64,000 nucleotides of DNA from Cinnamomum chago (taxonomy: Eukaryota > Streptophyta > Magnoliopsida > Laurales > Lauraceae): contig CP142452.1 in assembly GCA_038049695.1 (NCBI GenBank), positions 76,578,501 to 76,642,500 of the forward strand, read 5' to 3'. The notes under the pieces are model-generated. The model saw only the letters and a program-made list of their open reading frames with translations. It searched no databases and had not been told where the DNA came from. The translations under genes were made by a program, and so were the position numbers. This document shows, in pieces, positions 1-64,000 of the stretch (position 1 is its first letter; each line of letters starts with the position of its first letter).

Positions 1-1411
1 AAAACTTGTATCCATTCACAGCCCGGGCCCTACATGAAAGATCGGACCCATTCATTTATTAGGCTGGCCACCATAAAAAATAGAGAAAAGGATCTTCACT
101 TCACCTTTGTTTTTTCATTTTATTGACTTTGAGAAATACATTATATCGATCTTCACCTTTATTTCTTCAATTTTACCACGTTAAGAAATATATATTTTTT
201 AAAACTTATAGGGATTCAATCAATTCCATGACCATATCAAATGTCTATGGCCCATAGGTGTTTTTGGTGTGGCCATTTAGCAGCAGAGTCATGGCGGGTC
301 ATAAACTGGTCCACGAAATACATGGTTGTATCCCATGGCTACCTCCCCTAATGCATTCACAGTGGTCACTGGACAGAGTGACCCCTCAAACTAAATCGCC
401 CACTTAGATTGATTGGCTAACCGGCCACATCAAGATTTCCAATTTTAGACATTCATTAAAAAAAAAAAAACATAAAGAGATGGAGCTGCAGTAGTTTTTA
501 AAATTTTGAAAGCCTACTGGCCGTTCGAAATAGGGAGATGCCATCTCAACCGTTCATTATGATCAAGAAATCAAAGTCCCGAATCATTAGAAACGTCAAA
601 GAATCAACATTCTACACACATCCCTCTGTTATCATCTTAGAGAATTAAATAAACAGTAAACAGAAATTGTATCAATTGAATTTTGTTAAGAGAGATAAAC
701 TAAACACAAGCAAGAACAATCAATTACATTTGAACGAATGATGAGGCAAAAGAAAAACCCAAAATCAACCAAAAAAAAAAAAATTATGTGCACAGACAAG
801 TACAAAATTCTGAAATTTGGTTTCTGAAAATGGTATGCAACAGACCCTTGGCCTGCATCATATCAATATTGATCGGAACCCACATTCGAACAAATTCTTC
901 ATCTTCAAAGAATTTATTGACATCAATTGAAATTTGAAAGCCAATCATAGTCATTGAACCCACACTCACAAGAAGATGATGAAGAGATGGGATTGGGAAC
1001 GGACCCATACCCATCCTGTGCTCCTCCTTCCTCATTCAAGAACGGACCCACATCAATGGTAGGATCAATCTCATCAAACGACAAAAGAATCACTGATCAA
1101 CCCATACCCGTTTGAAGATGCAAGCTGATCAGGTCCACATCCACTTGAAGAAGAAGATGGAAGAAGGAATCTCCGTCATCAAACGTGCCAAGACCCTCTC
1201 TGAGATACTACCAACTTCTTTCTTCTTTTTCTTCTACTATTTCTTCCAAGAATTTACTGACATCCAAACAAATATATGGAATCTTTACACCCAACAATAA
1301 AGGCAAACAACCAACTCTAACAAAACAAATTAAAAATTAAAGAATCCGAGCTATCAACATAACAGAGAAGAACATAACATAGTGACAGAGAGAGGGAGAG
1401 ATAAGAAAGAA
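1..1411. other. Intergenic, downstream of SAUR
   Basis: AT-rich with short A tracts. The ORFs present (784-1035 minus, 1112-1300 plus) show no domain I recognise and no coding-like composition. The last few hundred bases should include the SAUR 3' UTR, which would be transcribed leftwards from 1412. Confidence 0.5.
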
Positions 1412-1771
1412 TTATTGTGTCAATGTCTCCAAGACTTGTTCGAAAACAGAAACTCTGCAAGGGATTCGGAGGACGCCTTGTTGCTCGTACCCATATTCTC
1501 TTTCGGATTGATTGAGCAGCTCCAAGAACATGGGGTGGTTCAGTAGCTTCTCTTTCACCACGAACCGCTCCATCTCCTCGCCTACGTAGACGGGCAGGTG
1601 GCCTTTTGGGACTCGTTCGGAGCAACCCAACTTCATTAGCTTCGAGTTGGATCGGCGTGTTTTCTTGTTGGTGGATCCTCGTGGAAAGGAGGAATCGGAG
1701 CCAAGAAGGATAGTGTAGCCAGAGGCAGAGCGGTCGGAGACTCGACACAAGTACCTGATGAGTTGCTTCAT
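1412..1771 (-). CDS. SAUR family auxin-responsive protein
   Basis: Intact single-exon gene of 119 residues, the usual size and structure for SAUR (small auxin up RNA) proteins. The core SAUR domain spans about residues 54-112: VPKGHLPVYVGEEMERFVV (54-72), then LLNHPMF, LLNQSEREYGYEQQGVLRIPC (85-105) and a C-terminal FEQVLETL helix. The N-terminus MKQLIRYLCRVSDRS resembles the SAUR41/SAUR71-type subgroup. From family knowledge, such proteins inhibit PP2C.D phosphatases and so raise plasma-membrane H+-ATPase activity and cell expansion; nothing here tests that. The ATG at 1771 precedes the conserved N-terminal motif, and a TATA-like stretch lies about 135 bp upstream. Just beyond that, an AT microsatellite is interrupted by a 3.5 kb MULE, leaving only 186 bp of native sequence between start codon and transposon. 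No frame damage is visible. The subgroup is an inference from the N-terminus. Confidence 0.93.
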   Translation of the reverse strand: MKQLIRYLCRVSDRSASGYTILLGSDSSFPRGSTNKKTRRSNSKLMKLGCSERVPKGHLPVYVGEEMERFVVKEKLLNHPMFLELLNQSEREYGYEQQGVLRIPCRVSVFEQVLETLTQ

Positions 1772-1903
1772 GTTTCCTTCTTTCTTTCTGCTTTTTCTTC
1801 TTGAGAGAGAGGGAGTGAGAGACAGAGAGCGCGAGCGAGAAAGAGTTGAAAATGGAACGGGAGAGAGATCAAGTTGACAAGAGAGATGAAAGGGTGGTAA
1901 AGG

Positions 1904-1909
1904 GTTATA

Positions 1910-1918
<9 letters not shown>
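1904..1918 (-). promoter_or_regulatory. Putative TATA box of SAUR gene
   Basis: On the minus strand the sequence reads TATATAAATATATAACC, a TATA-type element about 135-145 bp before the SAUR start codon. It merges with the AT microsatellite, so its exact edge is uncertain. It lies 40-50 bp from the end of the MULE. Confidence 0.45.

Positions 1919-1957
<39 letters not shown>
1905..1957. repeat. (AT)n microsatellite, left half
   Basis: About 50 bp of nearly pure AT dinucleotide. A second AT/ATTT-rich tract begins at 5441 on the other side of the MULE, so the element appears to have landed inside one microsatellite and split it. Confidence 0.85.
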
Positions 1958-1960
<3 letters not shown>

Positions 1961-2660
1961 GATGGCTCTCCTAAGCTCAAGCTTAGGAGAGCATAAGCTC
2001 AAGTGTGTGAGTCCCACGTGTGGGCTTAAGTGGGCATGAAAGTCCATTAAGTTTCAAACTGCCCGCCTCATTTTCATTTCCCCCCTTTCCTAGTCTAATG
2101 CCCTAATCAAAACTCCTCCCTCTCTCTCCCTCCATAGTCAGCGCACGGTGATCACTGGAGTCATCTTCTATCGCAGCTCTCTCTCTCTCTCTCTCTCCAT
2201 TGCCAGGGATTTGATAGTTGGGAAGATACTGCGCACCTCCTCCTCTTTCGTAGAATTGAGCCAGAATCCAGCCAACCCACGTCCGGTCCGTCGATCAGCC
2301 AGCGATCTGCGCCTGCACGGCCAGGCCACGTTTTTCGTAGAATTGAGCCAGAATCCAGCCAACCCACGTTCGGTCCGTCGATCAGCCAGCGATCTGCGCC
2401 TGCACGGCCAGGCCACATTTTCCATTTCAGTCCATCGATCAACCCAGCCGAGAATCCATTTTCTTTCTGTATTTTTATTTTTCTTTCAGATTCTTTTAGC
2501 TTTTTTATTTTTTCATTTGAAATTTGTTTCAAATGAATATTCTTTTCACTATTCATTTGAGATTTATTTGACCCGCCCTTCGATTATTCTCCTCTGTTGC
2601 TATTGGCATGTGGGCTTTTTCACTGCTACCCACTTGTCATCTGATGATGTGAAGAAGATG
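1958..2660 (+). repeat. Left terminal inverted repeat of MULE
   Basis: Matches the reverse complement of about 4825-5440. The outermost 28 bp after GAGGATG form a palindrome (CTCTCCTAAGCT, CA, AGCTTAGGAGAG). A CT-rich tract lies at 2178-2198. This arm is longer than the right one because it carries an 87-bp tandem duplication (2247-2420). Confidence 0.85.
2247..2420. repeat. 87-bp tandem duplication inside left TIR
   Basis: Two direct copies start at 2247 and 2334 (ttcgtagaattgagccagaa...), differing at only a few bases. The right TIR has a single diverged copy. The period is 29 codons, so an ORF runs through both copies and through the TIR; it has no recognisable domain and is most likely incidental. 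Confidence 0.8.
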
Positions 2661-4824
2661 TTTTTTTTTTTTATTACCATATATGGAAGAGAGGAAGAAT
2701 AACACAGAAAATAAAGGGTAAGAAGATGTTTAATTGAGTGTTTGTAAATTTTAAGTGACTAACACATCACTGCTACCCACTTGCCCTGTATTTGGTGGTG
2801 GATGTTTTTATCCGTTTTTAAATTTCTCCGTATAAGAATTTGTTCTTTGTCAAGTTTGGTTATTTTTCATCACATCTGTATTCTTTGTCAAGTTTGGTTA
2901 CGTAATTGAACATTGTTACTTAATCTTCATCGGATACGCTTGTATTATAGCATACTCTAAATTCTTCAAGTACGTAACTTTCTCAACATGATGCTCTGTC
3001 GGCTAAAATACATTCCAATCCAATCAAAGCATTTAGAGAAAAAAAAAAAAAACCCCAGTTAACAGAGGAGTCCAAGGGAGATGAATACTTAGTGTCAGGG
3101 CCACCAAGGTGCTCAGTCAAAAATCTAAAAAATGCTGGTTTTCTGGTACCCCATGCTTAGGGACTTCCCAGTGATGTTTGAACTCATCAGCGCTTACGGA
3201 AATGGATGCAATGCAGGATATCAGGACCCTTCTGTAACTGTTATTGTTTTTCTATGACAACTAAAAAATCAATGTAGTGCTGGTTTTCTGGTACTCTTTA
3301 GCAGAACCCTGTGTAAAAACATGGGTGTGATTTACTAGGTACTTTTGTTTTTAATGGATTGATTGATCTGAATGTGGTTGGACTAATATTATTAGTTAAG
3401 AACATGCTTCATGAATGGCTTAGAACAAGTTCAAATTGAGAGTGCCCACTCCTGAATCGGTCACATCTGATTTATTGGACATGTATAGAATGTTCTGATG
3501 TGCCCAATCCTTAAAGTGGGCTGTTCCATACTTCCATAGATAGTTATTTATTGAACGGCTTGGACCTTCTTGTTGGAAGAGGATTAGTGCATCTTTCAAA
3601 CGTTGGTGTTGGCCAAGGACATCATAAGTACTAATTCCAATCAAATTATCTTTCATCCTGTGCATCAATGACATCTATCCTATGAGTCCACCATGGGATA
3701 ATGCCATGCCTTGTCTACCATGCATGCTTTGGCTTAAGTATGTTGGCGCTTCAAATTTCATGGCTGGAATGGTGCACTCTGGATCATGTGATTGCCTGTT
3801 ATTTAAAGCATTGGTTCACCACCAAAATTAAGCTTTTCCAAAGTCCATCTCTGTGAGAAAATGGAGCATGGTTTTGAATGAGAAAGAACCCATTTCCATA
3901 AAGGATCTATGATGAGGGACTTCTCTTTTCTGTTTTGAAATATTAAGGGGTTACGGTAGTCTGGATGTCTGTTGGAGATCCTTCTCTGGATTTGAATTAG
4001 TAACATGTTATCCATTCATCTATTGCTGAATAAGCTGATAATGACTCAACTCTTCCTACATCCAAAGGTTGAATCACACACTACATGACTGTCTTCAAGG
4101 CTACCTTGTCCACATCCACGATTATGATGCGAGACCTAACTGAAGTAATCTGCCAGTGAACTGCACCAGTGCAAATTCTACTCCTTCAAGTGACCTGCAC
4201 GAACATCATACGAGACCTACCTTGGTTTTATGACCATCCACAAGGAGAAAAACACATTATAAAAAGAACGAAATGACCATCCACAAGACAGTTAACCCCT
4301 ACACCTTCCACAAATTAGAGTTGGAAATGATTAAGAAAGCATGCTCCTCACTTCTTTTTACCATTCCATTCTAAGAACTCAATTTACCAAAATCATTTAC
4401 AATTACAAACAGATGGCCCGAGTATGGTTAATAGCCATATGAATTTTGTCGTTGGATGTAACCAGAATACACTCAATTCCAAGAATCCTACCAACAGGGG
4501 CCTAAATGTATGTTGATTATGAATAATAAAAAGTATTTTTCATATTCAGTAATTTTGAAAAACATCTTGGCTATAGATCCACATCTGATCCATAAATAGA
4601 TTCAGTCCTTTGAATCCTGTTAGATCTGGCCAATTTGGTTCTACAGCCCTAATCACCATGCAGATTTCAAAAAGAAAACAGGCAAGAACTTTTAAGATAG
4701 AATCCAAAAGAACATTGAAAAAAAACAAAAAAAACATTTGAAACAGATTTCAAATGAAATGGGTGTGCTGAAAAAAAAATAAAAAAAATACAGATGTTAA
4801 AGGTAACAGATTTCAAAACTCTCT

Positions 4825-5440
4825 TTCTTCACATCATCAGATAACATGTAGGTAGCAGTTAAAAAGCCCACATCCCAATAGCAACAGAGGAGAATAATCG
4901 AAGGGCAGGTCAAATGGATTTCAAACGAATAGTGAAAAGCATATTCATTTGAAACAGATTTCAAATGAAAAAAATAAAAAAGCTAAAAGAATCTGAAAGA
5001 AAAAAAAAATACAGAAAGAAAATGGATTCTGGGCTGGGTTGATCGACGGACTGAAAGGGAAAACGTGGCCTGGCCGCGTTGGCGCAAATCGCTGGCTGAT
5101 CGAAGGTCCCGACGTGGGTTGGCTGGATTCTGGCTCAGATCTACGAAAGAGGAGGAGATGCGCAGCGTCTTCCCGACTATCAAAGTTCCTTGGCCGTGGA
5201 GAGAGAGAGCTGCAATAGAAGAGGAGATGCGCAGCGTCTTCAGTGATCACCGTGCGCTGACTATGGAGGGAGAGAGAGGGAGGAGTTTTGATTAGGGCAT
5301 TAGACTAGGAAAGGGGGGAAATGAAAATGAGGCGGGCAGTTTGAAACTTTTTGGGCTTTCATGCCCACTTAAGCCCACACGTGGGACTCACACACTTGAG
5401 CTTATGCTCTCCTAAGCTTGAGCTTAGGAGAGCCATCCTC
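4825..5440 (-). repeat. Right terminal inverted repeat of MULE
   Basis: Reverse-complement partner of 1958-2660. It has its own small duplication around a GCGCAGCGTCTTC motif (about 5159-5171 and 5229-5241) that is absent from the left arm, so the two arms have changed independently since insertion or since their parental copy. Confidence 0.85.
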
Positions 5441-5501
5441 ATATATATATATATTTATTTATATATATTTATTTATTTATATATATATATATTTATATAT
5501 A
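5441..5501. repeat. (AT)n / ATTT microsatellite, right half
   Basis: Alternating AT and ATTT units directly abutting the MULE end; the counterpart of the tract at 1905-1957. Confidence 0.75.
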
Positions 5502-6540
5502 GCACTAGAATATGGATTTGGATTAAAACAATCCAAGGATAAGAGTAGAGTAACTGTCAGGTAGCAGTGATAAAAGGATTAGTAGGAATAGGAAGCTGCC
5601 TGCTTCTCAACTTTCTAATTTTCGATATGTTAACGGGCCGGAAGTACGAGTACAGCTTAAATCGATCAGTTTGCATTTTAGATTAGGGATGTGATGATGT
5701 TTTTTAGTTTGACTCAGATTACATCTCTAATTTTGAATAATGTTATTGTTATCAATAGTGATTGACAATTCTGAGTAAAACTATAACAGAGAAATTAACT
5801 AGTGTAGTCTCTAAATTCTCTATAGGATTGGGACCAAAGCTTTATTTTATTTGTTAAAATGATCTCATTAGGTTTAACTTTTTATTGTTTTAAAATACTT
5901 TATAAATGATTTTATATTGAAAACCTCAAAATCTTATTATTATTTTTATGTCTTTTTTTTCGCAATAGAAAAAATTCTCCCATATATCGAATAGCATAAT
6001 ATCTTTCATAATTTCTTGTCTTTTAATCCCATTTTTCTGTATGAGAAAGCTAGAAAGATTTTCATATGGAAAACTCTTTTATTTTCATTTGATAAAGGAA
6101 ACTATGAACCCAACCCGATTAGTAATCTTACTATACCATACTTGGCCCGACCCATGACGGGTTTGATGATTGTCATACGTAATCCAAGGTTAGTTTTAAT
6201 ATTTTCAAAAAATATGAAAAAATAAATGTGCTAGGGTAGATTTCAAACCATGACCTTCAGGAAAATCTTCATCCTCATTGCCACTGACTTACTATTGAGC
6301 TCCCAAATGAAATGAAATGCACTCAGTAATATATGAAGTAAATATATACGGCCAGGTCGAATTGATGCATCCAAAGAACATCACAGTGGATTTTTTAAAA
6401 AGCATTGGCCATTGAAAGCCATCCTCTCTCTCTTTTAGTTTTCCATTTCAATGGAACTCACTAGTTTTTTAGAATATGCTTTAATTCATTACTGCGGGGA
6501 TTGCTATCTTTTTCCCCTTCTCATTTTCGCTTGGGAAAGT

Positions 6541-6613
6541 CCACTTGGACCGACAGGGGGACCGAATTTGGGGGGGCCTGGCTCGAATTCGGTCCCCCAG
6601 TCGGTCCAGGTGG
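6541..6613. repeat. Short foldback (hairpin) repeat
   Basis: Arms 6541-6568 and 6586-6613 are nearly complementary (CCACTTGGACCGAC... pairing with ...GTCGGTCCAGGTGG), separated by a G-rich loop of about 17 bp. It looks like a miniature foldback element; I found no target duplication. Confidence 0.7.
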
Positions 6614-6922
6614 CACGACTGTTTTCTCTTCTCTCTTGTCCTTATGATTTCCTGACGCCACACTAACAACCGTTGAGAAGTGATAGCACCCGCAACAGAT
6701 AGAATAATCTTCAAATAATACCTCAGATTGGGAGTTAAACTACATCCATCACTCTTTGACTTTTATCTGAGGACAGGGTATTTCCATGGAACAAGGAGTT
6801 TTAGCTGCTATTTGCAAATCTGGAGTTTGGCGCGGAAAAATTTAATCAATACATGCGGAAATTGTAGGCCAAAACCAAAATTCACACTATTGAGGATTTT
6901 GAGGGAAAAAAACGTAGGGATG

Positions 6923-7270
6923 TAATCAGGTCGGTTCCGATATGGTTCCATGGGGGACCCGAAATTGGAACCATTAATGTGAAGAAGGAATTAGATTTTT
7001 TATTTCGAAACCGGACCCGTTAATGAGATGATTGAACCGGAACTAGAACCGGTTTCGTATATGGCACGGTTGGGGTCTAGGTAGAGAAAGATATGGGAAA
7101 AAAACCTAATTTTTAGAAGGGATTCTCAAAACTCGAAGTAATATGTTGGGTCATGGGTCTATGGGTCAGAACCAAGGTGGAACCTAAGTCAGACTTGTTA
7201 AATCTATGGATCCAAAAATGGACCCGGACCTAGACCTGTTCACTTATTGGGACCTAAATTAGGACCCAAG
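6923..7270 (+). repeat. hAT-like dispersed repeat (degraded)
   Basis: Starts TAGGGATGTAATCAGGTCGG, the style of plant hAT termini, followed by many GGACCC/GGAACC motifs. A related copy in reverse orientation is at about 22740-23065 and another at about 52930-53100. The second terminus and target duplication were not found. Confidence 0.45.
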
Positions 7271-9983
7271 CCCATTTATTTTTCCTCATGTTATGTCATC
7301 ATTCTGTTGCATTACATGCAACACATTGAGGACGCTATCTAGTTTAGTTAGGGAGAAGGAACAAGCGCGCTTTTTTGTTAAAGTAATGGATGGAAAGAAG
7401 CACAGAAAACTTATAATAATTCAAACATCTTTACTCTTAGTATTCTTTGAAATCTAACCAACTTTTATGTTTCTACCAAAGAAATACAAGGTCGCACCTT
7501 CAGGATTCAATCATTAATTACTAAACCTTTCTGAATTTCGATTTTACTTATTTTTTAATATAAACCAAACCTCTTGGCTAAGGATTTGTTGGTGCAACGA
7601 GAGGATTTGGTGCACCATAGGATTATTTTCCACATGAGAGATTAATCTTCCATTTCCATATCTCACATAGGAGATTGAGATCCTCCCAGTCAAGAAAAAT
7701 GAGATCCTCCCTGGCAAGCAAAATCAATTCTTTTTGTTTCTTTTTCATAAGAAAACCATGTGGCATCAAACAACCGAATAGTGTGCAAGACAGAAAATTG
7801 ATACACTTTTCCTCTTTATTGTGGGATCCTCTTGTGACGCAAACGCACTTTCTAAGTTCATATTGCCATAGCGTGTTTCAAAGACATCTAAAACAAAACA
7901 AGCACCAATGACAGACATGCCGCTAATTTAGCCCGCTAGTGTCAGGTGTAACGAAACCCAAATATTTTGTGTCCAACAAAGAGAGAACACCCATATAAGG
8001 GTTACATACACTTGAACACCTTAAACAAACCAAACATTATGGTAAACTTTTAAATGGCTCCCAGCATGACACCGGAGGATTGATCCAAGAAAGGCATTTT
8101 TCACACGACAGTGGAACCTAAGGGTAGCAACAGATCGGGCTAGGTGGAGAACTATGGGTAACAATTTAGAGGTGGCAAAACGTGTTCCGACCCTAACCCG
8201 ACCTGTATATGACCTGCCTAACCCGGCCCTTATAAAATGCGGGTCGGCCACGTGTTAGGTTTTCCTAACACGCAGAAAAACGCGTCGGGTAAGGGCTGAC
8301 CCTCCCAACCCGTGTGACCCGTATATAATCTTTTATATTTATACTTATTTTCATAAATAATGATTAGAGATAATATAAATTATAGATTTTTTTTTCTTAG
8401 TGTGAATCCACGGCTTGTGAGACAGCTTAGGATCTTATGTTGATGTGACTTCTCCCTTCTCCACTCCTTTCTTTTTGAGCTTTTGCAAATGCCATAGATG
8501 AAGAAACAATGAAGAAGGAGCATGAAGAGTTTTCTTCGGTGCACAGAACATGAGGTCAAGTTTACACATGTTGGCCCTTTTCTAACCTTGCCGTCAAAAC
8601 ATTCCACAAATATAAATCTAAACTCACTCTCAGTGTATGGATTTAATTTTGATAAATTCCGAGGTAAAGGGTGGGAACGCCATGGTGGGGACCACGTATT
8701 GAGATCCAACAGTTTTTTTCAAGTACGTAGGACAATCCAAAAAAAATTCTCCATAAAAAATAGTCCTACTGTCGTATTAAAAAAACATGATAATGAATAT
8801 GCATATAAAACTTTTATTTTTATGCAAAGAATCAATCTAATGGTGGAAATAACCCAAATTGAGGTGAAACTTTGGAATATCCAATAAATAGTAAGGATGG
8901 GTGCTTTAATGATTGTAAATTTAAGAGGTGGAGTCTATCATGGTATTTCACTCCTTTTACACAACAATTTAAAGAAGTCAAGGCCATACACACCCAAAAA
9001 AAAAAAAAAACAGCTCCACCCTTTATCCCTCTGCAAGCGTATTGGAAAGTTTCCTCATCTTCTTTAGTTTCACACTGTTAGTGCGAGTTTGTCTTTTTTT
9101 AATAATATTACTTTTAAAAAAAATTATAATAACTAACGGTATCTATAGGGGCCAGTAGTCTAAAAATATAATTATTTTTATAAATACCTCCTAAATATAG
9201 CCTAAGTACTTAGTCAATATTCCAAAGTAGTTTTAATACTCAATGTTACTCATGATAAAAAGCAGTGGGAGCATAAATCCAATGAACGGGTACTTCCACC
9301 GTTAGGCAACAAGCAACCATGCCAACCTAAGAAAATCAAAGTCTTGGTGGAGGTTCGAAACCGCAAACGCAGGGTAATAACTTGCTCCAAATGTATAGAG
9401 CGGGGACACAACAGGGGTAGCTTCCGTAATCCACCAATACAACAATAAACGTGCATATTTTGTATGGAATTTTGTATATGATGGCAATTTTTTATTGAAT
9501 TGCTTGTTTTTTAATGTAGAAGGAATGAAAATCTTTTTATGGCATTGTGTATTCCCTTTTGTGTATGTTTATGGGAATGACAAATTTATATGGGATGGCA
9601 AAACATGTCCTGGTAGTGGTCATTGTGTATGGAACTGCTTTTTTATATGTATATGGAACGAAAGATTTGGCATGTCAAATGGAACAGTCAATATGGCAAT
9701 GGAATGTCAAATTTGTATGTGAGAGCATCCACATCGACCCTGGTTCCAGCATTGAGCAAGACAAAATATAAGAACCTGCGTCACAGTCGACCTTTGTGAA
9801 TTCTAACTAAGTTTGGCGTCGACCCTAGCCATATCTTACATTGTTAGTGACAGGGTCGACGTCAACTATTGTTCCAACATTCTGTGAAGACAAAATGTTA
9901 GAACTTGTGTCACAATCGACCTTGACACTTAGTTGTATATGACCAATGGTTGATGGCGACACAATGCCTAATTCATCCAATGT

Positions 9984-12679
9984 TGTCACATCCTGGTCCC
10001 GAATCACCCTGGCCTAGGGTAATCTCCGAGGTGTGGCACACGTACTCCCGTGATGATGTACCTGTCTCGAGCCAAATACAACACACGAACGAGAGAAATG
10101 CAACTATTCCACATGTGAGTCTAGCTCACTAACATAATTGAATAACATTTAAATATAGCGGAAGTTGTAATTTATCAACAGAGAGTATCATTTCCCATTC
10201 AGTTCAGTTAAAATTTAAGTTTGATACAAGAGAATTATACAAGTATAAACATTAATTTACAAAAGAGGGATCAATGAAAGAACCCTATACATCCACTACC
10301 AAAAGTATATTCAAAAGAGAAGTTAAACTAAGTGTGACCACACAAAAAGGAGTTAGCCACACTAACTATGATATCTCCAAAATGCAATATGCAACACGCA
10401 TTCCGAGGGAAGTAGAATCTAAGCTGGCCTTTGTTCTGGCCACTCTTCTAATCCCGGAGGTACCTCTTGGGTAACCTCCTCTCCCGCCGGGGTCTCTTCA
10501 GGACCAGGAGCTGCACCTGCGTCTATGACATCAAATGTAGTATCTAAATACGACGATTTAGCAAGTATAGGCAATAATAATGAATTACATAATGTTGCAA
10601 ATTGAATTTAAGACAATATTTAAATCAATAGATGTCAATGATAAGTATCAACTATGCAGATTGTACAAAAATCGAATAATTATGCTGGTGAATCAATTAA
10701 TAAGAAAACATACTAATTTGACTACTACTTTAAGCTCATCCTCTTAAAAGAGTGTAAATCTAAATGGGATGTCACCAACTGCCCAGCCAAAGGCTAACTG
10801 GCTACTCGGTTCTGGAGTTCCGGTGCTCTAGATGACTTACTGCAGCAGTCTCAAATAACTAAACCAAGTTCAAACCCCGTCGGGTATCACAAGGTCGAAG
10901 TTAATTAGTGTCAACTCAATCGAATCAATAGTAATCGAAATAATAAGTGGATTTGAGTGAGTTTGTATTTCAACTGTCTATAATCAAATCAAATACTAAT
11001 CACAAATCACAATATACTTACTCAATCCACATTTCCAATAAATACAGAATCGGTATATAATACTGAAGATTTTCGGAATAATTGTAATAGTTGGACCTCA
11101 AGGAACGTTGATAATGCAATAAATCTACTAGTTGTGATTGATATACAAAAATGAAAGTGTACTTCAATATGAAATGCAATAATTTAATGAATCAATGGAT
11201 TTACTAGCCAATCTAGTCTAATAATCTATTATCTATTCACCATCCAATTCGATATACATTTAGGGAACTTCTACTTAGTGTCACATTTTAATAAAAGGTT
11301 CTCTAAATTAATATCCATGGCATAGTGATAAAGTCTTGATTACTAGGGCTACTCAAGTTCCTAAGGTTTCAATTAGGCAACTAAGAGGTTAGGGTATCAA
11401 TTCATGGCTCTAAGAGGGCTTTTGAAAAATTTAAAAAAAAAAAAGGAAAATCCTAGGAGGTCGGTCTGCTGGCGATGACCAGGGGGCTAACCGCCTGGTG
11501 ACCGCCAAAAGACAGGGATTTTTAACTTGCTGTTAATCTGACCGACTTCAGGTCGGTCGACCGCCAGGGGTCAGGCGGTTAGCCTCTAGGTGACCGCTGG
11601 CCTGTGGTAGTGCTTCCGAAATGTGCATTTTTTACAAAATCTAAAGCTCTCTCTTCCCTTCCATTTCCACACTTCTTCTCACATCAAACCCATAAAAATG
11701 GAGCCTCCTTACTCCCATTTACAACATATAATCATTCCATCCATTATCAACAAAATTATAAACTAAACCACCCATTCATTCATTAAGAACTTTATAATCA
11801 TTGAGAAAGGATTTCATTTGAATCAATAGAAGTAAACAACATGTAACTCCAAATTTATGCTTATACCTCAATAGAGCTTTCCAAAACCTCTTTTCACAAC
11901 CTAGCTCAAATGACCCAAAAATCCCCAAATATCCAAACCCTAGACACAAATAAACATGAAAAAGGAAATAAACATGTGTATATGACTAATCAAGAGTTTC
12001 TTGACTCAAATGCAACTCAAATACATCAACAAAAGAGTTTTAACTCATACCTCAACAAGGAAATCCAAATTCGAAGAAAATGGAAGATGATGGGGGTGTT
12101 TTCTTGCTAACAATGAAGAGAGGAAGATGAAGAAGATGAAGTTGAGAGTCCTCTCCTAGCTTCCAAATGCAAATGCCAAGGTCTCTTGATGATTAAGGAG
12201 TAAAGAAAGAAGAGGAGAAATGGAGAAGAAGAAGAAGTAGAGAGAAAAGGTTTGAAAGGAGATGAAAGGAGGAGGGTAGTTGTATATAAAGGGATAAGAA
12301 AATCCCTTTTTGCAAGAAAGCCCACTAAAGTAACATATTTCCAATTTGAGTCAAATGAAAGTCTACTAGTTCAATGGTTGGTCAAATGAGGGAAACCTCA
12401 ATACAAAAATCGACGTGGTCGTCAAAATACACGCGTTGACACCAAGATGACGTGAAAATGATGAAAAATGTGAAAATCTATAATTATGAAAAAGTCCTTG
12501 ACTCTACCCAACCGAGTCAACTCTACTCCATTCACCTATTCAAGATTCAAAGCTTAACTAACTCAGCCTATAAAGACTAATGAGTATCGATTTCGATGAT
12601 TAATACTTAAGCATAATTAATTAAGTTAAATCCTCATTAATTAACACTAATTAAGATTAATTTGGGTCGGGGTGTAACA
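9984..12679. mobile_element. Solo LTR, 2.7 kb, with TSD AATGT
   Basis: The element begins TGTCACATCC and ends GGTGTAACA (TG...CA) and is flanked by the identical 5-bp duplication AATGT at 9979-9983 and 12680-12684. The two ends form an imperfect short inverted repeat (TGTCACATCC versus TGTTACACCC). No gag/pol lies inside and no second LTR adjoins, so this is best read as a solo LTR left by recombination. Its last 100 bp are rich in ATTAATTAA motifs, as in the solo LTR at 25291-28694. Assignment to Ty3/gypsy is an inference from a similar LTR-like end next to the chromodomain remnant at 13.5-14.1 kb. Confidence 0.85.
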
Positions 12680-13529
12680 AATGTGCAATATGGTATTCAG
12701 AGAATACCACTCCAAATATTCCCTGTGTGCTCCCCACTTGAGGATTTCTTCCTTCTCAGAACACTACTATGCCTCGCCTCCCAAATATGTATCTCTGCGC
12801 AATGTTATATGTTGTAGTCTATTATCACTCTTTCCTTTCTTTCCTCCCTTGAAAACGCCATGGCGAAGGGAGGAGGAACAATTTGCCGAAGATCAAACTG
12901 TTTCATGACTTCCCCTGCATTGTGCCGCTCTAGCACCCAATAGAAAATAGAAAATGAGAGTTGTAGAAGAGTTGAAAAGATTTCGGTCGGCCTTTAGAAC
13001 CTCTCTCAAGAACGGCTTCCCAAACTTCTTATAGGTCTACTGATCAAACTGTGCAATATGAAATGGTCAGGGTATGCAAGAGCTTATAACAAGAAGCTGA
13101 AATAAGACAACCTATGTATGGCTAAATGAATGTAATCACCTGCTCTGCTGTGAGGTTGTTTAGTTTGCGAACAACTCTCATTTTTGTCATGTGTCGTATT
13201 CCTTCTAGCCTATTCTTCCCTGTAAGCATGAGAGGGAACCGGATGTCTTGGTTCCCATATTGTGAAGGCCTAAGTGATCGATTGACCTATCGTCATCCTC
13301 TAATAGGCCCATATCTGTGAATCATCAAGTAAAATTCTTGTTCGTGCGAACATATGTAAAAAACATAAAAAATCTTTATATACTTTCCTTAAATATTAAT
13401 GCAATTAACACCTGGAGCAGCTTAAGTGGGCTTGACACCGTTTTGAACGTATGTTCAAACGCGTCACTCTCGTCTATTAGGTTGTTCTCCAGCCTCAGTC
13501 ATTGCCTCAGTCATCTTAAGATACCATTC
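12680..13529. other. Intergenic between LTR and Ty3 remnant
   Basis: No recognisable gene. Short ORFs have no familiar motif. It may be unrelated host sequence caught between two retroelements. Confidence 0.4.
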
Positions 13530-13834
13530 TGTCACGTCCTCCGAACCCGATTAGAGAATAACCCGGATCCGGGGAGTGAAATTTAGGACTAATTAAAATT
13601 TTTGTCCTTTAGGCCCAAAGATCGTAAGTCCGCTGTGAGGATATTGCATTTCAAACCTCAAGTAATATAAAACTGTGGAATTCATACAATTTGAGGCATG
13701 TTAAATTTCAAAGCAGTGAATAATAAATCTCGTTAATAGTTAAAGTTGCATAAGAAAATAATAAAACTAATCAAGGAATTAAAGTATTAACAAAGGCCAT
13801 CCCAATAACCAAGGCCTTTTAAAAGAACATGATG
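13530..13834 (-). mobile_element. Partial LTR end of Ty3/gypsy element
   Basis: Begins TGTCACGTCC, like the solo LTR at 9984. It carries AAGATCGTAAGTCCGCTGTG, close to AAGATCGTAGGCCCGTAGTG in the 5' part of the LTR at 25291. It lies immediately beyond the C-terminal end of a minus-strand chromodomain remnant, where a 3' LTR would be expected, though only about 300 bp are recognisable. Confidence 0.5.
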
Positions 13835-14080
13835 TCAATAGATGAAAGGTCTAACGATAGAATAATAAATGAAGAAATAAAATCTAGTGAAGTCCCAATG
13901 AATCGCTCTCGTGCCGGGAAAGAGATAAGGATATGCATTCTGCATCTGGTCTTTGAGCTCCCATGTAGCTTCTTCCGGAGTGTGATGCTCCCATTGTACC
14001 TTGACCCACTGGATGGTCTTGGTAGGCAACACTGTCTCCTTGGTGTCGATGATCTGCGCCGAACGCTTAGGTTGCATCTG
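13835..14080 (-). pseudogene. Ty3/gypsy Pol C-terminus (chromodomain-like)
   Basis: The minus strand encodes about 80 residues with the motifs QIIDTKETVL, KTIQWVKVQW and HTPEEATWELKDQM...YPYLF. These match the end of chromovirus Pol polyproteins, where a chromodomain-like segment follows the integrase. The reading frame is open but lacks everything upstream: the normal preceding integrase region appears next to it on the opposite strand (14085-14240). It is a fragment of a rearranged element, not a functional gene. Confidence 0.75.
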
Positions 14081-14084
14081 CCTG

Positions 14085-14240
14085 TTTCTGAAGGTGTCAC
14101 CGATGAGAGGAGTTGTCAGATTTGGACAATTTGGACAAAAAGGGAAGCTTGCGAAGAGGTTTGTGAGGCCATTTGAGATTAAGAGCAGGATTGGAGATGT
14201 GGCCTATCGTTTGGTACTACCGCCTGAGCCTAGCCCACTT
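14085..14240 (+). pseudogene. Ty3/gypsy integrase C-terminal fragment
   Basis: The plus strand encodes FLKVSPMRGVVRFG, KGKLAKRFVRPFEI and RIGDVAYRLVLPPE, the hallmark tail of plant Ty3/gypsy integrases. The family normally reads KKGKLSPRF; here an extra few residues (QFGQ) precede KGKLAKRF. It sits head to head with the chromodomain piece, the junction lying within about 5 bp at 14080-14085. The rest of the integrase is missing. Confidence 0.78.
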
Positions 14241-14744
14241 CTCTTCCTTCTTGAACAACCTCTATAGATTGGCCAGACAAGCGAGGGTCCACGCATAGGG
14301 TCTGAATTTCTTAAATAATTCTAGTAGATAAGTCGGCACCCTAGATCCCGACACATTTGATAATATCTGTCCAGAAACTAAGAAGAACAGATATGCCCTT
14401 GTATTGTACACCTCCTGCTCAGTTGAAGCTTCTTCTTCTTCTTCTTTCCTCTTCACTAAGTTGGAAGTGTTGCTCCATCCATGCGATTTTAATGGAGATG
14501 CCATTGAAGTCTAAGCCATCTGGGGTCATCTCCCTAACAATTCTTTATAAACTTCAACGATGTTTGCATTAGGGGACGTTCTTCCGATGACAGCGGGCCC
14601 ATTGATCGATAGACCATATATGTGGGCTACATCCTCAAGTGACACTGTAGCCTCGCTGGTGGGGAAGTGAAATGTGTTGGTCTTCGGGCACCACCTCTCC
14701 GCCAACCCAATAATCAAGGTATGGTCAATTCTCATCCAACGCAT
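14225..14744 (-). pseudogene. Plant mobile domain (PMD/MAIN-like) pseudogene
   Basis: The minus strand encodes DHTLIIGLAERWCPKTNTFHF, then TVSLEDVAHIYGLSINGPAVIG (14744 to about 14580), then in the same frame TRAYLFFLVSGQIL and RVPTYLLELF. These are the ordered blocks of the plant mobile domain found in MAIN/MAIL proteins, PP7-long proteins and many MULE or gypsy elements. In-frame stops occur at 14526-14528, 14511-14513 and 14262-14264. The last replaces the usual tyrosine of a LYR-like motif; the frame continues after it as RLFKKEEKWARL. It is a decayed transposon-borne copy rather than a host MAIN gene. A start and the N-terminal part are not recognisable. Confidence 0.75.
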
Positions 14745-15369
14745 CTATGCAAGACGGTGTAGTCCATCTTTCCTGACATATTCCTTATGCCTCTAATTTG
14801 ATTCACATCCCGTACTCAGGGTTAGTGGGTATGCATCTGTACGTAGCCAGTTCATGTCTAAATGTAGAACAAAACACATGAATAAAAACTTCATTGTCAT
14901 TTCAATGTATTGGGAATTTGTTTAGCAATATACCATTCCATTTTTTACGGCTGAGGATATGTGGACATCCTAGTCATAGAGAAGCTGGCCAACAGCATTT
15001 TCGTTGGTGATGCTGCTAGTGGCTTCAGACATCTGCATATTACAATGTCAATGCATTAGGGATCACCAACATTGTACCGTGTATTAAGGGTTACACAAAT
15101 TCAAATAACTAGGGGAGATATACATTGTCCAATTGCAAAAAAAAAAAAAAAACATGGAACAAACCTCAATAATCTTAGAATGAACATTACATAACCTTTT
15201 GATGTTCCAATAAACAGAGCTGGTCCCATGAACAATGGCAGATTTAAAACCACATCAATGTAATCATCCATCATTTAAAGTTTAAAAGGATTTCAACATT
15301 CTCAAATCCTACTTGTAACAAAAGCACACTTATCACAAAGATCAGTAGATATTGAACTTATGGTCAACG
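14745..15369. other. Intergenic next to PMD pseudogene
   Basis: No gene. The minus-strand continuation upstream of the PMD fragment gives a few PMD-like residues (LHRLAWMRWMR) only after a frame change, so the pseudogene may reach to about 14760. The remainder is AT-rich, with a poly-A tract near 15136-15152. Confidence 0.4.
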
Positions 15370-15512
15370 GTTTGCACCCGGAGGTTGTGGGTTCGAAACT
15401 ACACTATCACACTAGGGCTACAGGGGATTTATCCGGCTTCCCTCTGGGCCTGGAGGGATTAGTCCAACCCAAAGGGTTGGGAACCCTCCAATAGCAAAAA
15501 AAAAAAAAAAAA
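15370..15512 (+). mobile_element. tRNA-derived SINE, 5'-truncated
   Basis: A 143 bp element ending in a poly-A tract and flanked by a perfect 15-bp target duplication, AACTTATGGTCAACG (15355-15369 and 15513-15527). It contains a pol III B-box-like GGTTCGAAACT near 15391, but an A box is missing because the 5' end begins only about 20 bp before it. The body ends in a CCCAAAGGGTTGGGAACCCTCC segment. The truncation implies that this copy cannot be transcribed from its own promoter. Confidence 0.85.
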
Positions 15513-17054
15513 AACTTATGGTCAACGACAAATGTATGAACAAATGTGTCTTTATGAACAATGAATGTAACCAAAGAATGCCTCCACATCAACACCATGA
15601 AACATGCCACACCTCAATGTATGAACTAATTTTCTGATTTCATGCAATTAAATCAGAAAATTAATGAACTAATTCAAGAAGTTAACAATCATAGTTTTTT
15701 TTTATCGTCATTGAATTCATTCAACAGCAAAGTCTTTACATAAGACCACATCAAGTCAAACTATAACCAACAAATCGATGCCCATGGTCATGGTGGATGA
15801 CAAGCTTCCCCAAAACTAGCATGTGTATACGGGAACCATGTGAAGAATGCTAGCATGTGGATGTGTTTCAGCCATTTTTAGGGCTGAGACGGTATTTGGG
15901 GGATGCTTCTACACATATCCAATTTCAAATGCACTTTGCAAGTGACAACTAAGAAGATTCGCATAAGGGATGGCGATATGGCATGAGGGATGGAAAGGAC
16001 ACAAAGCACAAAGAACATAACACAACAAACAAGTATGAGAATCTTGGAGGGACCATAGCATGGCATACCTTCATTTGGTCATTCACTAAGGAGATCATGG
16101 AGGGGACAATAGAGGTTCGAGGGACAGGCGCTCGATAGCTGGGACCGCACTTGGCCGATGGAGGAGAGTTATTGTCGACGTCAGTGAAGGAGATGGAAAG
16201 TGTAAGAAAAGATTTGAGTACCCTGGTCCGAACGACCAAGGGTCGATTGAGACACAGGTTTTAAGCTACTAGCTTCTTATTCAATGACGTCCAGGGTCGA
16301 TGTCAACCCTAGTGTTTGAATGGTGCGGACCAGAGCTTAAGGCACAAGGTCGACGACGACTCTCAACACTGGAAATGAGGGTCGACGTCAACCAACAAAA
16401 AAATGGTAAAAAAAATATAAATTTTTGGACGGGAAGACCTCTTCGGTGTGGGTTTGGTAAAAGTGGCATTTTCGCTTCAATCGCCACATAAAATATTTTT
16501 TTCCGATAAAATCCTCTATATTATATGTGCGCACTACGCATCGTATCACTTGCGTGCCTAGCTATGGGCCCACCTAGGGATGGATACTGGGATGAAAAGA
16601 TCTTGTTGGGCCCTAACTCTCAACAAAATCTCGGACCCATCATATCATTTTAACCTCTAGATCCATGACCCAAAAATTCAACGGTTCTATATTAAAAAAA
16701 AAAAAAATAATAGAAACTCAGTTAAACCAACAGTCCAGTCCAGCCCATTCTGATGAGTGCAATTGAATGGTGCCGTGTAATGCAAGGGGTACCTATTTAT
16801 AAAATATCCTAATGAATGTGACCTTCACCAAACCCCAATCCTGTAGATGAATTGATTCAAGCCAATCATACACAAGAAGGTGGAGTTCACGCGTGTCTGC
16901 CACCGTCTCACAGGTCTACGACCGCAGCAAACCATAGAAAGATTCACATATCTTTCCTTAGACGACGACAACTACAAACCCACTCCCACATCCAAATTAA
17001 AATAAAACTGTAACATACCCCAATCCCCCATCACAGTACTACTTCTAATCAAGA
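15513..17054. other. Intergenic, repeat-derived
   Basis: No recognisable gene. Around 16200-16400 several GGGTCGA(C/T)GTCAAC motifs recur, resembling those at 9852-9866; around 16560-16740 there is a degraded GGGTCC-rich hAT-like stretch. The final 100 bp should include the 3' UTR of the RING gene. Confidence 0.4.
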
Positions 17055-17531
17055 TCACCCTCCAATATTCGGCAACCCACTAATTAAGTACGGTGGAGCA
17101 GTTGGTGTTAGTGTCACCGGAGGCGGAGGCGGCGCCATCTCAGTCCGGCAAAGCGGGCAACTTGAGTGCGAATATAACCACATATCAATACAAGGAACAT
17201 GAAAAGAGTGCAAGCATTCAGGCAGCCTACGCACATCTTCCCCCTCCTTGAACTCGCAAAGGCATACCGCACACGTTTTCTCCGCTTCGCCGGGCTCTTT
17301 ACCATATTTGTATGCCGGGATCAGCTGTATGAAAGATCTCTCTTGGCCACTCAGTGTTCCTTCTTCCTGTGGCAAAAACTGAGGGCGTCGTGGCTGACTG
17401 AGGGCTTCGCGGTGCTTGCAACACCTCACAAGGATGCAGTGGTAGATCATGAGCATGACAGCGGCCGAGAGAACTCCGATGAGGGCAACGGAGAAGGTGG
17501 AGAAAGGGACTCCCGAGCTATCTCTCTCCAT
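17055..17531 (-). CDS. RING-H2 finger protein, ATL family (E3 ligase)
   Basis: Single-exon gene of 158 residues. A hydrophobic segment near the N-terminus (about residues 10-35, VALIGVLSAAVMLMIYHCIL) is the expected ATL membrane anchor. A basic stretch follows, then the RING-H2 domain at about 92-133: CAVC, ECLHSFHVPC, WLYSHSSCPLC. Spacing is C-x2-C-x15-C-x1-H-x2-H-x2-C-x10-C-x2-C, with the ATL hallmark tryptophan before C7 and proline after it. Before the RING, LIPAYKYGK takes the place of a clear GLD motif. From family knowledge it should be a membrane-anchored E3 ubiquitin ligase; substrates are unknown. I start at 17531 rather than at the in-frame ATG at 17672, because the longer start would lie upstream of a TATA box and would add an unusual N-terminus. 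Confidence 0.92.
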   Translation of the reverse strand: MERDSSGVPFSTFSVALIGVLSAAVMLMIYHCILVRCCKHREALSQPRRPQFLPQEEGTLSGQERSFIQLIPAYKYGKEPGEAEKTCAVCLCEFKEGEDVRRLPECLHSFHVPCIDMWLYSHSSCPLCRTEMAPPPPPVTLTPTAPPYLISGLPNIGG

Positions 17532-17632
17532 GAGAAGAGGAAAGAGGGGGAGAGGTATGGATAGAAACAACAAAGAGAATAAACAAATACAACGGCGTTG
17601 AAAGCAAAAGTGCAGCTTGGTCCTTCTACAAA

Positions 17633-17643
17633 TATTATATAAA
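17633..17643 (-). promoter_or_regulatory. Putative TATA box of ATL gene
   Basis: The minus strand reads TTTATATAATATT about 105 bp upstream of the chosen start codon. Its position between the two possible ATGs argues for the inner start. Confidence 0.5.
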
Positions 17644-17815
17644 TTGTGGGGTTCATTTTGTGAAGGAAACATTTAGTTAAAGACAAACAAGTTTAACTAG
17701 TTTTGCTAGCCGGCCGTACCTTCACCAAACCACTTGGTACTGGACTTCAATCGAGAGGAGAATATATAGAAAGAATATGTGAATGAAGATTCTATTTCGA
17801 TAAAGAGAATCTTAT

Positions 17816-17958
17816 GAGTAATGCTACTTGGACAAATTTTTTGGCCAGATTTTTGGCCAACCCATATGGTTTCCATTGAATATCATAGTGATATTCAATG
17901 GAAACCATATGGATTGGCCAAAAATCTGGCCAAAAAATTTGTCCAAGTAGACTTTTTG
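17816..17958. mobile_element. Palindromic MITE (family shared with 47446)
   Basis: Nearly perfect inverted repeat. The arms run from CTACTTGGACAAA through TTGGCCAGATTTTTGGCC to TTGAATATCA, with only a few bases of loop, and the whole folds into one hairpin. A second copy at 47446-47584 shares both ends (GAGTAATGCTAC left, GTAGACTTTTTG right). That copy has a 9-bp target duplication; this one has only a decayed flank match. It lies about 285 bp upstream of the ATL start codon. Confidence 0.85.
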
Positions 17959-18760
17959 GAATAAGAAACAGGTCATCACCACCATTCAATTTTGGATTGA
18001 AGGCAAAATAAGGATCAAGACCAGCCTAACCTATCGAGCTCGAAAGAGGCATAGTAGAAAGGGAAGGGCCCATGTCTCATCCTTTCAAAGTTGGGAGTCT
18101 TAATTTGGCTCATATGAGGACTTCCATGTAAGGACCTAAAATAATCGTAGAATCGTAGAATTGATTAAGTCTTCTCAAAGTCTACCACCACTATTAAGTT
18201 CAACCTGGTAGCTAGATGGCAGGCAACTCACCTAACACGCGGGTTCCCACATACAGACGTAAAATTATTTTCATCTCCAGAATTTGATCTTCCTAGTATG
18301 ATAAACACTCCCATTTCCTTTTGGAATGGACGAATCTGAACCTCTGATCCTTCCTAGTATGATACCCACTCCCATTTCCTTCTGGAAAGGACTGTAAGAA
18401 GGGCTACAGCTGCCCTGCTCAAATCATATATTATCTGAAAACCATGCAGGATTTCATACCCAGTTGCAATACTGTCAAGAAGGGTTATGTAAAGTGGGAG
18501 ATAGTTTAGCCAAAAAAAAAATCGAGGAACTCAAGATAGAGAATTTCAAAAGATGAGCTTTGATAACATAAAACAGAAGATTTAAAGGAAGAATAAAAGC
18601 TCTATGGAAAGATAGTATCAGGCATCATGCCTCCAAAATGCAAGCTCCAAAAGAGCTAAAAGCATTGAAACAAAACAACAAAACATAAAAAAAAAAAAAA
18701 AAACAGAGAAACTAGAAAAACAATACTCCAAAAATCATAATATTCTTAAGATTTTACTAC
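17959..18760. other. Intergenic / HSP70 3' flank
   Basis: Contains two direct copies of a roughly 45-bp unit (about 18286-18331 and 18349-18393: TTCCTAGTATGATA...CACTCCCATTTCC). The last 300 bp before 18761 are A-rich and probably carry the HSP70 3' UTR on the minus strand. Confidence 0.5.
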
Positions 18761-21700
18761 TTAATCAACCTCCTCAATCTTAGGCCCAGCACCACTTCCT
18801 CCTGGAGCAGGACCATCCTCATCCATATCTCCAGCCACATCAGCTCCCGCGCCCTGATACATCTTGGCAATGATAGGGTTGCAAATACCCTCAAGTTCCT
18901 TCATCTTGTCCTCAAACTCATCAGCCTCAGCCAACTGGTTACTGTCAAGCCATTGGATTGCTTGCTCAATGGCCTCCTCAATCTTCTTCTTGTCAGCAGC
19001 ATCCAACTTAGCACTGATCTTCTCATCCTTGATGGTGTTCCGCATGTTGTACGCATAGTTCTCCAAAGCATTCTTTGCCTCCACCTTCTTCTTGTGCTCT
19101 TCATCCTCCGACTTGTACTTTTCTGCTTCCTGCACCATCTTCTCAATCTCATCTTTGCTCAACCTGCCCTTGTCATTGGTGATGGTGATCTTATTCTTCT
19201 GCCCAGTGGTCTTATCCTCAGCAGAAACATTTAAGATGCCATTGGCATCAATGTCAAAGCAGACTGTGATTTGAGGGACGCCTCTTGGAGCAGGTGGGAT
19301 GCCTGAGAGCTCGAACTTGCCCAGCAGGTTGTTGTCTCTGGTTCTCGTCCTTTCTCCCTCATAAACCTGGATCAGGACACCAGGCTGGTTGTCCGAGTAG
19401 GTAGAAAATACCTGCTCCTTCTTGGTGGGGATTGTAGTGTTTCTAGGGATCAAGACAGTCATGACACCTCCTGCAGTCTCCAACCCAAGTGAAAGAGGAG
19501 TAACATCCAAGAGCAGCAAATCCTGCACCTTCTCGTTACCTTCACCACTCAAGATAGCAGCTTGAACAGCAGCACCATATGCAACAGCCTCATCAGGGTT
19601 GATGCTCTTGCAAAGCTCCTTCCCATTGAAAAAGTCCTGGAGCAACTGCTGGACCTTGGGAATCCTGGTAGAACCCCCAACAAGAACAACATCGTGGATG
19701 GTGCTTTTGTCCATCTTAGCATCCCTCAAGCACTTCTCAACAGGCTCCATACACTTCCTGAACAGATCCATGTTCAGCTCTTCAAATCTCGCACGTGTTA
19801 TGGTGGAGTAGAAATCAATACCCTCAAACAGAGAATCAATCTCAATTGTGGTCTGTGCTGTGGATGAGAGGGTCCTCTTTGCCCGCTCACACGATGTCCT
19901 CAGCCGTCTGAGAGCCCTCGGATTTCCACTGATATCCTTCTTGTTCTTTCTCTTGAACTCCTGGACGAAGTGGTTCACCATACGATTGTCAAAATCCTCT
20001 CCACCCAAATGAGTGTCTCCAGCTGTGGCCTTAACCTCAAAAATACCCTCCTCAATGGTAAGAAGGGAGACATCAAAGGTACCACCGCCAAGGTCAAAAA
20101 TTAGCACATTCTTCTCCCCAACACTGGTGGCCTTCTTGTCAAGCCCATAGGCAATGGCAGCAGCTGTGGGTTCATTGATTATACGCATCACATTCAATCC
20201 AGCAATAACACCAGCATCCTTTGTTGCTTGGCGTTGAGAATCATTGAAGTAAGCAGGAACAGTAACAACAGCATTTTTTACAGTGGAGCCAAGATAAGCC
20301 TCTGCAATTTCACGCATCTTTATGAGGACCATGGAAGAGATCTCTTCAGCAGCAAACTGCTTGTCCTCGCCCTTGTATTGGACAACAATCATTGGCTTGT
20401 CACCAGGACCGGGAATGAGCTTGAAAGGCCAGAGCTTGATGTCACTCTGGACAGAAGCATCACTAAATCTCCTACCAATCAATCTTTTCGCATCTGCAAT
20501 CAACACCCAAGAACAGAATTCCAGATGAGTTAGCATGTTATCAAACAATTTTATTTTTAATGATACAATGCATTAATGTAAAGCTTGACAGTATAAGAAA
20601 GGATTAATACAGTACACCGCAGACATACAAAACTGAAAATGGTATCAAACAAAACGATTGCATCAAAAAGAAAATTGTATAGGTTCTCAAAGAATATGGC
20701 ACACCTCAGACAAATGAATGATCTTACTGAAAAAATTGAACATGATATCAAACAAATTGAATACATGAAAAAGAAAATTACTGATGATCTGGACGAATAT
20801 GGCACACCTCATACAAAAGAATGGTCTTTCAGGCAACAGTACAGTTGTGGTCTATAACAACAAAAGGTTCCACAAGATCTGAGTTTTGAACTAAAATTCA
20901 ATTCCCTTGCGTTTAATATTTTGTTTATTTTTGGTAATATGCCCTAGTACCTTACTTGACACACCAAGGCACTAACAATATTTTTAGTTGATACTTTAGT
21001 TTGACAAAAATCAACGAAGGATTCATTTGCTCGTACTTTAGATTGGAGAATCCGCTTGAATAGAAAGGAAGATCTAGCATTGTCCACTTTTCTTAACCTT
21101 TTTTTAGGTATTCCAAATATACCACTGTCTAATTCTCTACAGGGAGAGAAGCAATCTGGTCAAATCTCGAAAATCTCTCTCTAAATTGGAGCAACCAAAA
21201 AGATAAGAAAGAGAAATCCCAGTGCACATGAAAGGTTTGACCAATAGTAAAAAGAAATCTATAATCTAGAAACTCAAGGTAACGTTTTACTAAAGAATAA
21301 TCTAGATTTTGAATGAAATCCACATCTAGCAGAAACATTCAATCTCAGTTCCCACTGTAGTAAGAATAGGCAAGATCTACACTGGAAATAAGCTCAAAAA
21401 AAAAAAAAAAGTAGATCACATAAACAAACAAAGATCAAAGCAAATCGGAGATATAACCATGATATGTATCTAAAAAACTAACGAAGAATAGATGAAAGTT
21501 AAAATTGTTTCGACACGAAATCAGATCGAAGACTGATTAAAATTTAAATCTGGATCTAATTAATGGAGAACACCTAAAATCACAAAAGCAAAGGATCGAA
21601 ACGGATAGAACTCAGTAAAGTTGCTCTGATTGGATTCAGAGCATAACATTTAACAGATCTGTAAGGAATACAAAAAAAAAACAAGCAAGATATATCGTCG

Positions 21701-22158
21701 AAGGAAGTAAAATACATAGAAAAAAATCAGATCTCAGACACTAAATAAACATCAGATCACAGGTCAAACATACAGCCAAGATAACTCTCTCAAAAACGAA
21801 CGGTCTTTCAGATCAAACATACAGATAATGAACCAGATCTAAGTCAGAAAAGAAGCAAAATCCAGATCTAACAAATATCCAAGATCTACAGCCAACAGAA
21901 ACCAGAAATCATCAAAATAAAGATCGAAACCGATGAAAACTCACCAAAAACGGTGTTGATGGGGTTCATGGCGACCTGATTCTTGGCAGCATCTCCAATG
22001 AGACGCTCCGAGTCAGTGAAGGCAACATAGGAAGGGGTGGTGCGGTTCCCCTGGTCGTTTGCGATGATCTCAACACGATCATGCTGCCAAACGCCGACGC
22101 ACGAATACGTGGTGCCTAGATCGATACCGATTGCAGGACCTTCGCCTTTTCCAGCCAT
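18761..22158 (-). CDS. Cytosolic HSC70/HSP70 chaperone, two exons
   Basis: Exon 1 is 21945-22158, exon 2 is 18761-20493; the intron (20494-21944, 1451 bp) has GT and AG ends and splits the Asp codon at residue 72, a position well known in plant HSC70 genes. The product is 648 residues, full length for the family. It carries the three HSP70 signatures: IDLGTTYS (12-19), [12 protein letters not shown] (203-214) and [13 protein letters not shown] (about 341-353). An SBD with [12 protein letters not shown] and a glycine/proline-rich tail ending in IEEVD follow. The EEVD end binds TPR co-chaperones and marks a nucleocytosolic member; there is no transit or ER signal. It acts as an ATP-driven foldase with J-domain partners and exchange factors. 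No frame damage is present. Whether it is constitutive or inducible is uncertain: the intron suggests the HSC70 class, yet the promoter has a clear heat-shock element. Confidence 0.97.
20631..20830. repeat. ~98-bp tandem duplication in HSP70 intron
   Basis: Two diverged direct copies starting ACTGAAAA (about 20631 and 20728), each containing ATATCAAACAAA-like, AAAAAGAAAATT and AATATGGCACACCTCA segments. Non-coding. Confidence 0.65.
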
Positions 22159-22272
22159 CGATCTACAACAAGAAAATCGAATCGACAATCGAAAGACTAA
22201 GAGAACTAAGCAGCAACAAGAGAAACGGCGCTAGGGTTTCTCTTTTTTCTTCTAGGTTTCGAAGAGTAACGT

Positions 22273-22337
22273 CTATTTATAGAGGTTTTCTCACGCGCTC
22301 CTTCGAGTCACGGACTTTCTAGAAGTTTCCGTTCGAA
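22273..22337 (-). promoter_or_regulatory. HSP70 promoter: TATA box and heat-shock element
   Basis: On the minus strand a TATAAATAG box (22273-22281) lies about 115 bp before the start codon. About 36 bp further upstream is GAAACTTCTAGAA (22317-22329), a perfect three-unit heat-shock element (GAAnnTTCnnGAA), with an additional TTCGAA at 22332-22337. Looser GAA/TTC units continue at 22371-22383. This arrangement predicts heat-shock-factor control. Confidence 0.85.
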
Positions 22338-22383
22338 GTCGGCCGTTGATTTCAAAAGATCAACGGTGGAGAAACGTTCCGAA

Positions 22384-25290
22384 TTTAATGGACGTCAGCA
22401 AATGTAGTTTTTCTTGCATCTCTCGTTCCTTCCCTTGTTGTTTACGGAGGCGAGGAAAAAGACCTAGAAAGGACAGTTGTCGTGTCGACGATGTTATTCT
22501 TGGGCCCAGCAAGCCTTAGTCGGCTGGGTTTGGAATAAAAAAAAAAGGGTCGGTTTCGGGTCAACTCCGTGGTGTGTCATGACTCATGACCCAACTTGGG
22601 ATGGTTTAGGGGATGATACTCCAACCCGGATTAGAATTAAAGATATCAACCAAGGTCAGCATTCAATTCCAGGCCCAAATGCTTATGTGCTTATGTGCCA
22701 TTAGCGTCGTAAATGGGTCTCCGATTATTCGGACGTTTCGACCCGTTAAAAATTAACTTTTGGTCCTTATTTAGGCCCTAATAAGTAAATAAGTCAAAGT
22801 CCGATTCCACCTTGGTTCAAACCCGTGGACCCGAGACATGACATATGACCTCAATTTTCAAAAATCTCTCCCAAAAACCATATTTTTCTTAATATCATTC
22901 TTTACCTAAATCCGGACCCGAATCCAGACCCATCTCATTTATGATTTTGGTTCCGATTTCAAAGCCAAGAAACTAATTTCACCTTATTCTTAACGGTTTC
23001 AGTTCCGATACCACCTTGGACCCGGATCCGAACCAACCCGTTTACAATCCTATGTGCTGAAAAGGTTATTGTATTATAAAATGGGGGCCCATGGTACAGT
23101 CCCCTTTTAACACATTTGATCCAACGGTTCATTTAATTCGAATGGATACCCGAAACCAATAATAAGATTATATGGAGTAAAAAAAAAAACATACTTGTTT
23201 GACATATTTTCTAGTTCATAATCATCTAATAATGATGTAGTGGTCTACCAAAAATGATGATTAGCGGCTACTCCTTTATTTCTCAAAATTAAAAGAAATT
23301 TCTTAAAGCTTTAATCTAGGGAGACATGGGCCGGCCCTGGTCGCAGCAATTTCAGGTGTTAAAAATATTTCGGTTGGGGTCGTTTTTCTTTTAAACATAG
23401 AGTGTGAAGATGGGATTAACATATGTAAACTTCACATATACACATGTGATATGTATTATTATGTTCGTTTGAAAGTACAATTTTCCCATGTATAAATGTT
23501 GAATGGAAGACTCGATACGTAAAATCTTCACTAATCTCGAAATTTATGAAGATTGCACAATTCTTTTTATCCCTTTTTGTTCTTTATTTTAGATAAAAAA
23601 ATCATAATAAAACTAACATAAAAATGGGTCGCGCACTTGCACAAGCCAACCCAAACCCAACTGGTTTGGGTCGCAAAAGCTACAGGCACGGCCCAAGCCA
23701 AACCAGGGCCTAAAAAGTCAGGCACGAGGCTGCCCATTTAGTCAGTTGGGCCGGGCTAACCAGGCCTTTTGCCAATTGTTGAATAAAATACACTAAATTA
23801 TAAGCACTCATTAGAAGGGCTGGAATTTGGGCCTTTTGGTACTTTTTCCATGCTCAGCCCAATTAATCAATGGCCCCATTTCTACACCCAAGCCCGGCCC
23901 AAATTGAGCTGGGCCCGGATCGGGCTCAGGCTGGCCCAGCCCATGAACGCCCCTTACACATCTTCTTTTCACTGCCCTTGAAGAAAGAACAATTTGAAGA
24001 AATTACAAGGAGCACCTATCTAATCAAAAAAGAAAAGTCATCAAGTTAGAGGAAGAGACTCGCATCATAGCTTCTAGATCCTTGAGAAATAGATCTTTTT
24101 AAGAGTACACTATGGTCGAGATTGTGACTAGGGTGCATTGTTGGTCATTTCTAGGCCTTGCAAGAGCCTAGTACTATCCAATTTACTCAGAAGTGGATTT
24201 GACAAAAAATTTCTAGCAGCCCAACTTTTCTAAAGATTTGGAATCAAAATACTCTCATCAGTGCATCTGTATTATTTTACACCTATAAACTGGAGGAGTC
24301 ACAGAATAGAGAGAGTGATCGAAGATGAAAAAAGACAACATAGAGAGAGTGATCGGAGCTTCATCTTCGGATCGAACTCGAATCATGTTGGGAGATGGGA
24401 GTGAACAGGTCGTATCTGAAAAGGTACCCACAGCAAGATGGGGGAGGAGGAAATTGTGCTTCCGTTCGCTTGCAGTCGTCTGATGATCTCATCATCCAAC
24501 CCCATCTAGTTCACGATTTCGTCCATTTCACTCAATCAATCATTTCGTTTGTTTCTCCATCTCGATCTTACTCTTCTTTTTCTTTTCTTTTTTTCTTTTT
24601 TTCTTACTATTCTCTGTTGGATTTAATTTGGTTTCGATCTGAAGTGCTGTTTTTGGATGATCTTGTTGTGAGCTTTGGGATCTAGTCCTGAGATCTATCT
24701 AGACCGTTGATGGCATACAGTCTGATGTGGAATGGATCATATTGAAGGAGGACTGCCCTGCCAATGGATGGATGTGACCTCACAATGTGGATTTTTAGGG
24801 ACTCCACGTGTCCATTGTGCGGCAGTAGAACAATGGTCTAGATCTATTTAACTATGTGTGTTTCACACACATGTACAAACACATGGAAATGATCTCCAGC
24901 TTAAAACTTGCCTGGCTGCCACTACGTGAAGCTCATCTCAGGACCTTTTGTGGTGGACTTCGACCACGAGCAGACGAGGAGGGACCACTATTGCAGTTGT
25001 AATATCTTTATCGTAAGTGGACCAATAACAGTTCGCCACGTCATTCAAAAATTTAGATGATTTTTTTTTATTGATTTAAACGTTTAAAACCTTTAAAATT
25101 ACCTAAAATTTTAGATGTCGTGGCGGGCTATTATTGGTTCACTCATAATAAAGGTATAACAACTGCGACGACAGGTGATCCAGACTCATTGGAGATGAGG
25201 ATCACGTCTCTCAAAGTTTAAAAAGAAAACAAAAATGGGATTGTGGACCCCATTTGTAAGGCCTCCAACTATGGAGTCCTTTTCTCGTAC
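22384..25290. other. Intergenic, dispersed repeats
   Basis: No gene I can support. About 22430-22710 resembles 33830-34135 (see findings). About 22740-23065 is a reversed hAT-like GGACCC repeat. About 23600-23950 is rich in GGCCCGGCCC-type motifs. An ORF at 24395-24685 has no recognisable domain. A foldback lies at 24991-25168. Confidence 0.45.
24991..25168. mobile_element. Foldback MITE
   Basis: Arms of about 55 bp: TTGCAGTTGTAATATC...GTGGACCAATAA on the left, TTATTGGTTCACTC...GTATAACAACTGC on the right, diverged but clearly complementary, with an AT-rich centre. I could not define a target duplication. Confidence 0.65.
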
Positions 25291-25831
25291 TGTAACGCCC
25301 CAATTCCGGATACCGATAAAATCGTTCGGATACCCGAAGTTGGCGCGCTACTTCCCGGAAAATCCGAGAACTTCTAAGATCGTAGGCCCGTAGTGAGGTC
25401 CAATTTAAAACTTTTGAACAATATAAACTCAATAGTTAACTTGCGGAAGCATAATAGACAAAGCGGAAGCATTTGGTATCAATATATTTAGATTAAATGT
25501 GAGCAGAACTACAGTCTAGTATTAAAAGGTTCAGTTGTTAATCAAAAGTTAATACATATTGGTTAACTACTCGGCTCACCTACAAAATTCTCTCAAAAAC
25601 CTAAAATAAGATGAGCTCTCAAAACCCAGGTAAATCATCTCCGCCCTCCGGCTCGACATCCGGGTCGGCCGGGCCCCATCCGTAACCTCCGACAATCGGC
25701 GCCTCCACTAGAGCTAGCGCATCCTCGGGGATCTCTAGGTCAATGCCTAAGCACCAAAGAAGGGTCAGATCTAAAAGATCTGGCAAGTCACAGCATACTA
25801 CTAACATAGAACATATATATATCAAATGAAT

Positions 25832-26004
25832 GGGAAATGTTCATATGCATCTATCCCTCACCATAGGGTGAGGGATGCTTCCATAAATGGGGGGTTTCAA
25901 GTACAAAAAAGGACTTTCAAGTACATAGGGTGTACTTGAAACCCCCCATTTAGGGAAGCATCCCTCACCCCATGGTGAGGGATAGATGCATATGAACACT
26001 CCCC
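25832..26004. mobile_element. Foldback MULE-like MITE nested in LTR
   Basis: A 173 bp near-palindrome flanked by a perfect 9-bp duplication CAAATGAAT (25823-25831 and 26005-26013). Arms run from TTCATATGCATCTATCCC to TTTCAAGTACA. Nine-base duplication fits Mutator-type transposition. It must have inserted after the LTR. Confidence 0.85.
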
Positions 26005-27224
26005 CAAATGAATAGAGACAAGTAGATAAATTAAAGAATGACAAGGTAAAGAACTAGGCAGTTGAGCATTTTAATCATAAGGAATCAGGATAAATATAAA
26101 ACATCTAATCTACAACAAAATGACACATTCACACGAGCTGGAATACCGCGGGATATTATGTCGCGGCCCTCCCATACTGAACACAGTTGCGGCGGGAAAA
26201 TCTCATCAGTGCTGAGAATTACTAATCCCGCAAATCACTCATCATCTCATCACACTCATCACTCAAAGATCGAACACGGTATCACACCGTCCGTCTTAAC
26301 CTCACAGCTTATCATGATAGCTTCTCAACACTCATACTAGCTCCTACCGGGGATGATCAGTCCACAAGCTGAGCTTAAATCAACCGAGTGAATGTTAATG
26401 CCGACTCGAGAATAACTCTAAGGGTCTGTGTCTGTCTAGGCTTTGCCTTGCGTGAACAAGGACCTAACAATGTCTCTAAGAGGTCTGTACATCAATCAGT
26501 CTATGGATTATATTCTAAGTCCAAGCCCACTCGTTGGATCCATACCAAGGCCCACCAAATCCGTGGCCTGGTCTAAAACCGTCCAAACGAGGCATCAGAT
26601 CCATTTACTACTGATAAACAGTTCATTCTAATCCATCAAGACTTAAAAACTCAATATAAACTACCTCTTCCAACTAGGGGTGCACATCTCCACACTTAGG
26701 CCCAATAAGGGTCCGCCTAGACACAGACACGGGTCAATGTTCTCCCAAATCACACTATCGGGTCACCTCTAAGATATCCTAGGTTTAGGTCCTCCATTTA
26801 TGTTTAATTAATAGTTAACAGCTACACTAAAGATCTAAGAATGACAGCCATAAACAGAATGAAGTGTGAACTTCAACATATGAATCAATAGGGAAATACA
26901 ATGGTCCAATCCTAGGTAATGGGCCACATTTAGGTTTAGGTCTATCTCCGGTAATTTGATCTCTAAACGAAGTCACTGATGCCATATGATATTGTGTTTG
27001 GTGCTTAGGAAATTAAGGGCATCATTGACAACTCTTAGAGGTCAAATCATCTTAGATTAACAACCAAAACCCTAAGCAGTGGTCCCCGCGAGTCAAGGTT
27101 GAGCCACACCGTTGACTCGGGCTTAGAACATCGATAAACGTTCATTTGGATGGTCAATGGGCCCCACATCTGATCACAACTCCTAAATGTTGAAAACTGA
27201 AAAATCAGGGTTTCCCAGGTGGAC

Positions 27225-27785
27225 CTGAGGTGTAGTGTGCTTGGTTGACCTCCTGGCCTGGTGGATCAACCGAGTGCGCTGAATAATCTGAATCAGGCTT
27301 CCTAGAAAACTTATTTCGTTTCTAAAGGTTCCCAGCGTGTCCGGTCAACCTCCTGGCCTGGGTGATTGACCGCATACACCAAAAACCCTAGAAAGATGGA
27401 TGTCCCACCTTTAAATATTTTCTACTGCAAATCCTAAGTATCAGGTCGATCTGTACATAGAGAGTCTGAGTTTCAAGTGAAAAACCAACTTTCAGTTAAT
27501 TCCTGCAAAAACAGTGTGTACCGGGTCAACCTGGGCAGGGCCAGGTCAACCTGGCTAACTGAAATGGGTTTTTGCAGGAAAAATTAGCTAAGGGTCAGTT
27601 TTTCACAAAATACAGTGTGGCCGGTCAACCAAGGCAGGGCCTGGTCGACCGGGTACACTGCAGGTCGCCCCTGCAGAAAAATAACTAGGAGCCCTCTTTT
27701 TCCATTTCTAGTGTTCCCGGTCGACCAACCTGCAGGCAGGTCAACCGGGTACACTGCAAATTGGCTCCCAGGTCGACCAGGTGCA
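27225..27785. repeat. Array of GGTCRACC dyad motifs in LTR
   Basis: At least eight loosely spaced copies of GGTCAACC/GGTCGACC, usually paired around CCTGGC or CAGG segments and followed by GTACACTG-like sequence (for example 27622, 27643, 27719, 27738, 27771). Similar GGTCGGTCGACCGCC dyads occur in the other solo LTR at about 11460-11610. Function unknown. Confidence 0.6.
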
Positions 27786-28764
27786 CGAAAATTGGGAAAA
27801 ATCCAGTTTCTGCAGATTTCATCTTTTTGATCCATTCTTCCTCCAAGTCATTTCCAATCACCTCCAAACTACATCCAAACAAAGTCAAACACAAATCTAC
27901 TAAAATGCCCATCAATCCATCATCATTTGGACCCATTGATCTTCCAAATGGGGGGTGAAACCCCCATCCATCAATGCCCAATCCACCCAAACATACAATT
28001 AAGCTCAGGTAAAATTTCTAAGACTTAATTAATAACAATCATGAAATGAAACCACAGAAATCAAAGGAAATCAACATACATTCTAAGTTAATAGTAAGGT
28101 GCACTTGCCTTTAGCTTGGGAGAGAAGGTTTTGTAGAGAGAGAGATAGAAGAGAGAATATCCCAATGCAAGAAGAAGAAAAAGACAATGGCTGCAGCTCC
28201 TACTATTCTCCCAGCACACTGAGTAGCTTACTCACAGCTCTAAGGGAGAAATGAGGGAGAGGAAGAAGAGAGGAAATGAGAAGGAATAGTTGCTAGGGTT
28301 TTTCTTGGGAATAGTGTAGTATTTGTAGATTTTGGGGTGAGATTAATGACTAAAATGCCCTTAGGGTTTACATAGGATTAGGGTTAGAGTTAGGGGCTTT
28401 TTGGTCTTTAGGTTAGAAGGTTCTAGATGATGCCCTTTTATCAAAAACCCCCCTATAGTTTACTAAAACTACTAGCTATGGCCTCCCTACACTAATAAAC
28501 CATATAAATACCCAAAACACCCTACTAACAAAATTCATAACTCAACTAAGCTAGTCTAACTACAACTTAGGAAAATCTATCTAATTGCCCTGATTAACCC
28601 CTAATTAGCACAATTAGCTAGTGATTAACATTAATTAATATTAATTAGCATTTAAAATATAAATTAGAGAGCCCAAAAAGGGTGGGGCCTCACACGTACA
28701 GCAAGCAGCCGTCTACTAAAATTTTTTCCATAAAATCCGCAAGAGAATATAAACCTTAACATAT

Positions 28765-29278
28765 ATGTTGGAGGCCATTGATAAGACCGGTAGAGCTACC
28801 GAAAGCACTCCCTTTTAACAATTAGGTGGCAATTCCTAACTTGAAACCTTTACCAAAAAAAGTTCCTAACTTGATACCTTGACCCAACATGAACCCAATC
28901 CGGTAATTTAGGATTTGGGTTGACACATGCAACCCAGCTAACAGGCTAATATATATATATATATATAATGGGTTCAAGTTGTGTCAGTGCTTGCCATTCA
29001 AGTCTTTAACTTGGTTCAACTTGACTCATTTCACCTCATAGGCAATTTGAGATGAGCCCCTTTTCTTCTTGGTTTTGGGGTTTCTAGCCCAATCAATACA
29101 GATCTTTTAGGAAATTTATTCTATTTAAAGTTGATAGTAACTTCTATATCTTAGATAGTCAATCACACATGATTCAATCCCGATCCATTGCCAATAATTG
29201 ACATGAGGAGAAACGCCATTAGTACATTAAAAAAGCGTACTTTTAACATAAAAACAACACTAACATTAGTACATATAA
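28765..29278. repeat. LecRK 3'-flank duplicated block (copy 1)
   Basis: Shares ordered segments with about 46590-46870: GTAGAGCTA, GGCAATTCCTAACT, GGTTGACA, GGGTTCAAGT and a CTTGCCATTCAA run. This shows that the duplication that made the two receptor kinases includes several hundred bases downstream of them. An AT microsatellite lies at about 28951-28966. Confidence 0.7.
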
Positions 29279-32021
29279 TCAACGGGCCCCAGAGAGGACA
29301 GACTCCATAATCACAGATTGGTCTGGCTTGTTGAGATCAATAAAAGAAACATTGCCATGTTCCAGTTCTGAAATACATATGGTAAAACCATCAGGTGACA
29401 ATTCAGGAAGAGAAACATCACCATCTAGGAACTGCATGACTTGCCGCATGCTCGGCCTACACTTCGGTAAAGGGTGTGAGCAAAGCAAACCAAGCTTTAG
29501 CACCAACTCCATCTCTTCCAATGCATAACCATCTCCTAATTTTGCATCTGCCGAATCAAGAATCGTCCCTTTCCTCCAGCAGTCTAACACCCAATCCACC
29601 AATATCAATTCCTCTGGGGGAGCCCTCCCCTCTATTGGCCTCCTCCCACAAGCAACTTCAAGCATGAATACCCCAAATGCAAACACATCTGTACTTGTAG
29701 TCGCCTTGCCAGTTCTAGTGAGTTCCGGTGCAAGATAACCAAGAGTACCTGCTAATAGAAAAATTAATGCAACATGATAAAAACTTCCATGAAAAAGCTT
29801 TTAGTTAATTCTGACCGTGCTAAACAATTAGTTTTAGTTTTATTAGGTGGTGTGGTTTGGCAATTCTATCTTTTTGTCCATTAGCGTGTTAGAAAAAAGT
29901 TTATGTGAATGTTCGGCTGGATCACCTTTTTAACATCTTTGGGTTTGGCAAATTTTTTATTTAACTTTTTTTTCTTAATTAATTTACAAGTTTCGATATA
30001 TATCCTTTTTCTAAGCCAGTTTGACACTTTATTAGATTAGTAAAAATCAAATAAAACTTCCATTTTTCAAACAAAGGATTACATTAATAGCACTTTAATT
30101 CACAATGCCCCTATCTTTTTCAAAAAAAAAAAAAAAAGTAAAAAGGCAATATCCTTTCACCACTAAAAAAAAAAAAAAAAAAAACTCTACTTTTCTATAG
30201 AAAAATTAAAAATAATTTTATAATAATCAACTAAAAATAAAATACTATCATAACCCCATTAAATTTTATTCTGTTTTAATTTGATGCTTTCCTACACTTT
30301 ATTTTACATGTAAAATTACCAAGAAGGGTATGCCAACCCATATAATTTTTACTAAATGTAAATTATATTTTTATTTAAATAAAAATCATATGTATCAAAC
30401 CGTCTATTTGTTCTAGCGTCCATGCGAAATAGCTATAATCCAAAATTTTGATTCCTCAAAATCTTTTACCTGCAACGCGGGTCGTTTGAAGGTCGGTTCC
30501 ATGTTGATGCAGTCGCGCAAGACCAAAATCTCCCAATCTTCCTTGCAACTCACTGTCCAACATGACATTACTGGACTTAATATCTCTGTGGAGAACAACT
30601 TGCTCCCATTCTTCATGCAAATACACTAGTCCTGAAGCGACACCTTTGATTATTCTAAATCTTCTACCCCAGTTCAGAGATGACTTTGGTTGGTCAAAGA
30701 TGAACTTGTCAAGACTGCCTTTGGGCATGAGATTATACACTAACAGGAGCTCTCCTTTGTGTCGGCAATAACCACGGAGAGGTACCAAATTCCGGTGCCG
30801 GAGCCTGCCCAGGCTAACTATCTCGGCAATGAACTCCTTTATCCCTTGGCGCGATTCATGGGATATTCTCTTCACAGCCACTTTGGTTTTCGAGTTTGGT
30901 AGGATGCCTTTGTACACCCTACCAAAACCGCCACGCCCAAGAAGCTGTTTGTCTGTGAAGCCATTGGTGGCTTCGTTTAGGTCCTCGTATGCAATCCTGT
31001 GAGTCCCATATTCAAGCTCCCAGTCTTCCACTCCTTGTGCAGAAATCAATCTCTTTAAGTTGACGAAAATGGTGACAGAGACGGAAACTAACACACAGAC
31101 CAGTGCAAGTACAGGGACCCCAACTTTCTCCGCATCTTTTGATTTATTTTTAGATTCTTGTTTCCATGGAAGGGTAGGAAGACTTGAAGTATTAAGTTCT
31201 TGTGCTTTTCCTACCATGCAAAAGCTCCATCCCAAGACGCAGTGAGATGCTGTAAGTATCCCAGTAGATGCAGCGAAACCCACATACATGTCGTCAAGGA
31301 TGATAGGAGAAAGATCAATATGCAAAGACAGGAGAGGAAGGTGGGGTTTACTCACGTTGATGGGAAACAATGTTACATTAAGTTGTTTTGCAAGTCCATC
31401 ATATTCGATCGAAATCTGCATCGGATCACCGCTTCTAAGGCTCAAGTTCTTGAACCCACCATTTTCATCAGAAAAATAAGCTGCAGGAGCGGATTTGATA
31501 GACTTCAATCCATTGATATCAACTCCGACGTGGTTATCATCGATATCTTCAAATTCAAGGTTCAGTATGATGTCTAGTTCAATGGCGACTATATGATTGG
31601 ATGGAAGTCCATTAGTAGTATTACTGAAGAGGCCCAGATATTGAGAGGGTAGTGCTCCGATGAGATTATTCGAAGGAGAGATGACGAAGGCCATTCCGTG
31701 GCCGCCCATGGTAGGATACTGTGGGTGAATTGCGAAGATGAAATTAGTCGAGAAAGAGAAAACATCACCGTTTGTGGTGTTCTTGAACCGAAGAGGAGCC
31801 GGGTAGAAATGATGGCGGGCCTGGAATCTGGTCTTATCTGCATCGGTATGTGTTGTGATCTCTGTCCCTGTAGTATCTGCATCGGTGAGTATGTTAAGGC
31901 CGTCGACTGTGATTTCGGCTGTGCCATTTGTACTGATGAAGGCGTTGGTGATGGAGTTGCCAGACGGAGAGGCTAAGAGCTGCTTGACAAAGAGAAGAAA
32001 TACCACGAACTTTGGAAACAT
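29279..32021 (-). CDS. L-type lectin-domain receptor kinase (LecRK), copy 1
   Basis: Two exons, 30470-32021 and 29279-29748, with a 721-bp GT-AG intron splitting the Gly codon of VAG|TLGYLAPE. The product is 673 residues. In order: signal peptide (1-18), legume-lectin ectodomain (about 22-275) with the metal-site motif ELDIILNLEFEDIDDNHVGVDIN, one transmembrane helix (about 301-321), then a kinase. Kinase motifs are GRGGFGRV (362-369), VAVKR with Lys384, HRDIKSSN (478-485), DFG (498-500) and APE (524-526), so it is complete and of RD type. From family knowledge such plasma-membrane receptors sense extracellular nucleotides, cell-wall state or pathogens; the ligand here is unknown. ELDI replaces the usual ELDT at the metal site. 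Most LecRK genes lack introns, so the kinase intron is notable and is shared with the paralogue at 47818. Confidence 0.93.
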
Positions 32022-34883
32022 AGCTTCTTGTGCCTATTTCAGTATTGATTGCGCATAGTGAAGCACCCTCTTCCTCGTTAAATACATGTTGGGTATGGTG
32101 GGGCCGACCTTTTTGGAAATCCAAGCCCATCAGCCCTCACACCCTGTGCGGTGAGCAATGTATAAATTATTTGTACAATATGTATGATAGCCACGTTGGG
32201 TTCACAAAACATGTGATAAATTTTTTTCTTCTCTAGCTATTTGGTATAGAAATGAAGGGAGTTCCTTATTTGTGATTAATCCAATGGTTATTTAATTAAG
32301 GAACTATGAAGATTTAGTCGCCTCTCTTTACTAGAATTCTAAGAATTCATGTATGGGGGAATATTAAATTCTCCCAAAGTTGTTCCCTCAGCTGAAATTC
32401 TCAATCCCTCGTCTTGATGGATAATTTGAGATTCTAACCAAATACATAAATAGCCGAATTCCAAAAATCTCAAAAGGTCATATGAGGCCTTTTGGGTGGT
32501 TTGGATATGAAATTCTGATTAAAATAACGTAGCATTTCAAATGTTTTAAAACAAGATGTGATATTATGTAAAAAAAATCTAAAATAATAAAAATATTTTG
32601 AAATTCTAATAAAGAAGCAGGCATGGACACTCCTAATATAATGGGCTTGGATTTTGAAAAGATAAATGAGAATTCCTAACATGTATTTTTGTGGTTCGTC
32701 CCTTTTTCCTTTCTTTCATCGTATCACTTCACTTGACTTGACTATAGTGGGGTAATTTAATGCAATGTGCGTCTTTCATTTTCCCCAGTACCTTTCTCTT
32801 GACTCAAAGAGTCTTTCATTTAGTGGGAATGCGGTGCCAACAAGGCGTTGGATAATCCTGCACCGTGTTTGGTGGAGTGAAGAAAATTGAGGATCCTAGT
32901 CATTTTCCTCCCTTTGTTGTCGGGGAGCCCGGCTTCCCATCTACTCACGTGGTCACTCTATAGTCATTTTCTTCACCTTCATCAAAGAGTCTAGTGTGGC
33001 CTATCCAATCAGAAATCTAAATTCATATCTACCTCTTTTATGGATGGGCCCACCAAAAAATTAATACTTAAAATCTCATAAAATCCAAATATTATATTTT
33101 GTGCTACTTCATTAAATTATAAAATAGATATGATTATCTCTGTTAATCTTGAATCAGGGCTCGTTTATAAAATCTAAATCCGTAAAAATAAGTCTTTCAT
33201 AGGTGAATCATTTGGTGGGAGGCCAAGATTTTTTTTATTTAAAAAAAAAAAAAAGAGTTTGCGCCACCCTGAAAATAATTAAAATATAAAACATAAAAGT
33301 TTACCCATTTATTCTTGTATATTTTAGTCATATATATGAATAATAATGATCAATTTAATGATGGATTTTACTCTGATTAAACTAAAATTTAAACTACAAG
33401 TTACATATAGGAGATGACAAGCGGTTAAGATTTCTTAAATTGGCCCCGCTGATAATCACAATAAAAAAAAAAAGGACACTTCGATAAAAGACGAAGAGAG
33501 GTCTGTTATAAATTATCTCAAGTTATATCGAATTAGTACATCAAACTTGAACTGTGAATCAAATGAATTGAAAATGAAATTGTGTAAGCCAATTCCATCT
33601 ATTTTGTGAATTAAGGTAAGCTTCCAACTGCGAACTATGAATTTAAATGTGAATCATACGAATTGCAAATTAGGTAATTATGGTCTATAAACCACGTGTA
33701 TATCTCATCCAAATATGCCAAAAAAGATTATTATGTGATCAATAATTTGTCAGGAAATCAGCTCCATTGATTCACATTTGGTCCGAGTTTAATGGAGGGC
33801 AAGCGAGTTTAATGGAGGGCAAGCAATGGAGATTTGTTTCTCTTCTCACTGTTTTCAGAACCAGGAAAAAGACCCAAAAAGGACAATTATCGTGTGGACC
33901 GGGTTGCTGGGAAGTCTCACATCGCCTAAATAATAAGCTTGACATGTCTTAATATGTCTGTATGAGCTTCCACCTATCAGCTTAAGCTTTTGGTTGTCGG
34001 TTTAAACTCTATAATATATTGACACCCAACTTGGGCTTGGTTTAGGGCAATGGTCGTACATGAATTCAAAATAAAGATCTGATCCAAAACCAAGATCCAA
34101 TTCAAGACCCAAACGCATATATACCATAGAGCAAAAGTCTTCATAAATCATAATATAAAATACATGACAACGGCCATGATATCGATTATCGAATGTTCAG
34201 GACCTCATGGTATCAAGCCATCGATTTGAAAACCCCCGTGTTTGATGGGTTGGTAAAACATGATCTAGAATTTATTCTATTATAATGGTTTATTTGTAAT
34301 TTGTCAGTTTAATCTGAACCATCCAGATCCTCCTAACAGTGTTTGTGTGAGAGCAACTCCAGAGAGAAAGAGTGGAAGAAGAATCGGTCATCTGTGTCCT
34401 TCATTTTCTTCACGTCTGATGCAGCTTTATTTCATTTTAAGGAAATACATTTTCCAAAGCCAGAGTAGTATTTCTATTATTGCAAAAAAAAAGAAAAAAA
34501 AAAAAAAAAGAAAAAAAAAGGTGGCTTACTAGTCCTAAAGGTAAACAAAAGGGTCCAATTCCACGCAAATAAATTGGCCTATTTGACAGTGATTTCTCAT
34601 GCAGCTAATTCCATGCAAACAAACGAGCCTATTTGGTAATGCTCATTTAAATGCATATAAAAAGGGTGAAAATATAATGTGGCAATCTCTGTGTAACATT
34701 CTGGCAGTCAAAGCGATCATGGATGATGAATATATATATTTTGTGTATGTAATTCGTTTGATTAGGATATGAGATGTGAGAATTTCAACGTAAAAAAAGG
34801 GTTATTTACACACCAAAATTTTCACATGTGAATCAAATACATATGTGATTGAGTGTAAACAGATGTACACATGCATAAGTGTT
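32022..34883. other. Intergenic upstream of LecRK copy 1
   Basis: No gene. The first few hundred bases are the presumed promoter; I see no strong TATA box. A 20-bp direct duplication (GAGTTTAATGGAGGGCAAGC) occurs near 33786 and 33806. About 33830-34135 resembles the region upstream of HSP70. A-rich tract at about 34484-34520. Confidence 0.45.
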
Positions 34884-35687
34884 TGTGTGGGGCAATTCTT
34901 AATGCGCAAGTAACGCCAGCTCTTGTATTCCATTTCGGCTGTGAGCGTCTCGGTACGAACGCTGGTGCGCTTGCCGAGACCAGCACTGATCGCTACGATC
35001 TCTGCCGCATGCCTCGTCAATCTAGTGATGCATCTCGGCTACAGCCGAGGGGACGGGCTGCTAACCGAGACAGACACTGACAGTCACATCTCACCTAGGG
35101 ACACGTGGCAAGATGAAGGCACTCGCCGATGGAACAGATACACCATCTCAGCCGTCCATCATCATCAAATCTCTGATAAAGCCACATCTAGTGACTGCAG
35201 TCATATCAGGGCAGGGCGCAAGAAAGGATCCGATGGAATCTTAACCGCCAACATGTCAAGGCAAGTTCAAGCCCAATGTGACTAGCATTTAATGCAATAT
35301 GGGCTGATCGGACCTTCATTTAATGCAATGTGGGCTATGATGGATCCTCATTAATTACTCTATGGGCTAATGAGACCCTAGCAGTTAAATCATTAGGCCC
35401 ACTAACAGGCATCTAGGATTTTTCTCTTATAAGGGGAATATCACCCTAAAAACCAGGTACGTATACATGCATGCAATTTCCTAGTTGTTACTATGCCTCT
35501 CTTCTTCTCCGACCTTTGTCTCTGCACTAACTTAGGCATCGGAGAGCCCTACGCTGCCCACAGTCAGGATCCTTTAACCGTTCTTTCTTCCTTTTCACGT
35601 CCCTAAAGCGGATAGCTTTTCATAGTCGATTGGATAAGTCCTCAAAGGCTCCCCTTAATGTTGTGAGTTATATTTTCTGCACTTACA
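34884..35687 (+). mobile_element. Solo LTR, 804 bp, with TSD GTGTT
   Basis: Begins TGTGTGGGGCAATT and ends CTGCACTTACA, flanked by GTGTT at 34879-34883 and 35688-35692. It contains a TATA-like TTATAAGG near 35428 and a CTAACTTAGGCATCGGAG stretch (35528-35545), typical of Ty3/gypsy LTRs downstream of their transcription start. No internal domain remains. Its empty target site is preserved at about 43785. Confidence 0.88.
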
Positions 35688-35692
35688 GTGTT

Positions 35693-37060
35693 ACATATGT
35701 AAATGGGTAGAAAAAACAGTCCATGGCTTTGAATCTACTATCACGACTTTCAAAATGTATGAATATTTTCTTTTCCAAACTCTATATTGTTCATACCACT
35801 TATTCCAAAAACTCTATATTGTTCATACCACTTATTCCAAAAATATCATTGCATTAATTAGCACGAGGTTGACAGTCGATGATGATGTTAAAAAATCATT
35901 TAAAAGAAGAAGAATTTTCCTTTCTTCCAACCTGGCCCTTGAAGACGGGGTAAAGGTGCTAGTGCAGTTCCTCCGGATGCTTTAACATTGCAAATGCCCA
36001 ACCCGTATATGTGCCTTAACCCATGGCCCCTTTAACAGCGTTAGATTGATTTGTTTGCACTGCCCTATGGGCATCAATCTCGACTGCATCAAGGTGAGAT
36101 TTGAAATTGAGGTGCTTGCCTAAGTCCTGCCAAGTATAGAACTTAGCATATCATAACCCTCTTAACAAATTTTTACCCAAGAACCCCTCTATTTATATGA
36201 TACTTTTATCAGCATTTACGCTAAGATCAAGTACAATATATGTTCTTATTGGCTATTAACAAATAAGGCGGGTTCTTACAAATAAGGCAAAACTTCGGGG
36301 TTTAGAAAAAAATTCATTTTTATTTATTTATCTATTTATTTATTTTTCTATATTTGGCTACCGGTTAATGAGCGAAACTTTAATCGAAGACCAAGGATCG
36401 TTGCGAACACCACTCAACCATGTTCAGTGTGGTGGTGGAAAAAAAAACAATAGGTCGCGTTGGGCAACCAAATATTTGGGGAAAAGATTTTTGGTTTCTC
36501 TGAAGTTGTGGTGAATTCATGTTTGACAATTGTAAATTCCTGAGGATTTTGACGAATGGAAATCTTCATTTGTCAAGATTTTCAGATCTGACCACCCTAA
36601 TAAGATTTGAAAATCCTCACTTAAGTAGATTTGCACACTGAACCTTATGTTTCCCAGCTATTTGCATCCAAACACACCATTATCAACATGAAATCATCAA
36701 TTATACAAATCCCCAAAGAAGAATCCTTGCTCCAGGTAATGAATCGTAACATTTATGGATTCCTCACCTGCTACCAAACATGCTCTTAAATTTTACATGA
36801 ATCATCTTTTTCATATCTAAGAAACAAGTCAATAGAGGAAATTTCCTCGAAGCATAGCAATACTCTGCATGTTTCAAGGAAGCATACAAAACAATGAAGT
36901 TCTTAGAAAAATCAATACAAAAAGACCATTGCTTTCATAAGAAACAATAAATCAATGTCAAGGTAGACTTGACTCCTATCCAATGTACTTGTCACTTCTT
37001 TGGATTCTTTCGTGAGGAAAACTAGTTGCTTCAATTATCCATTAAAATTCTGAGTCTATA
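35693..37060. repeat. Duplicated non-coding block A (copy 1)
   Basis: Resembles 43800-44720 in order: a GGCTTT(G/A)AATCTACTATCA segment, TTGTTCATACCACTT, AAAAAATCATTTA, AATTTCCTC, GAAACAATAAAT and GTCACTTCTTTGGA. A 30-bp unit (CTATATTGTTCATACCACTT...) is tandemly repeated at about 35780-35840. A MITE-like segment at about 36450-36790 is absent from the other copy. Confidence 0.7.
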
Positions 37061-38205
37061 GATCAGTTTCAAATATTTATGTAGCATCTACTAACGTCTC
37101 GAGATTTTGGTATGAATGATTAGTCCAAAAAATATTAAGAGCTTCAAACTAGTTAAATAAATTCTTCTCAAAAGAATAATCAACGAAGTAGCCATCACCT
37201 CCATAGCAATAAATTAAAGAGTGGAAATTTCCTTGATGCTGAATGTGACTTTGCATCTTTCCAGGAAGAACAAGTTTGAATGGGCTAACTGTTCAACCCC
37301 CTTTCAGAAATGTCGTTCCAAGCAGTTTTTATCCGGAAAAAAAACATAAGAGATAATTAGTGAAAGGTCCCTCATAGAGATCTTGTAAGGCCTCCAGTCC
37401 ATCAACATTTACACTGAGGCCTGTAGTCCATGCGGCTTGTACATATTTCGGTGAGAGGTCCCTAGATTCGTCACCTCATAGAGAGAGGTCCCTAGACACG
37501 CCACCTCATACATTTTTATGACTGATTTGCCCTTTCAACTGATTAGGCATAAAATTTTAAATTTTGAAATTTTAAATCTTTCATTCTCCTTCTTTTTCTT
37601 CTTCAATCCGAACATGGACATTGATGAATTGGATCTCAACAGATGAGATCGATCTCTGTTTTTTTTTTTTCAGAGGATGAGATCGGGGATTTTTCGGAGA
37701 AGTGGCATCGCCAAATGCTGCTGCTTCCTTAGCCCACACGCCGTAGCAGAGAGGGAAAAAAAGACCCATGCAACTTTGCCCAGGTTCTGTTACAGACTTG
37801 CAGAACACGTAACGAAGAAGAAGACGATCTTCTGCGCCATCACCGGATTTCTTGCACCACCGCCATTCCTACGTGTCGCCAGAGAAGGGGGATCGCCACC
37901 GGACGCCGCGTCATGCCATCGCTGGAATCGAGGAAGAAGGCAATAGGCTTGCTACTGTCCGTTTCTATAAACCGTTTCTGGTTATAGAAACCAGAAGGAA
38001 GAAGACGACCTTCGGCCAGGCCAGGTTGGGTTTGTCCGGGTCGGTTTTGACCTCACCTATTACGGAAGTCCAGCCCACAGCCCAGAACTGTTGCTACTAC
38101 TGTCGCCCCGGTGTCGCGCCATCATCAGAGAAAAGAGCAAGGTTATCTTCCTCCATCGCAGCACTACTAGAGAAGAAAGGCAGCAGGGTTGTTACATCAT
38201 TTTTG
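37061..38205. other. Intergenic with GC-rich island
   Basis: At 37360-37500 the motif GAGGTCCCT recurs several times; about 37670-38180 is unusually GC-rich for the window, with ORFs on both strands but no recognised domain. A reverse-complement relative of the AAAGGTCC motif occurs near 39205, so the GC-rich part and the following minisatellite may belong to one unidentified transposon. Confidence 0.35.
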
Positions 38206-39064
38206 ACAAATCTATATGAGTTTTTATTAACTTTATTTGAGCTTTTGTGAAATTTATCTAAGTTTCTGTTAAGTTTATCTGAGTTTTTAACAAATTTATA
38301 TGAGTTTCTGTCAAATTTATCTGCGTTTTTCATTTTTTTGTTAAATTTATTTGAGTTTTGCGTAAATTTATCTAAGTTCTGAAACAAAGTTCTCTGAGTT
38401 CTAGACAAAACTGAGTTTTTAGCTAATTTATCTGAGTTCTATAACAAATTTATCTGAGTTCTTGACAAATTGAACTGTGTTTTTGGCAAATTTATTTGAG
38501 TTTTGGAAATTTTTTCTGAAATTTGGGAAATTGGTTTATCTTAGTCTTGACACATGTATTTGTGTTTTTTTAAATTTATTTGCTTTATTTAATTTTCTTT
38601 ACTTCTTTTGAAATTTATTTGCTTTTTTTAAAATTTATTTACATTTTTTGGAATTTATTTGGATCTTTTGAAATTGATTTTCATCAATTGGAATTTATTA
38701 ATATTTTTTTAAATTGATTTTCATCAATTGGAATTTATTAATGTTTTTTGAAATTTATTTGGATCTTTTGAAATTTATTTGCGTCTTTTTAAATTGATTT
38801 TCACCTTTTGAAATTTAATTATATTTTTTAAATTTTATTTGGATCTTTTGAAACTTATTTTCTTTCTTTCGAATTTATTTGTATTTTTTGAATTTATTTG
38901 CATTTTCTAATTTTATTTACGTATTTTGAAATTTATTTTCGTCTTTTGAAATTTATTTGGATCTTTTGAAATTTATTTGGCCTTTGCATTTTTTTAAATT
39001 TATTGCTTTTTTTAAATTTTATTTGCGTTATTTTGAAATTTATGTGTGTTTTTGGAATTTATTT
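38206..39064. repeat. AT-rich degenerate minisatellite
   Basis: About 850 bp of imperfect tandem repeats. The left part (to about 38520) has a roughly 24-bp unit around AAATTTATCTGAGTTTTTGACA; the right part has roughly 20-bp units such as TTTTGAAATTTATTTGGATC. A minus-strand ORF through the left part gives an eight-residue repeat (DKFxxNSx), as expected from a 24-bp period; I do not treat it as a gene. Confidence 0.8.
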
Positions 39065-41067
39065 GAAAATCTCATTAGTGAGATTCCATTCATCGTGGCC
39101 AATTAAATGGTAGTTGACTATTATTAATGGGATATTCCACCAATCATTGGATATGATTTAAAGAAAGGGTAAATTAGACATATCAAGCATAAGAATGTGT
39201 TAGAGGACCTTTGGCTCCAGACCTCCGACCAAACGCCCCAAAACATAAAGTATGATCGTTTCAATCTATCCCACGAGACGTATGGATTGGATGATTTTCT
39301 AAAATAAAAAATTGGAACGGTAAAAATAATTTACAAACATGATTCACCTCTGTCTATCCTAGCGAATTAGGGGAACTTTCACATGAAAGGATACCACACA
39401 CCCCCCTAGTTGCCACATTCGAACTTGTATGCTCTCCTCTCGTAAGATGAGGCCTCTCTATTATTTTAATCTCCCGAGTTCCCTTTTATTAATGGATTAA
39501 AATAATTTAATCTCAGTTGATCCAAGAAAATTAGAGTAACTTGAGGCCACTTAAAAAGTTGGTAGTCTTAAAAGAGTCGCTATCTTCTAAATAGAGTACT
39601 AATTGTGATATACCAAAACACTATAAAAGGAGTTTTAGAAAGAGAAAGTTGTGGTTGCTAATGGCACTAAATTTCACAATTATACTTAATTAAACACTAG
39701 GGTTTTGGATTGAATTATGAGGTTAGTTGGGATCTGTAAGTTATTATTTTTTGGGATGTACGTGTTCTAACATTCACCCATGAATTGTTAAAGTATTTTT
39801 CATATAACAGTTCGTGTGATACTCTTGGGTCATGTGATATCACACACAACGGACCATGTGATAGCGTAAGGAAGTGCAATATCACATATTCACATGTATA
39901 TATCACCCTGTGCAATATCATAGAGTCATGCAATTTTACATTATTTTATAAAAACAGCTCCGGGGAAAATATTTAAAGTTCATTTGTTTTAGGCCAAATA
40001 TCATATTTAAGGCCAATTATATGGACAATATCCCTTCTTTTCCCAAAAGGTTGGGAACGGTTGACCTCCCCGTAAGAAAAAATTCCCCATGTTGAGATAC
40101 TCCTTGTGGGTTTTGCATCACATAATCAAAGTGAATTTGAGATTTGGATCAAACAAATATGGGGTCCATGGTTGGGTCCCACAGAATTTCTCCAAGCGAG
40201 AACGCATGGATCTCCCCATCCGACTATAAAAAACTCGGGGGTCCATAAAAAATAGGTGCCCAACGTCCGTCTATATTAGAGATGAAGACTTAAGTGGGAC
40301 GCCTAGGCCCGGCACCAAAAAAACCGTGCCTAGGCCGTTGACTTGGTCAACAGACTAGCACATCATTGTCTGGTTCCCCCACCTGGGCTGTGCTAAGCCA
40401 AGGAGCCTGGGGCAAGGCACGGCACGGCACGGCCCATTTATATAAGATTTTTAAATTTTCATATAAATAAATTATAAAAATTAAAATAATTATTCATTTA
40501 TAAATCAGCTCGTGTTTGTACATTTATTCTAATAGTTTCAACTTTATTTCAAGTTAAGAACTCCTAAAAATCCATAAAGTCTCTTTCAGAAAAAAAATAT
40601 ATAAATTAAAATAACTCCGTGGGCCCATGGGCTGCACGGCCCAGCAAGGCACGGATTTATCCATGCCTTGGGCCAGGCTGGGCTGAGCCCCAGCTGCCTG
40701 GGCACGGCATGGCCCAGTTTTCATGCCTAGTCTACATAGACATACGCCATGCTAACATCCTCTGCAGTGTTCATGAGCTGTTTTGTGCCAGGCCAAAGTT
40801 TACCCAAGCCCACTCATTATTTTTTTCCAAGCCTTAATTTATGCTCAAATCTAGCCCACAGGCCTGCAAGTTGGATGTAAGCCCATTACATTTGTGAAAA
40901 AACCGGTGGACCGTCTAATTAAAAATATAAAGGCCGGCCAAGGCTCAGCCATTTAACAGTCAGACAAAAAAACTCGGGCATGCGTACAGCCGACATGCCT
41001 AAAAAAGAGTGCCTGATTCCATAATACTGGACGGTTATGGGTCGAAACAATCTGGCTCGGCCATGAT
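39065..41067. other. Intergenic with duplicated block B and GGCCC repeats
   Basis: No gene. About 39420-39650 resembles 53340-53700 (block B: GAGGCCTCTCTATT, GTTGATCCAAGAAAA, CCAAAACACTAT). About 40290-40740 is a hAT-like repeat dense in GGCACGGCACGGCCC and CCTAGGCCCGGCAC motifs. Nothing else recognised. Confidence 0.45.
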
Positions 41068-41629
41068 CAGGGTGTAACGGTTGGGTTAATCATTTGTTTT
41101 GAAAAAATCATTAATCGAACTGTAATTGTATCATATAAAATCATTAAAAATCGAACCACAATTAACCGTATTAGTCGGTTCAATTATGGTTAATTGTCCC
41201 TTAAAAAACATCTATATTTGCCCTTTAACTCTGCATGCAGAGCAACACTATCATTTGTCACATACCAAACAAAACAACACTATTATTTTTCGCGAAAATA
41301 AATACAACTAAAAGTCTAAAATGATACTGCAAAACATCTATCATGCAATACAATTCTAGGAAACATGAGACAAGTATAATCAAACTCACAAAATAATTGT
41401 ATTATCAGAGGAGAGAGTAGGAAATGGGACTTAAGTCATTTTATTTCATTTAGGCCTTTAATTTTTTTTTATTAGTGTAACGGTTCGGTTAACCGTGTAT
41501 TTTGGGAAAACGGTTAACCGAACCATATTTTATGGTTCGGTTTGATTAATAGCCGTGAGTTAAGACTAAAAACCATAACCGAACCGTGATGCACGGTTTT
41601 CCGATTTTTATATTTTTTTTATACCACTA
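41068..41629. mobile_element. hAT-type MITE with 8-bp TSD
   Basis: A 562 bp element starting CAGGGTGTAACGG and ending TATACCACTA, flanked by GCCATGAT at 41060-41067 and 41630-41637. Eight-base duplication and (C/T)AG..G.GT termini fit hAT. The interior has repeated GGTTAACCGT/ACGGTTCGGTTAA motifs and no ORF of note. Confidence 0.8.
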
Positions 41630-41861
41630 GCCATGATCACCCTAGCAAAGGGTAGTAGGGATGGCAATGGGGAGGGGCAGGGCAGGTTTGGGTTTAGGCA
41701 AAGCCAAACTCGACCCATTGATATTTGCAGTGACCCATGCCCTCCACATGTACCAAACCCTCCCCATAATAAAAGTCCCAATCGGGTTGGGTTTGCTAGC
41801 GGTTTATTTAATATTTTTTGAAAAGCATAATAAAGTAAATATATTAGGAAAGACTTAAACT

Positions 41862-42609
41862 TACTACAAGAAAGTTAGCTTTTAGTGACGACTTTTTTAG
41901 CCGCGGTTTAATTTTCGCCATTAAAAACTCACCTTTAATGGTAAAATTTTGATGTTGCCGCTGAAGGTAATATAATGCCGATATTTAGTGGCAACTAATA
42001 TATTGCACTAAATTTCACCACTAATTCCTTGGCGGGAGTTTTTGGCGCCGTGGGATTTTGGAGGGAAATAGACTTAGTGACAAGTTTTCATTTGTCACCA
42101 CTAATGGTGTATGATTTTACTGACAACTTTTTATGGTTGTCACTAATTGCTTAGATTTTTACATTCAGCCGCGGTATATTTTTTGACACTATATGTTCTA
42201 TTTTTTTGTGGCTACTTTATATTGCCACTAATGATATATCACAAGAAAGTTGACTATTAATGGCAACATATTTTGCCATAGTTTAACTTTCACCACTAAA
42301 AACTCATTTTTAGTGGCAAAATTTGATGTCAACACTTAATGTATAATGGTGGTCATATTTAATGACAACTTATATGTCGTAGCTAAAGGTCATTTTGTAT
42401 GGGAAGGAGATATATATAGTGGCGAGTTTTATATTTTGCCACTAATGGTCTAGAATTTTAGTGACAATTTTTTATTTTTGTGACTAATTGCTTAGTGTCT
42501 TACATTTATCCGTGACATGTTTTTTGCCACTATATGGGCCACCTTTTGTGGCGACTTTCTATTGCCACTAAAGATATATTAACCAAAAATTGGTTTTTAG
42601 TGGCGAAAA
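41862..42609 (+). mobile_element. CACTA (En/Spm) terminus, tandemly duplicated
   Basis: Begins TACTACAAGAAAGTTAGCTT, a decayed CACTACAAGAAA terminus, followed by dense subterminal repeats of the TTTTAGTGGCGA type on both strands. The first 375 bp are repeated at 42239-42600 in diverged form (CACAAGAAAGTTGACT...), and a third start (GGTTTTTAGTGGCGAAAA) is cut off at 42609. No transposase seen. Confidence 0.7.
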
Positions 42610-43208
42610 TGTCAGAATTTGAGACTGTTTGATATTTTTAGTGTATTATTATTAGAAGTCTCTTACTCTATTTTGAGGCTATATACTCTCAAACCAAAAA
42701 TACACACCACCTCTCTCATTATTTTGAGCAAGGGAGATCTAAGAGAGAGAGAGAGATTTTTTCTTTAGAGCAATCAATTGAGAGATTTGACTAAAGCTTT
42801 GCTCTAGAAGATTTGAAGCTTCTACTTCTTTGTCGAAGATTGGTTCATCTTGATTCTTAAGGTAGTTGAAGGAGGATCAAGCACGGGGACTGGTGTGCGG
42901 CAAGTAGTCGTGGCAGTGAGGAGTTGTTAAGAACAACTACAGTCCTAATTAGGTCGACGTACTGATTGAGATAAAAAAGCTGTGAATATATCTTGTAACC
43001 GTTCAATAGTGATAGGTTTTTTTATCGTGGTTTTTCTCCCTGAATAAAGTTTCAACGTTAAATCTGTATCTGCCTTCTTGTGGTGGGTGATTGGTAGATA
43101 ATTTTGCTAATTCTATCTTATTTGGTTGGTTACGTCCGCTGTGCATTGGTTATTTGGACTAGCTTACTCATTCCATTTTAATAAGTTGCAACTTGCAACT
43201 TTCACATC
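42610..43208 (+). mobile_element. Copia-like LTR (edges uncertain)
   Basis: Starts TGTCAGAATTTGAGAC and contains TCTTGTAACCGTTCAATAGTG, GTGGTTTTTCTCCCTGAATAAAG and CAACGTTAAATCTGTATC in order, the 3' pattern of Ty1/copia LTRs. A CA end near TTTCACA (about 43208) is plausible, but I found no matching target duplication. It interrupts the CACTA repeat array. Confidence 0.6.
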
Positions 43209-43261
43209 TTTTTTTTTTTTTTTTACGACATTTTCATAGAAAGGCAGTTACATAAATGTGC

Positions 43262-43695
43262 CCTTAAGATTATTGAAATCTTTGAAGATTTTTATGAGTT
43301 TTGTCTGAAAGAATGCAAGTTTTTCTTTTTAATGAATTATAGAGAATTGTGCTGTTCTTGAACAATTGAAAGTGTTTTATTCTCTAAAGGTAATTGAAAT
43401 CTTTGAAGATTGTTTATGATTTAATTTTTTTTATCATTTTTTTGTTGTTGAAGATTGTTTATGAATTCACTAGGAAAGAAAGGAAATTTGCTGTTGTAGT
43501 GAAGTATAAAGAATTGCATTGTTTTTATACCTTTGAGGTGATTAGAATCTATGAAGATTGTTTGTGAATTCAGTGAGAAAGAAGGCCTAGAGTTTGTTAT
43601 TGTACTGAATTATAGATATTTGCACTGTCTTTGAACACTTGAATGTAAGAACTTTATTGATTCTGGGAGGTAATTGAAACCTTCGAAGATTTACA
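43262..43695 (+). repeat. Intron-like ~120-bp repeat array (copy 1)
   Basis: Four or five units headed by AGGTAATTGAAATCTTTGAAGATTG (about 43269, 43390, 43443, 43536, 43669), each followed by GAATTCAGTGGGAAAGAA- and ATTATAGAgaaTTG-like segments. The same unit recurs at 54.5-56.3 kb, downstream of the ALB3-like exon. Confidence 0.7.
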
Positions 43696-43699
43696 CAAA

Positions 43700-43786
43700 A
43701 ATATGGTTCTTAACCCATCAAAACTTACACATATAATCATTTATATATGTAAATGAATGTAAACATATATACATGTGCATAAGTGT

Positions 43787-43820
<34 letters not shown>

Positions 43821-44720
43821 TGCGTAAATGGCTTTAAATCTACTATCATGACTTTCAAAATGAGAATAATTTCTTTTACAGATTCTAAATTGTTCATGCC
43901 ACTTGTTCAAAAAAAATCATTGCATTGGTTAGCATAAGGCTGACACCCAATAATGGTGTTAAAAAATCATTTAGGAAAAAAAGAAAAAGAAGAAATTGCC
44001 TTTCTTCCGGCCTGGCCCCGGAGGATAGGGCAAGAAAGCTTGTCTAGGCCCATTGAACATTTTGACCTCCGCCTAGGCACAACCCATATATGTTAGGGTA
44101 AGAAAAGGTTCGACCCCAGCCCAAGCCTGACCCAAGGTTCCCTTTTACAGTCTCAGACCCATTTGTTTGCATCAGTCCCAGTGGCAATGATCTTTCTATA
44201 TCATGCATCTGCTACGACTGCATCTAAGTGAGGCCTCAAATTGAGGTGCTTGCTAAATTGTGCTAAGCACAATGCTTAGTATATCATGATAACCCTCATA
44301 ACAAACTTCTACGAAAAAATTATTCAAAAAACTCCTTTTATATATACCTTTCTCAGCCTTTTGTCTAAAATCAAGATGGTATCTGTTGTTATCAGCTCTT
44401 AACAAATCAGGGGGTTCTTAGAAAGAAGACAAGCCCCTTGTACATTGAATTTTACATGGAACCATCAATTTCATATCTGGAGAAATTAGTCGACAGAGGC
44501 AATTTCCTCCAAGCTTAATAATAATACTTTGCATGATTCTAGGAGAATACATAAAAGAATGAAGTTCTAAAAAAACAGATCAACACAAAAACCATTTCTT
44601 TCATAGGAAACAATAAATTAATGCGAAGGTTGGCTTGATTACCTCCCCCTGTCCAACGTTCTAGTCACTTCTTTGGACTCTTTCGTGAGAAAAACTTATT
44701 AGTTGCTTAAAAGTAGTTCA
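43700..44720. repeat. Duplicated non-coding block A (copy 2)
   Basis: Paralogue of 34800-37060. At 43785 it reads CATAAGTGTTACATATAT, with a single GTGTT where copy 1 carries an 804-bp LTR between two GTGTTs, so it keeps the pre-insertion site. A TA microsatellite occupies 43793-43816. Confidence 0.75.
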
Positions 44721-45760
44721 GCAGACTCTTTCAGAAAACTCCATAGGGCACGTTTGGTAAAAGTCTTATCCGTGGATTCCTTGGCACTTTTTTGTCATTA
44801 CGTGGAAAAACCACGTTTGGCTACACCTGCTTGAAGGAAAGAGGACGTCCCCTTTCCACTAAAGCATGGTTGTGCTTGGTCAGACCACCCCCCATTGGAC
44901 TTACAAAATCGTCAAAGTGACTGATTTGCGGAGCTACAATAACACGCGCGGTAATTGTGGGCATATCGGTTTTTTGGATTTTTCTCATTTATATGGGCTA
45001 TAAAATCACAATCCAAACCGATCATCCTCTTAACATGGCCAAACACGGCTACTTAGTCAAATATCAGCCATTGATTTCTCGTAGATTTTGAGATATTTAC
45101 AAAAACGTCTACACCGTTGGATGGTGATTTCTGAAATTATGTGGGTCCATTTGTGAAATCCAAACCGTCCAATCTCTTCAAAATGCCTAAAACAGCTTTA
45201 GGTCCAAATTTGGAAACCTAATTCAATATGGATCATAAGAAATTTGCCAAAAACTATTGACTGTTGATTTCACACAAGGCAAAAAATGGGATGAGAAACA
45301 GTGTGTGTTTTTTTTTTTCAATTTTTTTTGTTTATGTGGGGCCCATAATTATGATCTAAACCGTGAGTTATCTCTAAAAGGTCAAAAACGGGTAGTTGAT
45401 CAAATTTCAGTCGTTGATCATGTCTAGATATCGAGATATTTGTAAAAACGTCTAGTTTATAAAATATTAATTTTTTATTTTTGTGGGGCCCCTTCACACG
45501 ATCCGAACCGTTCAAATACTCTAGATGGCCCAAATTGACTTTGAATCAAAAGTTGAGGTCCTGATTTATCATAGATCTTGAGTTATTTCCAAAAAACTTA
45601 CAACTATTATATCACATATTCTATTAATGGTAGGAATCCTCTTTTATATGCCAAACCAAGAGCTCTCTTTACAAATCCTATATGAGGATGGCTTGATTCC
45701 ACTGGAGCAAAGGAATCTTCTGAAGCAAAGAATCCCCTCAGAAAGAACATAGAAACCTTA
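44721..45760. other. Intergenic
   Basis: No gene. A GGGCACGTTTGGTA motif at about 44752 suggests a decayed Tourist-like terminus. About 45060-45600 holds several diverged copies of a segment with GTGGGGCCC, GATATTTGTAAAAACGTCTA and AAACCGT motifs. Confidence 0.4.
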
Positions 45761-46570
45761 GGGCACGTTTGTGTACATGGAATTTCAATGGAAATTGGAA
45801 ATCCCCACATCAGCAAAATCCATGGGTTTCAAATTCTTTGGAAAAGTTTTTCCGCGGAAGTCAAAATTTTATGTTTGGTGCAAAAATGTTTTCCTCGATG
45901 AATTAGTACTAATGTTGTTTGATACAGCTATAGATTTCTTTAGACCCCGTTTGACACTTAACTAATACAATCAAAGTCAAGTAAAGCCTCCATTTTTCAG
46001 ACAAGATGCCACATCAAATACACTTTATTCAAAACTCCCCCCATTTTTTTCATATAAAAAGTCAAAAAGCAAACTACCTTTATCCACTAAAATATAAAAA
46101 AAAAAACTCCACTTTTTATACAAAAAGTCAAAAAGATTCCATAACAAACAACCAAAAACAAAATACCATCATAACTCACTTATATTTTATTCTTTCTTCA
46201 AAATCAACTTTACTTGGCTTAACTTTATTAGTAGAGTTACCAAACTGACCTTTAGTGAAAACCACTTTTTAGTGAAAACTATTGGGTGGGTGGGTTGGTA
46301 TGTGAGTTGGGGTGGGAGGGGAAGAGGAAGAAAGATGGTGGCTGGGTGGAGTGAGGGTGAGAGAACGAGGAAATTGGGGGGGTCAGTTTTCTGTGGAAAT
46401 GAACTTCTCATACCCCCAATAGGAAGTCTATTTCCATATCTAGGAAGGAAAAAAACTGATGTGGCGAAAAAGCATTTCTGCGGAAAACTGTCACACCAAA
46501 TATATAAAAAAGAAGTTTTTCGCATAAAACTACAACATTTTCCGTGAAAATGGGCTACATAAACATGCCC
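45761..46570. mobile_element. Tourist-like (PIF/Harbinger) element with TTA TSD
   Basis: An 810 bp element bounded by GGGCACGTTTGTGTA and TACATAAACATGCCC-type ends (inverted repeats with few mismatches), flanked by TTA at 45758-45760 and 46571-46573. TSD and termini fit PIF/Harbinger. No transposase; the ORFs within are not recognisable. Confidence 0.75.
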
Positions 46571-46589
46571 TTAAATGGGTGTATCAACT

Positions 46590-47005
46590 GACCAGAGGCC
46601 GTAGAGCTATTGAAAGGCACTCAGTACTGTTACAACCACAAGGCTGCATGTTTTTGTAATTGACTTATTGTTACCGTAAGAAATATATATTAAGAATAGG
46701 CGGCAATTCCTAACTCAATATGCTGACCCAGCCCAGTAATTTATGATTTTGGTTGACATATCTAACCTAGTTAATAGACCAGTTGGGTTCAAGTGTGCTT
46801 GCCATTCAATTCTTTTACTTGTTTCGGCTTGAGTCATTGCACCTTATTGCCAATTTGTTCAGAGCCTGACCTACCAATCAACGTTCGGATTGACTCCTCT
46901 ATCTTCTAGGGTTGGTGTTTTAAATGCCGTTAGCATAGAAGTTCTTAGAAAGTTTATTCTATTTTAATTGGTGGTTGCTTCTATAAGAAAACATTTGTAC
47001 TTTTT
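46590..47005. repeat. LecRK 3'-flank duplicated block (copy 2)
   Basis: Counterpart of 28765-29278 in the same order and orientation relative to the kinase gene, though interrupted afterwards by two MITEs (47007-47399, 47446-47584). Confidence 0.65.
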
Positions 47006-47006
47006 A

Positions 47007-47399
47007 GACCACGTTTCATTAGCGGAATTTTTGCCAGAAATTCACAATATCTAAAAATTTCTGGACATAGTGACAGGCTGTCCCCTGAAATTTCTAAATT
47101 CCATGTTTCTTTACTAACAGTTTTGAATTCCAGCCAAATGAAAGGTCTCTTTTGACATTTGAGAATCCAAGAATTCCACTACCTATGTATTTTGGTGAAA
47201 TTCCTGGATGCTCAAGCCCAAAGGGGCATCCAGGAATTCTACTTTGTCTGGAAATTTCAGGAATTCCTAACTGAAATTCAAAAATGTTAGTAAAGAAACA
47301 TGGAATTCAAAATTTTCAATGGACAACTTGTCACATCATGTCCCAGAATTCCTAGTCATCATGAATTCCTAGCAGGAATTTCACTAAAGAAACAAGGCC
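47007..47399. mobile_element. Foldback Tourist-like MITE with TTA TSD
   Basis: Ends GACCACGTTTCATTAGCGG and its partner GGCCTTGTTTCTTTAGTG (read from the other side), flanked by TTA at 47004-47006 and 47400-47402. The whole 393 bp folds back; the centre is GAATTCCTGGATGC versus GCATCCAGGAATTC. Confidence 0.75.
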
Positions 47400-47445
47400 T
47401 TAAAGTGCCCGGGTTGGACCTAGTGTGTGTGTATATATATCTCTT

Positions 47446-47584
47446 GAGTAATGCTACATGGACAAACTTTTTGGCCAGAATTTTGGCCAACCCATATGGT
47501 TTCCATTGAATATCAGATATTCAATGGAAACCATATGGGTTGGCCAAAATTCTGGCCAAAAAGTTTGTCCAAGTAGACTTTTTG
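47446..47584. mobile_element. Palindromic MITE with 9-bp TSD
   Basis: Second copy of the family at 17816. It is flanked by ATATCTCTT at 47437-47445 and 47585-47593. The arms meet with almost no loop (TGAATATCAGATATTCA). Nine-base duplication suggests MULE-type mobilisation. It ends 234 bp beyond the LecRK stop codon. Confidence 0.87.
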
Positions 47585-47817
47585 ATATCTCTTTAGATAA
47601 GCAATCCCACATGAACCAGGCCCGGTCCATCGCCAACACACATGAAGAACAATATATAATGAGATTTTTATGTCTTATGCAGTCAATCCCACATGAACCA
47701 GTCCTGATCCATTGCCAACATTAGACCTGAAGATCAATACATCATGAAATTACACTCTAACATATAATCAACATTTACATTAGCACCTATGATCAACATT
47801 AACATTAGCACATATAA

Positions 47818-50315
47818 TCACCGGCCTCCAGAGAGGGCAGACTCCATAATCAAAGAATGATCTGCCTTGATGTCTCCATCAGAACCTTTGCCATGTTCCA
47901 GTTCTGAAACACTAAGAGTAAATCCATCTGGTGAGAATTTTGGAAGAGGAACATCACCATCCAAAAACTGCATTACTAGCCGCATGCTTGGCCTACACTT
48001 CGATAAAGGGTGTGAGCAAAGCAACCCAAGCTTCAGCACCAACTCCATCTCTTCCAATGGATAGCCATCTACTAACTTTGCATCTGCTGAATCAAGAATC
48101 ACCCCTTTCCTCCAGCAATCTAACACCCAATCCACCAAAAGCAATTCCTGTGTGGGAGCCCTCCACTCTACCGGCCTCCTCCCACAAGCAACTTCAAGCA
48201 TGAATATCCCAAATGCAAACACATCAGTACTTGTAGTCGCCTTTCCAGTTCTCGCAAGCTCAGGTGCAAGATAACCCAGAGTGCCTGCTAATAGATGCAG
48301 CATCATAAAAAGCTCCATGCCAAAAGTGTGAATAGATTTATAACTGCCTGTTTCAGTGTTGTAATGACTAGACAAATAGAATGGCATGAGTTTCAGTCTA
48401 TTTAATTTGATACTATATTATGTGAATCTCTGAATGAATCATTGAATCACCTTTAAGACCTTTTGCCTCCAAAAAAATTCTCCTTTTCTTTTTGACCTTT
48501 TTGCGTAAGTTTGCTCATGACATTTTACTAATATGTCAAGTTTCTGTTTGCCTCTTTTTAGAGGAATCAGACATACCGAACAATTTATTTGTAATAGGGT
48601 CTAAATGAAATAGCTAATCTAAAATATAAACAAGCACTTAGTTGTGGTAAGCGCTAATTAAAGAGTTCATTTCAGTTTGATTCTTTTGTAAACAGATGTA
48701 ACTTGTACCAGAATAATTACAAACTCTGCCGCCTCTGTTCTCTTGTTTTTGAGAGTTAGAGCTTCTTAAAAAAACTAAAAAAAAACATTTGGATTTCTCA
48801 AAATTGTTTACCTGCAACGTGGGTTGTTTGAAGGTCGGTTCCATGTTGATGCAATCGCGCAAGACCGAAATCTCCCAATCTTCCTTGCAATTCAGCATCC
48901 AACAAGACATTACTGGCCTTAATATCTCTGTGAAGAACAACTTGCTCCCATTCTTCATGCAAATACACTAGTCCTGAAGCAACTCCTTTGATTATTCTAA
49001 ATCTCTGGCCCCAATTTAGAGATGACTTTGGTTGGTCATAAATAAACTTGTCAAGACTGCCTCTGGGCATGAGATCATACACTAACAGGAGCTCTCCCTT
49101 ATACCGGCAATAACCACGGAGAGGTACCAAATTCCGGTGCCGGAGCCGACCCAGGCTAACCACTTCAGCGATGAACTCCCTCATCCCTTGGTGAGATTCA
49201 TGGGAGATTCTCTTCACAGCCACTGGAGTTTTTGTGATGGGTAGGATGCCTCTGTACACCCTACCAAAACCTCCACTCCCAAGAAGCTGTTTGTCTGTGA
49301 AGCCACCGGTGGCTACGGTTAGGTCCTCGTATGCAATCCTGTGAGGTCCATACTCAAGCTCCCAATCTTCGACTTCTTGGGCAGACCTCAATTTCTTTCT
49401 CAAGATGAAAATGGTGCAAGAGATGCCAAGTAACACACAGACTGTTGCAATTAAAGGCAACCCAATTGTCTCCAAACGCTTTGGCATCTTTTTAGATTTT
49501 TCTTTCCATGGAAGGGCTGGAAGACGAGAGGTATCGAGCGCTTGTGCTTCTCCTCCTATGCTAAAGCTCCATCCCAGAACGTAATGAGATGATGCATGAG
49601 CCGCAGTACACGAAGAGAAACCCACATACATGTCATCTAAGAAGGTAGAAGAAAGATCAATAGCTGAAGACAAGAGTGGAACTCGGGGTTTTTGCTTGTT
49701 GATAGGAAACAGTGTCACATTAAGTTGTTTCGCAACACCATCATACTCAATTGAAATCTGCATCGGGTCACTGCTTAGAAGGCTCATGTTATTGAACCCT
49801 CCATTTTCATCAGAAAAATAAGCTGCAGGAGCCGATTCGATAGACTTCAATCCATTGATATCAATCCCTACATGGTTACTATCGATATCTTCAAATTCAG
49901 GCTGCAAGAGGGTGTCCAATTCAACAGCAAAAATATGGTTCGATGGAAGTCCTATCTCACTATTGTTGAAGAGGCCAAAATATTGAAAAGGTAGAGATCC
50001 ACTGAGCTTGTTCGAAGGACAGATGACGAAGGCCATTCCATGACCCCCATAGGAAGCATACTGAGGGTGAGTTGCGTAGATAAAATTAGTGGAGAAAGAG
50101 GAAACATTACCATTTGTAGAGTTCTTGAACCGAAGAGGAGCAAAGTAGAAAACATGACCGCTCTCTGTTACTGTACCGTTGATGGCTCTAAAAGAGCCGT
50201 CAGGTGTGATTTCTGCTGTGCCTTCGACACTGATGAGTCCGTTGGTGGTGAAGTTACCCAACTGCGAAGATGCAAGCTTGACAAAGAGGAGGAGTAGAAC
50301 AAACCTGGGAAACAT
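47818..50315 (-). CDS. L-type lectin-domain receptor kinase (LecRK), copy 2
   Basis: Two exons, 48812-50315 and 47818-48284, joined across a 527-bp GT-AG intron at exactly the codon used by the paralogue at 29279. The product is 656 residues: signal peptide (1-18), legume-lectin domain (about 22-258) with VELDTLLQPEFEDIDSNHVGID (131-152), transmembrane helix (about 284-304), then a kinase with GSGGFGRV (346-353), Lys368, HRDIKASN (462-469), DFG (482-484) and a YLAPE motif encoded at the start of exon 2. All catalytic residues are present. The metal site keeps ELDT but has Gln where Asn usually coordinates calcium. The ectodomain differs from copy 1 by a shorter loop near residues 42-52; kinase parts are closer. 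Both copies look functional, so they are diverging tandem paralogues. Ligand unknown. Confidence 0.93.
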
Positions 50316-53300
50316 AGCTCATAGTCTTGCAATTGCAGGAATTGGATTGCACCCTGCATTTAGTGAAGGAAGGGGATTGCTAGCCAACTGCCATGGGCTA
50401 TAAAATTAAATAAAAAAAGTCCAACCCATTGTGCTAGTTTTCTAGTAAGGAAATATATTAATAACCAAGTAAGAAAGAGCCTCTAACTCTTATTTGAATT
50501 TCTTTTCAACGAAGCACATGCCAAATGATGTTGCTTATCATAATTTGACACTTCACCTGGTCCAAGCTGCAAGGGACCCACCTCAGCAATTATTTAAATC
50601 ACCCACTTTTAGGTGACTTTTCTGGGTTTTCACATGGGAGTCTAATGAATCCACTATCTTTATACAAGCAGTTCCTTGCACCGACGTTAATCTTAATTTT
50701 ACACAGTTGAATACATTAGTCTCTATTGTATTTTATCATAATAATTTTAATAAATTTCTATTATATATATATATATATATATTAAAATCTGATTGTCTAT
50801 TCGGCTGGTTTTCTAAAAACAAAAGGAGGGGGCTAGTGAAGCCGCTTTTTATGAGGAAAAATTAAAAAATAAGCTGATTTTTTCTCGATGATACAGGAAA
50901 AAACTTTTCCTATAGGGGAAGGTCAAGAAAAAAAATTCACACAAAAGAGGGGAAAGTCCGTAGAATTGGTTTTCCATGTAGTAAACAAAGGTGCTCTGAA
51001 ACTAACAATGACTTGGGATATTTGATTGCTTAATTCACTTTCAAGACTTTTTCACTTTGTAGGATCTTACACTCTATTGGGATACCATTTATCTCAAAAT
51101 CATTTAGAGATAGGAAATAACACAACAATAGTTTTATGGTGAGGGTGAGGGCGAGGGTTCGACTATGATTATAACCGTTAAAAAATGAGGGTGGACATTG
51201 ACCTCAACACACTCCTTTGTGTTATACATAAAAATTGCCCCCAGGCACCCACCTTGATTTGCTGGAGATATACAGCAATATACAAATGAGAACAGAGGTG
51301 ACCATCGCCGACACTCAATATAGCCAGACAAGTCAATTTACGAACCCAGTCAAAGTCGTAAAGATGAAGTTGTATCTTATTCTTATTCAAATATGCCAAA
51401 ACGTCATCAATAATTTGTGAGAAGTTTCATGCCGTTGATCTTCATTTGATCCACACGTGTCTTTATCTTCATTCTCATGAGTGAGACCCAAAGTCATGAA
51501 CGATGAGCTCAGTATAAAATTTTTTTGGATGAACATGGACTGACCACGTGCAGGCATAGCTTGAGTCAAAGTTTGTGGATGCTCATATTTGGTTTTCTGA
51601 GTACTAGGGAGGGGGAATGGTAGGATAAGATTTTGGAGTAGCTCCCAAATGCATTCCCACTGGTGGCTGGACTAACATGTTTTTGTTGCTACTCTTATAG
51701 TTGCTTTGTTTTGTCTTTTAATGAAATTGACTTTGTGTGAGGATGCGTTTGATTTGAGTCTACAGTGTATGATATAAAAGGGCCCTAAGATCCCGATTTA
51801 GCAACTAGGTCCGTATGTTTGGATCCTTATAAATAAGTACACAAAATGTAGACTGGTCACACGGAGGAGCCCTATTTGGGCTGCTAAACCAGCCCTTTAA
51901 TGTTGTGACCCAGCCTGGCTAGTCCACAAAGCAATAGCTTTTATTCTTGTCCTAAAGCCCAAAGGTAAGGCCGGTATGGCCCAATTTTGAAAAGCCCGCA
52001 GCCTTGAGAGCTGAGCTAATGCTTGACCTAGCCTACCCGGCCCGGCCCCGCCCGGCCAACTGTTAATATATATTTCTTAGAATGCATTTGCCATTGGTGA
52101 TTAGTCCAACTTTAATTAAAAACACTAAACTATTAGAATTAGAAAAGGTCAATACATCTCAAATTTATAATTTATTTATGACCATGGTGTTACCATTATT
52201 TCACGACCTATAAGGATGAATATAAAATAGATAGTAATGTTGATTATTAAAGATTTTGAGACAGTCTTTCAAGAATTGGTGGACCAAGTGGAACCCTGTT
52301 ATGTTAGGGGATGTTTTATACACTGACGATGCATTGTGACATCCTCGCACTTTAGCTTTGCACGAAAATTCCGTGGACAAGCTTCCATTATCCAGGTACT
52401 AGATGACCTCGTGCCCCATTTCTATTTGCAAGTGCAAGCAACTCCTGCCTCCAAGTCCCAAGTCACCTTCTATAAGTGCAGCATCTTGGTTGTTTTGTGC
52501 ACTAGCACAAGAACCTGCATGTACAAGGGGAAGTGCTCATGATGGCCTTTGACCACATAACATCAACGACAGCAATAGCTACACGATGTGAAATTGGGTT
52601 GTCAATGTGAGCTTTCTTTTATTCTGGCCGTGGCCCTTGAGGGTACGTGGGGGAGGCTATTAGGGGCACGAAGAGCTTTCGCTTGAACCAGGACTGCCTC
52701 ACATATATGAAGGTATGATAAGGGCTTACTCGGCATATAGCTAGGTGTGAGAACATGAGTTCAAGTGTAATAAGACCCCTGCAACTAAGTCACGACTGGC
52801 TAGCACAATAACCTACACAAAGAAAGAGCATGTCTACCGCACAACCAAAATGGTTATTTAAATATTGAAAGACCTCATAGTAAAATCGTAAATGAAGGAC
52901 AACTGCACAATAAATACATTAAACTAACCGGACCTAGGTCCATGGGATAGAACCAAAGTGGATATGTAACCAAGGTGGAACCCGACCAGACAAAAAAAGG
53001 AATCGGACTTGGACCCATTTACTTATTGGGGACTAAATAAGGAGCCAAATCCAGTTTTTACCGGGTCGGAACTTTCGGGTAATCGGAGAATCGGTGACCT
53101 ATTTACATGGCGTACTCTCCCCTCAACACTCTCCCATTTTTACTTTTTTTTTTTTTTAAGCGTCCCAACACCTCCCGGGCTACATTAGCTCCATCTCTCC
53201 AAAGTCCCAACCACTCTAGCTGGCCACATATCCCAAATCCAACGACCCCAAGCCATGGACTACTGATTGGATGGTAGCCATATGGTGAGATCCAAGCCCT

Positions 53301-53339
53301 TGGCTCTCTCTCCAAATTCTAGCTATCAAATCCTTCATA
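50316..53339. other. Intergenic upstream of LecRK copy 2
   Basis: No recognised gene. AT microsatellite at about 50764-50781; a GGCCCGGCCCCGCCCGGCC-rich hAT-like stretch at about 51880-52080; a GGACCC-rich repeat at about 52930-53100 related to those at 6.9 and 22.8 kb. ORFs at 52336-52542 and 53103-53315 have no familiar motif. Confidence 0.45.
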
Positions 53340-53700
53340 GATTTAGCTCCCCTCCCCTAGTAAGAGGAGGCCTCTCTATTTAATCTCCGAAATTCCTTTG
53401 ATTAGAAAAAATCAAAATATACTGTATAAGATGCTTTTGGGCATTACATGTATTTGGAAATAGTTTTAGAGATATTGGTATATTTGAGGATGCTTTTGAG
53501 AAAAATCTCTAAAAATAATCTTAAAAAGATCTCAATTGATCCAAGAAAAGTCGAATATTTTTATTTTTCTTAAAACAATTGATAGTATAGAAGAGATGCG
53601 AAATCTTATAAATTGGTAGCCTAGAAGAATCATAAGATCTTTAAATAGAGCACTAATTTAAGTGAAATGCCAAAACACTATGAAAGGAAGTTTCATACCC
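53340..53700. repeat. Duplicated non-coding block B (copy 2)
   Basis: Matches 39420-39650 in order: AGGAGGCCTCTCTATT, TCAATTGATCCAAGAAAA, TAGAGCACTAAT and CCAAAACACTATGAAAGGA. The extra AT-rich sequence here makes this copy longer. Confidence 0.6.
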
Positions 53701-54173
53701 GTTTGGTTAAAGGAATGTTTGATAAGGAGTTGGGCTTGTTGAGAATTTCTTACATGATGCGACATCTTGTCTCCTAGGTATTCTAAATACTCCGCTTCAT
53801 GTCATAATTCAGAATTTCATACCACATGAAAAGACACTTTTAGCCTTATGAATTTCTAAAACTCCAGCATTCCAAATGTTAGAGAAGGGTTTACCATTTA
53901 AAATTCTACTTTGGACGGCAACTTTTGAAATTCTCAAAATTCTCCCAAAAATATTTCTTACAATTTTTCCAAACAAACAGGCCTTGAAAAGAGTACGCGT
54001 AGTTGCGGATAAAAGACTTGTCAAACAAATTTTTCTTGAAATCACGTAATCGATCCAAACAGCCTATACAGTGAATTTTACAATGATTAGGTGTGCCCAT
54101 GCGCCTGGTCAGCCCAAACCGGAACCAGGCTCAACCTCTTTGGGTTGGGCTTGGATATATAAAATAGGCCCAT

Positions 54174-54422
54174 TTGAATGAAGTGATTGAAAGCCCAAAG
54201 CCTGGCCTGACTTTGCCCAAGGTGAAATCGAATCTCCACGAGAATCCTCATCTCGAATCCCTCGATGCCGGAGATCTCATCAACAGAGCCGAAGGCTTCT
54301 TGTATACCATTGCGGATTCATCTGCTTCCTCTTCTGTAATTGGTGCAGCAGCTGACACGACGGCACAGAAGAATGGAGGGTGGTTCGGGTTTGTATCCAA
54401 TGCGATGGTGTTCATCTTGAAG
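54174..54422 (+). pseudogene. Orphan ALBINO3-like (YidC/Oxa1) exon
   Basis: The reading frame encodes LDAGDLINRAEGFLYTIAD, then NGGWFGFVSNAMVFILK, resembling the mature N-terminus of ALB3, the thylakoid insertase, just before its first membrane span. It ends AAG|GTAACT, a good donor in phase 0. No ATG precedes it: an in-frame TAG lies just upstream, no plastid transit peptide is encoded, and sequence upstream of about 54150 is a repeat. I could not find the membrane-span exons (VHVPYSYGFAI-like) downstream. I read it as an exon fragment left by duplication or transposition. It could be a true internal exon of a gene whose first exon lies to the left, but nothing in the window supports that. 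Confidence 0.6.
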
Positions 54423-54443
54423 GTAACTGAGATTGTTTAAGTT

Positions 54444-56340
54444 TGTTTATTATGAAATGTGAGTTTAGTGGAAATGAACAAAGAATCTATCTTGTAGTGA
54501 ATTAGAGAGGGTTGATTTCTTTCTGAATAAGTGAAAGTTAGAATTTTGCTAATCTGTACGGTACTTGAAAGCTTTGAAGATTTGTTTTGAGTTCAGTGGG
54601 AAAGAATGGGAGTTTGTTATTTTAGTGAACTGTAGTCCGTAGAGAAATTGTTTTGTTTTGTTTTGAACAATTGGGAGTGAGGATTTTTTTAGTCTCTGGA
54701 GGTAATTGAAATCTTTGAAAGTTGTTTATGGATTCAGTAGATATGAATAGAGACTTGCGGGTGGATTAGAGATCATCGATTTGTTTATGAACAAGTGAAA
54801 GCAAGAATTTTGTAATCTTTAGAGAAAGGGTTTGCGCAAAGGGGAAAGATTCGATTTTCCTCACTCATCCCTCATCCCTCATCCCGCTGTTTGGTGCGAG
54901 TGAGATTCTGCGCTGAAAACCGAGAAAAAAAGGTGTTTTTTTTTTCCCTCAGGCACCACGGATCCAGAGTCCGGACCGATCCAGAGTCCGGCCTATGGGG
55001 TCGGACTTTTCTTTTGGTTTACTTTTCCGCGGAAGTGACACAACAAGCCCTAAATGTGAATTAGTGCGATGAGAGGATGCAATCGAGAGGAAAGTTGTTC
55101 TAACTTTTGTGCAGCACGCTATTCTGATGTTTGGTGCAACACATTTTGCCTACTGAAAAGGGAAACATACACATTTTGCCTACTGAAAAGGGAAACATTG
55201 AATTGATTTTTTTCTCTAGAGAGGATTTTTATTTCCTATGTGAGTGGTAGAATGCTAGATTCCTCTCTCCCATGAAAACACAAATTTGTTGTGTGTGGAA
55301 TCCTCTCATTGTACAAACAGGTCCTAAGGACCCAATCTTTACTTGGAATTTAATTCCTAGGAATTCATAGTAAAAAGTGTTCTAATATAGGATTATTAAA
55401 TAGGTGGAGGGTGAAGGATATCAGGTGGGATATAGAGGAGAGCTTGGCTTTCCTAGGATTTGATTTATAAGAGTGCTGAATATTCATTTATGTCTCCACT
55501 TAATTCATTTTCCATTAAGAGGGGATTATTTGGTGGCCATTTATGAATCTTTGCCTTTATTTATAGTTTTAGTAGATTTTATGAATACATTTCTTAGAAT
55601 CCCAATGTGTCCAGTGCCATGAAACAAACAGGCCATAAAGGTAATTGAAATCTTTGAAGTTTTTTTTTTTAGTTCAATGGGAAAGAAGAAGTTTTTCTTT
55701 TAGTGAATATGGAGGATTGTGCTGTTGTCAGACAATTGAAAGTGAGAATTTTTAAATCTCTAAGGGCATATTTGTGTACCTCCACAGAAAATCAGTTCCG
55801 ACTTTTTCCTCTTCTGCAAGAAAAAATAAAAATAAAATCCTGAAGCCACCCACCAACCTCAAAAAAAAAACCAAAACATAGGGAAAGCTTTTCCGTGGAG
55901 CCATGGAAAATTTAGCTCATTTTCGCAAACACCAAATGTAGAATTTACCATACCTCGGAAATTGCCTCAGTTTTTTCCTGACGTTCCCTAGAGCGTAAAG
56001 GTAATTGAAATCTTTGAAGATTGCTGATGAATTCAGCAGGAAAAGAATGAAAATTTGCTGTTGTAGTGAAGTATAAAAACTTGAGTTGTTATTTATCATT
56101 TGGAAGTGGAAACTTTATAAACCTTTGAGGTGATCGAAATCTTTGAAGATTGTTTATGAATTCTGTGGGAAAGAAGGGGAGTTTGTTATTGTACTGAATT
56201 ATAGATCTTGGGAGGTAACTGAAATCTTTGAAGATTGTTTTGAGCGTTTCAAAATAAGAATTTGATCGATGAAGGGATTGTAGAGAAAAATTGTTTATGG
56301 AATTTAGCATGAAAGAATTGAGGTTTGTTTTTATATTGAA
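54444..56340 (+). repeat. Intron-like ~120-bp repeat array (copy 2)
   Basis: At least six diverged units with the core GGTAATTGAAATCTTTGAAG (about 54561, 54699, 55637, 55997, 56127, 56213), directly after the ALB3-like exon's donor site and shared with 43262-43695. The array is interrupted at about 54830-55630 by other sequence, including a 30-bp tandem duplication (55141-55168 and 55171-55198, ACATTTTGCCTACTG...), and at about 55760-55990 by a decayed GGGCATATTTGTGTA Tourist-like element. Confidence 0.65.
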
Positions 56341-56479
56341 TTATAACACATCTACTTCATAAGAAGTCTGAACCGGTGAAAGGTACCTTTTTTATGTAAT
56401 GAAAACTTATGGTTCTCGAATGTTGTAGTTCTCCTGCTGTATCTTTAACCATCTTTCTGACAAATTCGGCGCACAACAG

Positions 56480-56600
56480 GTTTAGTCACCTAAGAGAAGA
56501 AGTGAACATGAGAAATTAAACAAATTGCTGCCAGCAGAAGAGGTTCAGGCGCCCACATCCTGACTCTGACAATGTCTCCAATGACGCGGCAACAGATCAG
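56480..56600 (+). pseudogene. Possible degraded exon following ALB3-like fragment
   Basis: After ACAACAG the sequence encodes SPKRRSEHEKLNKLLPAEE and, after a one-base shift, DSDNVSNDAATDQ, ending CAG|GTTGGC. The charged, acidic composition would suit the stromal tail of an ALB3-type protein, but I cannot confirm homology and the frameshift breaks it. Low confidence. Confidence 0.3.
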
Positions 56601-58383
56601 GTTGGCCATTGCCTATGTTCTGTCATCTCATCTGAATCTCTATGGTTTGGCATTACAGTTTTTCCTATAATATTCATGTTCATGATATATTCTTGCTTCT
56701 CATGGTTCCCTAAAGTCCATTAATCAACCCAAGGAACATATGGTGTCTTTATGTTTTGAATATGTGCTAGTGGGGCCTAGATTCTGTGATCTAGATCACT
56801 AATCAGACATCTTGCACTACATGTAACAGGTAATCAAAAGCTATGATGCCCAGATATGGCATGGATATGGAAGAGACGGGGGTTTTACACATAAGAAGTG
56901 AAGTATTCGATACACATGATGTGTTGCCTACTTTGAAGTATCTGGGTATCATAGGAATCTTTGTGGGGCAAACCTAAATGGATAACACTTCAGTCTTGAA
57001 TTACAGCAGCAATTCACATTCAAACAGATAAAAACCAATTATTCGATGTCTTGGAATTCTTATCAGGATACTTTCTAGGCATGCTCCATCCATTGTAAGC
57101 AATATCAGAACAATGATCTGGATCATTGAACTATGTTCAAACTCAATGCTCAAGGGTAACAATGCATATCCTCAACTTAGGATCATGCAGTCATCGACTC
57201 TGAGTTTCATAATGAAGAATTAGAGATGCAAACTTCATTATACTAGAAACTCAGTGAATGTGGTCAAGATACTGATCTCCTGTGAGGCTGTGATTCCATA
57301 GTTTCGTGATTCATCTGGAGCTAAGTGCCTCATTTGCGTGACAAGTCCTAAAGATATAGAACGAGTTTATTGTTCCTTCTTTTCTGAACTGATCAAAATT
57401 AACTAACATCAATAGCAGGAACAAGAAGCCCTCGACTGCTATATGCTTCAAGTAATATAAAACAGATTCCAGATTATACTGGACAGAGGATGGTCAAGCA
57501 GTCAGAGGAATTGTTCAGCATGATAATGTCATGTATATCCATTGAGGTTTTACCTTTGGTTAGTCATGGACTCATGTATATCTCAGCAAAATGTATCCAA
57601 GAAATTTTGTTGTCCAGTTTTGTATTGGGGTAATTTGAAATAACATTTCTGTTTTTGCTGCCAATCATAAGTGTATAAAAAATTATTATGATGTAATTAG
57701 GTTTCCTATTATGATCATGACTAAGTTTCCTATTTTAAGTTAATATCTTTTATTTTACTTTATAAACAGCCACTAGCTATTCACAATAATACATATTAAA
57801 GAATTTTGTCAAGATGTTGTCTTTAAGTTTTCATTACTGAGATTTTGGGAACTATTGTGGTGAGTCTATTATCAAGCTGTTTATTGAAACTTAATCTTTA
57901 TGCACTGCCCTGATGGTGAATGTACACAATGATCAACTCTATGATTTTGGTGGTATAGATAAATTCATGATCTCATTCTTTGGGTAATGAAAGCTAGGTT
58001 GACTCTTCATTCCTTGTAAACCTTGATTGCTCTTAATTCTCAAGGCCCTATTCACATTTTCATATATCCTTTGTGCAAACTCTCGCATGTTGTCAAAACA
58101 ATGTCCCAATGTAAACCTCTAAGCATCTCCTGACCAAGGATGTTAGTGTCAACAATGTGAATTGTGCTACTGGACAGTGTACTTAAGTTCCAGAATTGTG
58201 GTGCAAGAATTAAGCTTCAGAGGGCTACACTAGTCTCGGTCTTGCTTGAACTGATGACTCAATGATATAAAAGAAAGTGTTCATACAAGAGAAGAGAAGA
58301 TACTACATAGTGCGTCATGTGGGACCCTCAGCATTTTGTATTCAGCATTTGTATAATTCTTACAATCATATTACCTTCCTTAA
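56601..58383. other. Intergenic, nothing recognised
   Basis: About 1.8 kb of moderately AT-rich sequence without a convincing ORF, known repeat or splice-linked coding segment. Confidence 0.45.
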
Positions 58384-58392
58384 CATTTTAAT

Positions 58393-58761
58393 GGGGCTAG
58401 CTCTCCTAAGTTCAAGCTTAGGATATGGTAAGCTCAAGTGTGTAGTGGGGCCCACTTAGGGACCCTCGTGGGGATGGGGATGGGGGGAATTTCCAGGACT
58501 CCCTGGGATCCTCCTCTCTGCAAAAAATTAGCCCCAATCCTGATTTCTATCATCACCATATGGGCCCAAAAGTTTAACAGTCAATAGTCCATTCAGATCG
58601 ATATATAGTCAATCCAACGGTCTAGTAAATTCGGATCTGACCGAAAATTGGTGGACATGGGGGGTCATGTGTTTGGTCCATTTGAATGGACCAAAGGTGA
58701 GCCCCACAAGCATGAGCTTACGAAATTTTATCCTAAGCTTGAGCTTAGGAGAGCCTTGCTC
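58393..58761. mobile_element. MULE-type MITE related to 1958-5440 element
   Basis: A 369 bp element with ends GGGGCTAGCTCTCC and GAGCAAGGCTCTCC (reverse complement), flanked by CATTTTAAT at 58384-58392 and 58762-58770. It shares the CTCTCCTAAGcTCAAGCTTAGGA terminal block with the large MULE. The internal sequence is unrelated to any gene I know. Confidence 0.85.
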
Positions 58762-58844
58762 CATTTTAATTCTTAAAATCCATATAACTTTATCAATAAC
58801 AAAAAAAAAAATATTGAGAAAAAGGAACAATAGAGAACAACCAC

Positions 58845-59160
58845 AACAAAGAGGTAAGGTATAAATGCCTTATCCAGTCCCGACAATGTTGGAGTCAACT
58901 CCATGAATTTTGTTTGTCCATTTCAGTCTATCCTAGGCCAAATCCTCGGATCGGTTGCACTTCTTTAGACTATCCTTGCCACTTCTATCCATGTCCTCTT
59001 TGGCCTACCCTTTTTCCTTGAGGGGCCATCTACCCGTATGGAAAACATTTCGTCAGCGGCGTTGTTGCTAGCCTACATTGGACATGTCCAAACCACTCAA
59101 ACAAGTCTTAATTTATTGCCTATTGATGCTACTCCGAAATGCTCCCAAATACACTCGTGT
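58845..59160 (-). mobile_element. RTE-type LINE 3'-end remnant
   Basis: On the minus strand it encodes a decayed EWFGHVQCR and, in another frame, RGRPKRTW, followed by a GTTGACTCCAACATTGTCGGGACT segment. This is the recurrent end of plant RTE-like LINE ORFs (LRWFGHV...KRGRPKKTW). Several stops and frame changes; inactive. Confidence 0.7.
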
Positions 59161-59384
59161 TTGGTTGGTTCGAAACACAAGAAACAAAAAAACAACCTTC
59201 ACATCTTAAGAACCAACAAAGGGAGCATCCCTATTCACACCTTTACATTTGTTGGAATAAGGAAGATTCAGTGGATCATTTATGTTTACATTACATGGCA
59301 TTCGGAGCAATCTGGTTAATTTCTGTCATTATTTTCTTCTCCTTTATAGGGAGGGAGCCTGACTTTACTTGCTCTCCTCCCTAG
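59161..59384 (+). mobile_element. LINE zf-RVT remnant
   Basis: A plus-strand frame encodes ICWNKEDSVDHLCLHYMAFGAIW, matching the zinc-binding segment (C-x-x-x-x-E-S-V-D-H-L-x-x-H-C-x-x-x-x-x-x-W) that follows the reverse transcriptase of L1-type plant LINEs; one expected Cys is Tyr. It is in opposite orientation to the neighbouring RTE remnant. Confidence 0.6.
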
Positions 59385-59447
59385 ATAAATAGGTATCATG
59401 GTCATTGCTTGTTAGATATTTAGGGTAGAACTCTTTGAGCCTGACCT

Positions 59448-59448
<1 letters not shown>

Positions 59449-59478
<30 letters not shown>
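59449..59478. repeat. (GAT)10 microsatellite
   Basis: Ten perfect GAT units, shortly downstream of LINE remnants whose families often end in short simple repeats. Confidence 0.95.
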
Positions 59479-59479
<1 letters not shown>

Positions 59480-60187
59480 CTCCCTACTTTTTAGTGCTCC
59501 TAGTTTCTTATTATTCCCTTTTAGAAGGTTGATTTGGATGGCCCTTTTTCTTGGAGGAGCTAGTTTCATTGGAAACGTTACCGGTCAATGATAGTCTAGG
59601 GAGTTTCGATTAAAGGGATGAATAAATTTTTGAAGCTAGATGTGCTACTTTGAACTCATTGGTTGCCACACAGCTACAACTAAGTCTTGGCTGGTATCGT
59701 CTATAGCTTTTGGAAGCAGCAACCATAGAGGTGTTCTGTTGTACCACTTGGAAGGGGACCATATTGTTTCTGTCCTATGGAAGGACGAGGAAACTAAGTG
59801 CATATATAGCTTTTCAGGTAATTGTGGGGCCTACAGATGTGAGGTGCATATCAAAGAATGAAAGAATACCATAGTGGAGTTAATCTTAGCTCTATACTGG
59901 AGTGGGAGATTCAAACCAGTGAAAATATTAGCTTCAAGAGAAGGCACAAAACCCTTCAGAGGATATTTTTGGCCCATTCATAGTGAGGGGGATTTGGTGG
60001 ATGCCTTGGGATGAGTAGAAGTCTGAGCTTCCTTGGCTACTGTTTTGAAAGAATACTGTCCCCTATGGAAGTTTCCTTGGTGCATGTCCTGAAAGAAGTG
60101 GATATGACTCACACTCCTGCCAGATCAGAAGTTGTAATGTCTTATAGTCATAGCCTTCATGCACACCTCTATTCATATAGATTTTTT
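59479..60187. other. Intergenic
   Basis: ORFs at 59640-59861 and 60011-60280 have no domain I recognise. A decayed LINE origin is possible. Confidence 0.35.
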
Positions 60188-60281
60188 CCCCTTGGTCTTC
60201 TATTAAAATATTTGCTCACTCTCTCCCCTTGGGTTTCTGTTAAAATATTTGCTCACTCTCTCCCCTTGGTTTTCTGTTAAA

Positions 60282-60323
<42 letters not shown>
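60188..60323. repeat. 37-bp tandem repeat plus (CT)n
   Basis: Three copies (the last partial) of a unit CCCCTTGG-TTTCTGTTAAAATATTTG at 60188, 60225 and 60262, running into about 38 bp of (CT)n from 60286. Confidence 0.9.
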
Positions 60324-60326
<3 letters not shown>

Positions 60327-60333
60327 ATTTAAG

Positions 60334-60456
60334 GGTTTTTTTTTTTTTAGTCATGCCCCTTGTTACGCTAGCAAGATATTTCTTCCTCTACCAGGGTTCA
60401 AACTTTGGTCTTCCCCGTGACAGGTGCCTTATCATTGCTCCAACAATGGGTTTGCA
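60334..60456 (-). mobile_element. tRNA-derived SINE
   Basis: Read on the minus strand it has an A-box-like TTGGAGCAATGATAAGG, a B-box AGTTTGAACCC and ends in a poly-A (poly-T at 60336-60348). It is flanked by TAATTTAAG at 60325-60333 and 60457-60465. About 123 bp, with both internal promoter boxes present. Confidence 0.78.
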
Positions 60457-60642
60457 TAATTTAAGATTTTTTTTATAACTATAATTTAAGACTATTTACA
60501 CCAGTTTTCATTAATTGTTTTTATTTTCCAATTGTTATTAAATTGGCCCCAGTATTTTGGCTAGTTCTGAGACCCAGGATATACACTTCCAATCTTGTCT
60601 TTTAGATGAGGACAAAAGAGGCAGTTATATATGTATATATAT

Positions 60643-60730
60643 GGGTTAGGCTCTCCTAAGAGATAACTTTTTGGGGCTCACCTGGGGCCATGCCAATCAC
60701 AGAGAGGTGGGGCCGTGGGGGATGGATTGA
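60643..60730 (+). mobile_element. Single MULE terminus, same family as 1958 element
   Basis: GGGTTAGGCTCTCC followed by TAAGAG and, further in, GGGGCTCACC and GGGGCC motifs as in the MITE at 58393. It abuts a TA-rich tract like the large element. No second terminus was found, so this may be a truncated copy. Confidence 0.5.
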
Positions 60731-60774
60731 TCTCAATGAGACCTGATGGTCTGTAAAATATCAACGTCAATAGA

Positions 60775-60905
60775 TCATCTTAACTCTGTCCATGCCCCTT
60801 AGCATCATCATAATAATCATTAGAGCCTTGTCCCAACTGTATTGGAGTCGGCCACATGAATTATGTTTCTCCACTCAAACCAGGTCCTTAGATAGGTCAC
60901 AGAAT
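60775..60905 (-). mobile_element. Short RTE LINE fragment
   Basis: Contains GCCTTGTCCCAACTGTATTG followed by a GAGTCGGCCACATGAATTATG stretch, the same LINE 3' segment seen at 58870-58915, with better conservation. Confidence 0.6.
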
Positions 60906-61785
60906 GTTGCTATCTCAGAATTCATGTTTGGTTGTGAAGGTTTGCGCTGGCTGTCAACCTAGCTTACACAATCCTCCTTTATCTTGGCTTGGGACTGGCT
61001 GTAAAATTTTGCGAAGTTAACACACACACACATATTACTGTTTGCGAGATTGCAGTGTTCGATTTTGTTTAATCCTTTGTTATGTACATTAGATATTATT
61101 TCTGACTGCATGTTTATTGCATTAAAGAAATAAAAAAACCTTAATCATATCTCCTTTAGATGCAAGTTCTGTCTGGATAAAAAGGTTCCATTCTTCTCTG
61201 GGTTTTCTTCTTTGTTCATGAGATTGCACTATTTCCTTTTAATGCACATGTTATATGCATTAGATTGACTTTGACTGCAATGCAAGCACCGATGCCCACG
61301 ATCATATGTTCTCACAACATGTGTGTCAAACAATTCTATTGACAGATGAAACTTAGAGGAGGCTTTTGGGTATGAAGGCAGAATGTTGTAAGTAATCTAT
61401 TTTCTACCAAATGCTGCTGAGCTGAAAATTAATATGCAGAGGAAATCAATGCTAATCTCAAAAGCATTTTGCCCTTTACATTTGGATGTGCAACACTTTG
61501 AAAATATTTAGTCACTACCCCTCTATTAGTGCAGTTGATGTATTAAGACAGGAGAAAATTACTGCCGCAGACCCAGGATGCATCAAATGTCTGTATCCAT
61601 AATTCTACTTAACAAATTCCCTTGTGCAAGCAAGCTAGATGCATTACTACAATACAATAAATAGATTTTACAAGCCTACAGCTAGTATACCAAACCATCA
61701 AAAATATCAACTACTCATGCATTTCCACCATTCTACTCATACAAGAAAAACTTTGCATCTGCCTGCCCGTGAACCATCATCCAAC
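60906..61785. other. Intergenic, CLE 3' flank
   Basis: No gene or repeat recognised apart from a short CA tract near 61022. The right end probably contains the CLE 3' UTR. Confidence 0.45.
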
Positions 61786-62343
61786 CTATGGCTTAACTGG
61801 TGGGTGGTGATTTCCAATTGGACTGGGTCCTGATGGAACTTTACGCACTTTGTTAGCTTCAATCTCATGCTTTATTTTCTGCTTCAGAAACATGAGAGAA
61901 GTAAGATTTCCATTTTGGTGATGAAAAGGAATGGATGATTTAGATGCAAAATATTTAGTCCGTGTATGTACTCACCCATGTTGACAATTCTTGAGGTGCT
62001 ACTGCTTGAGATTCGAGTCCTTTGATTCCAAGCTCAAGATTGTCTGTTGATAGAAAGTGAGAAGTAGGTGCCATTAGAAGCTGAGCTTAGAGATCCAAGT
62101 ATAGATGTTCACCTGTTTCATTCGATTTCTTCTCTAAGAAATGCTTCAAATTTCAGTAGTGTTTTTGTTTGGCAACCAAAAGTGAAAGTATAGTAGTAGT
62201 ACTGGCTGCCAACCTGATTCCCTGGCTTGAACCATGATACTGATGAAGTTATGGTAATGGGCAGTGGCTGAAAGGAGGAGGAATGTGAGGAAGAGATGAG
62301 TTATGATTTGCTTTCTTTCCATCCTCTGCATGAGCTTACTCAT
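61786..62343 (-). CDS. CLE-family signalling peptide precursor, three exons
   Basis: Assembled by hand. Exon 1 is 62214-62343, exon 2 is 61976-62043, exon 3 is 61786-61878; introns are 168 and 97 bp with GT-AG ends. The product is 96 residues. The N-terminus (1-28) is a signal peptide with core IITHLFLTFLLLSATA. A variable middle follows, then a CLE motif RKVPSGPSPIGN at 78-89 and a short HHPPVKP tail. Conserved Arg1, Pro4, Gly6, Pro9 and Asn12 of the CLE dodecapeptide are present; position 11 is Gly instead of His. From family knowledge the secreted, processed peptide would be perceived by CLV1/BAM/PXY-type LRR receptor kinases. Two introns recall CLV3/CLE40-type genes; the PSGPxPxGNxxPP pattern suggests a CLE46-like member, but I cannot settle orthology. 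The ATG at 62343 is chosen because a TATA box lies about 145 bp upstream. Exon 3 has a tandem acceptor (GAAG|CAG|), so a 97-residue form is possible. Confidence 0.82.
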
Positions 62344-62482
62344 TGTTGAAGTGATTAGAGAAAAGAGTGGTTGCCTTTTCAAGCAGGAAAAAAGGTCTTC
62401 ATTAAGTCATGAAGTGGGAAAATCTCAGCCTTAGTAACTGACAAGGATTGTGTTTACTAGGGTGAGGAATCTGGAATCCTAT

Positions 62483-62493
62483 GCATATATAAG
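62483..62493 (-). promoter_or_regulatory. Putative TATA box of CLE gene
   Basis: The minus strand reads CTTATATATGC about 145 bp upstream of the proposed start codon. Confidence 0.45.
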
Positions 62494-62494
62494 T

Positions 62495-64000
62495 TGAAAT
62501 TTTTTGATCAAGTTAGAATGTTAGTGATGTCCAGTCATTGTAGGTTGACTTCTACTTGGCCATCATTGAGAGCATATTTAAAGTCTATCCGCTTCTGTCT
62601 CTTGCATGCAATTTTGCTCGTGAGTACCCGGGCCATTGTTCCCAACAGGCACATATCATCCTACCTGCCGACTGTGGACCCCTCTAATACTCTGTAATGC
62701 CATGTCAACACATCGATTAAAGTGCAGTGGAGAATAATTCAGCGGCTGACCCAGGAAATTTTCTTTGAAGGTGTTAAAAACAATTTCTGTGGGGCAACCT
62801 TGAAAAGATATGAGATGTAGGTGTTTGTTGGTATAAAGCGTGGATTTGCTCCCCATATCATGTGATCAATATTATATTTTTTGTGAGGTCATGTGTGTGC
62901 ACTAAGGGATTAATCACGTCCGGTCAAATACTACATGATACTGTGAATCTAATTGGTTTTTTTTCCCCTTCTTTTCTCCTGTTAGAGGTCTTAAACTCAT
63001 TTGTACTCCAAATCTTCTTTGAAAGATCACTGACATTTTACGAAAAGATGTGGACATTCAATGAAAAGTATTATTTAAAAAAAAATGTGGTTGTCCATTA
63101 CAAAAATTTATTTTAATTAACTAAAACTTATGGAGTTCAAAATTCTAGATTCTTTACATTAGTTCTTAACTTTTTTAGATATATGATAATATTCTAATAG
63201 AAACATTTAAACGATTTGGCTGTCGGAGCGATTTGGTTTGACTGGGGCTAGTCAACTCAACTTTTTGCGGTAGTCCATTTGCTCATCAGCCCTATTTTCA
63301 AAGATATGCTAGGACCCGTGATATTGTGACTTGACTTGACTGTTACCGGATCTTGTTTTTGAGATGGGACAGTATGGGATGGGCCTTGCAGTGGATGATG
63401 ATTGGAAAATATGCAAGTTTCTGCTTTCCTTCATTCCACTCTTGGATCCAATTTGGGGGTGCTGGCCTTATAATTTAATGATGGATCTTCACTTGGGTCT
63501 TTATAAGACAGATTCATGCCATCAGCAACCATTGGCCTAAATCCAGGCCCCAACCAGCCCTATCCTTCCACTTCTTGCTGTGCTCTCTAGATGCCTATTG
63601 GTTGAACACTTTAAAAGGTCATTTAAGAAGGGGGATATTTAGAACGGCTCCTCACCGGAGCGATAAGGCTTGACGATTTTCAACTGGCTGTTTAGGGTTT
63701 TAACTATAGGTACGTTATTTCTTTTTTTTCACTTGAGTAGGCTGTTTTTCTGTACATGCATGGGCTCGGGCTCTCATTAGGCCCAATTGCCTTGGGCGGA
63801 TTACTAAAAAAAACAAGAAAGATGGGGTATATCATATCAATCACCCAGTCGCTCATCAACCAATGCTCAGGAGTAAGTTATCTGGTGTGTTTGTGATGTG
63901 GCAGGTGAAAGCTTTCGGCGTTGGGCAATAACTGGCCAGTTGAGTGTGGGGCCCTCTCTAATATTTCGATGCCATGATTGGTGTAGCTGTTGATTCATCT
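62495..64000. other. Intergenic to window end
   Basis: Presumed CLE upstream region, then AT-rich sequence. ORFs 62656-62856 and 62862-63116 are not recognisable. Nothing else supported. Confidence 0.4.

Follow-up and report, generated by a model that had tools for sequence, protein, structure and literature searches.

CLE peptides of plants are processed to hydroxylated dodecapeptides and are perceived by leucine-rich-repeat receptor kinases. The CLE46 motif of Arabidopsis is given as HKHPSGPNPTGN and that of a relative in Marchantia as HKNPAGPNPIGN, and the same text suggests alternative transcripts of Arabidopsis CLE46 with and without the CLE motif (PMC7552357). Table 1 of a poplar study contains 50 CLE motifs, and the Gly-Asn end occurs in three of them, PtCLE5, PtCLE26 and PtCLE34; PtCLE5 and PtCLE26 are described as putative CLE46 orthologues, and two introns are reported for six of the poplar CLE genes (PMC4776436). 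In a comparison of legume genes, AtCLE46 and GmCLE13 were placed outside the TDIF grouping, and neither was syntenic with TDIF or with the other; GmCLE13 has a C-terminal extension and was also the one member of its group with an intron prediction (PMC4526924). The three-species tree in that paper joins AtCLE46, at more than 50% support, with CLE1 of legumes, for which an intron is predicted and the length is 83 to 96 residues. GmCLE13 was elsewhere named as the putative CLE46 orthologue, with none found in Medicago and Lotus according to that text (PMC5570945); as these sources present it, the CLE46 orthology in legumes is itself unsettled. CLE46 has also been classed with TDIF (PMC6612224, PMC8496505), by motif in the latter. 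Most of the CLE genes described in tomato and Brassica are without introns (PMC9670457, PMC9632860). Two introns are reported in all previously identified CLV3 and CLE40 orthologues (PMC5570945), and therefore the intron number alone cannot separate CLE46 from CLV3/CLE40.

The window analysed here is a 64,000-nucleotide stretch of Cinnamomum chago DNA (contig CP142452.1, positions 76,578,501 to 76,642,500), and coordinates are window positions unless another contig is named. A three-exon CLE gene that is invisible in any single open reading frame had been proposed on its minus strand by a first-pass annotation. The proposal is supported by the exons, by the GT...AG ends of both introns and by a duplicate with the same exons; at the level of sequence, the three exons are confirmed as a small plant gene with a predicted secreted CLE-family signalling peptide. 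Exons 62343-62214, 62043-61976 and 61878-61786 (-) join to a CDS of 291 nt encoding 96 residues, MSKLMQRMERKQIITHLFLTFLLLSATAHYHNFISIMVQARESDNLELGIKGLESQAVAPQELSTWKIKHEIEANKVRKVPSGPSPIGNHHPPVKP, with the start ATG at 62343-62341 and the stop at 61788-61786. Splicing the exons and translating them reproduced the 96-residue precursor and the intron phases (1, then 0) claimed earlier. An in-frame stop is located upstream of the ATG without an intervening Met.

The coding part of exon 1 (62214..62343, 130 nt) includes a likely signal peptide, MSKLMQRMERKQIITHLFLTFLLLSATA, and the beginning of the variable region. Intron 1 (62213-62044, 170 bases, phase 1) has a weak donor, CAG/GTTGGC, and the acceptor ...CTATCAACAG. 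Exon 2 (61976..62043, 68 nt) encodes the variable region DNLELGIKGLESQAVAPQELSTW. Intron 2 (61975-61879, 97 bases, phase 0) has the donor TGG/GTGAGT and a tandem acceptor (gaAGcAG) at 61882 or 61879; the use of 61882 adds one Gln and gives 97 aa. Exon 3 (61786..61878, 93 nt including the stop) encodes KIKHEIEANKV and the dodecapeptide, and the precursor ends in RKVPSGPSPIGN-HHPPVKP, with a tail of seven residues. The 12-residue C-terminal motif of the CLE family (Gly6, Pro7, Pro9, Asn/His12) is present as RKVPSGPSPIGN, and as RKVPSGPNPIGN in the duplicate. By hydrophobicity and site pattern, the most hydrophobic stretch starts at residue 13 and residue 29 is preceded by an Ala-x-Ala site, as in the duplicate; these features would suit a signal peptide. 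No Pfam family matched the precursor at E up to 10. The PDB sequence search also gave no match, which is uninformative because chains under 20 residues are absent there. An alternative donor at 62240 keeps the phase; it was rejected for its score (16.6th percentile) and for the loss of residues conserved in the duplicate.

The genome (1.06 Gb, 14 contigs) was searched with the gene region as a 701-base query, and one other match was found at C11:45183124-45183824, with 70% identity over query bases 10-694. The C11 copy splices at the same positions into the same three exons and encodes MHKHMHRMERKQVIAHLLLTCLLAASAQYHNFSTIMVQAKESDNLELRNKLLESQSVGTQVLASWEKTRQEVEAKKIRKVPSGPNPIGNHHPPSRP; this precursor reading uses one of four readable acceptors and was picked by alignment. 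The start of the C11 copy is less certain, because further in-frame Met codons are found upstream. Identity between the copies is 81.1% in exon 1 (one 3-nt gap), 76.5% in exon 2 (gap-free) and 78.1% in exon 3 (gap-free, over 96 nt from 61881). Intron 1 shows 58.2% identity with gaps of 7, 2, 1 and 4 nt, and intron 2, which has three gaps (7, 14 and 13 nt), is 75.3% identical where bases align; the flanking 200 bases on each side are 72.8 and 70.1% identical. Base for base, intron 2 and the flanks are not much below exon 2, and it is the gaps that make the difference: the sole exon gap is 3 nt, and the intron gaps are 1-14 nt.

Codon comparison of the copy pair (96 codons, 97-residue form) gave a dS of 0.557, a dN of 0.188 and a dN/dS of 0.34, and the differences at codon positions 1, 2 and 3 were 17, 16 and 29. 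Within the dodecapeptide codons there are 4 synonymous differences and 1 nonsynonymous difference. The copies differ at 32 of the 96 residues, whereas random placement of the same changes gave a mean of 41.0 (P 0.0024, 5000 trials). A stop was created in 91.9% of the 5000 random placements; the real duplicate has none. The pair as a whole is shown to be under constraint, with the pairwise ratio silent on which copy.

Six of the 33 blastn matches between the window and the C11 region are in the same order and orientation. They are located at 17131-17503, 54217-54270, 56474-56584, 57355-57568, 61547-61692 and 61707-62629; their C11 counterparts range from position 7430 to position 41033 in the 80 kb from C11:45143001. 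Of the other 27 matches, several look like dispersed repeats, and the block may include a few more. The first collinear match is the RING-H2 gene, and its C11 copy was the best non-self match among 150 scored of 312 candidates. Between the window anchors 54217 and 56584, no frame of at least 130 residues was found. Homology between the CLE copies extends some 290 bases beyond the start codon on the upstream side and 240 bases past the stop (the latter in two pieces). The collinear block and the RING-H2 best match therefore suggest a segmental or whole-genome duplication as the most likely origin of the pair. The locus shows that a duplicate within one genome can serve to confirm a peptide-hormone gene of several exons. 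Inside the duplicated block on C11, a 1410-residue open frame at C11:45166586-45170815 (-) resembles a Ty1/copia polyprotein on visual inspection.

We consider it quite probable that the window gene is functional, encodes a CLE prepropeptide of the Gly11-Asn12 (CLE46) type from a two-intron structure, and belongs to a pair that arose by segmental or whole-genome duplication. The window copy might alternatively be a decaying duplicate, in which the weak donor 1 would leave intron 1 in most transcripts and end their reading frame ahead of the CLE motif, with the work done by the C11 copy. On a simple Arabidopsis weight table, the donor CAG/GTTGGC scores 3.3 vs 8.1 for CAG/GTAAGT of the duplicate, and read-through into intron 1 does meet a stop. 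However, 98.4% of the GT sites across the window score lower than this donor, the copy has an open frame, and the constraint applies to the pair as a whole, though the ratio cannot say to which copy. Decay of the window copy is unlikely on this evidence, with a modest chance left to it.

The Gly11-Asn12 end that marks the known but little-studied CLE46 type is present in the window gene and in the reference motifs. It had been claimed that Gly11 and the HHPPVKP tail set the peptide apart from the CLV3 and TDIF types. Against these two types the distinction holds, but Gly11-Asn12 is a known CLE46 signature, and Gly11 therefore places the gene and does not set it apart. In the first-pass annotation, CLE46 was mentioned only among the sets to be searched, and Arg1 for His1 was passed over. 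The window peptide and the published motif of Arabidopsis CLE46 (AT5G59305) are alike in Lys2, Pro4-Ser5-Gly6-Pro7, Pro9 and Gly11-Asn12; they differ in Arg1 for His1, Val3 for His3, Ser8 for Asn8 and Ile10 for Thr10. Arabidopsis CLE46 presumably also has a C-terminal tail with HPP, as in the window gene. The intron-containing structure with a C-terminal extension, as in GmCLE13, is found here with two introns and the seven-residue tail.

In a BLOSUM62 ranking against 52 published motifs (PMC7552357, PMC4776436), the window peptide was closest to PtCLE34 (HKAPSGPSPIGN; IHKAPSGPSPIGN) with 10/12 identical residues, and the C11 peptide was closest to PtCLE5 with 9/12. The margin is narrow: PtCLE24 (RKVPNGPDPIHN) has 9/12 residues in common with the window peptide, and the C11 peptide has 9/12 in common with several non-CLE46 motifs, TDIF included. 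The putative assignment rests on the Gly11-Asn12 end and not on the overall likeness. PtCLE34, PtCLE5 and PtCLE26 differ from the window peptide in their His1 and in Ala3 or Ser3. Position 1 is Arg in both copies, whereas His1 was found in 5/5 of the Gly-Asn reference motifs compared, and the gene is therefore called CLE46-like and not CLE46. The presence of Arg1 in both copies is most simply explained if it predates the duplication, and the residue is probably older than that event.

The window and C11 dodecapeptides were absent from the main text of the papers searched, and the tail letters had no match in these papers; a tomato IDA paper contains one GPSPIGN (PMC12903503). The Arg1 form may already be on record in figures or supplements of the literature, and the legume CLE1, which was grouped with AtCLE46, may carry Arg1. 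The gene is a sound find and an ordinary member of a known family, with one unusual residue.

Arg1 is common to CLV3/CLE40 and the window peptide; at position 11, CLV3/CLE40 carry His where the window gene has Gly. The window gene could be read as an orthologue of CLV3 or CLE40, stem-cell ligands that likewise have two introns (PMC5570945), and CLV3 orthologues are reported to be alike also in the C-terminal extension (PMC4526924). This reading is quite improbable, as Gly11 of the window gene stands against His11 in 40/41 of the poplar motifs outside the Ser11 TDIF-like and Gly11 types (own count, PMC4776436), and among the poplar motifs PtCLE34 comes closest.

That the peptide is of the TDIF type, bound by TDR/PXY and in control of the vascular cambium, is still less probable and would be a considerable surprise. 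Val3 and Ile10 of the window peptide are as in TDIF (CLE41/CLE44) and not as in Arabidopsis CLE46, the PSGP stretch and Asn12 are also alike, and the motif-based classification of CLE46 as TDIF-like (PMC8496505) is in its favour. However, TDIF has His1, Glu2 and Ser11, and the His1 and Ser11 that mark TDIF are replaced by Arg1 and Gly11 in the window gene. His1 of TDIF is reported to be held by main-chain carbonyls of TDR, contacts that Arg cannot copy (PMC4979064). TDIF with Arg1 bound 3.2-fold more weakly, and the TDR binding of CLE46 was given as not measurable (PMC5383425). The soybean TDIF genes (Group III) are also described as having no predicted introns except in GmCLE13 (PMC4526924), unlike the window gene.

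Six-frame translation of the window gave one match to each of two CLE-like protein patterns, and 60 first-order Markov simulations of its sequence gave 0. A DNA pattern for P-[S/T-like]-G-P-x-P-x-G-N (Pro4, Gly11-Asn12) had 2 matches in the 1.06 Gb genome, which are the two copies; about 0.2 matches were expected by our own arithmetic at 38% G+C. The reversed control of this pattern gave 0, and it was run without a positive control. Pro4 is demanded by the pattern, and therefore forms such as PtCLE26 would escape it. The 21-residue genome search (E up to 10) also found the two copies, among the two candidates first listed. Short CLE genes are easily imagined and no Pfam family matched, but a chance joining of three unrelated open frames has next to nothing left in its favour: the genome-wide pattern count speaks against it, and the conserved duplicate in our view already refutes it.

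For the CLE46-like gene, a mode of action can be proposed from the established biology of the CLE family. The precursor would enter the secretory pathway and lose its signal peptide near Ala28. RKVPSGPSPIGN would then be cut out, with Pro4 and Pro7 hydroxylated and the HHPPVKP tail removed, and a neighbouring cell would respond to the released peptide through a leucine-rich-repeat receptor kinase. BAM1/2/3 and SKM1 are described as receptors of Asn12 peptides (PMC4979064). A CLV1/BAM-like receptor, and not TDR/PXY, is likely from Arg1 and Asn12, because the His1 contacts of TDR are not copied by Arg, BAM receptors take Asn12, and CLE46 fails to bind TDR. By analogy with CLE46, the setting is likely to be the shoot apex and the differentiating xylem or fibre. 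According to a review citing Ito et al. 2025, activity of the CLE46 promoter is seen in the shoot apex and is induced in leaves by wounding, and root regeneration is restrained by CLE46, with the receptor listed as unknown (PMC12554668). CLE46 reporters were described in differentiating root fibres (PMC12014502) and in the stem pith (PMC8136906), and expression of PtCLE5 and PtCLE26 was reported in cambium and xylem (PMC4776436).

More tentatively, the peptide might be an Arg1/Gly11 hybrid, a CLE46-type ligand that has carried the Arg1 of CLV1/BAM-class peptides, where CLE46 and TDIF have His1, since before the duplication and has moved to another receptor class; we regard this as possible but rather doubtful. 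The natural pair of Arg1 CLE46-type peptides offers a direct way of asking whether the receptor class depends on residue 1.

Other genes in the window are one of SAUR type, the RING-H2 gene, an HSP70 gene and two L-type lectin receptor kinase genes. By locus number, AT5G59305 (CLE46) is presumably near AT5G59260 in Arabidopsis. The latter is named as L-type lectin receptor kinase II.1 (PMC13353682; also PMC10079790). A lectin kinase near CLE46 in Arabidopsis and in the window gives weak support to a shared gene order, because the lectin-kinase family is large and the closeness is one of locus numbers. Among the papers found, none names together any two of At5g59260, At5g59270 and At5g59305. 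Around the C11 copy, no L-type lectin kinase was evident by eye among the frames of at least 110 residues in 80 kb.

Members of the L-type lectin receptor kinase family are mostly known as intronless. The two genes in the window (29279-32033 and 47818-50318, both on the minus strand) are split alike in the kinase domain before GTLGYLAPEL, and this common position suggests a shared intron. The HSP70 frame (18761-20572, minus strand) has 603 residues; its match starts only at position 62 of the Pfam model, and therefore an upstream first exon is likely. On contig C2, inspection of the 40 kb beyond the window brought up no thaumatin-like frame of at least 110 residues. Near the C11 copy, two similar adjacent frames that appear thaumatin-like by eye are located at about C11:45193649-45199633 (+).
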